DNA from: Armatimonadota bacterium
GTDB lineage: Bacteria; Sysuimicrobiota; Sysuimicrobiia; Sysuimicrobiales; Humicultoraceae
Direction: 5' to 3'
DNA: 43,577 nucleotides
Assembly (NCBI GenBank): GCA_031081585.1
Contig: JAVHLY010000025.1
Coordinates: 1-43,577, forward strand
The translations under genes and the position numbers were made by a program. Shown in pieces: positions 1-43,577 of the stretch. The notes below the pieces were generated by a model. It did not search any database, was not told the DNA's origin, and saw nothing but the letters and a program-made list of their open reading frames with translations. Every line of letters begins with the position of its first letter. Position 1 is the first letter of the stretch.

Positions 1-158
1 GATCAGCCCGCCCCTTCCCTGAGCAGATCCCGCCGTCCCTCCTGATGTGCCCGGGGGAGCGCGCCAGCGCGCGCTCTCAAAGCGCGTGCCCGCGCCTCGC
101 CTGGCCGACAGGAAGCGGGAGGCCGATGGCGGAATCTTTCCGAGCGGGAGGTGAGGCG

Positions 159-299
159 ATGATTCCGATGGAGATCTGGCTGCAGCACCTGCTGGCACGG
201 CTTCGCAGCGAGCGCGGCAACAGCGAACTGGTCTGGCTGCTCGTGCTCATCCTCATCATCTGGCTCCTCGTCGCCTACCGGCGCATCGTCGTCCAGTAG
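159..299 (+). CDS. Small single-pass membrane protein, 46 aa
   Basis: Unrecognised small protein. The ATG at 159 follows a GGGAGGTGAGG ribosome site at 147-157; longer readings upstream lack one. An amphipathic N-terminal half (about residues 1-22) leads into a strongly hydrophobic stretch (about 24-38, WLLVLILIIWLLVAY) and a short basic tail, so it should be a tail-anchored inner-membrane protein. It stands alone, with a hairpin 22 bases after its stop and the next gene preceded by its own promoter-like element. No function can be assigned. Confidence 0.6.
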   Translation: MIPMEIWLQHLLARLRSERGNSELVWLLVLILIIWLLVAYRRIVVQ

Positions 300-320
300 C
301 ACATCGGTCTCTCGAGCAAC

Positions 321-353
321 GGAGGGGCGGCCTGGCTCCCGGGTCGCCCCTCC
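321..353 (+). terminator. GC-rich hairpin, probable terminator
   Basis: A perfect 9-bp stem, GGAGGGGCG at 321-329 pairing with CGCCCCTCC at 345-353, closes a 15-nt loop. It lies 22 bases after the stop of the 46-aa gene. There is no T-tract after it, so intrinsic termination is only likely by position and stem strength. Confidence 0.4.
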
Positions 354-394
354 TCGTCGTCGGCAGGCCCGACGCCCCCAAGGGCCGGGGGCCC

Positions 395-427
395 GTCCAG
401 GTTTTGTTCAGGTGCCCCTGCTAGGGT
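395..427 (+). promoter_or_regulatory. PhoB/OmpR-like direct-repeat promoter of the RDD gene
   Basis: GTCCAGGTTTTGTTCAGGT at 395-413 contains two copies of GTYCAGGT spaced 11 bases apart, the geometry of OmpR/PhoB-family response-regulator sites. TAGGGT at 422-427 would be the -10 box, with the repeats taking the place of the -35. The same arrangement with identical spacing is found at 9362-9394. The gene starts 10 bases after the -10, so the transcript would be nearly leaderless. Confidence 0.55.
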
Positions 428-436
428 GGCCCTGCG

Positions 437-1099
437 ATGGCGACACCCCTTGCCCCTGAGGCCCCGGTCGCCGGCCCGACGGCTGCCGAGGCCGTACCGC
501 GGCCCGACGACGCCCCGGCGACGCTGTTGCTGCGCGCAGCCGGGCAGGTCGTCGACGGGCTGGTCGCCTTTGCCGTCTTCTTCCTCGTTGGCATGCGTGT
601 GGCGGCCCGGTACGGCGGCCTGACCGGCGGCGGGTTCCAGCTGGAAGGCGGGCCGGCGTTCCTGACCATAGGGCTGGTCGGTCTCGTGCTGCTCGCCTAC
701 TTCGCCCTGGGCGAGGCCCTCGTCGGCGCCACCCTCGGCAAGGTGGCGGCAGGGATCCGCGTACGCCGGCAGGAGGGCGGGCGCCTGAGCCTGGCCCGGG
801 CGGTCATCCGCAACGTGCTGCGGCTGGTCGACGGGCTGGCGCTCTACCTGGTGGGCATGGTGGTGATCATGGTCACGCCCGGACGCCAGCGGCTGGGGGA
901 CCTGGCCGCGCGGGCGGTCGTGGTCCGCCGGCCCACCCCACGCGCGGTGCAGGTGCTGGCGGTGATCGCCGCCCTGGCGCTCGCCGTGGGCAGCGTGGTC
1001 CTGAGCGCCCGCACGGGTGGGGGTGAGGGCCCGCGGGCCCAGGCCCCCGGCCGGTTTGTGGCCGCCGCGCGGGTGAGCGGGCCGGAGGCCGGCGCATGA
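437..1099 (+). CDS. RDD family membrane protein, 220 aa
   Basis: The RDD family (PF06271) comprises small multi-pass membrane proteins, some implicated in ion transport. Recognition rests on the first helix with its R-x-x-D pattern (AAGQVVDGLVAFAVFFLVG, about residues 34-52), a second hydrophobic stretch around 75-95, and the family motif GATLGKVAAGIRV (about 97-109) followed by the LARAVIRNVLRLVDGL helix and GRQRLGDLAARAVVV. An additional C-terminal helix (about 171-189) and a loose tail extend beyond the usual domain. The start gives almost no leader from the upstream promoter and has no obvious ribosome site. The leader-peptide-like gene follows after 10 bases, so the two are probably cotranscribed. 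The transported substrate cannot be inferred. Confidence 0.8.
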   Translation: MATPLAPEAPVAGPTAAEAVPRPDDAPATLLLRAAGQVVDGLVAFAVFFLVGMRVAARYGGLTGGGFQLEGGPAFLTIGLVGLVLLAYFALGEALVGATLGKVAAGIRVRRQEGGRLSLARAVIRNVLRLVDGLALYLVGMVVIMVTPGRQRLGDLAARAVVVRRPTPRAVQVLAVIAALALAVGSVVLSARTGGGEGPRAQAPGRFVAAARVSGPEAGA

Positions 1100-1109
1100 G
1101 GCCGCGCCG

Positions 1110-1340
1110 GTGAGCCAGGAGGTCCTCCAGGAGATCCTGGCCCGGGCCCTGGAGGACGAGCGGTTCCGGCACCGTCTCCTGGACGACCCCCACCGCGCCC
1201 TCCACGGCTACGACCTCTCGACGGAGGAGCGGGAGGCGTTGATCGCCGGCAACCTGCGTGACCTGCTCCTCACCGTGGGCCGGGCGGGGGGGGATCCGAA
1301 GGACCCTGCCGCGGGGAGCGGATCGCAGGGCGGACGTTGA
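1110..1340 (+). CDS. Short NHLP/Os1348-type leader-domain peptide, 76 aa
   Basis: A GTG-initiated gene. Residues about 5-50 form an acidic helical domain with DERFRHRLLDDPHRAL followed by GYDLSTEEREALIAG. This pattern (helix, short-chain LLDDP, G-[FY]-x-L-[ST]-x-E-E-x-x-A-L) is typical of the Franean1_4349/Os1348 group of putative RiPP precursors in the nitrile-hydratase-leader clan. The tail of about 26 residues (GRAGGDPKDPAAGSGSQGGR) is Gly/Asp/Ser-rich and has no Cys, so no lanthionine or thiazole chemistry from Cys is possible. No YcaO, radical SAM or LanM-like enzyme is visible in the window. It may therefore be a stand-alone domain protein rather than a true precursor. Its stop overlaps the region leading into the DUF4870 gene. 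Confidence 0.55.
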   Translation: MSQEVLQEILARALEDERFRHRLLDDPHRALHGYDLSTEEREALIAGNLRDLLLTVGRAGGDPKDPAAGSGSQGGR

Positions 1341-1393
1341 CGCAGATCACGCCGGCGACCACCCCTGCTGGGGCAGACGAGGAGGAGATCGTC

Positions 1394-1753
1394 ATGCAAG
1401 AGACGAGGACGAACGAGAACCGCCTGCTGGCCGCCCTGGGGTACCCCATCGGCATCATCGCGCTGGTGGTGCTCCTCACGGACCTGAAGCGCCACGGCTT
1501 CCTGCGCTACCACGCCGTGCAGGCCCTGGGCTTCATCGTGGCCGGCATCGTGGTGATGGCCGGCTGGTCGATCGTGATGGGCGTCCTGGCAGCCACGATG
1601 CCGTTCCTCCTGCCGCTCGTCTTCCTCACGCCCATCCTCGCCCTGGGCTGGATCGTCCTCACCCTCCTCTACGCCTACCGGGCCTACCAGGGCGAGCGCT
1701 TCGAGATCCCCATCGTCGGCCGTCTCGCCGCCCGCTACGCCGGCGGCTCGTAG
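1394..1753 (+). CDS. DUF4870 (Tic20-like) membrane protein, 119 aa
   Basis: The protein has the DUF4870 layout: a short polar N-terminus, a first helix with LLAALGYPIGIIALVVLLT, then the family signature HGFLRYHAVQALGF, and two further helices (about 50-70 and 75-100) ending in a YAYRAYQGERFEIPIVGRLA tail. The family has distant similarity to the chloroplast import component Tic20, but its bacterial function is unknown. I chose ATG 1394 because GAGGAGGAGAT lies at 1379-1389. A TTG at 1337 would add 19 polar residues and overlap the previous stop. It probably belongs to the same transcript as the RDD gene. Confidence 0.8.
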   Translation: MQETRTNENRLLAALGYPIGIIALVVLLTDLKRHGFLRYHAVQALGFIVAGIVVMAGWSIVMGVLAATMPFLLPLVFLTPILALGWIVLTLLYAYRAYQGERFEIPIVGRLAARYAGGS

Positions 1754-1773
1754 CCCGGGAGGTCGGGCCAATC

Positions 1774-2247
1774 ATGACCAGGTGCCCCAATATGCCCACC
1801 CCGGCCCGCACTCGGGTCATCACCGTCATCGCCGTCGTCACGGCCTTCGTCGTGGCCGTCCTGGCGGCCCCCTTCGTCCGGCACGCCGCCGGCGCACCGG
1901 GTGGCACGATCTCCCCGATCACCTTCACGGCGACCACCCGGAACGGCCGTCCCGTCGGCGCGGCCCAGAGCTTCGCTGCGGGTACGCGACGCATCTACGC
2001 GGTCTTCCGGTTTGCGGAGCTGCGGGCCGCCGACCGGCTGGAGGGCCGGTGGCTGCGGGAGGGTCAGCGCCTCCTCACACAGAGCACCACCCTCGGTGAG
2101 ATCTTCGGATCGCGCTTCCCCGGGAAGGGCCGGCTCTGGTTCTGGATCCAGTGGGAGGGCGGGGCCACGCCGGGGACGTACCGCTTCGAGCTGCGTCTCA
2201 ACGGACAGCACGCCCGCACCGGCACCTTCACGGTGACGCCCCCGTGA
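1774..2247 (+). CDS. Secreted single-domain protein of the TRRIY beta-sandwich family, 157 aa
   Basis: The N-terminal hydrophobic segment (about residues 11-32, VITVIAVVTAFVVAVLAAPFV) is a signal peptide or signal anchor. The rest is one beta-rich domain: GPxTF-like start, TRRIYAVFRF, DRLEGRW, LWFWIQWEGG, PGTYRFELRLNG and a FTVTP end. The same domain recurs at the C-terminus of the lipoprotein at 5846-6748 (TRRIYAFFPF, DRLEGIW, LWFWVGW, FRFELKLNG, FEVTP) and in divergent form in the two proteins beginning at 2244 and 5846. I know no named family for it. The stop TGA overlaps the GTG start of the next gene, indicating translational coupling. ATG 1792 is an alternative start. Confidence 0.65.
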   Translation: MTRCPNMPTPARTRVITVIAVVTAFVVAVLAAPFVRHAAGAPGGTISPITFTATTRNGRPVGAAQSFAAGTRRIYAVFRFAELRAADRLEGRWLREGQRLLTQSTTLGEIFGSRFPGKGRLWFWIQWEGGATPGTYRFELRLNGQHARTGTFTVTPP

Positions 2248-5200
2248 GGTCCCCGGGGCGATCGGGGAGGGCCCTGCTCCTCGCCGCCCTGCTGGTGGTG
2301 GCCGGGTGCACGGGACCACGCAGCGGTGGATGGCGGGGAACCGAGGGTCGGGGCGTCCCCGTGCCATCCCCCGAAGCCGTCTCCACGCCAGCGCCTGAAG
2401 CCGTCCCCGCGCCCGCGCCGGCGCCCCCCGCTGCCAGCCCGCCCGCCGAGACCCGGCCCACGGCGACGCCCACATCCGAAACCCGCCCCACGGCGACGCC
2501 CGCACCTGAAGCCGTCCCCACGCCCGCGGCCGCAACACCCGCCACGGGCCCCACCGTGCCCCCGACCGCCGGTCCCACCTCCGCCGCCACTGACCAGGTC
2601 CGCGTGCAGCTCGCCCGCGGCGTGACGGACGGCGGCGAGGCGGTGGAGCCGGGCCTGGAGTTCCCGGACACCACCGAGCGGATCTACGTCGTGGTCGACG
2701 GTGCGCCGGTGGCCGTCGAGGACCCGAACCTCTTCGCGCACTGGAGGGCGGTGCAGGTCGAAGGGCACGAGGCCAACGCCGACCTGGGCTACGTGTACGC
2801 ACGCCCGGGAAGCCGACAGGCCCGGCGCTCGCCCCGCGGGTGGGTGCTCTGGTTCGACGGTCCCTACAGCGGGTTCGCCCCGGGAGCCTACACGGTGGAG
2901 CTGCGCGGGCCGGTCCGGCGCGCCATCGCCTTCACCGTCACCCCGGCGGCTCCCCAGGCGGGCGGCGCCGAGGCGGCTGCGGCGGTCCGGGGCCTGAACG
3001 TCGCCGCGGCCGCGCTGGGCGGACGGATCGTCTCGGTCACCTCCGAGAAGAACGACGCCTCCCGCAGCGGCCGCACCCTGATCGACGGCTTCCCGGTCAT
3101 CATCGACGACCCCGCCGACTGCGAGCCCTCCTGCGGCTGGCTCTCCCGGGAGCGCGCGACAAACAGCGTCGAGGCCCACCGGGCGAACTTCCCCCAGGAC
3201 ATCGTCTTCGGCTTCCACCAGGGCCGGCGCGCCACCGTGCACGCGGTCGTCATCGACACGACCTCCTTCCAGCACTGGTACCCGCTGGCCTACAAACCGC
3301 GGCAGGTCGAGGTGTGGGTCTCGACGACCGGCCCCACCGACGGCTTCACCCGCGTGGCGGCCGCCTGGTTGCCCGCCCGGCTGGGCGAGCACCTCATCGC
3401 CTTCGCCCCCACCCCCGCGGCCTTCGTCCGCCTGCGGGTCCTCTCGAACTACGGTGCCCGCGCCATCCACCTGGCCGAGGTGAAGGTCCTGGAGGTGCCG
3501 GACGGCCCCTCGATCCTGGCCGACCTGCCGAAGAACATCGCCCACCAGGCGCTGGGCGGCGTCGTCTCCCGGTGGAGCTCGCGGCGGGGACACCGGCAGG
3601 CGGCCCACCTGATCGACGGCGACCCCGCCACCGTCTGGGTCTCGCACGACCCTGTCCCCGTGGAGCTCGTCTTCGCCTTCCACGGCGACCAGGTCGCCCT
3701 CGTGGACCGTCTGGTCCTGACGCTGCCGGACGAGCGGACGCTCGGCCACGACGAGGCCTGGCCCAGGACCGTCGTGGTCGAAGCCACGACCGAGACGCCT
3801 TTCGATGGCTTCGAGGAGGTGGGGCGCTTCGCGGTCCCGCAGGCCGCGGGCGACCAGACCATCCCAATCAACCGGCGCGCCCGCTTCCTCCGGCTCCGGG
3901 TCACCGAGGCGGCCGAGGACCGCCGGGTCGCCATCGGCGAGGTCCGCGTGCTGGAGGGGACCGCGCCCGGCTACACCTCGATCCTCCTCACGACGGCGCA
4001 CGAGCTCGAACGGCAAACCGCTGCTGTCCCGCCGCCGGTGGAGGATGCCGCGGCGGCCGCCGTCGAGCAGGAGGCCAACAACACGCCCGCCCAGGCCAAC
4101 CCGCTCGTGCCGGGCCGGCGCATCCGGGGGACGATCGAGCCGCTGGGCGAAGAGGACTTCTTCAGGCTGACCGTGCCCGCCCCCGCGGACACGGTGCTCA
4201 CCTTCGAGGTGGCCGGCCAGCCGGCCATCCGCTCCTCCGTCACGCTCCAGGATCCGGCCGGCCGGACGCTCGCCTCCCTCACCCCGCGCGCCCTCCCGGG
4301 GCGCCGCGCCGCATTCTCCTGGGCGGTCCGTCCCGGCGACCACCTGGTCCGCGTCACCGAGCCACCGGCCTCCATCGTCCTCGTCTGGGACACCAGCGGG
4401 AGCATGGACGCCGCCAGCGTGGCCAACCTCAAGGCCGCGGTGGAAGCCTACCTGGAGGGGGTGCAGCCCAGCGAGCGCCTCAACCTCATCCGCTTCTCGG
4501 GCCGCCCCGGCGTCAAGGACCCGCCCTATGTGGAGACGCTGCTGCCTGCCTTCACGAGCGACCCCGCCCGCCTCCGCGCGGCCGTCCGCGACCGGTTCTT
4601 CGCCAAGGGCGGGACGCCGCTGTACGACGCCGTCCGGCAGGCCGTGGTCCTCCTCCAGCAGGCCGAGGGGAACCGGGCCATCGTCCTGATGACCGACGGC
4701 GCCGACACGACGAGCCGCCTTTCCTACCCCGACTTCTGGCGGCTGCTGGAACGGCACCGCATTCGCCTGTACACGGTCGGGCTGGGCCGCGACTTGCCGG
4801 TCTTCGACCCGGTCCTGGGCTCGAGCGGCCGGCGCCTGCTGGCCCACGCCGCCCTGGCCACGGCGGCGCGGTCGTTCTTCACCAGCGACCCCGAGCAGCT
4901 CACGCAGATCTACCGGCAGATCGCCGAGGAGCTGCGGCGCCCGGGTCCCTACTACCTGCGGGCGACGCTCAGCCGGGGCACCGGGACGCTGGCCGTGAGC
5001 GCCACGGGGGAGCGCCTCGCCGCGGTCGCCGCCCCCGGCGCCATCGAGCTGATCCTGGATGCGTCCGGGTCGATGAAACGGCGCATCGAGGGCCGCCCGA
5101 TGATGGACATCGCCAAGGACGTGACGGTCCAGATCATCAAGGACCTGCCGCCCGATGCCCGGGTGGCGCTGCGCGTCTACGGCCACCGCATCCGGGAAGG

Positions 5201-5810
5201 GCGCCCCGGCGACTGCCAGGACAGCCAGCTCCTCGTCCCCTTCCAGCGCCTCGATGGGCCGCGCATGATCGCGCGCGTCCGCGCCATCCAGGCCCTCGGC
5301 ACCACGCCCATCGCCTACACCCTCCGCCAGGTCGCCCAGGACCTCCGCGGCGTGCCCGGCGAGAAGCTCGTCATCCTCGTCACCGACGGCAAGGAGGAGT
5401 GCGGCGGCAGCCCCTCCGCCGTCGTCGCCGACCTGGTCGCCCGCGGCGTCCAGGTCCGGTTGAACATCGTCGGCTTTGCCCTGGCCGACCCGACCACCCG
5501 GGAGGAAATGGCGCGCGTGGCCCGCCTCACTGGCGGCCGCTTCTTCGACGCCCGGAACGCCCGCGCGCTCACCCAGGCCATCCGCCAGTCGCTGGCCCTC
5601 CCCTACCAGGTCCGGGACGCCGCCGGCACGGTCGTGGCCCGCGGGACGACGGGGCAGCCGGTGCGGGTCCCGGAGGGGATCTACACCGTCGCGGTCCAGG
5701 CGGCCGAGCCGATCACCGTGCGGCACGTGCGGGTCAGCGCCCGGGCATTCACCAAGGTGCTGCTGCACAAGGAAGGCGCCCGGGTGGGCGTCCAGGTGGT
5801 GGGGCCGTGA
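2244..5810 (+). CDS. Large surface lipoprotein with F5/8C-like and two VWA domains, 1188 aa
   Basis: GTG 2244 overlaps the previous TGA and gives a clean lipoprotein signal: basic start, LLLAALL core and lipobox VAGC with Cys22. Domains in order: a Pro/Thr/Ala-rich linker (about 33-118); a divergent copy of the local beta-sandwich domain (about 120-235, TERIYVVVDG to FTVTP); two discoidin/F5-8C-like modules (about 252-417 and 431-572), both beginning LGG-x-[IV] with a conserved LIDG; a PPC-like beta domain (about 610-709); a VWA domain with MIDAS DTSGS at 716-720, GGTPLYD and LMTDGAD; a second VWA with DASGS at 939-943, TPIAYTL and LVTDGKEE; then a short beta tail. VWA and F5/8C domains bind proteins or glycans outside the cell, so an adhesive or scaffold role is likely. 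Ligands are unknown. Confidence 0.8.
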   Translation: MRSPGRSGRALLLAALLVVAGCTGPRSGGWRGTEGRGVPVPSPEAVSTPAPEAVPAPAPAPPAASPPAETRPTATPTSETRPTATPAPEAVPTPAAATPATGPTVPPTAGPTSAATDQVRVQLARGVTDGGEAVEPGLEFPDTTERIYVVVDGAPVAVEDPNLFAHWRAVQVEGHEANADLGYVYARPGSRQARRSPRGWVLWFDGPYSGFAPGAYTVELRGPVRRAIAFTVTPAAPQAGGAEAAAAVRGLNVAAAALGGRIVSVTSEKNDASRSGRTLIDGFPVIIDDPADCEPSCGWLSRERATNSVEAHRANFPQDIVFGFHQGRRATVHAVVIDTTSFQHWYPLAYKPRQVEVWVSTTGPTDGFTRVAAAWLPARLGEHLIAFAPTPAAFVRLRVLSNYGARAIHLAEVKVLEVPDGPSILADLPKNIAHQALGGVVSRWSSRRGHRQAAHLIDGDPATVWVSHDPVPVELVFAFHGDQVALVDRLVLTLPDERTLGHDEAWPRTVVVEATTETPFDGFEEVGRFAVPQAAGDQTIPINRRARFLRLRVTEAAEDRRVAIGEVRVLEGTAPGYTSILLTTAHELERQTAAVPPPVEDAAAAAVEQEANNTPAQANPLVPGRRIRGTIEPLGEEDFFRLTVPAPADTVLTFEVAGQPAIRSSVTLQDPAGRTLASLTPRALPGRRAAFSWAVRPGDHLVRVTEPPASIVLVWDTSGSMDAASVANLKAAVEAYLEGVQPSERLNLIRFSGRPGVKDPPYVETLLPAFTSDPARLRAAVRDRFFAKGGTPLYDAVRQAVVLLQQAEGNRAIVLMTDGADTTSRLSYPDFWRLLERHRIRLYTVGLGRDLPVFDPVLGSSGRRLLAHAALATAARSFFTSDPEQLTQIYRQIAEELRRPGPYYLRATLSRGTGTLAVSATGERLAAVAAPGAIELILDASGSMKRRIEGRPMMDIAKDVTVQIIKDLPPDARVALRVYGHRIREGRPGDCQDSQLLVPFQRLDGPRMIARVRAIQALGTTPIAYTLRQVAQDLRGVPGEKLVILVTDGKEECGGSPSAVVADLVARGVQVRLNIVGFALADPTTREEMARVARLTGGRFFDARNARALTQAIRQSLALPYQVRDAAGTVVARGTTGQPVRVPEGIYTVAVQAAEPITVRHVRVSARAFTKVLLHKEGARVGVQVVGP

Positions 5811-5845
5811 GCGCAAGGCACGGTGGTGCCAAGAGGAGGAAGCCC

Positions 5846-6748
5846 ATGCGGCGCGCGATTGGACGAGCACTGATCCTGGGGCTCACGATGGGGGCGCTGG
5901 TGGCCTGTCGCGGGGACGGCGGGGGCGTTCCGCAGGGACAGGCCACACCGGGCCAGCCCCGCTTCACGAGCGTGGTGCTCACGGACGACCCGGACAACCC
6001 ATCCCCCAGGACCACCTTCACGCCCGACACGCCCAAGATCTACGCCGTCTTCACGCTGGCCGACGTCCCGCCGGGTGTGGCCATCCGCTCGGTGTGGGTC
6101 GCCGTGAAGACCGCAGCGGCGCCCGCCGACGACACCATCGACGAAGCCACGCTGACCACCGGCGCGCAGACGACGCGCGGCATCTTCTCCCTCTCCCGTC
6201 CCACGCGCGGGTGGCCGCCGGGCGCATACCGCGTCGACCTCTACATCGCCGAGCGCCTCGCCCACACCGCGGCCTTCCAGATCGAGGCGGAGGGCGGCGC
6301 ACCACCCCCGCCAGCCGCCGCACCGCCACCGCCCGCTCCCGCACCCGAATCGCCTGCGCCGGAGGCGACGGGCGCACCCGCTCCGGGCGCCACCTCGGCC
6401 CCCGGCGAAGCCACCCTCGGCCCCATCACCTTCGCCACGGCCGTGGAACAGGGCCGGCCGGTGGGCGCCGCCACACGCTTCCCCGAAGGGACCCGCCGCA
6501 TCTACGCCTTCTTCCCCTTCCGCGGGCTGCGCCCGGACGACCGGCTGGAGGGCATCTGGTTCAAGGACGGCCAGGAGCTCACCAGGCGCAGCGCCACGGT
6601 CCGCGAGGCTGTCGGAACGGGAGGACCCAGCGGCAACCTGTGGTTCTGGGTGGGGTGGAGGCAGGGGGCTCCGCCGGGCCGCTTCCGTTTCGAGCTGAAA
6701 CTGAATGGCCACCCGGCCGGCGAGGGGACGTTCGAGGTCACCCCGTGA
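5846..6748 (+). CDS. Lipoprotein with two TRRIY-type beta-sandwich domains, 300 aa
   Basis: ATG 5846 is preceded by GAGGAGGA. The signal peptide ends in a lipobox at ALVAC (Cys21). A divergent domain (about 38-145, PKIYAVFTLADV, SVWVAV, GWPPGAYRVDLYIAE) is followed by a Pro/Ala linker (about 150-190) and a second domain (about 191-300) closely matching the secreted protein at 1774-2247. The function is unknown. The tandem arrangement and neighbours suggest a cell-surface accessory to the VWA lipoprotein. Its TGA overlaps the GTG of the next gene, so the cluster 1774-8956 looks translationally linked apart from one 35-base gap. Confidence 0.7.
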   Translation: MRRAIGRALILGLTMGALVACRGDGGGVPQGQATPGQPRFTSVVLTDDPDNPSPRTTFTPDTPKIYAVFTLADVPPGVAIRSVWVAVKTAAAPADDTIDEATLTTGAQTTRGIFSLSRPTRGWPPGAYRVDLYIAERLAHTAAFQIEAEGGAPPPPAAAPPPPAPAPESPAPEATGAPAPGATSAPGEATLGPITFATAVEQGRPVGAATRFPEGTRRIYAFFPFRGLRPDDRLEGIWFKDGQELTRRSATVREAVGTGGPSGNLWFWVGWRQGAPPGRFRFELKLNGHPAGEGTFEVTP

Positions 6749-7578
6749 GGAGGAGCGACCACGCCCCACGGTCCACCCGGGCGACGACCCGCCCCGCCTC
6801 CCGGCTCCTGGCGACGCTGGCCGTCCTGACCCTCGCGGCCTGCGCCGGGGGAGGGCGCGACCCTGGGCGCGGTCCCGAGCAAGAAGGGGCCCGAGGCCCG
6901 GGCCTCTCACCGGCTTCGGTCACCGTCGACCTCTCCGGGCCGCGTACCCCCTGGCTGACCCACATCGACCCGCAGGCGGTCGCCGCGGCGCTCAACCACG
7001 ATTCCGACCGCCTGTTCGCCTTCCTGCGCGACGCGGTGGCGTACGAGCCCTACCCCGGCGTGCTGCGCGGGGCGCGGGGCACGCTCCTGGCCATGGCCGG
7101 CAACAGCCCGGACCGGGCCCTGCTGCTGGCAGCGATGCTCCAAGCCGGGGGACGACGGGTGCGCTTCGTCCGCGGCACGCTCGACGAGGCCCGGGCGCGC
7201 GCCCTGGTCACGTCCGCCTGGGCCCCGCGCCCGGACCCCCCCTCGGCGACGACGCCAGCGGCCACGCCGGCCGGACCCGCGGCGGATGGGACGTTCGCGC
7301 TCCTGGATGCGGCCGCGCGGCGGGACTTCGCCCTGCTCCGGGAGCACCTCAAGGGCGGCGACGACGGTCCTGCCGACGGTGGAGAGCCTGATCGCGGAGG
7401 CCCGTCCCCACTACTGGGTCCAGGTGGAGCGGGACGGCCGCTGGATCGACCTCGACCCCTCGTTTGCGGACGCGGTCCCCGGTCGCGCCTGGACACGGGT
7501 GGAGGAGACCCTGACCGCCCTGCCGGACACCCTCTTCCACACGCTCACGGTCGTCGTGCGCGTCGAGGAGCGCGGTGA
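6745..7578 (+). CDS. Transglutaminase-like lipoprotein, N-terminal part before a frameshift
   Basis: GTG 6745 overlaps the previous stop. A lipoprotein signal ends in LTLAAC (about residue 33). The segment RLFAFLRDAVAYEPYPGVLRG then GNSPDRALLLAAMLQAGGRRVRFVRG is the first half of a transglutaminase-like fold, but the position that normally holds the catalytic Cys is Ser (GNS-x-D). After about 7340-7385 this frame degenerates into Pro/Gly/Arg-rich sequence, while the homologous continuation (YWVQVERDGRWIDLDPSF) is in the +1 frame. The authentic product is therefore probably one protein spanning 6745-8956, with an indel near 7355-7370. Confidence 0.6.
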   Translation: MRRSDHAPRSTRATTRPASRLLATLAVLTLAACAGGGRDPGRGPEQEGARGPGLSPASVTVDLSGPRTPWLTHIDPQAVAAALNHDSDRLFAFLRDAVAYEPYPGVLRGARGTLLAMAGNSPDRALLLAAMLQAGGRRVRFVRGTLDEARARALVTSAWAPRPDPPSATTPAATPAGPAADGTFALLDAAARRDFALLREHLKGGDDGPADGGEPDRGGPSPLLGPGGAGRPLDRPRPLVCGRGPRSRLDTGGGDPDRPAGHPLPHAHGRRARRGAR

Positions 7579-8956
7579 GGGCCCGGCGGTGACGCGCGAC
7601 CTGCTGCGGTTCACCGCCCGGGCCGCCGACCTCTCCGCGGCGGACCTGGTCCTCCTCCACATGCCAAAGGCGTGGACTCCCGAAGGGGGCGGCGCCGCTC
7701 CACTGCCGCTCGGACCCGAAGGCGGGGTGAAGCCTGTCCTCATCGTGGGCGGTGAGATCCTGGTGGGCGAGAGCTTCCGCTGGCAGCCCGACGGGGGCGG
7801 GCGCGTCCGTTCCCTGCTCAGCGGCGAAGGGCTGCGCCGGACCGCGTCGGTGGTCACCGCCGAGTGGCTCGTCTTCGAGGTGGCCGGCCCCGACGGAGAG
7901 CGGGAGACGGTCGTGCGCGAGCTGTGGGACGCGCTCGGTCCCGCGCGCCGCGCCGCGGGCGGCACGCTCTCCCCGGAGGACCTGCAGGCCCTGGCGGCCG
8001 GCCGCCGGGGCGCCGACCTGACCGGGAACGTCTACTCGACCTTCGTGACCACGGGACGCCTGGCACCGGGGCACCTGCGCGAGGTCGCGGCGGACCCGCC
8101 CACACTGCCGGAGGACGCGGTAGACCTGCGCGCCGTGCTGCACCGCATCAGCCTCTGGCAGGTGGCGGCCGCGGACGCCCTGGTCGACCGCCTGCACGGG
8201 CGGGGCGCGGGGCTGGCCTTCTACCCGGCGTCCCCGCGCCTCGTCATCGCCGAGGTGAGCGGCTGGGACGGCGTGGCCCGGGTGGCCATCGACCTGCGCC
8301 GCCACGCCCGTCGGCTCGTGGGCACGGAAGGGGCCACCGGACAGGCCCTGGCGGCGCAGGTCTTCCGCGGGGTGGTCGAAGGCACCCTCGAGCGGGTCGT
8401 CATGGAGACGCTCACCGGGGGCGCGGGGCCATGGGTGAGCACCAGCACCCTCCTCGACCAGGCCCGTCGCGAACAGGCGCCGATCGTCCGTGTCGACCCG
8501 GAGGCGCGGGCGCTGAGCGGGGAGGTGCCCGCCGACGCGCGGGAGCGGGTGCGTGACGACCTTCGCCGGGGCTTCCTGGTCGTCGCTCCCGTGCGGCCGC
8601 TGACCGTGGCGGGACGGCCGCGCCTGGCCTGGTGGCGGGTGGAGCCGGCCAGCGGGCTCACCACGGGCGTCACGGACGAGGGGCTCCACCAGACCGGTAC
8701 GGAGCAGCAGGGGACGAAGGGGGCGGCCCGTTACCAGACCCGCGTCATCGTGACCAAGGACCTGCGCGGCCCCAACCCGCACGTGAGCGTGCTGATTCGC
8801 CAGCAGTCCTTCGAGACGGGTGAGGCGGTGACCCACAGCTTCACCGCGGGCCTGCGTCAGGGGACGCGGTCGGTCTCGTCGATCGTCCAGCGAATCTCGG
8901 CCGACCCCCGCCAGCGGTTGATCTACCGGGAGACGACGCTCCTTGGCCCCCCTTGA
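7286..8956 (+). CDS. Transglutaminase-like lipoprotein, C-terminal part after the frameshift
   Basis: The meaningful sequence begins near TVLPTVESLIAEA (about nt 7365) and carries the second half of the transglutaminase-like core, HYWVQVERDGRWIDLDPSF, with the His and Asp positions kept. About 480 further residues follow with mixed alpha/beta character and no motif I recognise, ending KTRQRLIYRE-like before the stop. The ATG at 7286 is in frame but lies inside the overlapping N-terminal coding sequence and has no ribosome site, so it is not a believable natural start. Large proteins of this kind with a Cys-less transglutaminase core occur in several high-GC phyla and are likely non-catalytic. 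Whether the break is real or an assembly error cannot be decided here. Confidence 0.55.
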   Translation: MGRSRSWMRPRGGTSPCSGSTSRAATTVLPTVESLIAEARPHYWVQVERDGRWIDLDPSFADAVPGRAWTRVEETLTALPDTLFHTLTVVVRVEERGEGPAVTRDLLRFTARAADLSAADLVLLHMPKAWTPEGGGAAPLPLGPEGGVKPVLIVGGEILVGESFRWQPDGGGRVRSLLSGEGLRRTASVVTAEWLVFEVAGPDGERETVVRELWDALGPARRAAGGTLSPEDLQALAAGRRGADLTGNVYSTFVTTGRLAPGHLREVAADPPTLPEDAVDLRAVLHRISLWQVAAADALVDRLHGRGAGLAFYPASPRLVIAEVSGWDGVARVAIDLRRHARRLVGTEGATGQALAAQVFRGVVEGTLERVVMETLTGGAGPWVSTSTLLDQARREQAPIVRVDPEARALSGEVPADARERVRDDLRRGFLVVAPVRPLTVAGRPRLAWWRVEPASGLTTGVTDEGLHQTGTEQQGTKGAARYQTRVIVTKDLRGPNPHVSVLIRQQSFETGEAVTHSFTAGLRQGTRSVSSIVQRISADPRQRLIYRETTLLGPP

Positions 8957-9025
8957 CGGCCGCCGCGTCGCCGCGGGGCTGATCCAGGCACGAAACGCCA
9001 CGAGCAGCGGGAGGAGGGAACGGGG

Positions 9026-9335
9026 ATGGGCTGGCTGGAGAAGGTGAAGCAGACCGCGCAGCGCGCCGCCGAGGAGGTCAAGGAGGCGGCAGGGACGGGC
9101 GGCGGAGGGCGCCGGGGACGCGGCGGCGGTGGCCAGGCTCAAAGTGGAGATCCACACGCTCAACGCCCGGATGGAGGACGCCCTGGAGGCCATCGGCGCC
9201 AGGGTCTACGACCTGCACGAGGCCGGCACGGCCTTCCCGCCGGAGGTGGAGACCCTCTGCCGCCAGGCCGACGCGCTCGCCGGCCAGATTGCCGCGAAGG
9301 AGGCCGAGATCGCCCGGGTGCGGGCTGAGACCTGA
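9026..9335 (+). pseudogene. Small coiled-coil protein interrupted by a frameshift
   Basis: ATG 9026, with GGAGGAGGGAACGGGG upstream, opens MGWLEKVKQTAQRAAEEVKEA, an amphipathic helix. The frame then turns into a Gly/Arg run, while the next frame (entering at about 9085-9110) gives VARLKVEIHTLNARMEDALEAIGARVYDL, ending AAKEAEIARVRAET at 9335. Joined by a +1 shift the protein would be about 102 aa, almost entirely alpha-helical and coiled-coil. This resembles small bacterial helical proteins with a GWLDKVK start that precede zinc-ribbon or envelope proteins. The GC-run context (GGCGGCAGGGACGGGCGGCGG region) makes a sequencing indel plausible. Confidence 0.5.
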
Positions 9336-9361
9336 TGGTCGATGCCCGACGACCGAGGGCC

Positions 9362-9394
9362 GTCCAGGTTTTGTTCAGGTCTGCCTGCTAGAGT
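9362..9394 (+). promoter_or_regulatory. PhoB/OmpR-like direct-repeat promoter, second copy
   Basis: GTCCAGGTTTTGTTCAGGT at 9362-9380 is identical over 19 bases to the element at 395-413. TAGAGT at 9389-9394 has exactly the same 27-base offset as TAGGGT in the first copy, and the bases between (CCTGC before the -10) also match. It drives the secreted protein starting at 9454. Two identical elements in non-coding DNA 9 kb apart support a shared regulator. Confidence 0.6.
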
Positions 9395-9453
9395 CGCTCC
9401 ACACGAGGCCAGCGGCGGTGTCCGGGCCGCCCGCCGGCCGGGGAGGTGGGCCT

Positions 9454-10020
9454 GTGACACCGGGACGGAGCCGGCTCGGCCTGGTCGGGGTGGTGGCCCT
9501 GCTCGTGGTGGGCCTGCTCGTGGCCGCCCTGCCCGCGCTGGTGCACGCGCAGGTCACCATCCAGAGCAAGGAACCGACCGACCCGCAGGCCAGGCAGATC
9601 AAAGCCGGCCTGGAGCGGCGCGGCATGAAGGTCTACGACGTCGTCATCAGGCGCGCCCAGGGCCGGGATCCCGCCATCTGGGGCGCCGTGACCGCCGCCC
9701 TCTACGGGGCCCCCACGACTGCGGACGCCATGAACCAGGCGGCCAACACCTGGGACGTCATGCACTCGGTGCTCACCCAGGAGCCTGCGGCCACGGTGCT
9801 CATCGCTGCCCAGGTCTGGACCAGGTACATCCTGAACTTCGCCGTCACCAAGCAGGAGTGGGCCGACTTCCTGCAGGCCTGGAACGCGGCCAGGAACGAT
9901 GACCAGAAGAAGGCGGCCGCCGAGCGGCTGATCAAGACCATGAGCTTCTCCGTCTGGGACATCGAGAACCGCCGCTGGGCCGACCGCAAGGACTTCGTGA
10001 ACAAGCACTTCGCGGATTGA
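9454..10020 (+). CDS. Secreted protein of unknown function, 188 aa
   Basis: The GTG at 9454 follows GGGAGGTGG (9441-9449) and lies 60 bases after the direct-repeat promoter; longer readings cross that promoter. Residues 1-32 form a signal peptide (LGLVGVVALLVVGLLVAALPALVHA, likely cleaved after VHA). The mature part is soluble and mostly helical with many Trp (IWGAVTAALYG, NTWDVMHSVL, WADFLQAWNAARNDDQKKAAAERL, VWDIENRRWADRKDF). I recognise no family. Its only distinctive context is the response-regulator-like element shared with the RDD gene. Confidence 0.65.
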   Translation: MTPGRSRLGLVGVVALLVVGLLVAALPALVHAQVTIQSKEPTDPQARQIKAGLERRGMKVYDVVIRRAQGRDPAIWGAVTAALYGAPTTADAMNQAANTWDVMHSVLTQEPAATVLIAAQVWTRYILNFAVTKQEWADFLQAWNAARNDDQKKAAAERLIKTMSFSVWDIENRRWADRKDFVNKHFAD

Positions 10021-10061
10021 CGCCGACACGCCTGAGGGCACGCGCCCCCCGGGCCGTGTCG

Positions 10062-10085
10062 ACACCGAAGATCTGTCGTTGTCAT
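10062..10085 (+). promoter_or_regulatory. 24-bp inverted-repeat element upstream of the DUF350 gene
   Basis: The element reads ACACCGA, then AGATCTG, then TCGTTGT followed by CAT. It matches 22 of 24 bases with an element facing the ABC-2 exporter operon (26735-26758, minus strand), where the 7-base arms ACAACGA and TCGTTGT are a perfect inverted repeat. Here one arm has a single mismatch. It ends 63 bases before the ATG of the DUF350 gene. Its symmetry suggests an operator for a dimeric regulator. Confidence 0.55.
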
Positions 10086-10148
10086 GACCATGCACCACCA
10101 CCGCCTCCCCCCGAGGGGACCGGGCGGCTCAAAGGAGGGAACGCTGAG

Positions 10149-10442
10149 ATGCTGCTCCTCATCCGCCTCGCCCAGCAGGCTCCGCCGTTTGGCTTCCCCG
10201 TGGGCGCCGGGCCCGACTACGGTCAGATCCTGCTGAACGCCCTCTTCCTGCTCTTCTGGGTGGTCGTCGCCGGCGTGGCCTTCGCCATCATGGCCCCCAT
10301 CGCCATGCGCGTCTTCAACCGGGTCACCCCGGGCATCGACGAGATGGCGGAGCTGCGCAACGGCAACATGGCGGTGGCGGTGGTCCAGGGGGCCACCATC
10401 GTGGCCATGGCCCTGCTCGTCGTCGCGGTGATCCTGAAGTAG
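10149..10442 (+). CDS. DUF350 family membrane protein, 97 aa
   Basis: ATG 10149 is preceded by a perfect AAAGGAGGG (10131-10139). The protein has hydrophobic segments at about 25-50 and 76-96 and the DUF350 (PF03994) hallmark ending, ELRNGNMAVAVVQGATIVAMALLVVAVIL. It is a short version with one domain. DUF350 proteins are inner-membrane proteins of unknown biochemical role, sometimes linked to stress or redox genes. The inverted-repeat element 63 bases upstream suggests regulated expression. The next gene starts 24 bases after the stop, so the two are probably cotranscribed. Confidence 0.8.
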   Translation: MLLLIRLAQQAPPFGFPVGAGPDYGQILLNALFLLFWVVVAGVAFAIMAPIAMRVFNRVTPGIDEMAELRNGNMAVAVVQGATIVAMALLVVAVILK

Positions 10443-10466
10443 CCCGCAGCACCGGCCGCCCGGCGC

Positions 10467-11321
10467 ATGGAGATCACGGTCAGCGAGCAGAAGGTCTTCC
10501 TCGTCGCCGCCCGGCTCACCCCCGAGCAGGCGCGCGAGCGGGCCTGGGACCACAAGATGGTGGCCTTCGGCTCCCTCTCCCGGCTGCTGCACCGTCCGAA
10601 GGGCGACGAGATCACCGTGGCGGCCATCGAGAAGCGCTACGAGCCGGTGTGGCACCTGGCGGCGCGCAAGCGCCTCGTCTTCGAGCGCGGACGCGAGTAC
10701 CGCGTGCCGGTGGGCGACGCCACGGTGCGCGCCGTCACCGTGGCCGGCACCGACTACCCGGTGGCCGACGGGCCCCCGCGGCACTTCATCGTGCGTGGGG
10801 TCGAGCACTGCACGGACGACGTACGGGTGGAGCAGCTCGTGGATGCCCGCAGCGGAGCGGAGCTGCAGGCGCCGCAGCTGCTCACCGCGGCGCGCGAGGA
10901 GGTGGAGGACCTGGCGGCCCTGGCGCCGGCGGACGCCGTCGTCGTCCCGCCCGAGGTCAAGGCCTCCCAGGTCGTGCAGCGGCTGGTGCAGCGGCTGCTG
11001 ACCCCGTACGAGGCGGATCAGGTCTTCGAGGAGGGGATCCAGGTCGAGTTCCTGCACCTGCTCTACCGGCCGGTCTTCGCCTTCGAGTACGTCTGGCAGG
11101 CCCGCGGCAAGCGGGGCGTGGTCGAGCTGGACGGCGTCACCGGCGAGGCCACCGTCGGCACCGGGGCCTTCCAGCAGCAGGTGCGGCGCATCTTCAACCG
11201 CGAGGTGCTCTTCGACCTGGGCGCCGAGACGGTGAACCTCGTCGTGCCCGGGGGCGCCATCCCGCTCAAGATCGGCAAGGCCATCATGGACCGGCAGCGC
11301 AGCAAGACGGGGTTGGCGTGA
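10467..11321 (+). CDS. Conserved-looking hypothetical protein, 284 aa
   Basis: I do not recognise the family. There is no signal peptide or membrane segment. The N-terminal third (about 1-90) has an alpha/beta character with EKRYEPVWHLAARKRLVFERGREYRVPV. The middle contains acidic helices (ELQAPQLLTAAREEVEDLAAL), and residues about 190-250 include VEFLHLLYRPVFAFEYVWQARGKRGVVELDGVTGEA, a beta-rich motif reminiscent of domains that handle or bind membrane proteins. It sits between the DUF350 gene and a PrsW-like protease in the same orientation, suggesting a cytoplasmic partner of membrane proteins. It has no clear ribosome site and probably relies on coupling. Confidence 0.6.
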   Translation: MEITVSEQKVFLVAARLTPEQARERAWDHKMVAFGSLSRLLHRPKGDEITVAAIEKRYEPVWHLAARKRLVFERGREYRVPVGDATVRAVTVAGTDYPVADGPPRHFIVRGVEHCTDDVRVEQLVDARSGAELQAPQLLTAAREEVEDLAALAPADAVVVPPEVKASQVVQRLVQRLLTPYEADQVFEEGIQVEFLHLLYRPVFAFEYVWQARGKRGVVELDGVTGEATVGTGAFQQQVRRIFNREVLFDLGAETVNLVVPGGAIPLKIGKAIMDRQRSKTGLA

Positions 11322-11361
11322 GGCGAAACGAGTTGACGCAAGGCGGAGGAGGGAGGCCTAC

Positions 11362-12258
11362 ATGGCACAGATCGCCGCCATCCTGGCCGCGTTCATCCCG
11401 GCCGTCGCCTGGCTGTGGTTCTTCTGGACCCGGGACCGGTATGAGCGCGAGCCCCGACGCCTGATCGGCAAGCTCTTCGTCTGGGGCGTCTTCTCCGCGC
11501 CCTGGGCGCTGGGCCTGGCGCTCTTCCTCGCGCGGCTGGAACGGTACGTCGACGCCGTGGGCCAGGCGGGCGCCATCCCGGCGGCCATCGCCCTGCTCTT
11601 CGGTTTCGTCTTCGTCAAGGCGCTCAACGAAGAGGTCATGAAGTACCTGGTCACGGCCAACAGCACCCGCACCGATCCGAACTTCAACGAGCCGGTCGAC
11701 GGCATGATCTACATGACCACCGCGGCGCTGGGCTTCGCGGCCGCGGAGAACTTCCTCTACATCTTCGGCACCTACACCGGGATCCTCGCCGGGGCCGCCG
11801 AGGCGGGGGTGGCCGCCACGGAGGCGGCCCCCGTTGCGGCCCTGCAGGCCTTCGGCATCGTCGCTCCGCTGCGCTCGCTGCTCAGCGCCACCGGGCACGT
11901 GGCCATGTCGGGGATCGTCGGGTACTTCCTCGGTCAGGCCGTCGTCGGCCGGCGCAATGGACGGTGGGTGCTCGCCGGGCTGCTGCTCGCCGCCTTGCTC
12001 CACGCCGCCTTCAACTTCCCCCCCAGCCTGGCCCAGAAGCTCGAGGCCCCCACCGGGTTCCTCTCCCCCGCCTTCGGCCTCACCGTGCTCGTCTGGCTCG
12101 TCGGCATCGGCCTCTACGTCCTGCTGCTGCGGCGCGCGCTGGCGCAGTCACCCTTCCGCAGCCGGCAGCTCAGCGCGCGGCCGGCTGCTCCGACCCCTGT
12201 CCCTTCGGCACCCGAGCCCGCGCCGCCGGGGCAGGGCACCGGATCGAGCGGGGCGTGA
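11362..12258 (+). CDS. PrsW-like intramembrane metalloprotease, 298 aa
   Basis: PrsW family members (PF13367) are multi-pass membrane glutamate/metal proteases; PrsW of Bacillus cleaves the anti-sigma factor RsiW. Family motifs are present in order: ALNEEVMKYL (the EE pair, about residues 90-99), NEPVDGMIYMTTAALGFAAAENFLYI, GHVAMSGIVGYFLG and LLHAAFNF, supplying the Glu, Asn, His and His expected of the active site. Seven or so hydrophobic helices are separated by these motifs, and the C-terminal 40 residues are Pro/Ala-rich. The ribosome site GGAGGAGGGAGG precedes ATG 11362. No anti-sigma factor is adjacent, so the substrate is unknown. Confidence 0.85.
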   Translation: MAQIAAILAAFIPAVAWLWFFWTRDRYEREPRRLIGKLFVWGVFSAPWALGLALFLARLERYVDAVGQAGAIPAAIALLFGFVFVKALNEEVMKYLVTANSTRTDPNFNEPVDGMIYMTTAALGFAAAENFLYIFGTYTGILAGAAEAGVAATEAAPVAALQAFGIVAPLRSLLSATGHVAMSGIVGYFLGQAVVGRRNGRWVLAGLLLAALLHAAFNFPPSLAQKLEAPTGFLSPAFGLTVLVWLVGIGLYVLLLRRALAQSPFRSRQLSARPAAPTPVPSAPEPAPPGQGTGSSGA

Positions 12259-12288
12259 CCCCACAGGTCGCGGCAGGGACGCGGACCG

Positions 12289-15285
12289 TCAGGGGCTGGC
12301 CGCACTGAGACGGTCGGGACGTCGGTCTGGACTGACCGGCGCCTCGCCGGCGATCGACCGGTAGAGGTCCTCCGTCTCGGGCTCGGGGGCCACGCCCAGG
12401 TCGCGGGCGAGCGCCTCCACGCAGGTCCGATACTGCCGCAGCGCCAGATCCCGCCGTCCCAGGCGGGCGTAGCAGCGCATCGCACCGCGGTGGGCCGCCT
12501 CCAACAGGGGCTCACGCCCGGCGACCCCGGCGTAGACCTCGAGGGCGGCTTCCGCCTCGCCCTGCTCCTCCAGCAGGCCGCCCAGCCGCAGCGCGCCCTC
12601 GACGTAGCGGCGGCGCAGCGCCTCGCGCTCCTCTACGCACCAGGGATCCGGGACGGTCGTCAGCAGGTCGTCCTCGTACAGCGCCAGCGCCTCCCGCAAG
12701 GCTGCAACTGTCACGGCGCCGTCGCCCTCTCCACCCTCCCTGCGCCAGAGGGACGCGGTCAGGTGCCGGGCAAAGGCGTCGACGTCGACCCAGACCGTCG
12801 GGTCGAGGCGCAGGCGGTAGCCTGCGTGCTCCCGCACCAGGGCGATCCGGGGGGCTGCCCCGGTCACCCGCAAGGCCCGGCGCACCCGCGAGAGCGTGGT
12901 GTACAGGGCGGTGGACTCCACCGACGGAGCCTTCGGCCAGAAGGTCTCGACCAGCTCCTCTGCGGAGACGTAGCGGTGGCGGTGCAGCATCAGGTACTGG
13001 AAGAGCGCCAGCGCCTGCGGCCGTCCCCAGACGCTCTCCGACACCCCCTCTTCGCCCACCACCAGGCGAAACCGACCGAAGAGGTACACCCGCACCGCAC
13101 CCTGCGACGCCGCCTCGGGCCGGGCCCCCGCCTCCGGCAAGAGGGCCAGCGCGACGTCGAGCGCCTGCTCGTAGGTCCAGCCCTCGCCGATGGCCCACGC
13201 CTCGTGGTAGCCTGGCTCACCCAGGGTGCCGCGCAGCGCCTCGGTCGTCTGCGCGAGCCCCGGTTGCTCGTCCGGCGGCAGCGGGAAGCCGGTGGCCTGC
13301 CGCACGCGGTGGGCGGCGGCCAGCAGGCGCACAGCGGCAGCGGGCTGCGCCAGGCCCGCGGCCGCACGGGCCAGCCCCTCCAGGGACTCGGCCACCCCCC
13401 ACTTCTCCTGCATCGCCCGCCGACTGGCCAGGCTGGTCTTGTGGAGCGCCAGCGCGCGCTCGTAGTCGCCCACCGATGCGGCCAACGCCCCCATGTTGTT
13501 GAGGGTGAGCGCCTGCCCCCAGACGTCCCCCAGGTCGCGGAAGTGGTCCAGGCTCTCGGCGAAGAAGGCCTCGGCGCCGGCCGCGTCCCCCTGGGACTTC
13601 GCCACGAGCCCCAGGTTGTTGAGGGTGACGGCAATACCGCGCTCCTCCCCCAGCCGGCGCTTCACCGCCAGGCTCTCCTCCAGGTAGGCGCGGGCGCGAG
13701 CGTAGTCACCCTGGTCCTTGGCGACGACCCCCAGGTTGTTGAGGGCCATGGCCACGCCGCGCTCGTCCCCCACCTCCCGGCGCAGCGCCAGGGCGCGCTC
13801 GTAGCAGGCGAGCGCCGCCGGGTAGTCTCCACGACTGCGGCTCAGGTTCCCTGCCGCGTTGAGGGCTTTTGCCCGCAGGGCCGGCGGGGCAGCGGGAGCC
13901 GCGTCGATGAAGCGCTGCAGCCACTCCAGCCCCTCGCGGGCGTACCCATGGCGCTCCCAGAAACGCCCGAGCGCGGCCGCGAGGCTCAGCCCGGCCTCAC
14001 CGTCCCCCGTGGCCAGGAGGTGGGCCAGCGCCGCCCGGAGGTTGTCGTGCTCCCGCTCCAGACGCTCGAGCCAGACCGCCTGCTCCGGGCCGGTCAGCGC
14101 AGGCTCCGCCGCCTCCGCCACGCGTCCATAGTAGCGGGCGTGCCGCCGGGCGATGGCGTGGGCCTCGCCCGTGGCCTGCAGCTGCTCCAGGGCGAACTCC
14201 CGCACCGTCTCCAGCATGCGGAACCGCGCCTCGCCGTCCTCCAGCGGCTCCTGCTGCACCAGGCTGTTGTCGACGAGCGCAGCGAGGTCGTCCAGCAGCG
14301 CCGACTCCTCTCCCTCCCCGAGCGCCACGGCCTGGATCGCCTCCAGCGCGCACCCCCCCGCGAAGACGGCCAGACGGCGGAAGAGGGCCCGGTGGTCCGG
14401 AGCGAGCAATTCGTAGCTCCACCCGATGGCGTGCCGCAGGGTGGCGTGGCGGGGCGGGGCGTCCCGGCCGCCGACCAGCAGGTCGAGGCGCGAGCCCAGG
14501 CGACGCAGGATCATCGTCGGCGTCAGATGTCGCACGCGCGCCGCGGCCAACTCGATCGCCAGCGGCAGGCCGTCCAGCCGGAGGCACAGGTCGGCCACCG
14601 CCTCGGCGGCCCTCCCCGAGGGCGCGAAGGTCGGCTGCACAGCCCGCCCGCGGTCGAGGAAGAGAGCTGCGGCCGGCGCCGCCAGGCGCTCCGCCGGCGA
14701 CCCGGCCCGGGGGAGGCCGAGCGGCGGCACCGGGAACTCGCGCTCCCCGGCCAGGTGCAGCGGGGCGCGGCTGGTGACCAGCACGGTGAGCGCGGCGCTG
14801 CCGTCGAGGAGTCGCGCCACCGTGGCCCCCGCCGGCAGCACCTGCTCGAAGTTGTCCAGGAGCAGCAGCGTCTCGCCCTCGCCCAGGGCCGCAGCCACCG
14901 TCTCCAGGAGGTCCTGTCCCGGGAGGTCCCGGACGCCCAGGGCCTGCGCCACCGCCGGGAGCACCTGCGCCGGGTCGGTGAGCGGCGCCAGGTCGACGAA
15001 GGCCACACCGCCGGGAAGATGCGGGGCCAGCTGGCGGGCCACCTCCAGGGCCAGACGGGTCTTGCCGATCCCCGGCGCTCCGGTGAGGGTGACGAGCCGG
15101 ACACCGGGCGTGGTGAGGAGGGCGGCCAGCGCCTCGACCTCCTCGGTGCGGCCGATGAAGGAGGTCCGCGGCGCGGGCAGGCGGCGCATCGGGCGCGCGG
15201 GTCCCCCTCGCCTCGTCGCCTCCGCGCGCTGCGCCGGCGGGATGGCCCGTCCGCGCCTGTCCATGGGCCCTGTAGTTCGGCACAT
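12289..15285 (-). CDS. AfsR-like regulator with ATPase, TPR and C-terminal SARP (wHTH-BTAD), 998 aa
   Basis: The protein starts with a basic tail and the SFIGRTEEV motif. An NB-ARC/STAND ATPase follows with Walker A GAPGIGKT at 69-76 and Walker B TLLLLDNFE around 139-147. TPR repeats occupy roughly 420-680 (ALNNLGVVAKDQGDYARARAYLEESL type). The C-terminal 270 residues are an OmpR-like winged helix (VYLFGRFRLVVGEEGV, LALFQYLMLHRHRYVSAEELVETFWP) plus a bacterial transcriptional activator domain (WVDVDAFARHL, LEVYAGVAGREPLLEAAHRGAMRCYARLGRRDLALRQYRTC). In AfsR and SARP regulators the DNA-binding part is usually N-terminal; here the order is reversed. The gene begins 28 bases after the permease gene upstream and may be its cotranscribed regulator. 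Confidence 0.85.
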   Translation of the reverse strand: MCRTTGPMDRRGRAIPPAQRAEATRRGGPARPMRRLPAPRTSFIGRTEEVEALAALLTTPGVRLVTLTGAPGIGKTRLALEVARQLAPHLPGGVAFVDLAPLTDPAQVLPAVAQALGVRDLPGQDLLETVAAALGEGETLLLLDNFEQVLPAGATVARLLDGSAALTVLVTSRAPLHLAGEREFPVPPLGLPRAGSPAERLAAPAAALFLDRGRAVQPTFAPSGRAAEAVADLCLRLDGLPLAIELAAARVRHLTPTMILRRLGSRLDLLVGGRDAPPRHATLRHAIGWSYELLAPDHRALFRRLAVFAGGCALEAIQAVALGEGEESALLDDLAALVDNSLVQQEPLEDGEARFRMLETVREFALEQLQATGEAHAIARRHARYYGRVAEAAEPALTGPEQAVWLERLEREHDNLRAALAHLLATGDGEAGLSLAAALGRFWERHGYAREGLEWLQRFIDAAPAAPPALRAKALNAAGNLSRSRGDYPAALACYERALALRREVGDERGVAMALNNLGVVAKDQGDYARARAYLEESLAVKRRLGEERGIAVTLNNLGLVAKSQGDAAGAEAFFAESLDHFRDLGDVWGQALTLNNMGALAASVGDYERALALHKTSLASRRAMQEKWGVAESLEGLARAAAGLAQPAAAVRLLAAAHRVRQATGFPLPPDEQPGLAQTTEALRGTLGEPGYHEAWAIGEGWTYEQALDVALALLPEAGARPEAASQGAVRVYLFGRFRLVVGEEGVSESVWGRPQALALFQYLMLHRHRYVSAEELVETFWPKAPSVESTALYTTLSRVRRALRVTGAAPRIALVREHAGYRLRLDPTVWVDVDAFARHLTASLWRREGGEGDGAVTVAALREALALYEDDLLTTVPDPWCVEEREALRRRYVEGALRLGGLLEEQGEAEAALEVYAGVAGREPLLEAAHRGAMRCYARLGRRDLALRQYRTCVEALARDLGVAPEPETEDLYRSIAGEAPVSPDRRPDRLSAASP
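13491..13750 (-). repeat. 120-bp periodic repeats encoding TPR units
   Basis: The block ending ATGTTGTT or AGGTTGTT followed by GAGGG recurs with an exact 120-base period (block ends at 13500, 13620 and 13740), corresponding to 40-residue TPR units with a conserved LNN-[LM]-G. The repeat is coding and lies inside the AfsR-like regulator. It reflects recent duplication or homogenisation of TPR units. Confidence 0.6.
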
Positions 15286-15312
15286 CCGGGGCGGGTTCCC
15301 GCCCCGGACGAG

Positions 15313-16209
15313 TCAGGTCCGCAGCCGGGGGTCCAGCGCGTCCCGCAGCGCGTCGCCGAAGATGTTGAAGGCCAGTACGGCGACGCTGATGGCCAGCCCG
15401 GGGAAGATCGCCATCCAGGGGGCGCGGGTGGCGAAGTCCACCGCCGCCCCGCGCAGCATCAGCCCCCAGGCGGGCGTGGGCTCCGAGACGCCCAGCCCCA
15501 GGAAGGAGAGAGAAGCCTCCAGCAGGATGGCCTGGCCGAGGAAGGAGGTGAGCATGACGAGGTAGGGGGCGACGACGTTGGGGGCCATGTGGCGGAAGAT
15601 GATCCGCAGGTGGCCCGCGCCGATGGCTCGCGCCGCTTCGACGTACACCGTCTCCCGGACGCTGAGGGCGCTGGCGCGGACCACCCGCTCCGCCCGCGGG
15701 ATGAAGGAGAGGGCGATGGCCAGGATGAGCTTGTCGGTCCCCACCCCGATGATGGCCACGATGGCCAGCGCCAGGATGATGATGGGGAAGGAGATCATGA
15801 TGTCCACCAGCCGCTGCACCGCCAGGTCGGTCCACCCGCCGAAGTAGGCGCTGGCCACGCCGATCACGGCACCCACGGTGGCGCCGAGGACGGAGGCACC
15901 GAAGCCCACGATCATCGCCGTGCGCGCGCCGTAGATGATGCGGCTGAGCACGTCCCGGCCGAAGGCGTCGGTGCCGAACCAGTGGGCCGGGCCGGGCGGC
16001 TGGAACATGTTGGCGAAGTCGTTGGCCACGGGGTTGTAGGGGGCCACCCAGGCGGCGCCAATCCCCATGAGGAGCATGCCGAGGATCACCGCTCCGCCCG
16101 CCGCCCCCAGGGGGTAGCGTCGCAGGAAACGCCCGACGGGGTGGGCCGGCCGGCGGGCGGCGACCCCGCCGACCGCCACCACGCGCTCCAAGACCGTCTC
16201 GCGCGCCAT
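15313..16209 (-). CDS. Dipeptide/oligopeptide-type ABC permease (DppC/OppC family), 298 aa
   Basis: This is the second permease subunit of a family-5 peptide/nickel importer. It shows the N-terminal OppC signature helix, the HWFGTDAFGRDVLSRIIYGARTAM motif (about 77-99) and the EAA loop RAIGAGHLRIIFRHMAPNV, which contacts the ATPase, followed by the conserved LEASLSFLGLGVSEPTPAWG. About six membrane segments are visible. It lies 4 bases after the first permease and 28 bases before the AfsR-like regulator. No ATPase gene (DppD/DppF) is present nearby, so the transporter must borrow one encoded elsewhere. Confidence 0.9.
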   Translation of the reverse strand: MARETVLERVVAVGGVAARRPAHPVGRFLRRYPLGAAGGAVILGMLLMGIGAAWVAPYNPVANDFANMFQPPGPAHWFGTDAFGRDVLSRIIYGARTAMIVGFGASVLGATVGAVIGVASAYFGGWTDLAVQRLVDIMISFPIIILALAIVAIIGVGTDKLILAIALSFIPRAERVVRASALSVRETVYVEAARAIGAGHLRIIFRHMAPNVVAPYLVMLTSFLGQAILLEASLSFLGLGVSEPTPAWGLMLRGAAVDFATRAPWMAIFPGLAISVAVLAFNIFGDALRDALDPRLRT

Positions 16210-16213
16210 GCCC

Positions 16214-17167
16214 CTACCCGAACGTGATGCGGGGGTCCAGCCAGGCGTAGAGCAGGTCGGTGAGGAAGTTCACCAGGATGTAGGCGGAGGCGACCAGCAG
16301 CATCAGCCCCTGGATGAGCGTGTAGTCGCGCTGGCTGATGGCGTCGACGATGAGCTTGCCCACCCCGTTGAGGTTGAAGACCTGCTCGGTGACGACCAGG
16401 CCGCCGATGAGGAAGGCGAACTCCAGCCCGATGACCGTCACCACCGGTAGCAACGCGTTGCGCAGGGCGTGGCGGCGCAGGATCACCCGCCGCTCCAGCC
16501 CCTTGGCCCAGGCCGTGCGCACGTAGTCCTCCCGCAGCACGTCCAGCAGTGCCGAGCGCGTCATGCGCGTGGCCACCGCGGAGTAGCGGTAGCCCACCGC
16601 CAGCGCTGGCCAGATCAGCTGGGCCAGGTTGGCCCGCAGGTCCACCCAGGGCGGGGTGTAGGTGAGCGGGGGGAGGTAGTGGAAGACGGTGAGCAGGAAG
16701 AGGATGAGCAGGATCCCCAGCCAGAAGGACGGGACGGCCAGGCCGGCCACGCTGAAGACCTGGACGGCGTGGTCGATCCAGCGCCCGCGGTAGACGGCGG
16801 CCAGCGTCCCCAGGGGGATGGCCACGGCCACGGCCACCACCGTGGCCATGACGGCGAGCTGCAGGGTGAGCGGCAGCCGGATGGCGATCTCCCGTGCCAC
16901 CGGCGCCCCCGACCACATCGAGGTCCCCAGGTCGAAGCGGACCAGCCCCATCAGGTAGTCGACGAACTGCGCCCACATGGGCTTGTCCAGGCCCAGCCGG
17001 GCCCGCTCCGCCTCCAGCACGCCCGGGGTGATGTACGAGCCGCCCAGCACCAGTCGCAGGGCCACGATGTCCCCCGGGACCACGCGCATGATGACGAAGA
17101 TGAGCACCGCCACCGTGACGAGGGTGGGGACGATGAGCAGCAGCCGCGTGAGGATGTAGCGCGTCAC
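16214..17167 (-). CDS. Dipeptide/oligopeptide-type ABC permease (DppB/OppB family), 317 aa
   Basis: The N-terminal helix and VIMRVVPGDIVALRLVLGG region are typical of DppB/OppB, as are LGLDKPMWAQFVDYLMGLVRFDLGTSM (about 58-84) and the EAA loop YVRTAWAKGLERRVILRRHALRNALLPVVT. The C-terminus has the usual EQVFNLNGVGKLIVDAISQRDY and LLYAWLDPRI. It is of standard length and has about six membrane helices. It begins with GTG and follows the binding-protein gene by 57 bases. Together with the downstream permease it forms the membrane channel. Confidence 0.9.
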   Translation of the reverse strand: MTRYILTRLLLIVPTLVTVAVLIFVIMRVVPGDIVALRLVLGGSYITPGVLEAERARLGLDKPMWAQFVDYLMGLVRFDLGTSMWSGAPVAREIAIRLPLTLQLAVMATVVAVAVAIPLGTLAAVYRGRWIDHAVQVFSVAGLAVPSFWLGILLILFLLTVFHYLPPLTYTPPWVDLRANLAQLIWPALAVGYRYSAVATRMTRSALLDVLREDYVRTAWAKGLERRVILRRHALRNALLPVVTVIGLEFAFLIGGLVVTEQVFNLNGVGKLIVDAISQRDYTLIQGLMLLVASAYILVNFLTDLLYAWLDPRITFG

Positions 17168-17224
17168 GTCGTCAGCGCCGCCGGCGGGCGGCGCCCCGCC
17201 ACCCCCGGGGACGGCACGCGCACG

Positions 17225-18835
17225 TTACGGCGAGAGCCAGTAGACCTCCAGGTCCGGCTCGACGTAGTGGTTCGTGGTGGTCTTGTACCCTTGCAGCGTC
17301 CGCCAGTACGGGATGATGCGCCACCACCACAGGACGTACATCACGTAGGCCTGCTCGTCCAGCAGCCGCCGCTCGAACTGCCGGATGATGCGGGTCCGCT
17401 CCGCCCGGTCCGTCGTCCGGCTCTGGCGGAAGTACCAGGCGTCGAGCTGCCGGTCGATGTACCCGCCGTAGTTGAGCGGGCTCACGTCGGCGGAGAGGAA
17501 CTTCACCAGCTGCACGTCGGGGTCGTCGATGAAGTCGCAGGCGAAGTCCACCGTGGCCTCGTAGTTCCCGGCGCGCTGGTCGGCCAGGTAGCGCGCCGTC
17601 TCCTGCTGCTCGTGGCGCACGTTCAGCCCGATCTGCCGCCACTGGTCCACCAGGTAGACCCCCACGGGCTCGTACGGCATCTGGATGCTGCGGTTCTTCA
17701 GGGTGAAGCTGAAGCCCTCGGGCACGCCGGCTTCGCGGAGGAGCTGGCGGGCCTGCTGCCGGGCTGCGGTGATGTTCCGCCCGTAGCCGGCCAGCCGCAT
17801 CAGCTCGGCCTGGGACATGGCGTACTCCGAGCCCGGGCGCATCACCGCGCCCACCGGGCGGACCAGGGCGATCTGGGACAGCGCCTGCGAGCCGCCCCAG
17901 CGGTCCACCGCCAGGGTGAGGGCCCGGCGCACCCGCGCGTCGTCGAAGGGCTTGCGCCGCGTGTTGAAGACCACGATGAGGTTGCAGTTCCAGGGCTGCT
18001 CCTGCACGGCGATGCGGTCCCCCAGGGTCCGCACCAGGTCGTCCCGCTCCGCCGGCGAGACGCCGCGGAACTCGATCAGGGCCTGGCCGCTCTTCAGGGC
18101 CGCCATCATCGCCGAGCGGCTGCCGATGAACAGCGCGCGGAAGCCGTCCAGGTAGGGCAGGCCGGGCTTGAAGTACTCGTCGTTGCGCCGCCCGACCCAG
18201 TGGGAGCCGCGCACGTACTCGACGAAGCGGAACGGCCCGGTGCCCATGATGTTGCGCTCGTACCAGCGCGGGTCGCGCTCGAGGATCTCCGCCTTGTAGA
18301 CGAAGTTGAACGGCGACGCCAGCTTCTCCACGAACCCCGGGGAGGCGAACTTCAGCCGGAAGACCACCGTCTGGGCGTCGGGGGCCTCGACGCGCTGGAC
18401 CATGTGGTACATGGCCTGGCGCGCGCTGATGACCCCTTCCTTCGGGAAGATGATCTTGTCGTAGGTGGCCTGGATGTCGCGGGCCGTCAGCGGCGACCCG
18501 TCGTGCCAGCGCACGCCCTGACGGATCTTGAAGGTGTACGTGCGTCCGTCGCGGGAGACGGTCCACGACTCGGCCAGGTCGCCGACGACCTTGGGGAAGT
18601 TCTGGGTGTCGAACTTCACCAGGTAGTTGTAGTGGGGCTTCACCGGGTGGAGCATAGCGAAGGTCGTCTCCCGGTGGCCGTCAAAGGATGGAGGTTCTGC
18701 CGACACGATGTAGACGAGCGTACCGCCGCGCCGCGGCTGCTGGGCGGTGGCCAGTGCCGGGAGCAGCACCAGCGCCCCGATGAGCCACACCAGACCCACA
18801 GACCGGACCACTCTCCAGAGCCGACCGGTCGACAC
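17225..18835 (-). CDS. Family-5 extracellular substrate-binding protein of the peptide-type importer, 536 aa
   Basis: GTG 18835 was chosen because GGGAGGTGGAGG lies just upstream; an ATG 39 bases earlier would cover the ribosome site. A signal peptide (LVWLIGALVLLPALATA, cleaved near residue 30) precedes RRGGTLVYIVSAEPPSFDGH. The family motif LAESWTVSRDGRTYTFKIRQGVRWHDGSPLTARDI (SBP_bac_5, PF00496) is unmistakable, as is RALTLAVDRWG. There is no lipobox Cys, so it is a free or differently anchored binding protein. The family binds peptides, nickel or glycosides; the ligand is not predictable. It leads an operon with two permeases and perhaps the AfsR-like regulator. Confidence 0.9.
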   Translation of the reverse strand: MSTGRLWRVVRSVGLVWLIGALVLLPALATAQQPRRGGTLVYIVSAEPPSFDGHRETTFAMLHPVKPHYNYLVKFDTQNFPKVVGDLAESWTVSRDGRTYTFKIRQGVRWHDGSPLTARDIQATYDKIIFPKEGVISARQAMYHMVQRVEAPDAQTVVFRLKFASPGFVEKLASPFNFVYKAEILERDPRWYERNIMGTGPFRFVEYVRGSHWVGRRNDEYFKPGLPYLDGFRALFIGSRSAMMAALKSGQALIEFRGVSPAERDDLVRTLGDRIAVQEQPWNCNLIVVFNTRRKPFDDARVRRALTLAVDRWGGSQALSQIALVRPVGAVMRPGSEYAMSQAELMRLAGYGRNITAARQQARQLLREAGVPEGFSFTLKNRSIQMPYEPVGVYLVDQWRQIGLNVRHEQQETARYLADQRAGNYEATVDFACDFIDDPDVQLVKFLSADVSPLNYGGYIDRQLDAWYFRQSRTTDRAERTRIIRQFERRLLDEQAYVMYVLWWWRIIPYWRTLQGYKTTTNHYVEPDLEVYWLSP

Positions 18836-18862
18836 GCGCTCCTCCACCTCCCGTGGGCGAGA

Positions 18863-18871
18863 AGTATAATA
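18863..18871 (-). promoter_or_regulatory. -10-like box of the importer operon
   Basis: The minus strand reads TATTATACT, an AT island in very GC-rich DNA, ending 28 bases before the GTG start and just ahead of the ribosome site. A -35 match is weak. It is the best promoter candidate for the binding protein-permease operon. Confidence 0.4.
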
Positions 18872-18948
18872 CAATTCGCCTTCGACCGTGGGCCTTCCTT
18901 GCCCGTCCGACCGCGCCGCCGGCCTTCAGGGACGGGCCGGGCGCGCGG

Positions 18949-20745
18949 TTACGCCTCCAGACGGTCGAGCAGCTCGAGCCAGCGCTCCCGGCCGCCGGCG
19001 GGCGGGCGCCAGTCCAGGTCGATGACACGGGCCCCCTGACGCGCCAGGCTCTCCGCAAAGAGGCCGAGGCCCACGTTCACCACGGCCGGCGGGCCCTGGA
19101 GCAGCGTGCGCAGCGGACCCGGGTCGGGCGGAGGGACCGCCCCCTCGGGCACGGCCAGGCGGGTGACCTCGCGCGTCCCGTCCCGGACGCCGCGCTGCCG
19201 GAGGAGCTGGCCCGCCGCGTGGGCCGCCAGGGCGGCGGCGTCCAGCACGTGCATCCCTGCCTCCCGCAGGGCCGCCGTCTGGGCTTCCGCATCCTGCGGG
19301 TCCAGCTCGGTCCCGCACACGCTCCCGAGCACGCACAGGGTCCGCCCGCTGCGGCGGGCCTCCTCCCGGGCCTGAGCTATCGCGGGGCCCAGCCGGGCGG
19401 CGGGATCGGGCTCGACCGCATCCCCGAGGACCACGTCGAGGAGGAGCACCGCGACGGCGGGGTCGGCGGCCTCCGCGGCCAGGCGCTGCAGGCGTAGCGT
19501 AGGGTCGAGCAGAGGGTGCAGCCGGCCCTGGGTGAACTCGTCCGCCCCCAGGTCGAGGAGGGTGTGCTCGACGGCCGGGCCGGTGCCGGGGAGGGCATCC
19601 GCCGGGTCCAGGGGGGCGTTGGAGCGCACGCGGCCGACGTAGGTGCGCAGGACCGCCTGCGCCTCGGCGCACAGCGTCCCGCCGCTGTAGAGGCCGCGCA
19701 CGAAGCGCTGCCCTGACGCCAGCCGTGCGGCCTCGGCCCGGAGCGGCTCGGGGAGCGACCCGGCCTCTGCCTCCGCGTCGGCGGGGGGCGCCTCCCGCAC
19801 CCCCGCGCCCTCGGCGAGGAGCACGGCGCGCCGGGCGGCCCCGGCCAGCGTGCGCGCGCCGGAGACGGTGCCGCTGTCGGCCACTTCCGCCCCCACGAAC
19901 ACCGCGACCACCGGCTTGCCGGTCCCCCGCGCCGCTGCCAGGACCCGCTCCGCCACCGTCGGGTCGGGAGGCTTGCTCACGAGGACGATGACCCGGGTGG
20001 CCGGGTCGTCAGCCAGGAGGCCCAGCGCCCGGACCATCGTGGCCCCGCCCACGGCACCGCTCACGTCGCGCCCGCCGGTGCCGATAGCCTGGCTCACGCC
20101 GCTGCCCCAGCGGTGCACCAGGCTGGCCACTTCCTGCAGGCCCGTGCCGGATGCGGCCACGATCCCCACCGGTCCCCGCCGCACCCGGTTGGCGAACCCC
20201 AGGCCCACGCCCCCGAGGAGGGCGGTGCCGCAGTCGGGGCCCATGACCAGCAGTCCCCGCTCCGCCGCCTCGCGCTTGAGCGCCACTTCCTCCTCGAGGG
20301 GGACGTTGTCACTGAAGAGGAAGACGTGCAGCCCTTCGCGCAGCGCCTCGCGCGCCACGCCGGCGGCGAAGCGCCCCGGCACGGAGACGGCCGCCACCGT
20401 GGCCTGCGGCAGCAGCCGCCGGGCCGCGGCCAGGGTGCGGGGACGGTAGGCGTCCCCGCCTGCCGACGCGCGCGGGCGGCTCAGCAGCGTCTGCGCCTCC
20501 GCCAGTGCCCGGGCGGCCGCCTCCTCGGAGACCGCCCGCACGGCGATCACCAGGTCGTCGGGCCCGGCCGTCGAGGCCTCGGGGGTGAGCAGGCCGGCCT
20601 GCTGCAACAACGCCTTGTTGGCCTCGGTGGCCAGCACGAGCCCGGCCTCCTCGACGCCGGCCTGCCGGCGGACCTCCTGCTGGACCCGCATGAGGGTGAC
20701 CGAGTCGGCGTAGGCGCTGTGCCGGACGACGCTGCGGACGACCAC
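18949..20745 (-). CDS. fdrA: FdrA family acyl-CoA synthetase-like protein, 598 aa
   Basis: FdrA-type proteins resemble the succinyl-CoA synthetase alpha subunit. The E. coli member belongs to the allantoin/oxamate carbamoyltransferase locus. Here SAYADSVTLMRVQQEV and EANKALLQQAGLL match the family N-terminus, and a CoA-binding Rossmann domain shows GPVGIVAASGTGLQEVASL, GVSQAIGTGGRD, VGGATMVRAL and VLVSKPP (about 245-335). The C-terminal CoA-ligase half has LLDLGADEFTQGRLHPLLDP and LLLDVVLGDAVEPDP. GTG 20745 matches the family start and avoids overlap with the divergent gene. It lacks the usual companions (DUF1116, DUF2877, carbamate kinase), so the pathway is unclear. Confidence 0.8.
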   Translation of the reverse strand: MVVRSVVRHSAYADSVTLMRVQQEVRRQAGVEEAGLVLATEANKALLQQAGLLTPEASTAGPDDLVIAVRAVSEEAAARALAEAQTLLSRPRASAGGDAYRPRTLAAARRLLPQATVAAVSVPGRFAAGVAREALREGLHVFLFSDNVPLEEEVALKREAAERGLLVMGPDCGTALLGGVGLGFANRVRRGPVGIVAASGTGLQEVASLVHRWGSGVSQAIGTGGRDVSGAVGGATMVRALGLLADDPATRVIVLVSKPPDPTVAERVLAAARGTGKPVVAVFVGAEVADSGTVSGARTLAGAARRAVLLAEGAGVREAPPADAEAEAGSLPEPLRAEAARLASGQRFVRGLYSGGTLCAEAQAVLRTYVGRVRSNAPLDPADALPGTGPAVEHTLLDLGADEFTQGRLHPLLDPTLRLQRLAAEAADPAVAVLLLDVVLGDAVEPDPAARLGPAIAQAREEARRSGRTLCVLGSVCGTELDPQDAEAQTAALREAGMHVLDAAALAAHAAGQLLRQRGVRDGTREVTRLAVPEGAVPPPDPGPLRTLLQGPPAVVNVGLGLFAESLARQGARVIDLDWRPPAGGRERWLELLDRLEA

Positions 20746-20770
20746 GGAGGTTATACTACCGGGAGGAGCG
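20746..20770. promoter_or_regulatory. 25-bp divergent promoter between FdrA and DUF3105 genes
   Basis: The whole gap is 25 bases. On the minus strand TAGTAT ends 7 bases before the FdrA GTG, with CCTCC rather than a ribosome site between, the geometry of a leaderless TANNNT promoter. On the plus strand the same island reads TATACT and is followed by GGGAGGAG before ATG 20771. Confidence 0.45.
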
Positions 20771-21355
20771 ATGGCGAAGAAGGATGCGCGCAAGGCAGAG
20801 GAGCGGCGCCGACGACGGGAGGAACGCCGGGCGGCGGAACGGGCCGCGGCGGCGCGCCGGCGACGTGTGCAGGCGCTGACCTGGGGCGGCGGCACCGTCC
20901 TCCTCATCGCCCTGCTGGCCTGGGTGGCCACCGGCTCGCTGCGCACGCCCTACCGCGTCCCCACGGTGCCGCCCTCCCACATCGCCCCAGGGACGCGGGC
21001 GACCGGGTATGCGACGAACCCGCCGACCTCCGGCCCTCACTGGCCCACCACTGCGCCCTGGGGAGTCCACACCGAGGTCCTGCCGGACGAGTTGCTGGTC
21101 CACAACCTGGAGCACGGCGGGGTGTGGATCTCCTACCGCAACCGCGACGACCGGGCGCTCGCCGACCGGCTGACGGCCATCGCCGGCCGCTACCGCACGA
21201 AGGTCATCGTGACGCCGCGGCCGGCAAACGACGTCCCCATCGCCCTGGCTGCCTGGGGGCGGCTCCTGAAGCTGCAGGCCTTCGACGAGGCGACCATCGT
21301 GCGGTTCATCGACGCCCACCGGGGCCGGGTGGGCCCCGAGCGCAACGCCCCCTAG
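20771..21355 (+). CDS. DUF3105 membrane-anchored protein, 194 aa
   Basis: A highly basic, Arg/Ala-rich cytoplasmic tail (1-35) is followed by one membrane helix (about 37-56) and an extracytoplasmic DUF3105 domain. That domain carries the family motifs YATNPPTSGPHWP, LVHNLEHGGVWISY and the His/Glu residues likely to bind a ligand or metal. Function is unknown for the family. The ribosome site GGGAGGAG precedes the ATG. It is divergent from the FdrA gene and convergent with the S41 protease, so it is probably monocistronic. Confidence 0.85.
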   Translation: MAKKDARKAEERRRRREERRAAERAAAARRRRVQALTWGGGTVLLIALLAWVATGSLRTPYRVPTVPPSHIAPGTRATGYATNPPTSGPHWPTTAPWGVHTEVLPDELLVHNLEHGGVWISYRNRDDRALADRLTAIAGRYRTKVIVTPRPANDVPIALAAWGRLLKLQAFDEATIVRFIDAHRGRVGPERNAP

Positions 21356-21369
21356 CGGTGCGACGGAGG

Positions 21370-22809
21370 TCAGAAGCCCGACGCCCAGGCCAGGGCGGCG
21401 GGCGGGGAGCGGCGGCTGTGGGCCACGCCGCGCACCAGGTCGCTCACCAGCATGACCGCGCGCTGCAGCTGGGCGTCATTGGGGGTGCCCGCCACCGCCA
21501 TCCCCAAGGGCACGACCAGGTCGGGTACCAGCCCGCGCCCGCTGATGTCGCGCCCGCTGCGGGTCAGGTAGCGGGCCACGGTCAGCCGCAGGGCGCTGCC
21601 GTCGGGAAACTCGTAGACGAGCTGGATCGTGGCCTTCCCGAACGTCGTCTCCCCGACCAGGCGGATCCCCGCGTCCTGCAGCGCCCCCGCCACGACCTCC
21701 GAGGCGCTGGCGCTGCCCCGGTTCACCAGCACGGCCACGGCGCGGGTGAACTTGGGCTGGCGCGGGCGGACGGTATAGGTGCGCGAGCTCGTGCGCTCCT
21801 GGACGGTGATCACGATGCCGTCGTCGAGGAAGTAGCTGGCCACGTCCACCGATTCGTTCAGCAGCCCGCCGGGGTTGTCGCGCAGGTCGAGGACGATCCC
21901 CCGCGCCCCCTCGGCTCGCAGCGCCGTCAGGGCCTGCCCCAGTTCCTGCGCCACCCCCCGCCGGAACTGCGTCAGGCGCACGTACCCGACCGCCGGGGCG
22001 ACCAGCCGGGCCGTGAGCGTCCGCTGCCGGATGCGGGCGCGCGTGATCGAGACCACGACCTGGGTGCCGGTGGCGGGCCGCAGCAGCTGCAGCGTCACCA
22101 CCCCGCCTTCCTCCCCGGCGATGAGCGCCCGGACCTGCTCCAGCCCCAGCCCGGCGGTGGGCTGGCCGTTCACCGCCTCGATGACGTCCTCGGGCAGCAC
22201 ACCGGCCTGCGCGGCGGGCGACTCCTCCAGGACGCGGGCGATGACAACGCGGCCGTCCCGCTCCTCCAGCACCACGCCGATCCCCACGAACTCGCCGCTC
22301 TCGCTGCGGCTGAAGCGCGCCTGCTCGTCTGGGGTGAGGAAGACGGAGTTGGCCTCGCGCACCGCCGCCACCATGGCCTTGACGGCGGCGTAGGCCACCT
22401 CCATCGATCCGGCCGATCCCGCCGGCCCGCCCGAGAGCAGTGCGGTGGCCCGCTGCAGGCGCGCCAGCACCGCCTGGAGGTCCTGGTCGGGGTAGCCGGT
22501 GATGGGGATGTCGGCGAGCGGGGTGGCCACGCCCGCGGCCCGCAGCGCCGCGCGCATTCCTTCCACGGCGGCCTGCAGGAGAGCGGGGTAGGGCGGCGGA
22601 GCCAGCGCCTCTTCGGTGATGAGCTGGAAGACCTGAACCAGGAGCGCCGAGGGAGGCGGGAGCTGCCCAGCGGGCTGCGCGACGGCATCCGGGGGGCCCT
22701 GGGCCTGGAGGGCAGCCGCCGCGGTCAGGGCCGCCGTGGAGACGGTGCCGGGCGGGACCGCCCACCCCGCCACCAGGATGACCATCAGGGCAACCAGGGC
22801 TATCCGCAT
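21370..22809 (-). CDS. S41 family C-terminal processing protease (CtpA-like), 479 aa
   Basis: A secreted or membrane-anchored serine protease. A signal peptide (IALVALMVILVAGWAV) is followed by a helical N-terminal region, a PDZ domain (GIGVVLEERDGRVVIARVLEESPAAQAGVLPEDVIEAVNG) and the S41 core. The catalytic Ser is in VNRGSASASEVVAGALQD and the Lys in GETTFGKATIQ. LDLRDNPGGLLNESVDVASYFL is the conserved strand before them. Length is typical of CtpA. ATG 22809 is preferred because AAAGG lies 8 bases upstream. It follows the methyltransferase gene by 20 bases and is likely in its operon. Confidence 0.9.
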   Translation of the reverse strand: MRIALVALMVILVAGWAVPPGTVSTAALTAAAALQAQGPPDAVAQPAGQLPPPSALLVQVFQLITEEALAPPPYPALLQAAVEGMRAALRAAGVATPLADIPITGYPDQDLQAVLARLQRATALLSGGPAGSAGSMEVAYAAVKAMVAAVREANSVFLTPDEQARFSRSESGEFVGIGVVLEERDGRVVIARVLEESPAAQAGVLPEDVIEAVNGQPTAGLGLEQVRALIAGEEGGVVTLQLLRPATGTQVVVSITRARIRQRTLTARLVAPAVGYVRLTQFRRGVAQELGQALTALRAEGARGIVLDLRDNPGGLLNESVDVASYFLDDGIVITVQERTSSRTYTVRPRQPKFTRAVAVLVNRGSASASEVVAGALQDAGIRLVGETTFGKATIQLVYEFPDGSALRLTVARYLTRSGRDISGRGLVPDLVVPLGMAVAGTPNDAQLQRAVMLVSDLVRGVAHSRRSPPAALAWASGF

Positions 22810-22829
22810 CGCCTGCACCTTTGTCCCCT

Positions 22830-23546
22830 TCAGGCCTTCCGCTGTCCCGATCCTGTCTCTACAGCCGCTTGGACGGCCTCACCGGCGGCCCGGTTCCTCC
22901 GCAGGCACTCCCCTTCAGCCCGGAGCACCCGCCCCTCCACCTGCAGGACCCGGACACGGCCACGCGGGTTGAGTCGCCGTCCCCAGGACGTCTCGAGCGC
23001 CGGGGCGCCCCAGACCACGGACACCACGCGCAGCCCCGCGGCCTCCCAGGCGGCGGCCAAGTCGGGGCCCGCCGCCTCCGGCCCGCCTGGCACCACAGCC
23101 AGCGCCGAACGGTTCACCTCGGCCCGGACCTGCGCACCGGGTGCGCCCAACCTAACCATCCGGCGCAACTCCATCGCATCCTGCCCCAAGACCGTCCGCA
23201 GCAGCGACCCCCATGGGTAGGCGATGCGGATCTCGTCGGCCAGCGCATCCAACCCGGCTGGCAGCATCTCCAGCGCAGCCCGAATGAAGCAGGCGTTGGG
23301 CGCCCCTCCGCGGGGGACGGGACGTGCGGCCCTCCACGAGACCTCGCGGAGGGCGCGGACATCGGGGTCCACCGCCAGGGCCGCCCAAGTCGGATGTGTT
23401 CGGGCAAGACGGTAGGCCGCCCGACCGTCGCCCGCACCGAGATCCACCACCACGCGCTGGTAGGTCTGGGCCCACACCCGCAATGCAGCGGCGGGCACCC
23501 GCTCGAGGCGACGCCCGCACACAACATCCACGACATCTGGGACCAT
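22830..23546 (-). CDS. KamB/NpmA-like 16S rRNA (A1408-N1) methyltransferase, 238 aa
   Basis: Rossmann methyltransferase with SAM motif VVVDLGAGDGRAAYRLAR (about 32-49) and AVDPD. The signature of the Kmr family that methylates A1408 is present: PRGGAPNACFIRAALEMLP, then ADEIRIAYPWGSLLR with Trp112, and TSWGRRL with Trp188. In NpmA and KamB two Trp at these places sandwich the target base. In actinomycetes and plasmids such enzymes give kanamycin/apramycin resistance. In environmental genomes the family also includes chromosomal members of unproven activity. The ribosome site GGGAGGTGGAGC precedes ATG 23546. It is the first gene before the S41 protease. Confidence 0.75.
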   Translation of the reverse strand: MVPDVVDVVCGRRLERVPAAALRVWAQTYQRVVVDLGAGDGRAAYRLARTHPTWAALAVDPDVRALREVSWRAARPVPRGGAPNACFIRAALEMLPAGLDALADEIRIAYPWGSLLRTVLGQDAMELRRMVRLGAPGAQVRAEVNRSALAVVPGGPEAAGPDLAAAWEAAGLRVVSVVWGAPALETSWGRRLNPRGRVRVLQVEGRVLRAEGECLRRNRAAGEAVQAAVETGSGQRKA

Positions 23547-23656
23547 CGCTCCACCTCCCTGCGATCTCGTCGATCGGCAGGGAGGCCGGGCGGAGCGCGG
23601 GCGCGCGCCGCAGGAGTGTCAGGTGCTCACCGTCAGCCGAACGGCCTCATGGCAGC

Positions 23657-23685
23657 AGTATACTCCTGGGGGCGCCGTCTATACC
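23657..23685. promoter_or_regulatory. Candidate -10 boxes in a divergent intergenic region
   Basis: The 181-bp gap between the methyltransferase and the secreted-protein gene contains the self-complementary AGTATACT (23657-23664) and TATACC (23680-23685), the only AT-rich spots there. Both could serve as -10 elements, in one or both directions; no convincing -35 is seen. Confidence 0.3.
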
Positions 23686-23727
23686 CTCCCCCGTGGCGGG
23701 CAGGAAGATCGATGGAGGTGGTCGCCC

Positions 23728-24186
23728 ATGCGCGTTCTCGCGGCCGCGGTCGCTCTGGTCATCGCCCTCGCCCCCACCCCGGCCCTGGCCGGTCCGAAGG
23801 GACCCAAGGTCAAGGTGAAGACCTATGTGGCGGGGGAGGCGTTCTGCCCTACCGCGGCGCTGGTGTACGGCACCATCGTCATCAGCCCGGGGACGTGCTA
23901 CACGCTCTTCCTCGTCGGTGAGAGGGGTGGCACCTTCCTGGCCTTCGCACCGGCCGGCGTGAAGATTCCCCCCGGGCAACTCGTCCGGCTGACAACCCCG
24001 GCAGGGGCCAAGCTGCGCGGGCGGTTCCTGTACCTGGTGCCGGTATCCGCCCCGGTCGCCCTCGTGGCCGTGGGCACCGCGACGCTCGTCGCCGTGCGGG
24101 CCGAGGACCTGGGCTCGCGCCTGACCCTGACTCTGGTCGGCGTGGCCGCGCCCAACGTGGTGGTGAGCTTTTCGGTCCGCCTCTGA
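23728..24186 (+). CDS. Small secreted protein of unknown function, 152 aa
   Basis: ATG 23728 follows GATGGAGGTGG. A standard signal peptide (MRVLAAAVALVIALAPTPALA) is followed by a basic GPKGPKVKVK segment and a beta-rich mature domain containing two Cys (AFCPTAAL and SPGTCYTL, about 20 residues apart) that could form a disulfide. The remainder is hydrophobic strands (FLYLVPVSAPVALVAVGTATLVAV) ending in VVVSFSVRL. I recognise no family. It is convergent with the esterase gene and has its own promoter region, so it is probably transcribed alone. Confidence 0.6.
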   Translation: MRVLAAAVALVIALAPTPALAGPKGPKVKVKTYVAGEAFCPTAALVYGTIVISPGTCYTLFLVGERGGTFLAFAPAGVKIPPGQLVRLTTPAGAKLRGRFLYLVPVSAPVALVAVGTATLVAVRAEDLGSRLTLTLVGVAAPNVVVSFSVRL

Positions 24187-24225
24187 ACGCCCGGGCACCA
24201 GCGCGCCGGGCCGCCGCAACGTCGG

Positions 24226-25110
24226 CTAGGGCCCCAGCGTGGCGCGGAGCCAGTCCACGAGTGCCCGCTGCCAGGCCTCCGTCACCGGGCCCAGGCTGAA
24301 CCAGTTCGTCCCGTGCGTCCCGCCCTCGACCGTCACCAGCCGGTTGGGGACGCCCGCGCGGGTGAGGGCGTCGTGGAGCGCCACGCTCTGCCGGTAGGGG
24401 ACGAGCGGGTCGAGCGTGCCGTGCAGGGTCACGGTCGGGGGATCGTCCGGAGACACGTGGACGATCGGTGAGGCCTCCGCCCGCGCGGCCAGGTCGGCCG
24501 GCGGCGGGAGCAGGAGCGAGGCGATCGGCTGCGGCAGGCTGCGCAGGTCGGTGGGCCCGAAGACGTTCACCACGGTCTGCGGCCGGCAGGGCTGCCGCAG
24601 CACAAGGTCGAGGCCGTCCCGCCCCGGGCAGGGCGTATAGGCCAGCAGCGTGGCGATGTGCCCGCCGGCGGAGGCGCCCGCCACCGCCACCCGCTCGGCG
24701 TCGACGCGCAGGGCGGTCGCCTGCGCGCGCACCCAGCGCACGGCCAGGCGCGCATCCTCCACCTGGGCGGGGTGGCGGTGCTGCGGCGCCAGCCGGTAGT
24801 TGATGGAGAGCACGCTGTACCCGGCCGCAGCCAGCGCCGGGAGCAGCAGCTGCAGACCGCCCGACGCCTTGTCCCCCGCGACCCACCCGCCGCCGTGGAC
24901 GAAGACCACCACCGGGTGCGGCCCGGCCCCCCGCTGCAGGTAGGCGTCGAGCCGGTGGGCCGGGTCGGGCCCGTAGGGCAGGTCGCGTTCCACCTGGAGG
25001 TCCGGCCCAGGCGGCCGCGCGGGTGACGGGGCCGGCGCGGGGTGGACCGGGCCCGCCGCCAGCAGGGCTAGCAGGATGAGGATGGCAGTGAGCAGCCACA
25101 TCGCCTTCAC
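24226..25110 (-). CDS. Secreted alpha/beta-hydrolase (carboxylesterase, BD-FAE/HSL type), 294 aa
   Basis: A signal peptide (WLLTAILILLALLAAGPVHPA) precedes an alpha/beta-hydrolase fold. The oxyanion motif HGGGW (about 71-75), nucleophile elbow GASAGGH, acid residue in LHGTLDPLVPY and catalytic His in EGGTHGTNWF are all present, as is the SINYRLAPQHRHPAQVEDARLAVRWV stretch typical of hormone-sensitive-lipase-like esterases. It should hydrolyse short-chain esters outside the membrane; the substrate is unknown. It begins 44 bases after the ABC-2 permease and may share its transcript. ATG 25101 is an alternative start. Confidence 0.85.
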   Translation of the reverse strand: MKAMWLLTAILILLALLAAGPVHPAPAPSPARPPGPDLQVERDLPYGPDPAHRLDAYLQRGAGPHPVVVFVHGGGWVAGDKASGGLQLLLPALAAAGYSVLSINYRLAPQHRHPAQVEDARLAVRWVRAQATALRVDAERVAVAGASAGGHIATLLAYTPCPGRDGLDLVLRQPCRPQTVVNVFGPTDLRSLPQPIASLLLPPPADLAARAEASPIVHVSPDDPPTVTLHGTLDPLVPYRQSVALHDALTRAGVPNRLVTVEGGTHGTNWFSLGPVTEAWQRALVDWLRATLGP

Positions 25111-25153
25111 TGGTACAGACGCTCCAACCCCCGGCCGCGTTCATTGGACCGGG

Positions 25154-25942
25154 TCAGTCGTGCGCCTTCAGCAGGGAGCCCTGCCGCAACGCCGACTGGA
25201 ACATCAGCCCGAAGAAGGCGAAAGCCAGGGCCAGGTAGAGCAGGTCCAACCCGAACGCCCAGACGACGTGGTGTGTGGGGAGCTGGCCGCTGCGCAGCAC
25301 CGCCCGCATCCCCTCGAAGACGTGGGGGAGCGGCAGGGCCCAGAGCACCCGCTGCAGCCAGGGGGCGTAGACGCTCATCGGGAAGAAGACCGCCCCGAAG
25401 GGCTGGAAGAGGAAGGCGAGACTCCAGGCCAGGGTCTCCGCCGCCAGCCCGTAGCGCAGCAGGATCCCCATCACCAGCGTGCCCACCGCCCAGGCGAACA
25501 GGACCACGGCCACGACGAGCGGCACCAGCGGGAACCCCAGCGTGAAGAGGTTGAAGCGGTACAGCACCCAGGCCACCGCCACCATGAGGGAGGCGCTGAC
25601 GGCGATCTTCACCAGCCCGAAGAGCATCAGCGCCACCAGGAACTCGCTCAGGCTCAGCGGGCTGGTGAAGAGGTTGAGCAGGTTGCGGCTCCACATCTCG
25701 GTGAGGAAGGAGACGGTGATCCCCATCTGCACCCGGAAGAAGACGTCCCACAGGATGAGCGCCCCGAGCAGCAGCCCGACGATGAACGGCACCGGCGCCC
25801 GCTGCGTCAGGTAGGTGGAGAGGAAGCCGAAGACCAGGACGTCCACCAGCGGCCAGTAGAACAGCTCGGTCAGGGACTGCCAGTTCCGCCGCCAGACGAA
25901 GAGGTGGCGCAGCAGCAGGGCGCCGATGCGCCGCGCGCTCAC
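25154..25942 (-). CDS. ABC-2 type transporter permease, 262 aa
   Basis: Six hydrophobic helices with the ABC-2 pattern: an N-terminal amphipathic stretch (LLLRHLFVWRRNWQSLTELFYWPLVDVLVFGF), then MWSRNLLNLFTSPLSLSEFLVALM in the second cytoplasmic loop, and LFQPFGAVFFPMSVYAPWLQRVLWALPLPHVFEGMRAVL near the C-terminus, the motif shared by daunorubicin- and lipo-oligosaccharide-type exporters. It starts with GTG overlapping the stop of the ATPase gene by 4 bases, so the two subunits are translated together. The exported substrate is unknown. Confidence 0.9.
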   Translation of the reverse strand: MSARRIGALLLRHLFVWRRNWQSLTELFYWPLVDVLVFGFLSTYLTQRAPVPFIVGLLLGALILWDVFFRVQMGITVSFLTEMWSRNLLNLFTSPLSLSEFLVALMLFGLVKIAVSASLMVAVAWVLYRFNLFTLGFPLVPLVVAVVLFAWAVGTLVMGILLRYGLAAETLAWSLAFLFQPFGAVFFPMSVYAPWLQRVLWALPLPHVFEGMRAVLRSGQLPTHHVVWAFGLDLLYLALAFAFFGLMFQSALRQGSLLKAHD

Positions 25943-26706
25943 GACGCGGTCCTCCGCACCGCGTCCGCCGCACCGGCCGGCTCGCCGGAGCGGGCCAGCG
26001 CCAGGAAGAACTCCTCCAGCGTGGCGTGGCGGGTGGCGCGCAGGACCTCGGCCGGCGGCCCGTCGGCGATGATGCGCCCCCGGTGCAGGAAGACGATGCG
26101 GGTGCTCAGGCGCTCGACCTCGCCCATGTTGTGCGAGGTGTAGAAGACGGTGAGCTCCCGTTCCCGCTGCAGCGTCCGCAGGTGGGTCCGCACCGTGTCC
26201 GCCGCCTCGGGGTCCAGCGAGGCGGTGGGTTCGTCCAGGAAGAGCACCTCGGGGTCGTTCAGGAAAGCCTTCACCAGGTTCACCCGGGCGGCCTCCCCCG
26301 AGGAGAGGGCCCGCACCGGCCGGTGGAGCAGATGGGCGACGCCGAACCGCTCCGCCAGCGTGTGGATGCGCGCCCGCGGCTGCGGGACCAGGTAGAGGTG
26401 GGCGAAGACGAGCAGGTTCTCCCAGGCGGAGAGCGCGTGGGGCATGGTCACGTAGGGGGAGGAGAAGTTCACCCGCATGAGGATGGCCTGCCGCTCCCGC
26501 GGCATCGGCCGCCCCAGGATGCGCACCGTCCCCGCCGTCGGCGCCACGATCCCGAGCAGCATGCCGATGGTCGTCGTCTTGCCGGCCCCGTTGGGTCCCA
26601 GGAACCCCAGGAACTCCCCCCGCCGGACCCGCAGCGAGATCCCGTCCACGGCCACCTGGCCGTTGAAGCGCTTCGTCAGATTTGCCACCTCGATCACCGT
26701 CTCCAT
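25939..26706 (-). CDS. ABC exporter ATP-binding protein, 255 aa
   Basis: ATG 26706 follows AGAAGGAGGCGG. Walker A GPNGAGKTTT, Q-loop, signature LSSGEAARVNLVKAFLNDPEVLFLDEPTASLDPE with Walker B, D-loop and switch His (YTSHNMGEVERLS) are complete, so it should be an active ATPase. The signature is LSSGE rather than LSGGQ, common in ABC-2 exporters. It is the first gene of a two-gene exporter operon controlled by the inverted-repeat element 28 bases upstream. Confidence 0.9.
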   Translation of the reverse strand: METVIEVANLTKRFNGQVAVDGISLRVRRGEFLGFLGPNGAGKTTTIGMLLGIVAPTAGTVRILGRPMPRERQAILMRVNFSSPYVTMPHALSAWENLLVFAHLYLVPQPRARIHTLAERFGVAHLLHRPVRALSSGEAARVNLVKAFLNDPEVLFLDEPTASLDPEAADTVRTHLRTLQRERELTVFYTSHNMGEVERLSTRIVFLHRGRIIADGPPAEVLRATRHATLEEFFLALARSGEPAGAADAVRRTAS

Positions 26707-26734
26707 GGGTGGGGTCCGCCTCCTTCTGTACTGA

Positions 26735-26758
26735 ATGACAACGACATATCTTCGTTGT
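26735..26758 (-). promoter_or_regulatory. 24-bp inverted-repeat element upstream of the ABC-2 exporter
   Basis: On the minus strand ACAACGA and TCGTTGT form a perfect 7-bp inverted repeat around AGATATG, followed by CAT. The element matches 22 of 24 bases with that at 10062-10085, in the same orientation relative to its gene. It ends 28 bases before ATG 26706, a good place for a repressor or activator site. Confidence 0.6.
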
Positions 26759-27037
26759 GACTCTCCCCGCGCGGCGCTCCCCGACCTATGGGCGCACACG
26801 GGTGCAGGACCGGAGCCCGACGGCAGGCACGGGCCGCGGTCGGCTCGACCGGCGCCAGCATCCACTGTGGCAGGTTGAAGACGGAGTTCCCGACCCCGAG
26901 CGGGGTCGGAGCGGAAGGAGAGAACGCCGGCTAGGTTGTCAGCCCTGGCGGTCGCGTCCGGTCATGAGAGACCACCTCCGCAGCTGGACATGGGAGGACG
27001 CGAGGCGACTATACGAGAGGCCGGGTGGAGACGCAAG

Positions 27038-27060
27038 GGCCAGGCGCCCAACGCCTGGCC
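27038..27060 (-). terminator. Hairpin terminator after the aldehyde dehydrogenase-cupin pair
   Basis: GGCCAGGCG at 27038-27046 pairs perfectly with CGCCTGGCC at 27052-27060 around a 5-nt loop, starting 14 bases after the cupin stop. The T-tract is poor, as usual in such GC-rich DNA. Confidence 0.5.
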
Positions 27061-27074
27061 CCCCCTCCCCGGCC

Positions 27075-27512
27075 TCAGCGCTCCCGGTAGCGCGGCGCGT
27101 ATTCGGGAGGGGCGTAGACGTTGAGGGAGGTCATCGGCTCCGTGCCGGTGTTGCGAATCTGGTGGACCGCGCCCGCCGGGATGACGGCCAGGCTCCCCGT
27201 CGGCAGCCGGTAGGTGCGGCCCGCCACCTCCGCCTTGCCGGTGCCGCTGAGGACGTAGATGAGCTGATCCGCATCGACGTGCGCAGACGGCTCTCCCGAG
27301 GTCTGGCCCGGTGCCAGGCTCATGAAGGCGACCTGCAGCCGCCCGCCCGTCTCGAGCACCTCGAAGAGGTCACGGGTGGCGCGGCGAGCCCGGCTCAGCA
27401 CGTCGATGACCCGTACCCCGCCCCGGCGCCCGCGGATGGCACGCCGCCGGCTGGCAGACCGCCCCGGGTGGGTGGGCCGGCGGGTCGGGGCGTTGTGGCG
27501 CCGCTCAGGCAC
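27075..27512 (-). CDS. Cupin-domain protein, 145 aa
   Basis: A single cupin_2 barrel: HVDADQLIYVLSGTGKAEVAGRTYRLPTGSLAVIPAGAVHQIRNTG carries motif 1 (His then Asp/Gln in place of the usual His-Glu pair) and motif 2 with the final His. The N-terminal 35 residues are Arg-rich and low in complexity, so the true start may be internal. Small cupins act as metal-dependent isomerases or dioxygenases, or bind ligands; here the altered first motif makes the metal set uncertain. The GTG start overlaps the end of the aldehyde dehydrogenase gene by 8 bases, implying coupled expression. Confidence 0.75.
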   Translation of the reverse strand: MPERRHNAPTRRPTHPGRSASRRRAIRGRRGGVRVIDVLSRARRATRDLFEVLETGGRLQVAFMSLAPGQTSGEPSAHVDADQLIYVLSGTGKAEVAGRTYRLPTGSLAVIPAGAVHQIRNTGTEPMTSLNVYAPPEYAPRYRER

Positions 27513-28977
27513 GGCCGATGTACTTGCGAATGGACTTCGTCTCCAGGTACTCCGCCAGCCCCTCCGCGCCCAGCTCCCGCCCGACCCCGCTGTCCTTCAC
27601 CCCGCCGAAGGGCGTCTCCGGGACGCTCAGCGGCTTGTAGTTCACCCAGACGATCCCCGACTCGATGCCGGCGATGAACCGCTCGATGGTCCGGTCGCTC
27701 TCCGACCAGAGCCCCGCGCCCAGGCCGTAGGCGGTCTCGTTGGCGCGGGCGATCCCCTCCTCCAGGTCGCGCACCGCCATCACCGGGAGCACGGGACCGA
27801 AGCACTCCTCCCGCCAGATGGCCGCATCGGGGGGGACGTTCACCAGCACGGTGGGCGCGAAGAAGTACCCGCGCGCATACGCCCCCTCGGTCAGGCGCCG
27901 GCCGCCCACCACGGCCTCCGCCCCACGCGCGAGCGCGTCGGCAAGCAGCCGCTCCACGTCCTCGCGCTGCTGCTCGTTGTTGAGTGGGCCCATGTCGGTC
28001 TCGGGCAGCAGCCCGTCCCCCACGCGCAGCGCCCGCGTCGCGGCCGTCAGCAGGTCCATGAAGCGCTCGAAGACCGAGGCTACCACGTAGACCCGCTTCA
28101 CCGAGGTGCAGGACTGCCCGGCGTTGCGGAAGCGTCCCGAGCGGACGATGGTCTCTGCGGCCAGTGCCAGGTCGGCGTCCTCGGCCACCACCGTCGGGTC
28201 GCTGCCGCCCAGCTCCAGGGTCACGTGCTTGAGCAGGGGCGTCGCCGTGGCCGCCACCTGCCGCCCCACCTCGGTGGAACCGGTGAAGGCGATGCGCTTC
28301 ACCTCGGGGGCGCGCAGGATCTCGTCGCCCACGGTGGCTGCCGGCCCGGTGACGATGCTGGCGATCCCCGGCGGGACCCCCGCCTCCTGGAGGAGCTGCG
28401 TGAGCAGGATGTCGGTGATCGGGGTGGTGCTGGCCGGCTTGATCAGCACCGCGTTCCCGGCGATGAGCGCGGGAGCGACCTTCCAAGCGTAGAGGGAGAC
28501 GGGGAAGTTGAAGGGAAGGATGGCCGCGCACAGCCCTACCGGCTGCTTGCGGGTCTCCACCTTGATGACGCTGTCCCCGTCCCGGACGTACTTCACCTCG
28601 CCGGCGATCTTCCCGGCGTAGCCCGCATAGTAGTCGAAGGTGTTGATCAGGCTGTCCAGCTCGGCCACCGACTCGCGGTAGACTTTCCCCTGCTCCCGGG
28701 TGAGCGTGCGCGCCAGCTCGTCCTTGTGCGCCTCCACCAGGGCCACGTAGCGCTGCAGGACCCGGCCGCGCTGGCGGGACTCGTGAAGGCGCGGCCACCA
28801 GGAGGTGCGCAGCGCCTCCACGGCGGCCTCCACGGCCGCCCGGACATCCTCGCGCCCGCCGCGGGGGACGAGGCCGACCACTTCGTCGATGCGGGCCGGG
28901 TTGCGCACCTCCATCACCTCGCCGCTCTGCCCGTCGACCGACCGTCCGCCGATGATCATGGAGAACCGCTCCGGCAT
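27505..28977 (-). CDS. NAD(P)-dependent aldehyde dehydrogenase, 490 aa
   Basis: The family is certain: PFNFP at 155-159, the cofactor loop GSTEVG at 233-238, general base Glu255 in LELGGSDP, catalytic Cys290 in GQSCTS, and ECFGPVLPV, all in place and of normal length. The closest subgroup by motif is the succinate-semialdehyde/lactaldehyde/betaine-aldehyde type; the natural aldehyde cannot be fixed. ATG 28977 follows GAGGAGGCGG and matches the family start, whereas the same frame stays open far upstream. An extended -10 lies about 45 bases ahead. It is translationally linked to the cupin gene. Confidence 0.9.
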   Translation of the reverse strand: MPERFSMIIGGRSVDGQSGEVMEVRNPARIDEVVGLVPRGGREDVRAAVEAAVEALRTSWWPRLHESRQRGRVLQRYVALVEAHKDELARTLTREQGKVYRESVAELDSLINTFDYYAGYAGKIAGEVKYVRDGDSVIKVETRKQPVGLCAAILPFNFPVSLYAWKVAPALIAGNAVLIKPASTTPITDILLTQLLQEAGVPPGIASIVTGPAATVGDEILRAPEVKRIAFTGSTEVGRQVAATATPLLKHVTLELGGSDPTVVAEDADLALAAETIVRSGRFRNAGQSCTSVKRVYVVASVFERFMDLLTAATRALRVGDGLLPETDMGPLNNEQQREDVERLLADALARGAEAVVGGRRLTEGAYARGYFFAPTVLVNVPPDAAIWREECFGPVLPVMAVRDLEEGIARANETAYGLGAGLWSESDRTIERFIAGIESGIVWVNYKPLSVPETPFGGVKDSGVGRELGAEGLAEYLETKSIRKYIGRA

Positions 28978-29019
28978 CCTGATCCGCCTCCTCGAGGCCG
29001 CCTGGCTGCGGCGGGAGAG

Positions 29020-29028
29020 ATTATCCCA
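29020..29028 (-). promoter_or_regulatory. Extended -10 promoter of the aldehyde dehydrogenase gene
   Basis: The minus strand reads TGGGATAAT, an extended -10 (TG-n-GATAAT), about 43 bases before ATG 28977. The -35 region has no good match, which an extended -10 can tolerate. Confidence 0.4.
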
Positions 29029-29098
29029 CGCCCGGCCCCTGAACGACAGCACGGCCCTACCCGGGAGCGTGCAGGGCCGCGGCTGGCGGCGGGCGGGC

Positions 29099-30436
29099 TC
29101 AGGGAAGGCTGCGCGGGCGGAAAGCTCGGTGGAGGTAGCGGGCCGCCTCGTCGTGCCGACCCGCGGCCTGCAACACCTGCGAGAGGTGGCGCGCCGCCTC
29201 GGCGGCATCCTCGGCCAGCCCCAGCCGTTCGAACGTGGCCAGCGCCTCGCGCAGGTGGCGCAGCGCGGGCGCGCGCCGCCCCTGCGCCGCCTCGACCCGG
29301 CCGAGCGCCGCCCGGGCCCGCGCCTCCTGCTGCGGGTCCTCCGCGCGGCGCGCTTCCGCCAGGGCCTCGCGCGCGGTCTGCTCCGCCGAGCCCAGGTCGC
29401 CGCGGGCCAGGTGCACCTGGGCCAGGGTCTCCAGCGCGCTGCTGAGCTGCCGGAGATTGCCCAGCTGCTGGCGCAACCGCACCACCTGGCGGCCGCTGGC
29501 CAGCGCCTCGTCGAGCCGCCCCTGCTCCAGGTAGAGCGTGGTGAGGGTGAGCAGGCTGCTGGAGAGGTGGAGCCGGTCCTCGCTGGTCTGAAAGGCATCA
29601 CGGGACGCCTGCATCAGGCGCGTGGCCTCGGCCAGGTCGCCGGCCGCCCAGGCCAGGTAGCCCAGGCCGAGCAGCGCCTGTCCCTGCAACCCGACGAGCT
29701 TTAGCCGGCGGGCCAGCCGCAGCGCGTGCTCATAGGTGCGCCGGGCGAAGCGGGGGCGCCCCACTTTCACGGCCGCCGACCCCAGCCAGATCAACGCCTC
29801 GATGCCGCCCTCGCTGCGCAGCGCGTCGGCCTTCCGAAACAGCGCCACGGCCCGGGTGAGGTGGCCCGCAGCCTGGTCGAAGCGGCGGCGGATCAGGGCG
29901 ATGCGTCCCAGCAGGGCCAGCGCCCGCGCCTGCGGGGCCAGGGCCTGGGCCGTCTCGGCCTGCTGCACCACCTGCGTGAGCGCCCGCTCGGCCTCGTCCA
30001 GGCGCTCCTCGGCCAGCGCCGCCCGAGCCGTGATGACGGCCACGTCGAGCCGAACCGGGACCGGCAGGTCCGGTACCAGGCGGTCCACAGTCTCGAGCAG
30101 GGCCCGAGCCAGCTTCGGGTCGGCGTCGACCGCCGAACGGGCGAGGAGGGCCAGGCTGAGTGCGGTGTCCAGGCGCAGCGCCGGCCCGTCGAGCACCAGT
30201 CCCGCGACGGAGGTGCACAGGCGCCCGGCCAGGAGCAGCAACGTCTCCACCGACGGGTAGGAGCGTCCGGTCTCGAGCAGGCTGACGAAGCTCTTGGAGA
30301 GCTCTCCCTGCGCCAGGCCCGCCTGCGTCAGGCCGGCGTGGCCGCGGGCGCGCTCCAGGCGCTCGCCGAAGGCCAGGAGCCACGCCGGGGCCGAAGATGG
30401 AGCCGGTTCGGTGGAAGTCTTCTGCTGCTTGACCAT
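29099..30436 (-). CDS. XRE helix-turn-helix/TPR regulator, 445 aa
   Basis: Residues about 24-75 are an XRE-type HTH (FGERLERARGHAGLTQAGLAQGELSKSFVSLLETGRSYPSVETLLLLAGRL). The rest is a superhelix of TPR-like repeats, including QGQALLGLGYLAWAAGDLAEATRLM, SSSLLTLTTLYLEQGRLDEALASGRQVV and LETLAQVHLARGDLGSAEQTAREAL. This HTH-plus-TPR architecture is that of the RRNPP peptide receptors (PlcR, NprR, Rgg, PrgX, ComR), though many HTH-TPR proteins are not peptide sensors. A gene for a secreted repeat peptide lies just upstream on the same strand, with a 30-bp tandem repeat in the 103-bp gap. A peptide-responsive regulator is therefore the leading inference. Confidence 0.8.
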   Translation of the reverse strand: MVKQQKTSTEPAPSSAPAWLLAFGERLERARGHAGLTQAGLAQGELSKSFVSLLETGRSYPSVETLLLLAGRLCTSVAGLVLDGPALRLDTALSLALLARSAVDADPKLARALLETVDRLVPDLPVPVRLDVAVITARAALAEERLDEAERALTQVVQQAETAQALAPQARALALLGRIALIRRRFDQAAGHLTRAVALFRKADALRSEGGIEALIWLGSAAVKVGRPRFARRTYEHALRLARRLKLVGLQGQALLGLGYLAWAAGDLAEATRLMQASRDAFQTSEDRLHLSSSLLTLTTLYLEQGRLDEALASGRQVVRLRQQLGNLRQLSSALETLAQVHLARGDLGSAEQTAREALAEARRAEDPQQEARARAALGRVEAAQGRRAPALRHLREALATFERLGLAEDAAEAARHLSQVLQAAGRHDEAARYLHRAFRPRSLP

Positions 30437-30450
30437 GACCCTACAGTGGT

Positions 30451-30510
30451 TCGCTGCACCGCTGGGGAACCCTGCCGGGCTCGCTGCACTGCTGGGAACT
30501 CTGGCGGATC
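30451..30510 (-). repeat. 30-bp tandem repeat upstream of the XRE-TPR regulator gene
   Basis: Two adjacent copies, 30451-30480 and 30481-30510, both start TCGCTGCAC and continue with near-identical GCTGGGGAAC/GCTGGGAACT blocks and C-T-G-n-CGG. On the minus strand the copy next to the gene contains GGTTC-N14-GAACC. They lie 14-74 bases before the regulator start and are non-coding, so they are good operator candidates. Confidence 0.5.
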
Positions 30511-30539
30511 GGGCGGGGCGGGTCCCCGCGCACGCCTGG

Positions 30540-30686
30540 CTAGTTCTCCCCCGGCAGTTCCGGGGCCTGGATGGCGTTCTCGCCCGGCAGTTCGGGCGCA
30601 GCGGCCACCGGCGCGGCGGCCAGTGTCGTAACGGCGAAGAGCAGCGCGACAGCAACGGCAACGCACAGCCTGCGTAGATCGGCCAT
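30540..30686 (-). CDS. Secreted repeat peptide (candidate signalling propeptide), 48 aa
   Basis: ATG 30686 to TAG 30540-30542. Residues 1-29 form a textbook Sec signal peptide: MADLRR, a hydrophobic core (LCVAVAVALLFAVTTLAA) and an Ala-rich cleavage region, best cut after VAA at 29. The predicted mature peptide is APELPGENAIQAPELPGEN, two copies of the octapeptide APELPGEN joined by AIQ. The two 24-base copies differ at three third-codon positions and at no amino acid. The XRE-TPR regulator gene follows 103 bases downstream. It has a weak G-rich ribosome site. It could alternatively be a structural or antimicrobial peptide, but duplicated short C-terminal motifs are known in some Phr-like pheromone precursors. 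Confidence 0.6.
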   Translation of the reverse strand: MADLRRLCVAVAVALLFAVTTLAAAPVAAAPELPGENAIQAPELPGEN

Positions 30687-30849
30687 GGATCGTTCCCCCC
30701 CGATTGGCAGAATTGGGACCCGCCCCGGGAGGGCGCTTCCACGACCGAGTGGCCGCTTCCTTTAATTGCTTAGTGATGATGGCTTTTTGAGAGCTCGCGG
30801 CCTCCGCGCCCAGGGGGGGCCGCGGGCGCCGCGCGCCGCGCGGCCTGGG

Positions 30850-31566
30850 CTACCGCACCGCCAGGAGCGCTGGCAGGGCGCCCTCCGCTTCGAGGAGCTG
30901 TCGCTTCAGGGCCACGCCCCCGTCCAGCGAGTAACCGCCCAGCGCCCCGTCACTGCGGATGACGCGGTGACAGGGGATGAGCAGCGGCAGCGGGTTGCGG
31001 GCGCACGCCATCCCCACCGCCCGCGCCGCGCCCGGTTTGCCGAGCGCCCGCGCCAGCTGCCCGTAGGTCCGCACCTGTCCCGGCGGGATGCGCCGCAGCG
31101 CCTGGAGGACCGCGCGCTCGAAGCGCGGCACCCGCGACAGGTCGACGCGGCCGCGGTAGGGGACGCGGTCGCGGATGGCCCGCGTCACCTCCGCCCGCAG
31201 CTCCGCGGGCGGGGCGGCGTCGAGGACCGGCCGGGCGCCCAGGTACCGTTCAGCGTCCTGCTCGAAGGCGGCCGGGGAGGCGGCCCGGGAGACCAGGACC
31301 GGCCCGGCGGGCCCGTAGGCCACGTAGACCGGGCCGAAGGGGGCCTCCACCGTGAAGTAGCGGTAGCGGACGGTCTCTGCGGCCGGGACGCGTGTCGCGT
31401 CCTGTCGGTGGCGCAGGACGAACTCCTCCAGGTCTGCGTCGGTGAGCCGGGTTAGCGCGGCCACCGGCTTCCCCCGCAGGGTGATGATCACCGCCTCGCC
31501 CCGCGCCACCTCGCGCAGCAGCGCGTTCGTCCGGGCCTTCAGCTCCACCGTGTTCACCACGCGCAT
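30850..31566 (-). CDS. Phd-like antitoxin domain fused to O6-alkylguanine-DNA alkyltransferase, 238 aa
   Basis: Residues 1-42 (VNTVELKARTNALLREVARGEAVIITLRGKPVAAL) are a Phd/YefM antitoxin DNA-binding domain. From about 68 on the protein is an Ogt/MGMT repair enzyme: an N-terminal ribonuclease-H-like part, then RFERAVLQALRRIPPGQVRTYGQLA, RAVGMACARNPLPLLIPCHRV with acceptor Cys199, and GGYSLDGGVALKRQLLEAE. The enzyme transfers alkyl groups from O6-alkylguanine to the Cys irreversibly. No toxin gene is adjacent. The fusion might let the Phd domain bind its own promoter, with alkylation altering binding as in Ada; that is inference. The ribosome site GGAGGGACGG precedes the ATG. Confidence 0.85.
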   Translation of the reverse strand: MRVVNTVELKARTNALLREVARGEAVIITLRGKPVAALTRLTDADLEEFVLRHRQDATRVPAAETVRYRYFTVEAPFGPVYVAYGPAGPVLVSRAASPAAFEQDAERYLGARPVLDAAPPAELRAEVTRAIRDRVPYRGRVDLSRVPRFERAVLQALRRIPPGQVRTYGQLARALGKPGAARAVGMACARNPLPLLIPCHRVIRSDGALGGYSLDGGVALKRQLLEAEGALPALLAVR

Positions 31567-31607
31567 CGTCGCCGTCCCTCCCGCCCCGAGCGCCCCTGGT
31601 CAGGATA

Positions 31608-31635
31608 TAGACAGAAAAAAGACCATGATTATAGT
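31608..31635 (+). promoter_or_regulatory. Sigma-70-type promoter of the pterin dehydratase gene
   Basis: TAGACA at 31608-31613 and TATAGT at 31630-31635 are separated by 16 bases, each one mismatch from consensus, in a conspicuously AT-rich patch. On the opposite strand the same patch reads TATAAT and may serve the divergent Phd-Ogt gene. Confidence 0.5.
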
Positions 31636-31717
31636 CTTGTACTACGCCGCCGGCTGCCTCGTTCCTGCTGCCTTCCCCACCGGGGCCCGGTCGAGGCTAC
31701 CGGAAGGAGGGGTCCGG

Positions 31718-32080
31718 ATGACGACACTGGCCGACCGCCGCTGTGTTCCCTGCGAGGGCGGGGTCCCACCGCTGGAGCGCGCCCAAGCGGAAGCCCTCGC
31801 CCCTCAGGTCCCCGCGTGGGCCCTCAGCGACGACGCCCGCACCCTGAGCCGCACCTTCCGGTTCCGACGCTTCCTCGACGGGATCGCCTTCGTGAACCGG
31901 GTGGCGGCGCTGGCCGAGGAGGAGAACCACCACCCGGACATCACCATCCGCTACCGCCGCGTGACCTTCACCCTGACGACCCACGCCATCGGCGGACTGT
32001 CGGAAAACGACTTCATCATGGCGGCCAAGATCGACCGGCTGTGGGCGGAAACCCAGGAGGCCCAGGGCGCACAGGGATGA
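31718..32080 (+). CDS. Pterin-4a-carbinolamine dehydratase family protein, 120 aa
   Basis: The protein has the PCD/DCoH fold signature: WALSDDARTLSRTFRFRRFLDGIAFVNRVAALAEEENHHPDITIRYRRV-type sequence with the catalytic pair His71-His72 followed by Pro73, and the third His in TTHAIGGLSENDF. The reaction dehydrates 4a-hydroxytetrahydropterin during recycling after aromatic amino-acid hydroxylation; no hydroxylase is nearby, and many bacterial members have other or unknown roles. A short Cys-containing N-terminus (RRCVPCEGGVPPL) is common in this family. The ribosome site GGAAGGAGGGG precedes ATG 31718. Confidence 0.9.
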   Translation: MTTLADRRCVPCEGGVPPLERAQAEALAPQVPAWALSDDARTLSRTFRFRRFLDGIAFVNRVAALAEEENHHPDITIRYRRVTFTLTTHAIGGLSENDFIMAAKIDRLWAETQEAQGAQG

Positions 32081-32126
32081 GAGCCGCCTCGAGCTGGATC
32101 CGGGAAGAGGTCCGCCGGCGCTGGGC

Positions 32127-32318
32127 CTAAGACTCGAGGAGCGCGGCCAGCCTGAACCAGCGGCCCAGGACCGTCAGGCCGGTGGCGACGCTCGCCAGGA
32201 CCAGGGCGATGAGGCTGGCAAACGCCAGCGGGAGGAGGACCAGCTTCGCGCGCTGCTCCCGGTAACTCCGCCAGATCAGGACGCTCGCGAGATGGAAGGC
32301 GGCGGGGCGGTCGGTCAC
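32127..32318 (-). CDS. Small membrane protein next to the ABC ATPase, 63 aa
   Basis: A basic amphipathic N-terminus with LIWRSYREQRAKL is followed by one long hydrophobic segment (LVLLPLAFASLIALVLASVATGLTVLG, about 26-52) and a short tail. The N-terminal pattern resembles the start of ABC-2 exporter permeases, so it may be the first helix of a truncated permease or a genuine small partner. Its start overlaps the stop of the ABC ATPase reading frame by 4 bases. No further permease sequence follows downstream. Confidence 0.5.
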   Translation of the reverse strand: MTDRPAAFHLASVLIWRSYREQRAKLVLLPLAFASLIALVLASVATGLTVLGRWFRLAALLES

Positions 32319-33218
32319 GGCGGCGGCGCGTCTCGTGCTCCGAAGTAGACGGCTTCCAGGGGACTGCCGACCTCCGTGACCTCCTGCACCTCCAATCCCG
32401 CCTCCACCATCGCCTGCACGATCCGGCCCACGTGATGGCTACGCGTGATCTCGACGATCCACCGCGGTCCCTCCTGGACCGGGGAGTATCCGAGTGCGGC
32501 GAACACCGGTCGGGGATCGCCGCCGACGCGCAGGGCCACTCGCCATCGGGTCGCGAACTGCCGGCGCAACGCCTCGACCGTCCCGCGCGCGGCCACGCGC
32601 CCTGCGGCCAGCACGATGACCTCTTCGGCCAGCTCCGAGGCCTCGTAGAGGTTGTGCGTGGAGTACACGACGATGCGCTGGTCGCGGGCGAACTGCTTGA
32701 GGAGGTCGCGCACCGCGCGCGCCGACTCCGGATCGAGACCCATGGTGGGCTCGTCCAGCAGGAAGACCTGAGGGTCTGCCAGCATGGCACGTGCAATGGC
32801 GACCCGCTGGGCCTGTCCGCGGCTCAACCGGCCGGCCGGCGTGCGCCCGGAGCGACCTGATCCCCATGCGGTCCAGCGCGCCCTCGATCCGGATGTGGCG
32901 GTCCCGCGGGGCGAGGCCGAGGACACGAGCCCAGAACTCGAGATTCTCCGACACTGTCAGGGCGGGATGAAGACCAGCGCGATGGGGGAGATACGCCACG
33001 CGCCGCTTGATCGCCGGCTGGGCCTGCACGTCCTCGCCCAACACCACCACTCGCCCGGCACGTGGAGGCAGGATCCCCGCCACCACGCGGAAGAGCGTCG
33101 TCTTCCCTGCCCCGTTCGGTCCCGGGATGACGTGAAAGCCGGCGGGGATGGCCAGCGTGATCTCGTGCAGCACCGACGGACCATCGTAGCCCGCGGAGAG
33201 CTCAGAGATCTCCACCAT
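32315..33218 (-). pseudogene. ABC exporter ATP-binding protein, frameshifted
   Basis: The N-terminal half (start 33218) reads MVEISELSAGYDGPSVLHEI with Walker A GPNGAGKTTLFRVVAG, Q-loop region RRVAYLPHRAGLHPALTVSENLEFWARVLGL and then GALDRMGIR. At about 32840-32855 the frame is lost. The continuation is one frame over: TPAGRLSRGQAQRVAIARAMLADPQVFLLDEPTMGLDPE (signature, Walker B, D-loop), STHNLYEASELAEEV (switch His) and a C-terminal region ending GARDAPPP. All motifs survive, so a one-base sequencing error is as likely as a recent mutation. Joined, the protein would be about 300 aa, normal for the family. Confidence 0.7.
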
Positions 33219-33449
33219 GCCCCAGCCGCGGTCGGCAGCCTCCTGTCACCGCTCCACGATGAGCAACGACCCTCAGATGGACACCTTCGACAGCCTGCGC
33301 TCACCTCCTCGTGGTTCCCTGTGCACGGCGATTGGTCTCATCAGGTCGATTCGCCGCGGGCGGGAGTCCCCGTCATTCTCCCCAGCACGGGCGGCCGAGA
33401 CCCTGAAGTGACGCGGGTTGCCTCCTCCCGTTTTCCAGGGCGGAACCCG

Positions 33450-33671
33450 CTAGCGCCTCCTCCGGCTCCTGCCCGCCGCCCGCCGCCTGCTCGACCGCTT
33501 CGGCGGGCGTGGGACCTTTGCTCCTTTCTCCCTGGCCTCAGCCAAACCGATGGCGATGGCCTGCCGGCGGCTCTTCACCTTCCGGCCGCTCCCGCTGCGG
33601 AGCCGTCCGCGCTTGTATTTGCGCATTGTCTCTTCCACAGCCTGCTGGGCTTTCGGCCCGTACCGTGCCAT
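33450..33671 (-). CDS. DUF6496 family small basic protein, 73 aa
   Basis: ATG 33671 lies just after GGAGG and gives the family start MARYGPKAQQAVEETMRKYK. The core GRKVKSRRQAIAIGLAEAREKGAKVP is characteristic of DUF6496 proteins, which are very small, Lys/Arg-rich and presumed nucleic-acid-associated. The C-terminal 18 residues here are almost all Arg/Ser/Pro. No function is established. It lies alone between a GGDEF gene and the broken ABC ATPase, with 231 bases of featureless DNA before the latter. Confidence 0.75.
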   Translation of the reverse strand: MARYGPKAQQAVEETMRKYKRGRLRSGSGRKVKSRRQAIAIGLAEAREKGAKVPRPPKRSSRRRAAGRSRRRR

Positions 33672-33759
33672 GGCATCCTCCATTGTTCCGTCGTGACTCC
33701 CGAGGACGTTTTCCCCCTGACTGCGAGGCGTCGCCTTCAGCAGGCACGTAGGCGCATGA

Positions 33760-34896
33760 CTACGATCCCGGAGCAGACTCGACAGGTAGCGCACCGTCAA
33801 ATCCAGGGCGCTGGCGCGGTCCGTCCTTCTCGGCCGCGGCCTGGAGGAGGTCCATGAACACCACCTGGTTCTTCTCCGCGGCTTTGGCCCGCAGCAGCGC
33901 CCTGTCCGCCGCCTCGAAGAGCAGGTCCGCCGCGACGACGCCGTGCTCTCTCCAGCAGTAGGTGGAGACGCCCAGGCTGACGGTGAAGGTGAAGCTCTCC
34001 TCGCCGGTGGGGATCTCCATCTCCTCGATGGTCCGGCGCAGCCACTCCGCCAGCTCCAGGGCCATCTCCCGCCCCACCTCGGGCATGAGCCACACGAACT
34101 CCTCGCCCCCGTAACGGCCCACCACGTCCCGCTCGCGGCGGCGCTCGAGGATGGTCTTGGCCACCTGGGCCAGCACCTCGTCGCCGACGCGGTGGCCATA
34201 CCGGTCGTTGATCCCCTTGAACCCGTCGATGTCCAGGACCACGCAGGAGAGCGGGTGGTGGCGCTGACGGGCCCGCTCCGCCTCCAGGTAGAGCCCCTCC
34301 TCGAGGGCGCGGCGGTTGCGCAGCGTCGTGAGCGGGTCGGAGACGGCGATCTCCTCCAGGAAGCGCACGCGCTGGCGCAGCCCCTCCTCCCGGCTGCGCT
34401 GCCGCACCATGGCGTGCACCCGGGCCACCAGGCGGGGCAGGATGAACGGCTTCACCAGGTAGTGGGCGGCGCCGTGCTCCAGGGCCTGGACTTCGGTGTT
34501 GGGGTCGTCGTCGGCGCCCAGGAAGAGGACGGGGGCGGCGTGGGTGGCGGCCTCCTCGCGCAGCCGTTCCAGCACCGCGAATCCCTCCCCGTCGGGGAGA
34601 GTGCTGTCCAGGATCACGAGGTCGGGAGGAGCGGCGCGCGCCGCCGCCAGCCCCTCGGCCGCCGACGGAGCGGCCTCGACGACGGCGCCCAACGGCTCCA
34701 GCGCGCGCCTGGCCGCCGTCCGCACCCAGGGGTCGTCGTCGATCACCAGCACGCGGGCGGGGCGCATCCCCATCTGGAGCGGGGCCCGGCGCGTCGGGAC
34801 CGTCTCCCGGGGACCGGCCGTAGACTGGTGCAACGCGGGCGGCACCGGTTCCATCCTCCCGGCGCCCCTCAGGGGCAGCCTACGAGATATGCCCAC
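33760..34896 (-). CDS. Response regulator-diguanylate cyclase (REC-GGDEF), 378 aa
   Basis: After a loose N-terminus (1-45), a receiver domain (about 46-165) has the acidic pocket IDDD, phospho-acceptor Asp97 in LVILDST and Lys149 in YLVKPF. A GGDEF domain follows: DPLTTLRNRRALEEGL, LDIDGFKGINDRYGH with metal-binding Asp, and active site GGEEF at 263-267. RERD at 254-257, five residues before it, is an intact inhibitory I-site. It should make cyclic di-GMP from GTP under control of a histidine kinase that is not in the window. The start is uncertain: codons corresponding to Met15 or Met43 are plausible alternatives. Confidence 0.9.
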   Translation of the reverse strand: MGISRRLPLRGAGRMEPVPPALHQSTAGPRETVPTRRAPLQMGMRPARVLVIDDDPWVRTAARRALEPLGAVVEAAPSAAEGLAAARAAPPDLVILDSTLPDGEGFAVLERLREEAATHAAPVLFLGADDDPNTEVQALEHGAAHYLVKPFILPRLVARVHAMVRQRSREEGLRQRVRFLEEIAVSDPLTTLRNRRALEEGLYLEAERARQRHHPLSCVVLDIDGFKGINDRYGHRVGDEVLAQVAKTILERRRERDVVGRYGGEEFVWLMPEVGREMALELAEWLRRTIEEMEIPTGEESFTFTVSLGVSTYCWREHGVVAADLLFEAADRALLRAKAAEKNQVVFMDLLQAAAEKDGPRQRPGFDGALPVESAPGS

Positions 34897-34923
34897 CGGG
34901 GGGATGGTGCAGACCGGGAAGCG

Positions 34924-35389
34924 CTAGCGGACGGCGTTGGCCGATCCCCCACCTCCGGACCTTGCCGGCTGCTCCGGCTGGGCCGGCGGCACGTACTCTC
35001 CGCCCCCGAGCTCCGGGGCAAACCGCACCCGGACCCCGCTGCGGCTGCCCTGGCCGGTGGCCAGCACCCGGTTGCGGTGGAGGATGACGAAGCGGACCTG
35101 CCGCACCTCCTGGAGGTAGCGCATGATGGCCGCCGTGGCGAATGCCGCCTCGGTGTACAGCAGTTCCTGGTTGAAGGCTAGCTCGTGCGTGGCCCGGTAG
35201 GTCGGCGACTCCCAGCGGAGGGTGATCAGCGCACCGCCGTAGGCGGCAGCGACGTGGGTCACGGTGCCCGGGCCCAGGATGTTCTCGGCCAGGTTGCGGG
35301 CGGCCTCGGCGAGCCCCCGCCCTCACCCGGGCGGGCGGCGCCCGCCACCAGGACCAACGTCAGGAGCGCCATGGTTGCCAGCCGCATCG
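34924..35389 (-). pseudogene. Small secreted protein with a frameshift after the signal peptide
   Basis: ATG 35389 follows GGAGG by 7 bases and encodes MRLATMALLTLVLVAGAARPGEG, a signal peptide. The sequence then goes out of frame in a G/C run near 35310-35325. The adjacent frame continues AEAARNLAENILGPGTV, then VAAAYGGALITLRWESPTYRATHELAFNQELLYTEAAFATAAIMRYLQEVRQVRFVILHRNRVLATGQG, ending in a Gly/Ser/Pro tail. The joined product, about 155 aa, would be a periplasmic alpha/beta protein I cannot name. Translation from GTG 35262 alone would lack the signal peptide. Confidence 0.5.
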
Positions 35390-35548
35390 CCATGCCTCCG
35401 GGTCTGCCGTTGGAGGCACTGTACCCCGGAGGCCGCCGGGGAGGCGTTGCCGCAGGCTACGGCCGCGGTGTGACGCTGTCCACACCCACCGAGCGCTGTG
35501 CGCCGGATCACACCGGCGGGCGGCACCGGCCGGGGACGCGGGTCGGGC

Positions 35549-36529
35549 CTAGTCGGCTGCGGCGCGGGCGCGCAGCAGGTCGGCGACCGCCGTGTGTCCC
35601 CGGGCGTCCGCGACCTCCACGGGGGTGGCGCCATCGGCGCGCCGCACGTGCACATCCGCGCCGGCGGACAGGAGCCGACCGGCCACCGCCGCGTCACCCT
35701 CGTGCGCCGCCAGGTGCAGGGGCGTGTTGCCCCGGGCATCTCGGGCGTTCGGGTCGGCGCTGCGCCCGAGCAGGAGGTCGACCACGGCGGTCCGGCGGTC
35801 GCTCCGCCACCCGGCGATCGCCGCATGGAGGGCCGTGTTGGCCTGGGCGTTCCGCGAGCGGGCGTCCAGGTCCGCTCCGCGGTCCAGCAGCATCGCCACC
35901 GCCTCGGCCTGTCCGGCGTGCGCCGCGATGTGCAGAGCGCTCCACCCGTCGCCGTTGTAGGCGTGGACGAGAGCGGGGGCCTGGTCGAGGACCTGCGCCA
36001 GACGGTCGCCGAGGCCGTCCCAGGCCGCGGTCATCAGCCGGTCGAGCGGGATGCCCTGGAGGGCTCGCAGGTACTGGATCTGCCCGGTGTGGTAGGCATC
36101 GTGGGTGAACGCGTTCAGCAAGCGGCGGGCCACCGGGGTGGGGCCTGAAGACTGGCGGTAGGCCTGGACGGCCCGCTGCACCCCGTCCTCCCCCAGTGCC
36201 TCCAGGAGCCGGCCGAACGCCTCGTAGAGCTCCTGGAGGGCGCGCACGTCCGCCTCCCAGGCTGCCTGGTCGCCTGAGACCTCCGCCCAGTCCTCGGCCG
36301 TCATCCGCTCGTAGTCGGGCGGGTCCCCCTCCAGCGCCCGCAGCACGCCGCGCTTCCAGTGGATGACGTGGCGCACGATCTGCCAGATGGAGTGACGCTC
36401 CGGCGCCGGCTTCCAGGCGGCCTGGGCCGCGGTGAGGCCGTGCACGGCGGTGGCAAGCGGCGGGTGCCAGCCCTCGCGGGCGAAGGTCTCGTCGAGCTGC
36501 ACCCGCAGGAGTCCGCGGACCGTGAGCAT
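35549..36529 (-). CDS. DinB-like domain fused to ankyrin repeats, 326 aa
   Basis: The N-terminal half (about 1-175) is a DinB/YfiT four-helix bundle with its metal-binding His set: HSIWQIVRHVIHWKRGVLRAL and NAFTHDAYHTGQIQYLRAL. The C-terminal half (about 176-326) has four ankyrin repeats (GWSALHIAAHAGQAEAVAMLLDRGADLDAR, NTPLHLAAHEGDAAVAGRLLSAGADVHVR and similar). DinB proteins include thiol transferases and hydrolases; ankyrin repeats bind proteins. The combination suggests an enzyme recruited to a protein partner, but neither substrate nor partner is evident. It is an isolated gene with GGGAGAG before its ATG. Confidence 0.85.
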   Translation of the reverse strand: MLTVRGLLRVQLDETFAREGWHPPLATAVHGLTAAQAAWKPAPERHSIWQIVRHVIHWKRGVLRALEGDPPDYERMTAEDWAEVSGDQAAWEADVRALQELYEAFGRLLEALGEDGVQRAVQAYRQSSGPTPVARRLLNAFTHDAYHTGQIQYLRALQGIPLDRLMTAAWDGLGDRLAQVLDQAPALVHAYNGDGWSALHIAAHAGQAEAVAMLLDRGADLDARSRNAQANTALHAAIAGWRSDRRTAVVDLLLGRSADPNARDARGNTPLHLAAHEGDAAVAGRLLSAGADVHVRRADGATPVEVADARGHTAVADLLRARAAAD

Positions 36530-36613
36530 GGGGCTCTCCCTTCCCGACCCGTCCGGTCGGTGGCGTGGCTGCCCATCCAGGCGATGGCTCTATCCTACCC
36601 CCTCCGCTGAACC

Positions 36614-36889
36614 TTGACCTGCCCGTCACCGGGCGGGAACACATATGCAGGAGTGTGCATAGTCCCCCTGACCTATGCCACGCTGGAGCTGGGGCTCGCC
36701 CCCGGGCCGGCCTTCACCTGCCTGCGGGGCGCGGGCGGCACCTGCGTCCCGACGATGCTCATGGCGCGGCGGATCATCGGCGGACGGGCCACGGCGCTCT
36801 ACGTCGGCCCCTGGGTCGCCTTCGCCATCGGCGCGGGAGTACTCTTCCAAACGCGCTTTCACGGCCTCGACCGGCCCTCACCCCGATGA
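36614..36889 (+). pseudogene. Permease fragment (UPF0718/ArsP-like C-terminus)
   Basis: An open frame of about 91 codons with a doubtful TTG start. Residues about 18-80 (VPLTYATLELGLAPGPAFTCLRGAGGTCVPTMLMARRIIGGRATALYVGPWVAFAIGAGVLF) resemble the last two-helix unit of COG0701-type permeases, where GPA.S....L....G.R...LY is conserved. The N-terminal helices are absent, so this is a remnant or an unusual half-size protein. Its stop overlaps the ATG of the alcohol dehydrogenase (ATGA). Confidence 0.4.
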
Positions 36890-37845
36890 GGGCGATGGTG
36901 CTTGTCCGCTTCCGCCAGCCTCTCCGGCTCGTGCAGCGGCGCCGGCCGGTCCCGCGGGGCGAGCAGGTCCTGGTCCGGGTGCTCGCCACCGGCGTGTGCC
37001 ACAGCGACGTGCACATCGCCGATGGCGCCTTCGGCGGCATCCGGCTGCCCCTCGTCCTGGGGCACGAGGTGGCCGGAGAGGCCCCGGAGATGGGCCCTGT
37101 CCTGGTCTACGCCGCCTGGGGGTGCGGCACGTGCGCCTGGTGCCGGCGGGGCGAGGAGCAGCTGTGCCCCGACGCGGTCGAGGCGGGCTGGGGCGCCGAC
37201 GGCGGTTACGCCGAGTGGATGGTGGTGCCGTCCCGACGGTACCTGATTCCGCTGGGCAACCTCGACCCGGTACGCGCCGCACCGCTGGCCGACGCCGGCC
37301 TCACCCCCTACCGCGCCGTACGGCGCGCCCTGCCCTGGCTCACCGAGCACGACACGGCCCTGGTGATCGGCATCGGCGGCCTCGGCCAGTTCGCCCTGCA
37401 GTACCTGAGGGTGATGGCGCGGGTGCGGGTCGTGGCCGTCGACCGCGACCCTGCCAAGCTCCGGCGGGCCGCGGAGCTGGGCGCCGACGAGGCGCGGCGG
37501 CCCGATGAGGCGGCCTCGATGCCGCAGGCGCGTGCGGTCTTCGACTTCGTCGGGACGCGCCGCACCCTGGCCCTGGCGGCCGCAGCGGTCCAGCCGGGCG
37601 GGATCATCGTCCAGGTGGGCGCAGGCGGCGGGCGCATCACCGTCGGCTTCGACACGCTCCCGCCCGAGGTCCACGCCACGACGTCGGTCTGGGGGTCCCT
37701 GGAGGAGCTGCGTACGGTCGTCGACCTGGCCCGGCGGGGGGCCGTGACCTGGCACGTAGAGCCGATGCCGCTGGCGGAGGCCAACCAGGCGCTCCGTCGC
37801 GTCCGTCAGGGCAGGGTGCTGGGCCGTCTCGTCCTGGTGCCGTGA
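36886..37845 (+). CDS. Zinc-dependent alcohol dehydrogenase, shortened, 319 aa
   Basis: MDR-family enzyme with catalytic zinc ligands Cys38 (ATGVCHSD) and His60-Glu61 (LGHE), all four structural-zinc Cys (80, 83, 86 and 94 in CGTCAWCRRGEEQLC) and the NAD-binding motif GIGGLGQFALQYL. Between GHEVAGE and VLVYAAWGCG about 15-20 residues are missing that normally contain VG.GV....GDRV, including the strand that orders the domain. The deletion is in frame. The enzyme may therefore be unstable or altered. It is fused translationally (ATGA) to the permease remnant, which looks like a rearrangement junction. Confidence 0.8.
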   Translation: MRAMVLVRFRQPLRLVQRRRPVPRGEQVLVRVLATGVCHSDVHIADGAFGGIRLPLVLGHEVAGEAPEMGPVLVYAAWGCGTCAWCRRGEEQLCPDAVEAGWGADGGYAEWMVVPSRRYLIPLGNLDPVRAAPLADAGLTPYRAVRRALPWLTEHDTALVIGIGGLGQFALQYLRVMARVRVVAVDRDPAKLRRAAELGADEARRPDEAASMPQARAVFDFVGTRRTLALAAAAVQPGGIIVQVGAGGGRITVGFDTLPPEVHATTSVWGSLEELRTVVDLARRGAVTWHVEPMPLAEANQALRRVRQGRVLGRLVLVP

Positions 37846-38014
37846 GTGCCGCAGGCGGCGGCCGCCGCCCCCGGCGTGCGGAATCCTGACGCAGCACGAG
37901 CTCGGCAGTGTCGCAACGGTCCTGCGCAGGAGGCCGGGCAAGACTCACGGAAGGGAGGAGGATGACTGCAGGCAGCGGGGCATGTGGCGCCTGTGACCCG
38001 AGGGAGGCCGGTCG

Positions 38015-39766
38015 GTGGCTGATCGTCACACGCCAGAGCCTGGACGAGCCGGACGTCGACGAGCGCACGTCCCCTCCCTGGCCGGTATCCTCGCCCAGGC
38101 CGCGGGTCAGGCGCTGCAGGCGGTGCGGAACCTGCTGGTCGGCCTGCTGCCCGCCCCGGACTTCGTCGTCCTGGACGTGAGCGGGCCGTTGCCCGAGCGC
38201 CACGAGCGCGTGCCCCGGCTCCACCGGTGGCTGGGCCGCAAACCGGCGCTCAGCCTGGAGGAGGTGCGGGCGCGCCTGCGCCGGGTGGCCGCGGACCCGC
38301 GGGTGGACGGCGTCGTGCTGAAGGTGCACGACCTGCAGGCCGGCTTCGGCGCCCTGGAGGCCCTGCGTGCGGCCCTCGAAGCCTTCCGCGCCTCAGAGAA
38401 GCACCTCGCGGCCTACCTGCCCATGGCCGACCTCCCCGCGTACTACGTCGCCAGCGCCGCCCACCGGCTGGTCGTGCCGGAGAGCGCTGAACTCGCCCTC
38501 CTCGGCCCGCGCACCGAGGTGCCCTTCCTGCGCGCCGCCCTCGACCGGCTGGGGGTGCTGCCGCAGTTCCACCACATCGCCGAGTACAAGACCGCCGCCA
38601 ACCGCTGGCTCTACCCGGAGATGCCGGCGCCGCAGCGCGAGATGCTCACTGCCCTCCTCACCGACGTCTTCGACCACATCGTCACGGCAGTGGCCAGCTC
38701 GCGGGGCCTCGCGCCGGAGCGGGTGCGCGAGGCCGTGGACGAGGGCCTGCTGTCGGCGGAGGCGGCGCGCTCGCGCGGCCTGGTCGACCTCGTCGCCTTC
38801 GAGGACGACCTCCCCCGCCTGCTCGGCCGGAACGGCCGCTCGGCGCGCCTGCAACCGTGGGAGCAGGTCGCCCGACGCCTCCCCGTGCCGGTGCGCCGGC
38901 GGGACCGCCAGGGGCGCGCCATCGCGGTCGTCCAGCTGGTCGGGGCGATCGTGCCGGGGGAGAGCCGCGAGCTCCCCATCCCCCTGCCGCTGCTCGGCCG
39001 ACGCCTGGCGGGACACGAGACGGTGGCCCGGGCCTTCCGGGCGGCCGAGCGCATGGACCGGGTGGCAGCGGTCGTCTTCCACGTGGACTCGCCGGGTGGG
39101 TCGGCGGTGGCCAGCGACCTCATCTGGCGCGAGGTGGAGCGGGTGAACCGGCGCAAGCCCGTGGTGGTGCACATGGGCAGCGTTGCCGGATCGGGCGGGT
39201 ACTACGTCAGCTGCGCAGCGCGCCGGATCGTCGCCGCGCGCACCACGCTCACCGGGTCGATCGGCGTCGTCGCCGGGAAGTTCAGCGTGCGGGAGCTGGC
39301 GGCGAAGGCGGGCGTGCGCCCCGAGGTGATCGCGCTGGGCGCGACGGCCACCATGCCGTCGGCAACCGTGCCGTACACCGACCGGGAGTGGGCGGCCCTG
39401 CGCCGGTGGATGGACGAGGTCTACGCGCGCTTCAAGGCCCGGGTGGCGGCGGGGCGGCGCTTGACGCCCGAGGCGATGGAGGCGGTGGCCCGCGGGCGGA
39501 TGTGGACGGGCGCGCAGGCGCTGAGCCACGGCCTGGTGGACGAGCTGGGCGACTTCGAGGCGGCGGTGCGCACGGCGCGCGAGCTGGCCGGGATCCCGCC
39601 CGAGGTCGACGTCCCGGTGGTGACGGTCCTTCCCCCCCGCACTGTCGGCCTGCCCGTCGGCCCGGAGGCGTGGGGTGAGGCGTTGGCGGCGGTAGGGCGG
39701 CTGCTGGCGGAGCCGGCATGGCTGCTCATGCCCACCCAAGGCACGTTCCGGGGGGTGGACGGATGA
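38015..39766 (+). CDS. sppA: Signal peptide peptidase SppA, long type, 583 aa
   Basis: A long SppA with two tandem S49 domains. The N-terminal domain supplies the catalytic Lys192 in AEYKTAANRW and the C-terminal domain the catalytic Ser393 in GSVAGSGGYYVS, the same split as in E. coli SppA (Lys209, Ser409). VFHVDSPGGSAVASDLIW and TLTGSIGVVAGKF are further signature segments. The N-terminus (about 20-50) has one hydrophobic anchor that is weak for a membrane helix. GTG 38015 follows GAGGGAGG by 7 bases. It degrades leftover signal peptides in or near the membrane and appears to be monocistronic. Confidence 0.9.
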   Translation: MADRHTPEPGRAGRRRAHVPSLAGILAQAAGQALQAVRNLLVGLLPAPDFVVLDVSGPLPERHERVPRLHRWLGRKPALSLEEVRARLRRVAADPRVDGVVLKVHDLQAGFGALEALRAALEAFRASEKHLAAYLPMADLPAYYVASAAHRLVVPESAELALLGPRTEVPFLRAALDRLGVLPQFHHIAEYKTAANRWLYPEMPAPQREMLTALLTDVFDHIVTAVASSRGLAPERVREAVDEGLLSAEAARSRGLVDLVAFEDDLPRLLGRNGRSARLQPWEQVARRLPVPVRRRDRQGRAIAVVQLVGAIVPGESRELPIPLPLLGRRLAGHETVARAFRAAERMDRVAAVVFHVDSPGGSAVASDLIWREVERVNRRKPVVVHMGSVAGSGGYYVSCAARRIVAARTTLTGSIGVVAGKFSVRELAAKAGVRPEVIALGATATMPSATVPYTDREWAALRRWMDEVYARFKARVAAGRRLTPEAMEAVARGRMWTGAQALSHGLVDELGDFEAAVRTARELAGIPPEVDVPVVTVLPPRTVGLPVGPEAWGEALAAVGRLLAEPAWLLMPTQGTFRGVDG

Positions 39767-39881
39767 GGTGGTTGAGGCGACTGCCCGGCGCGCGCCGCGA
39801 GCAGTCAGGAGGGATGTAGCGAAGGGTGATGGACGGGTCGACGTCCAGTCAGTGTCCGTGAAACCGACTTGGGGGAGGGGC

Positions 39882-40247
39882 ATGCGGGCGCGCGCCATCC
39901 ACCACGTCCAGATCGCGGCCCCGCCGAAGTGCGAGGAGGCCGCCCGCCGCTTCTACGGTGACCTGCTGGGGTTGGAGGAGATTCCCAAGCCGCCTCACCT
40001 CGCGGCTCGCGGAGGCGTCTGGTTCCGTTGCGGGGGGCTGGAGCTCCACATCGGGATGGAGCAGGACTTCCGCCCGGCACGCAAGGCGCACGTGGCCCTC
40101 GAGGTGACCGACCTCGAGGCGTGGCGCCGACGCCTGCAGGAGCATGGTGCCGCGGTGGTCGAGGACGCGCCCCTGCCCGGTTTCCGGCGTCTGTACACGG
40201 CGGACCCTTTCGGCAACCGGCTGGAACTGCTGGAGCCGGAAGGTTGA
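39882..40247 (+). CDS. VOC (glyoxalase/bleomycin resistance) family protein, 121 aa
   Basis: ATG 39882 follows GGGGGAGGGG. Two beta-alpha-beta-beta-beta units are visible: AIHHVQIAAPPKCEEAARRFYGDLLGLEEI with the first metal His, GGLELHIGME, KAHVALEVTDLEAWRRRLQEHGAAVVED with the second His, and the terminal DPFGNRLELLEPEG with Glu. The metal set His/His/Glu appears complete, which suggests an enzyme (glyoxalase, isomerase or dioxygenase type) rather than a binding protein. The substrate is unknown. It is the last gene before the 760-bp spacer. Confidence 0.85.
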   Translation: MRARAIHHVQIAAPPKCEEAARRFYGDLLGLEEIPKPPHLAARGGVWFRCGGLELHIGMEQDFRPARKAHVALEVTDLEAWRRRLQEHGAAVVEDAPLPGFRRLYTADPFGNRLELLEPEG

Positions 40248-40597
40248 GCCCACCGCGCCACAGCTTGGGTATTCTTGCCCGGGCCGGGCGCACAGGCTGC
40301 AGCATCATGCCCGGGGGTGGTGTGGATGGCGCTGGTCCGGTGCGGCTTCCGCCGCGAGGTGCAGCAACTGCAGGACCGCGAGGTGCGCGTCGTTATGACC
40401 GAGGGGGCCTCCCACGGGGGGAGGTGGCACACGCCAAACCGAGGAAGTGAACAGCCGATAACAGGGGAGTTCGTGGTGCCGGGAGGGCGTCTTATATTGT
40501 GGCTGACTTCATCCGGACGGGGAGGGTGGCTTGATGCCCTGCCCCCCGAACGTGTGCCCGCGACCAACCGAGAAACCCGCATGGGCGCCTCCGGGCA

Positions 40598-40616
40598 GTG
40601 GGTCAAATTGACCCAC
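40598..40616. repeat. 19-bp perfect palindrome
   Basis: GTGGGTCAAATTGACCCAC: 9-bp arms around a single central base, in non-coding DNA about 400 bp upstream of merB. It is a strong candidate for an operator or a site bound by a dimer, with no gene nearby to which it clearly belongs. Confidence 0.55.
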
Positions 40617-40930
40617 CACCGCATTTGTCATGACCGCTCCAGCCGAAGAATCAGGCGCGGCGTAAGTGGCCCACCGTCTGCTACCCGCCACCCTACGTCG
40701 ATGTCCACTTCATCAGTGAAGCATGGAGCAGATCAACCTGTCGCGGCCGAAACTCCGACCCCGCGCACGTCCTCGGCTGCCCCCTGCCACGAGGGGTTGC
40801 GATCGGTCTTTCGGCTGACTGCGATCCGGATGTCTTCGAGTCTGGACTCGAACTCCTTCTCCAGAGCTGGGGCGACCGCATCAGAAAACGGGTGCTGATC
40901 TAACGGCGCCACACGAGTGCTAAGAGTTTG

Positions 40931-40962
40931 TTGACCTTGAACCTGGGTTTAAGGTTTAGAAT
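40931..40962 (+). promoter_or_regulatory. MerR-type promoter-operator of the mer operon
   Basis: TTGACC (40931-40936) and TAGAAT (40957-40962) are separated by 20 bases, the over-long spacer typical of MerR-activated promoters. Within it lies the dyad CCTTGAACCTGGGTTTAAGG (40935-40954; 8 of 9 arm positions pair), where MerR would bind and untwist the DNA on binding Hg(II). It drives merB, merR and merA. Confidence 0.75.
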
Positions 40963-41007
40963 GGGCTAGCTGAGCGCATCATGGCAGCCCCGTAGGGGGT
41001 TCATGAA

Positions 41008-41670
41008 ATGCACCAAACGACATCCAAAACCGCGGACCTGGCGGACAAGATCGTCGGGACCGTCCCCCGGTTTGACGCCAGGGGCCAGGAGGTGGCGGTC
41101 GCCCTATACCGGTTGCTGAGCAAAGGGACCCCGGTTCCCCTCAAGCGCGTCGCGGATGCCGTCAGCCTGCCCGAAGCCACAGTAGAGGCTACCATCCCGA
41201 AGTGGCCCCTCTTCCGGGACGACCACGGCGCGGTCATCGGCTTCGGCGGCCTCACGGTGGCCGAGATGCCACCCCACCACTTTACGATTGACGGAAGAAC
41301 GCTCTACACCTGGTGTGCCTGGGATAGCCTGTTCATCCCCGGCATCCTGGGTAAGACGGCGGCCGTGGAATCGGTCTGCCCCGTGACGAAAGCGCGGATC
41401 TCCTTGGAGGTCGGTCCGGAGGGCATCCGGAACGTCGCGCCGCCCACCGTCGTCGTTTCCTTCCTCGCGCCCGACCGGACCTTCGACCGGAACGTCATTG
41501 TGAACTTCTGCCACTTTGTCTATTTCTTCCGCGACACCGAGGCTGCAGAGGCCTGGCTCTCGCGCCATCCCGGAACTTTTCTGCTTTCTCTGGACGAAGC
41601 ATTCACACTCGGGCAGGTCACGAATGCGCGGAATTTCGGCCACGCCCTCGGTTTGGGGGACCGTCGCTAG
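41008..41670 (+). CDS. merB: Organomercurial lyase MerB, 220 aa
   Basis: MerB cleaves carbon-mercury bonds by protonolysis, releasing Hg(II) for MerA. The catalytic triad is complete: Cys103 and Asp106 in LYTWCAWDSLFIP and Cys168 in NFCHFVYFF, matching Cys96/Asp99/Cys159 of the plasmid R831b enzyme. An N-terminal winged-helix-like region (LYRLLSKGTPVPLKRVADAVSLPEATVEATI) is normal for the family. It is the first gene of the operon, 46 bases after the -10. merR follows after 9 bases with its ribosome site touching the merB stop. Confidence 0.93.
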   Translation: MHQTTSKTADLADKIVGTVPRFDARGQEVAVALYRLLSKGTPVPLKRVADAVSLPEATVEATIPKWPLFRDDHGAVIGFGGLTVAEMPPHHFTIDGRTLYTWCAWDSLFIPGILGKTAAVESVCPVTKARISLEVGPEGIRNVAPPTVVVSFLAPDRTFDRNVIVNFCHFVYFFRDTEAAEAWLSRHPGTFLLSLDEAFTLGQVTNARNFGHALGLGDRR

Positions 41671-41679
41671 GAGGATCCC

Positions 41680-42258
41680 ATGCTCACGATCGGACGTTTG
41701 GGAAATCTCGCCGGCCTCGAGGCCAAGACCCTCCGGTACTACGACCGGGTCGGGCTCGTCCGCCCGAGTGGGCGCACCGCTGCCGGCTACCGGATGTATG
41801 AAGAGGACACCGTCAATCGTCTGCACTTCATCCGCCGGGCCAAGGCCCTCGGCATGTCCCTCGCAGACATCCGCCGCATCCTGGCCGTTCGGGACGAGGG
41901 CGCGGCCCCCTGCGAGCACGTGCTCGCCCTGGTGACTGACAACCTCACCAAGGTAGAGGGTCAAATTGCCCAGCTCGAGCGGATCCGGGGAGACCTCCGG
42001 CGGCTGCGGCGCCTGCTGAAAGCGGAGGTATCACCAGGCGTCCGGACGGTCGAGGAGTGCCCCTGCTTCGCGATCATTCAGAGCTTCCAGAAACCCGTCC
42101 GCTCACTAAACAGTGGACGGACGAGAGTCCGGGGGATATCGGGATGGGTAGAGACAGCGCAGCCGAAGAGACCTACGACCTCGTCATCCTCGGCTCCGGA
42201 ACGACGGCCTTCGCCGCGGCCATCCGGGCGGCCGAACTGGGGAAGACCGCGGTCATGA
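41680..42258 (+). CDS. merR: MerR family mercury-responsive regulator with an aberrant C-terminal tail, 192 aa
   Basis: Residues 1-70 are the MerR winged helix ([47 protein letters not shown]). A dimerisation helix follows, with Cys78 (GAAPCEHV), Cys127 and Cys129 (ECPCFAII) placed like the three Hg-binding Cys of MerR. Sequence after about residue 138 is Ser/Arg/Pro-rich and overlaps merA by 115 bases; MerR proteins usually end here, and a stop lies in another frame at about 42110. A small indel probably removed the natural stop. AGGAGG precedes ATG 41680. Lying inside the operon it would autoregulate. Confidence 0.85.
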
Positions 42259-43577
42259 CGGAGTCACGCGTTCTGGGCGGAACGTGCGTCAACCGGGGAT
42301 GCCTTCCCAGCAAGAACCTCATTGAGGCGGCGCGGGTCTACTGGGAGGCGACCCGGCCGCGTTTCCCTGGCCTGCTGTCGCGAGGCATGGACATCGACTT
42401 CCCGGCACTCATCCGCCAGAAGGACGAGATCATCGATGACTTTCGCGACAAGAAGTACCAGTCCGTCGTCGCCGACGCGGGTCGGATTGCGGTCCACACG
42501 GGACAGGCGGGCTTCGCTCCGGACGGCACCGTCGAAGTCGACGGCCGGAAACTCCGCGGTCACCACTACCTCATTGCCACCGGATCCCGGCCGATCATCC
42601 CGGCCATCGCCGGGCTCGACCAGGTGCCCTACCTGACCTCTGACCTGCTTGCTGCGGATGAAGCGGTGGAGCTCTGGGAACTGCCTCGCTCCCTGCTCAT
42701 CATCGGCGGGGGATATATCGCCCTGGAACTCGGCCAGCTCTTTCAGCGGCTGGGGAGCGCAGTCACCGTCCTCGAACGCAGTCCTCGGATCCTGCCTGCG
42801 TATGAGCCGGAGGTCTCAGTTGCTCTGACGGAGATCTTGCGGGCCGAAGGCGTCAACATCGTGACGAACCTTACGGTGGGCCGGGTCGAACGCGTCGGGA
42901 GCCGTATCGCGGCGATCGGTGAGACCGCCGGAACACAGGCCAGGTACGAGGCGGACCGCCTGCTTGTGGCGACTGGCCGGCAGCCGAACACGGACGCGAT
43001 CGGGCTTGAGCACGTCGGGGTGAAGGCGGACGAGCACGGCTTCATCCTCGTCGACGAATACCTCCGGACAAACGTCCCGAATATCTGGGCCGCCGGCGAC
43101 GTGATCGGCCCGCACACCGGCAGCCAGCTCGCCACGCCGGTCGGCGCCCACGACGGTGTCATCGCTGCCGTGAACGCGCTCAATGGGGAAAGGCACAGAG
43201 TGGACCACACGGTCATCCCGCGGACGATCTTCACCGACCCCCAGGTCGCGACGGTCGGGCTGACGGACGAGGAAGCTAACCGGCGCGGCCACCGATGCAA
43301 CTGCGGGACCGTGCCCATGCGGGTCGTCCCCCGTGCCGGCGCGATCCGCGACACCCGCGGTCTGATCAAGATGGTCCTCGACTGGGACACGAAGCAGGTA
43401 CTGGGAGTCTCTATCGTCGGCCGGGATGCGGGTGAGGTGATCCATGAGGCGGCGATGGCCTTACGGTTCAGGGCAACGGTCTACGACTTTATTGACATGA
43501 TCCACGTCTACCCGACGATGGCGGAAGCACTTAAGATCGCCGCCCTCTCCTGCTTTAAGGACGTCGAGAAACTCTCA
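42144..43577 (+). CDS. merA: Mercuric reductase MerA, 3'-truncated by the window end
   Basis: MerA reduces Hg(II) to volatile Hg(0) with NADPH and FAD. The core is complete: FAD motif [16 protein letters not shown], redox pair Cys48/Cys53 in [19 protein letters not shown] motif [30 protein letters not shown] and [13 protein letters not shown]. There is no N-terminal heavy-metal-associated domain. The frame is open for 478 codons to the last base and ends in FKDVEKLS, exactly where known MerA proteins continue with the vicinal Cys-Cys pair that hands over Hg(II), so only a few residues are missing. ATG 42144 lies 7 bases after GGGGGA and inside the aberrant merR tail. Confidence 0.93.

Follow-up and report, generated by a model that had tools for sequence, protein, structure and literature searches.

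The DNA analysed here, called the window, is contig 25 (43,577 nt in full) of a 2.88-Mb draft genome from the phylum Sysuimicrobiota. On its minus strand, a gene of 48 codons lies 103 nt upstream of a gene for a 445-residue regulator (Table 1). The product of the small gene, MADLRRLCVAVAVALLFAVTTLAAAPVAAAPELPGENAIQAPELPGEN, starts with a Sec-type signal sequence, which is followed by the octapeptide APELPGEN at residues 30-37, the spacer AIQ, and a second APELPGEN at residues 41-48 that forms the C-terminus. According to the A-x-A rule, signal peptidase likely cuts between PVAA and the first APELPGEN. The DNA of the two copies, GCGCCCGAACTGCCGGGCGAGAAC and GCCCCGGAACTGCCGGGGGAGAAC, differs at three third-codon positions and changes no residue. 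Both the secreted-type gene with two perfect octapeptide copies and the restriction of their differences to three wobble positions had been described from the letters alone (the sequence-only reading), and both were confirmed by ORF and codon comparison.

The regulator carries an HTH_3 domain (E 1.2e-4, slightly below the Pfam cut-off) and many TPRs (TPR_12 at E 7.4e-24). Its AlphaFold2 model shows a helix-turn-helix followed by a TPR superhelix, with a mean pLDDT of 93.6, in agreement with the HTH-TPR architecture proposed earlier. It is not the sole same-strand neighbour of the peptide gene, as had been claimed, since an ogt/MGMT gene and an aldehyde-dehydrogenase-like ORF are also on the minus strand. 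The former encodes a putative fusion, in which an N-terminal Phd/YefM antitoxin-like domain is joined to an O6-methylguanine-DNA methyltransferase domain. Searches of the window against Rfam and for plasmid sequences gave 0 matches each, and no 16S gene was found in the genome.

An Opp-type importer, consisting of an SBP_bac_5 protein and two permeases, is encoded about 11.7 kb from the pair, close to the 12 kb stated in the sequence-only reading. Its nearness means little, because the genome has 21 SBP_bac_5 matches. In addition, an S41 C-terminal processing peptidase with a PDZ domain, conceivably a maturation protease, is encoded about 8 kb from the pair.

Table 1 Features of the window around the peptide-regulator pair
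Feature	Position	Strand	Remark
Oligopeptide-type importer permease (OppC_N)	15313-16209	-	Second permease
Oligopeptide-type importer permease	16214-17167	-	Beside the SBP_bac_5 gene
SBP_bac_5 substrate-binding protein	17225-18874	-	Oligopeptide-type importer; possible uptake route
S41 peptidase with PDZ	21370-22818	-	
Aldehyde-dehydrogenase-like ORF	within 27505-29601	-	Downstream of the pair
XRE-type HTH + TPR regulator	29099-30436	-	Putative peptide receptor; ATG at 30436, stop at 29099; Pfam, AlphaFold2
Two 19-nt direct repeats, 30 bp apart	30448-30496		Just upstream of the regulator
Downstream flanking site	30514-30526		GGGACCCGCCCCG on minus strand; 13 nt past the stop codon of the peptide gene
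Propeptide gene, 48 aa	30540-30686	-	Start at 30686; ORF and translation
APELPGEN copy 2 (C-terminal)	30543-30566	-	Stop codon directly after; direct repeat and codon comparison
APELPGEN copy 1 (24 nt)	30576-30599	-	Direct repeat and codon comparison
Signal sequence	propeptide residues 1 to about 29		Sec-type, from sequence
Upstream flanking site	30715-30727		CGGGGCGGGTCCC on minus strand; 28 nt ahead of the start of the peptide gene
AGGA-N17-GGAA box	30737-30761	-	Upstream of the peptide gene
ogt/MGMT gene	30850-31566	-	Upstream of the pair

Regulators and linked peptide genes across the phylum

All phylum genomes examined (43, from one order) were searched with a profile built from 26 regulators, and matches were found in 35 of them. 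As a result, 83 distinct HTH-containing relatives were obtained, 81 of which have at least 200 bp of upstream DNA. An upstream ORF was counted as linked if it lay on the same strand, ended before or just inside the regulator, and encoded 30-140 aa that begin with positive charge and include a strongly hydrophobic stretch. Such a signal-sequence ORF is present just upstream of 44 of the 81 regulators, 42 by the fixed rule and two as longer ORFs with three and five peptide copies that lay beyond the first search span; the ORF upstream of L191 encodes a membrane protein and was left out. With L031, earlier merged with a near-identical HTH, the total is 45 pairs; counted from the locus tables, these come from 32 genomes and represent 17 of 22 genera. 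When the same rule was applied to 268 other genes from the window and 20 arbitrary 20-kb stretches of phylum genomes, 17 upstream ORFs were found, many of them membrane-spanning permease tails. The enrichment corresponds to a Fisher p of about 1e-20, calculated with 45/81 and not corrected for relatedness. Moreover, a repeat of at least seven residues occurs in 19 regulator-linked ORFs and in 0 of 268 controls.

The sequence-only reading had suggested searching related genomes for HTH-TPR genes behind short ORFs, and this search was thus strongly positive; a linked peptide gene is nevertheless not universal among homologous regulators, 37 of the 81 having none. At locus L044, about 330 to 150 nt before the regulator, the usual upstream box is followed by a decayed propeptide remnant (...IAGDVGPGGG-stop), apparently a pair caught during loss. 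Searching relatives with the propeptide alone (tblastn) gave no convincing homologue; the peptide code changes too fast for tblastn, so the pairs were traced via the regulator. The window's genome itself encodes three regulators, each with a different peptide of its own: APELPGEN twice, GDDPPDSD twice, and a single AGPGDADFFGGSGK.

In a maximum-likelihood tree of the regulators (80 rows), the peptide label needs 11 changes, compared with 27.1 after shuffling, and none of 500 shuffles was as low. Peptide-less regulators mostly form clades of their own, the pattern that orphan receptors or lineage-specific loss would give; these clades may represent orphan receptors or regulators with another input. 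One clade comprises eight close XRE-TPR relatives (L036-L043, L112), and the L180-L190 group is also peptide-less. The peptide-less regulators L048, L052, L056 and L163 each follow a gene whose small exported product looks cupredoxin-like, and they may respond to a different input.

Outside the phylum, no such regulator was detected at E 1e-60 in 343 genomes (four candidates scored per genome), and a search across contigs recovered only distant Actinomycetota relatives and TPR proteins. These Actinomycetota/Thermoleophilia XRE-TPR regulators (L060-L099) resemble the window protein in having an HTH (SKEYVSQIERGKTRPT) and TPRs within about 430 aa, with mostly 27-29% identity over long alignments. 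They differ in that an upstream signal-sequence ORF is found in 0 of the 13 full-length ones.

Peptide repeats and their flanking sites

The propeptides share one grammar across clades, a signal sequence followed by a short peptide that is repeated or C-terminal. The peptides are rich in Gly, Pro, Asp, Glu and Asn, and their letters differ between clades. Peptides present twice include GDSLPGGS (genomes G016 and G017), GDTGPGQNG (G019), GDVGPGQNG (G020, G021), GDIGPGS (G012), GDVGPGDS (G015) and GDTWPGGG (G017). Other propeptides contain two to four GHGDGELL units (G007-G010) or three to five GDDNGPGAVYGLPPL units (G025, G026), and single C-terminal forms also occur, such as ISGGMPGENGG, VAGENLPNGN and AGHGGGELL. 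At L138 (G025:C114), five copies of an 18-residue unit, GDDNGPGAVYGLPPLVPQ, are arranged head to tail, with S for P in one. Pheromone codes are expected to diversify, and here the letters vary between clades while the grammar stays.

Within genes, the aligned copies of the 19 repeat loci show 95 synonymous and 1 nonsynonymous differences, a count that is biased by the choice of repeats for protein-level similarity, which makes the low nonsynonymous number partly a matter of construction; under mutation alone, about 27% of copy differences would be synonymous. The many silent differences are not explained by this choice: the copies are old, and their residues have been maintained. This bears out the selection on the peptide that had been argued earlier from the window copies. 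The further expectation that the peptide is conserved at the amino-acid level in relatives holds for within-gene copies and for the grammar but not for the letters across clades, since APELPGEN occurs only in the window propeptide among the phylum pairs. Identical copies with many silent differences also pinpoint the likely mature peptide unusually well. In most loci copy 1 directly follows the signal sequence, and 10 of the 12 propeptides with spaced copies end with the last copy; this layout counts in favour of a pheromone-receptor pair.

Alternatively, the small ORF could be a SecM/VemP-like arrest leader, whose signal sequence would sense export and whose Pro/Gly-rich C-terminal stall would control the regulator, the peptide being no signal. 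This would fit a signal-sequence ORF upstream of one gene and a conserved C-terminus beside the stop codon in many loci. However, the two to five separate copies in 19 propeptides are hard to reconcile with a single stall site, the terminal sequences are highly diverse between clades, and in tandem-repeat clades the conserved unit is not C-terminal, several propeptides having residues past the last unit. The repeats in particular make an arrest peptide less likely, and we consider it very improbable.

Bacteriocins and RiPPs include short repeated secreted peptides, and regulators often adjoin their targets. The peptide might accordingly be a secreted effector (antimicrobial, surface or RiPP-like) under a neighbouring regulator that senses something else. 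Against this, Cys and Lys are nearly absent from the last 20 propeptide residues, genes for immunity, export or modification were not recognised next to the window pair, and the type of peptide tracks the receptor clade, which leaves an effector role very improbable.

The window peptide gene is framed by two sites that form a perfect 13-nt inverted match, with 0 of 60 shuffles as good (Table 1). GGGGACCCGCC of the downstream site is kept in three related loci, one base off in one of them. Similar inverted pairs surround most peptide genes except those of the GHGGGELL/GHGDGELL clade, one site lying about 20-45 nt ahead of the start codon and the reverse-complementary site about 13-100 nt beyond the stop. 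The paired sequence is GGGCGCGGGGCGC in G020/G021, GGGGGGCACGGGG in G012, CCGTTCGGCGGCC in G026 and GTGGCCGTCCGGCCG in G022; its letters vary by clade while complementarity is kept, and inverted matches are better than direct ones in 32 of 44 loci. These pairs could fold into an RNA stem that encloses the ORF, as an arrest leader might use, or serve as paired operators of the regulator; comparing cognate with non-cognate RNA duplexes gave a modest signal, in which RNA stem and DNA operators are indistinguishable. Further upstream, an AGGA-N16-18-NGAA box is present at 26 of 44 peptide loci, compared with 29 of 1200 random 190-mers and 6 of 36 peptide-less regulators, and could be a candidate promoter or regulator operator. 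The 19-nt direct repeats before the window regulator are absent from its three nearest relatives.

A proposed peptide signalling route

Taken together, we favour the reading that the window pair is one of a phylum-wide set of pheromone-receptor pairs working like RRNPP systems, with a probability of roughly 0.8, and from the gene arrangement we infer how export, maturation, import, binding and the regulatory outcome would follow. The propeptide would be exported by Sec, and signal peptidase would cut at A-x-A, freeing the start of the first copy, while a second protease would free the C-terminal copy. The mature peptide of 7-10 residues (APELPGEN in the window) would build up outside the inner membrane and re-enter through one of the many Opp-type importers. 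It would then bind in the concave TPR groove of the neighbouring regulator and change that protein's DNA binding at the linked promoter, probably elsewhere too.

Omp85 is encoded in 39 of the 43 phylum genomes, indicating that the phylum is probably diderm. In a diderm cell, an exported peptide must also cross the outer membrane, or else signals within its own periplasm. The latter would suit a cell-autonomous gauge, in which re-imported periplasmic peptide reports the cell's own export, proteolysis or Opp activity, a reading that keeps the peptide-receptor core and disputes only cell-to-cell talk. The outer membrane implied by Omp85 may retain the peptide, and many Opp-type binding proteins are available to recapture it. 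On the other hand, a gauge would have no need of private channels, which the clade-specific codes and the several different pairs in one genome resemble, and we regard the gauge as possible but doubtful.

With less confidence than for the pheromone-receptor reading itself, we lean towards the view that RRNPP-type cytoplasmic sensing arose or was elaborated separately in the probably diderm Sysuimicrobiota, with dozens of private channels, propeptides of up to five copies, and a peptide gene framed by co-changing inverted sites. Quorum sensing in which cytoplasmic TPR regulators detect peptides is currently treated as a trait of Bacillota. If the pheromone-receptor reading is right, a large family that diversifies fast, in a phylum that is probably diderm and mostly uncultivated, extends such sensing well past Bacillota and raises the question of how the peptides pass an outer membrane. 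The 45 peptide-receptor pairs, with their obvious synthetic peptides, are available for testing.

Comparison with RRNPP and other known systems

Surveys and reviews of RRNPP systems cover Bacillota or Gram-positives only (PMC9765709, PMC10075063, PMC13220807). The single order of the phylum genomes analysed matches the published Sysuimicrobiota (CSP1-3), which has one class with one order; the word 'quorum' is absent from the text of that paper (PMC11604079). No RRNPP system outside Bacillota was found in the literature searched, which comprised few subscription papers and no preprints, and an earlier report is possible. The window host thus falls in another phylum than the known carriers, Bacillota and their mobile elements, which is a matter of range and not of definition.

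The regulator profile matches Rap proteins at an E of about 1e-15, ranked below many generic TPR proteins. The HTH alone matches unrelated XRE proteins as well as ComR (0.0015) and PlcR (0.045), and the NCBIfam RRNPP models gave no match to the regulator. The TPR proteins matched by the AlphaFold2 model include the Rap-pheromone structures 8rst and 4gyo; its best PDB fold matches are eukaryotic LGN rather than RRNPP proteins, the TPR fold matches being generic, and a viral fold library gave generic TPR matches only. Some polar TPR residues are conserved, but no groove signature could be told apart from phylogeny among them.

The arrest peptides SecM, VemP and MifM resemble the phylum propeptides in being short exported upstream ORFs with a conserved C-terminus. 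The phylum ORFs differ from them in repeating their units, in place of a single C-terminal stall sequence, and in preceding a regulator gene rather than one for a Sec component. A closer likeness in the peptide itself is offered by the Phr of the Bacillus phage phi105, in which the same pheromone occurs twice, once internally and once at the C-terminus, and both copies can be produced and active (PMC11343458). Like this Phr and other duplicated-pheromone propeptides (PMC11343458), the window propeptide has two identical copies and a short spacer. The phi105 receptor is a Rap protein, whereas the phylum pairs have an HTH-TPR regulator and up to five copies.

Compared with the RRNPP/RRNPPA systems of Bacillota (Rap-Phr, Rgg-SHP/ComR-XIP, NprR-NprX, PlcR-PapR, PrgX-cCF10 and AimR-AimP), the phylum pairs belong to another phylum that is probably diderm, their peptides are of a Gly/Pro/acidic type, and inverted sites flank the peptide gene. 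Their regulator family was confined to Sysuimicrobiota in our searches, which found no specific full-length sequence relationship to RRNPP proteins. Both combine an exported propeptide that ends in a short peptide with an adjacent TPR regulator, mostly with an XRE-type HTH, and the window pair has both the TPR superhelix with HTH and the adjacent small propeptide gene with an export signal. Working in the manner of RRNPP is hence, by analogy, the best reading of the phylum pairs.
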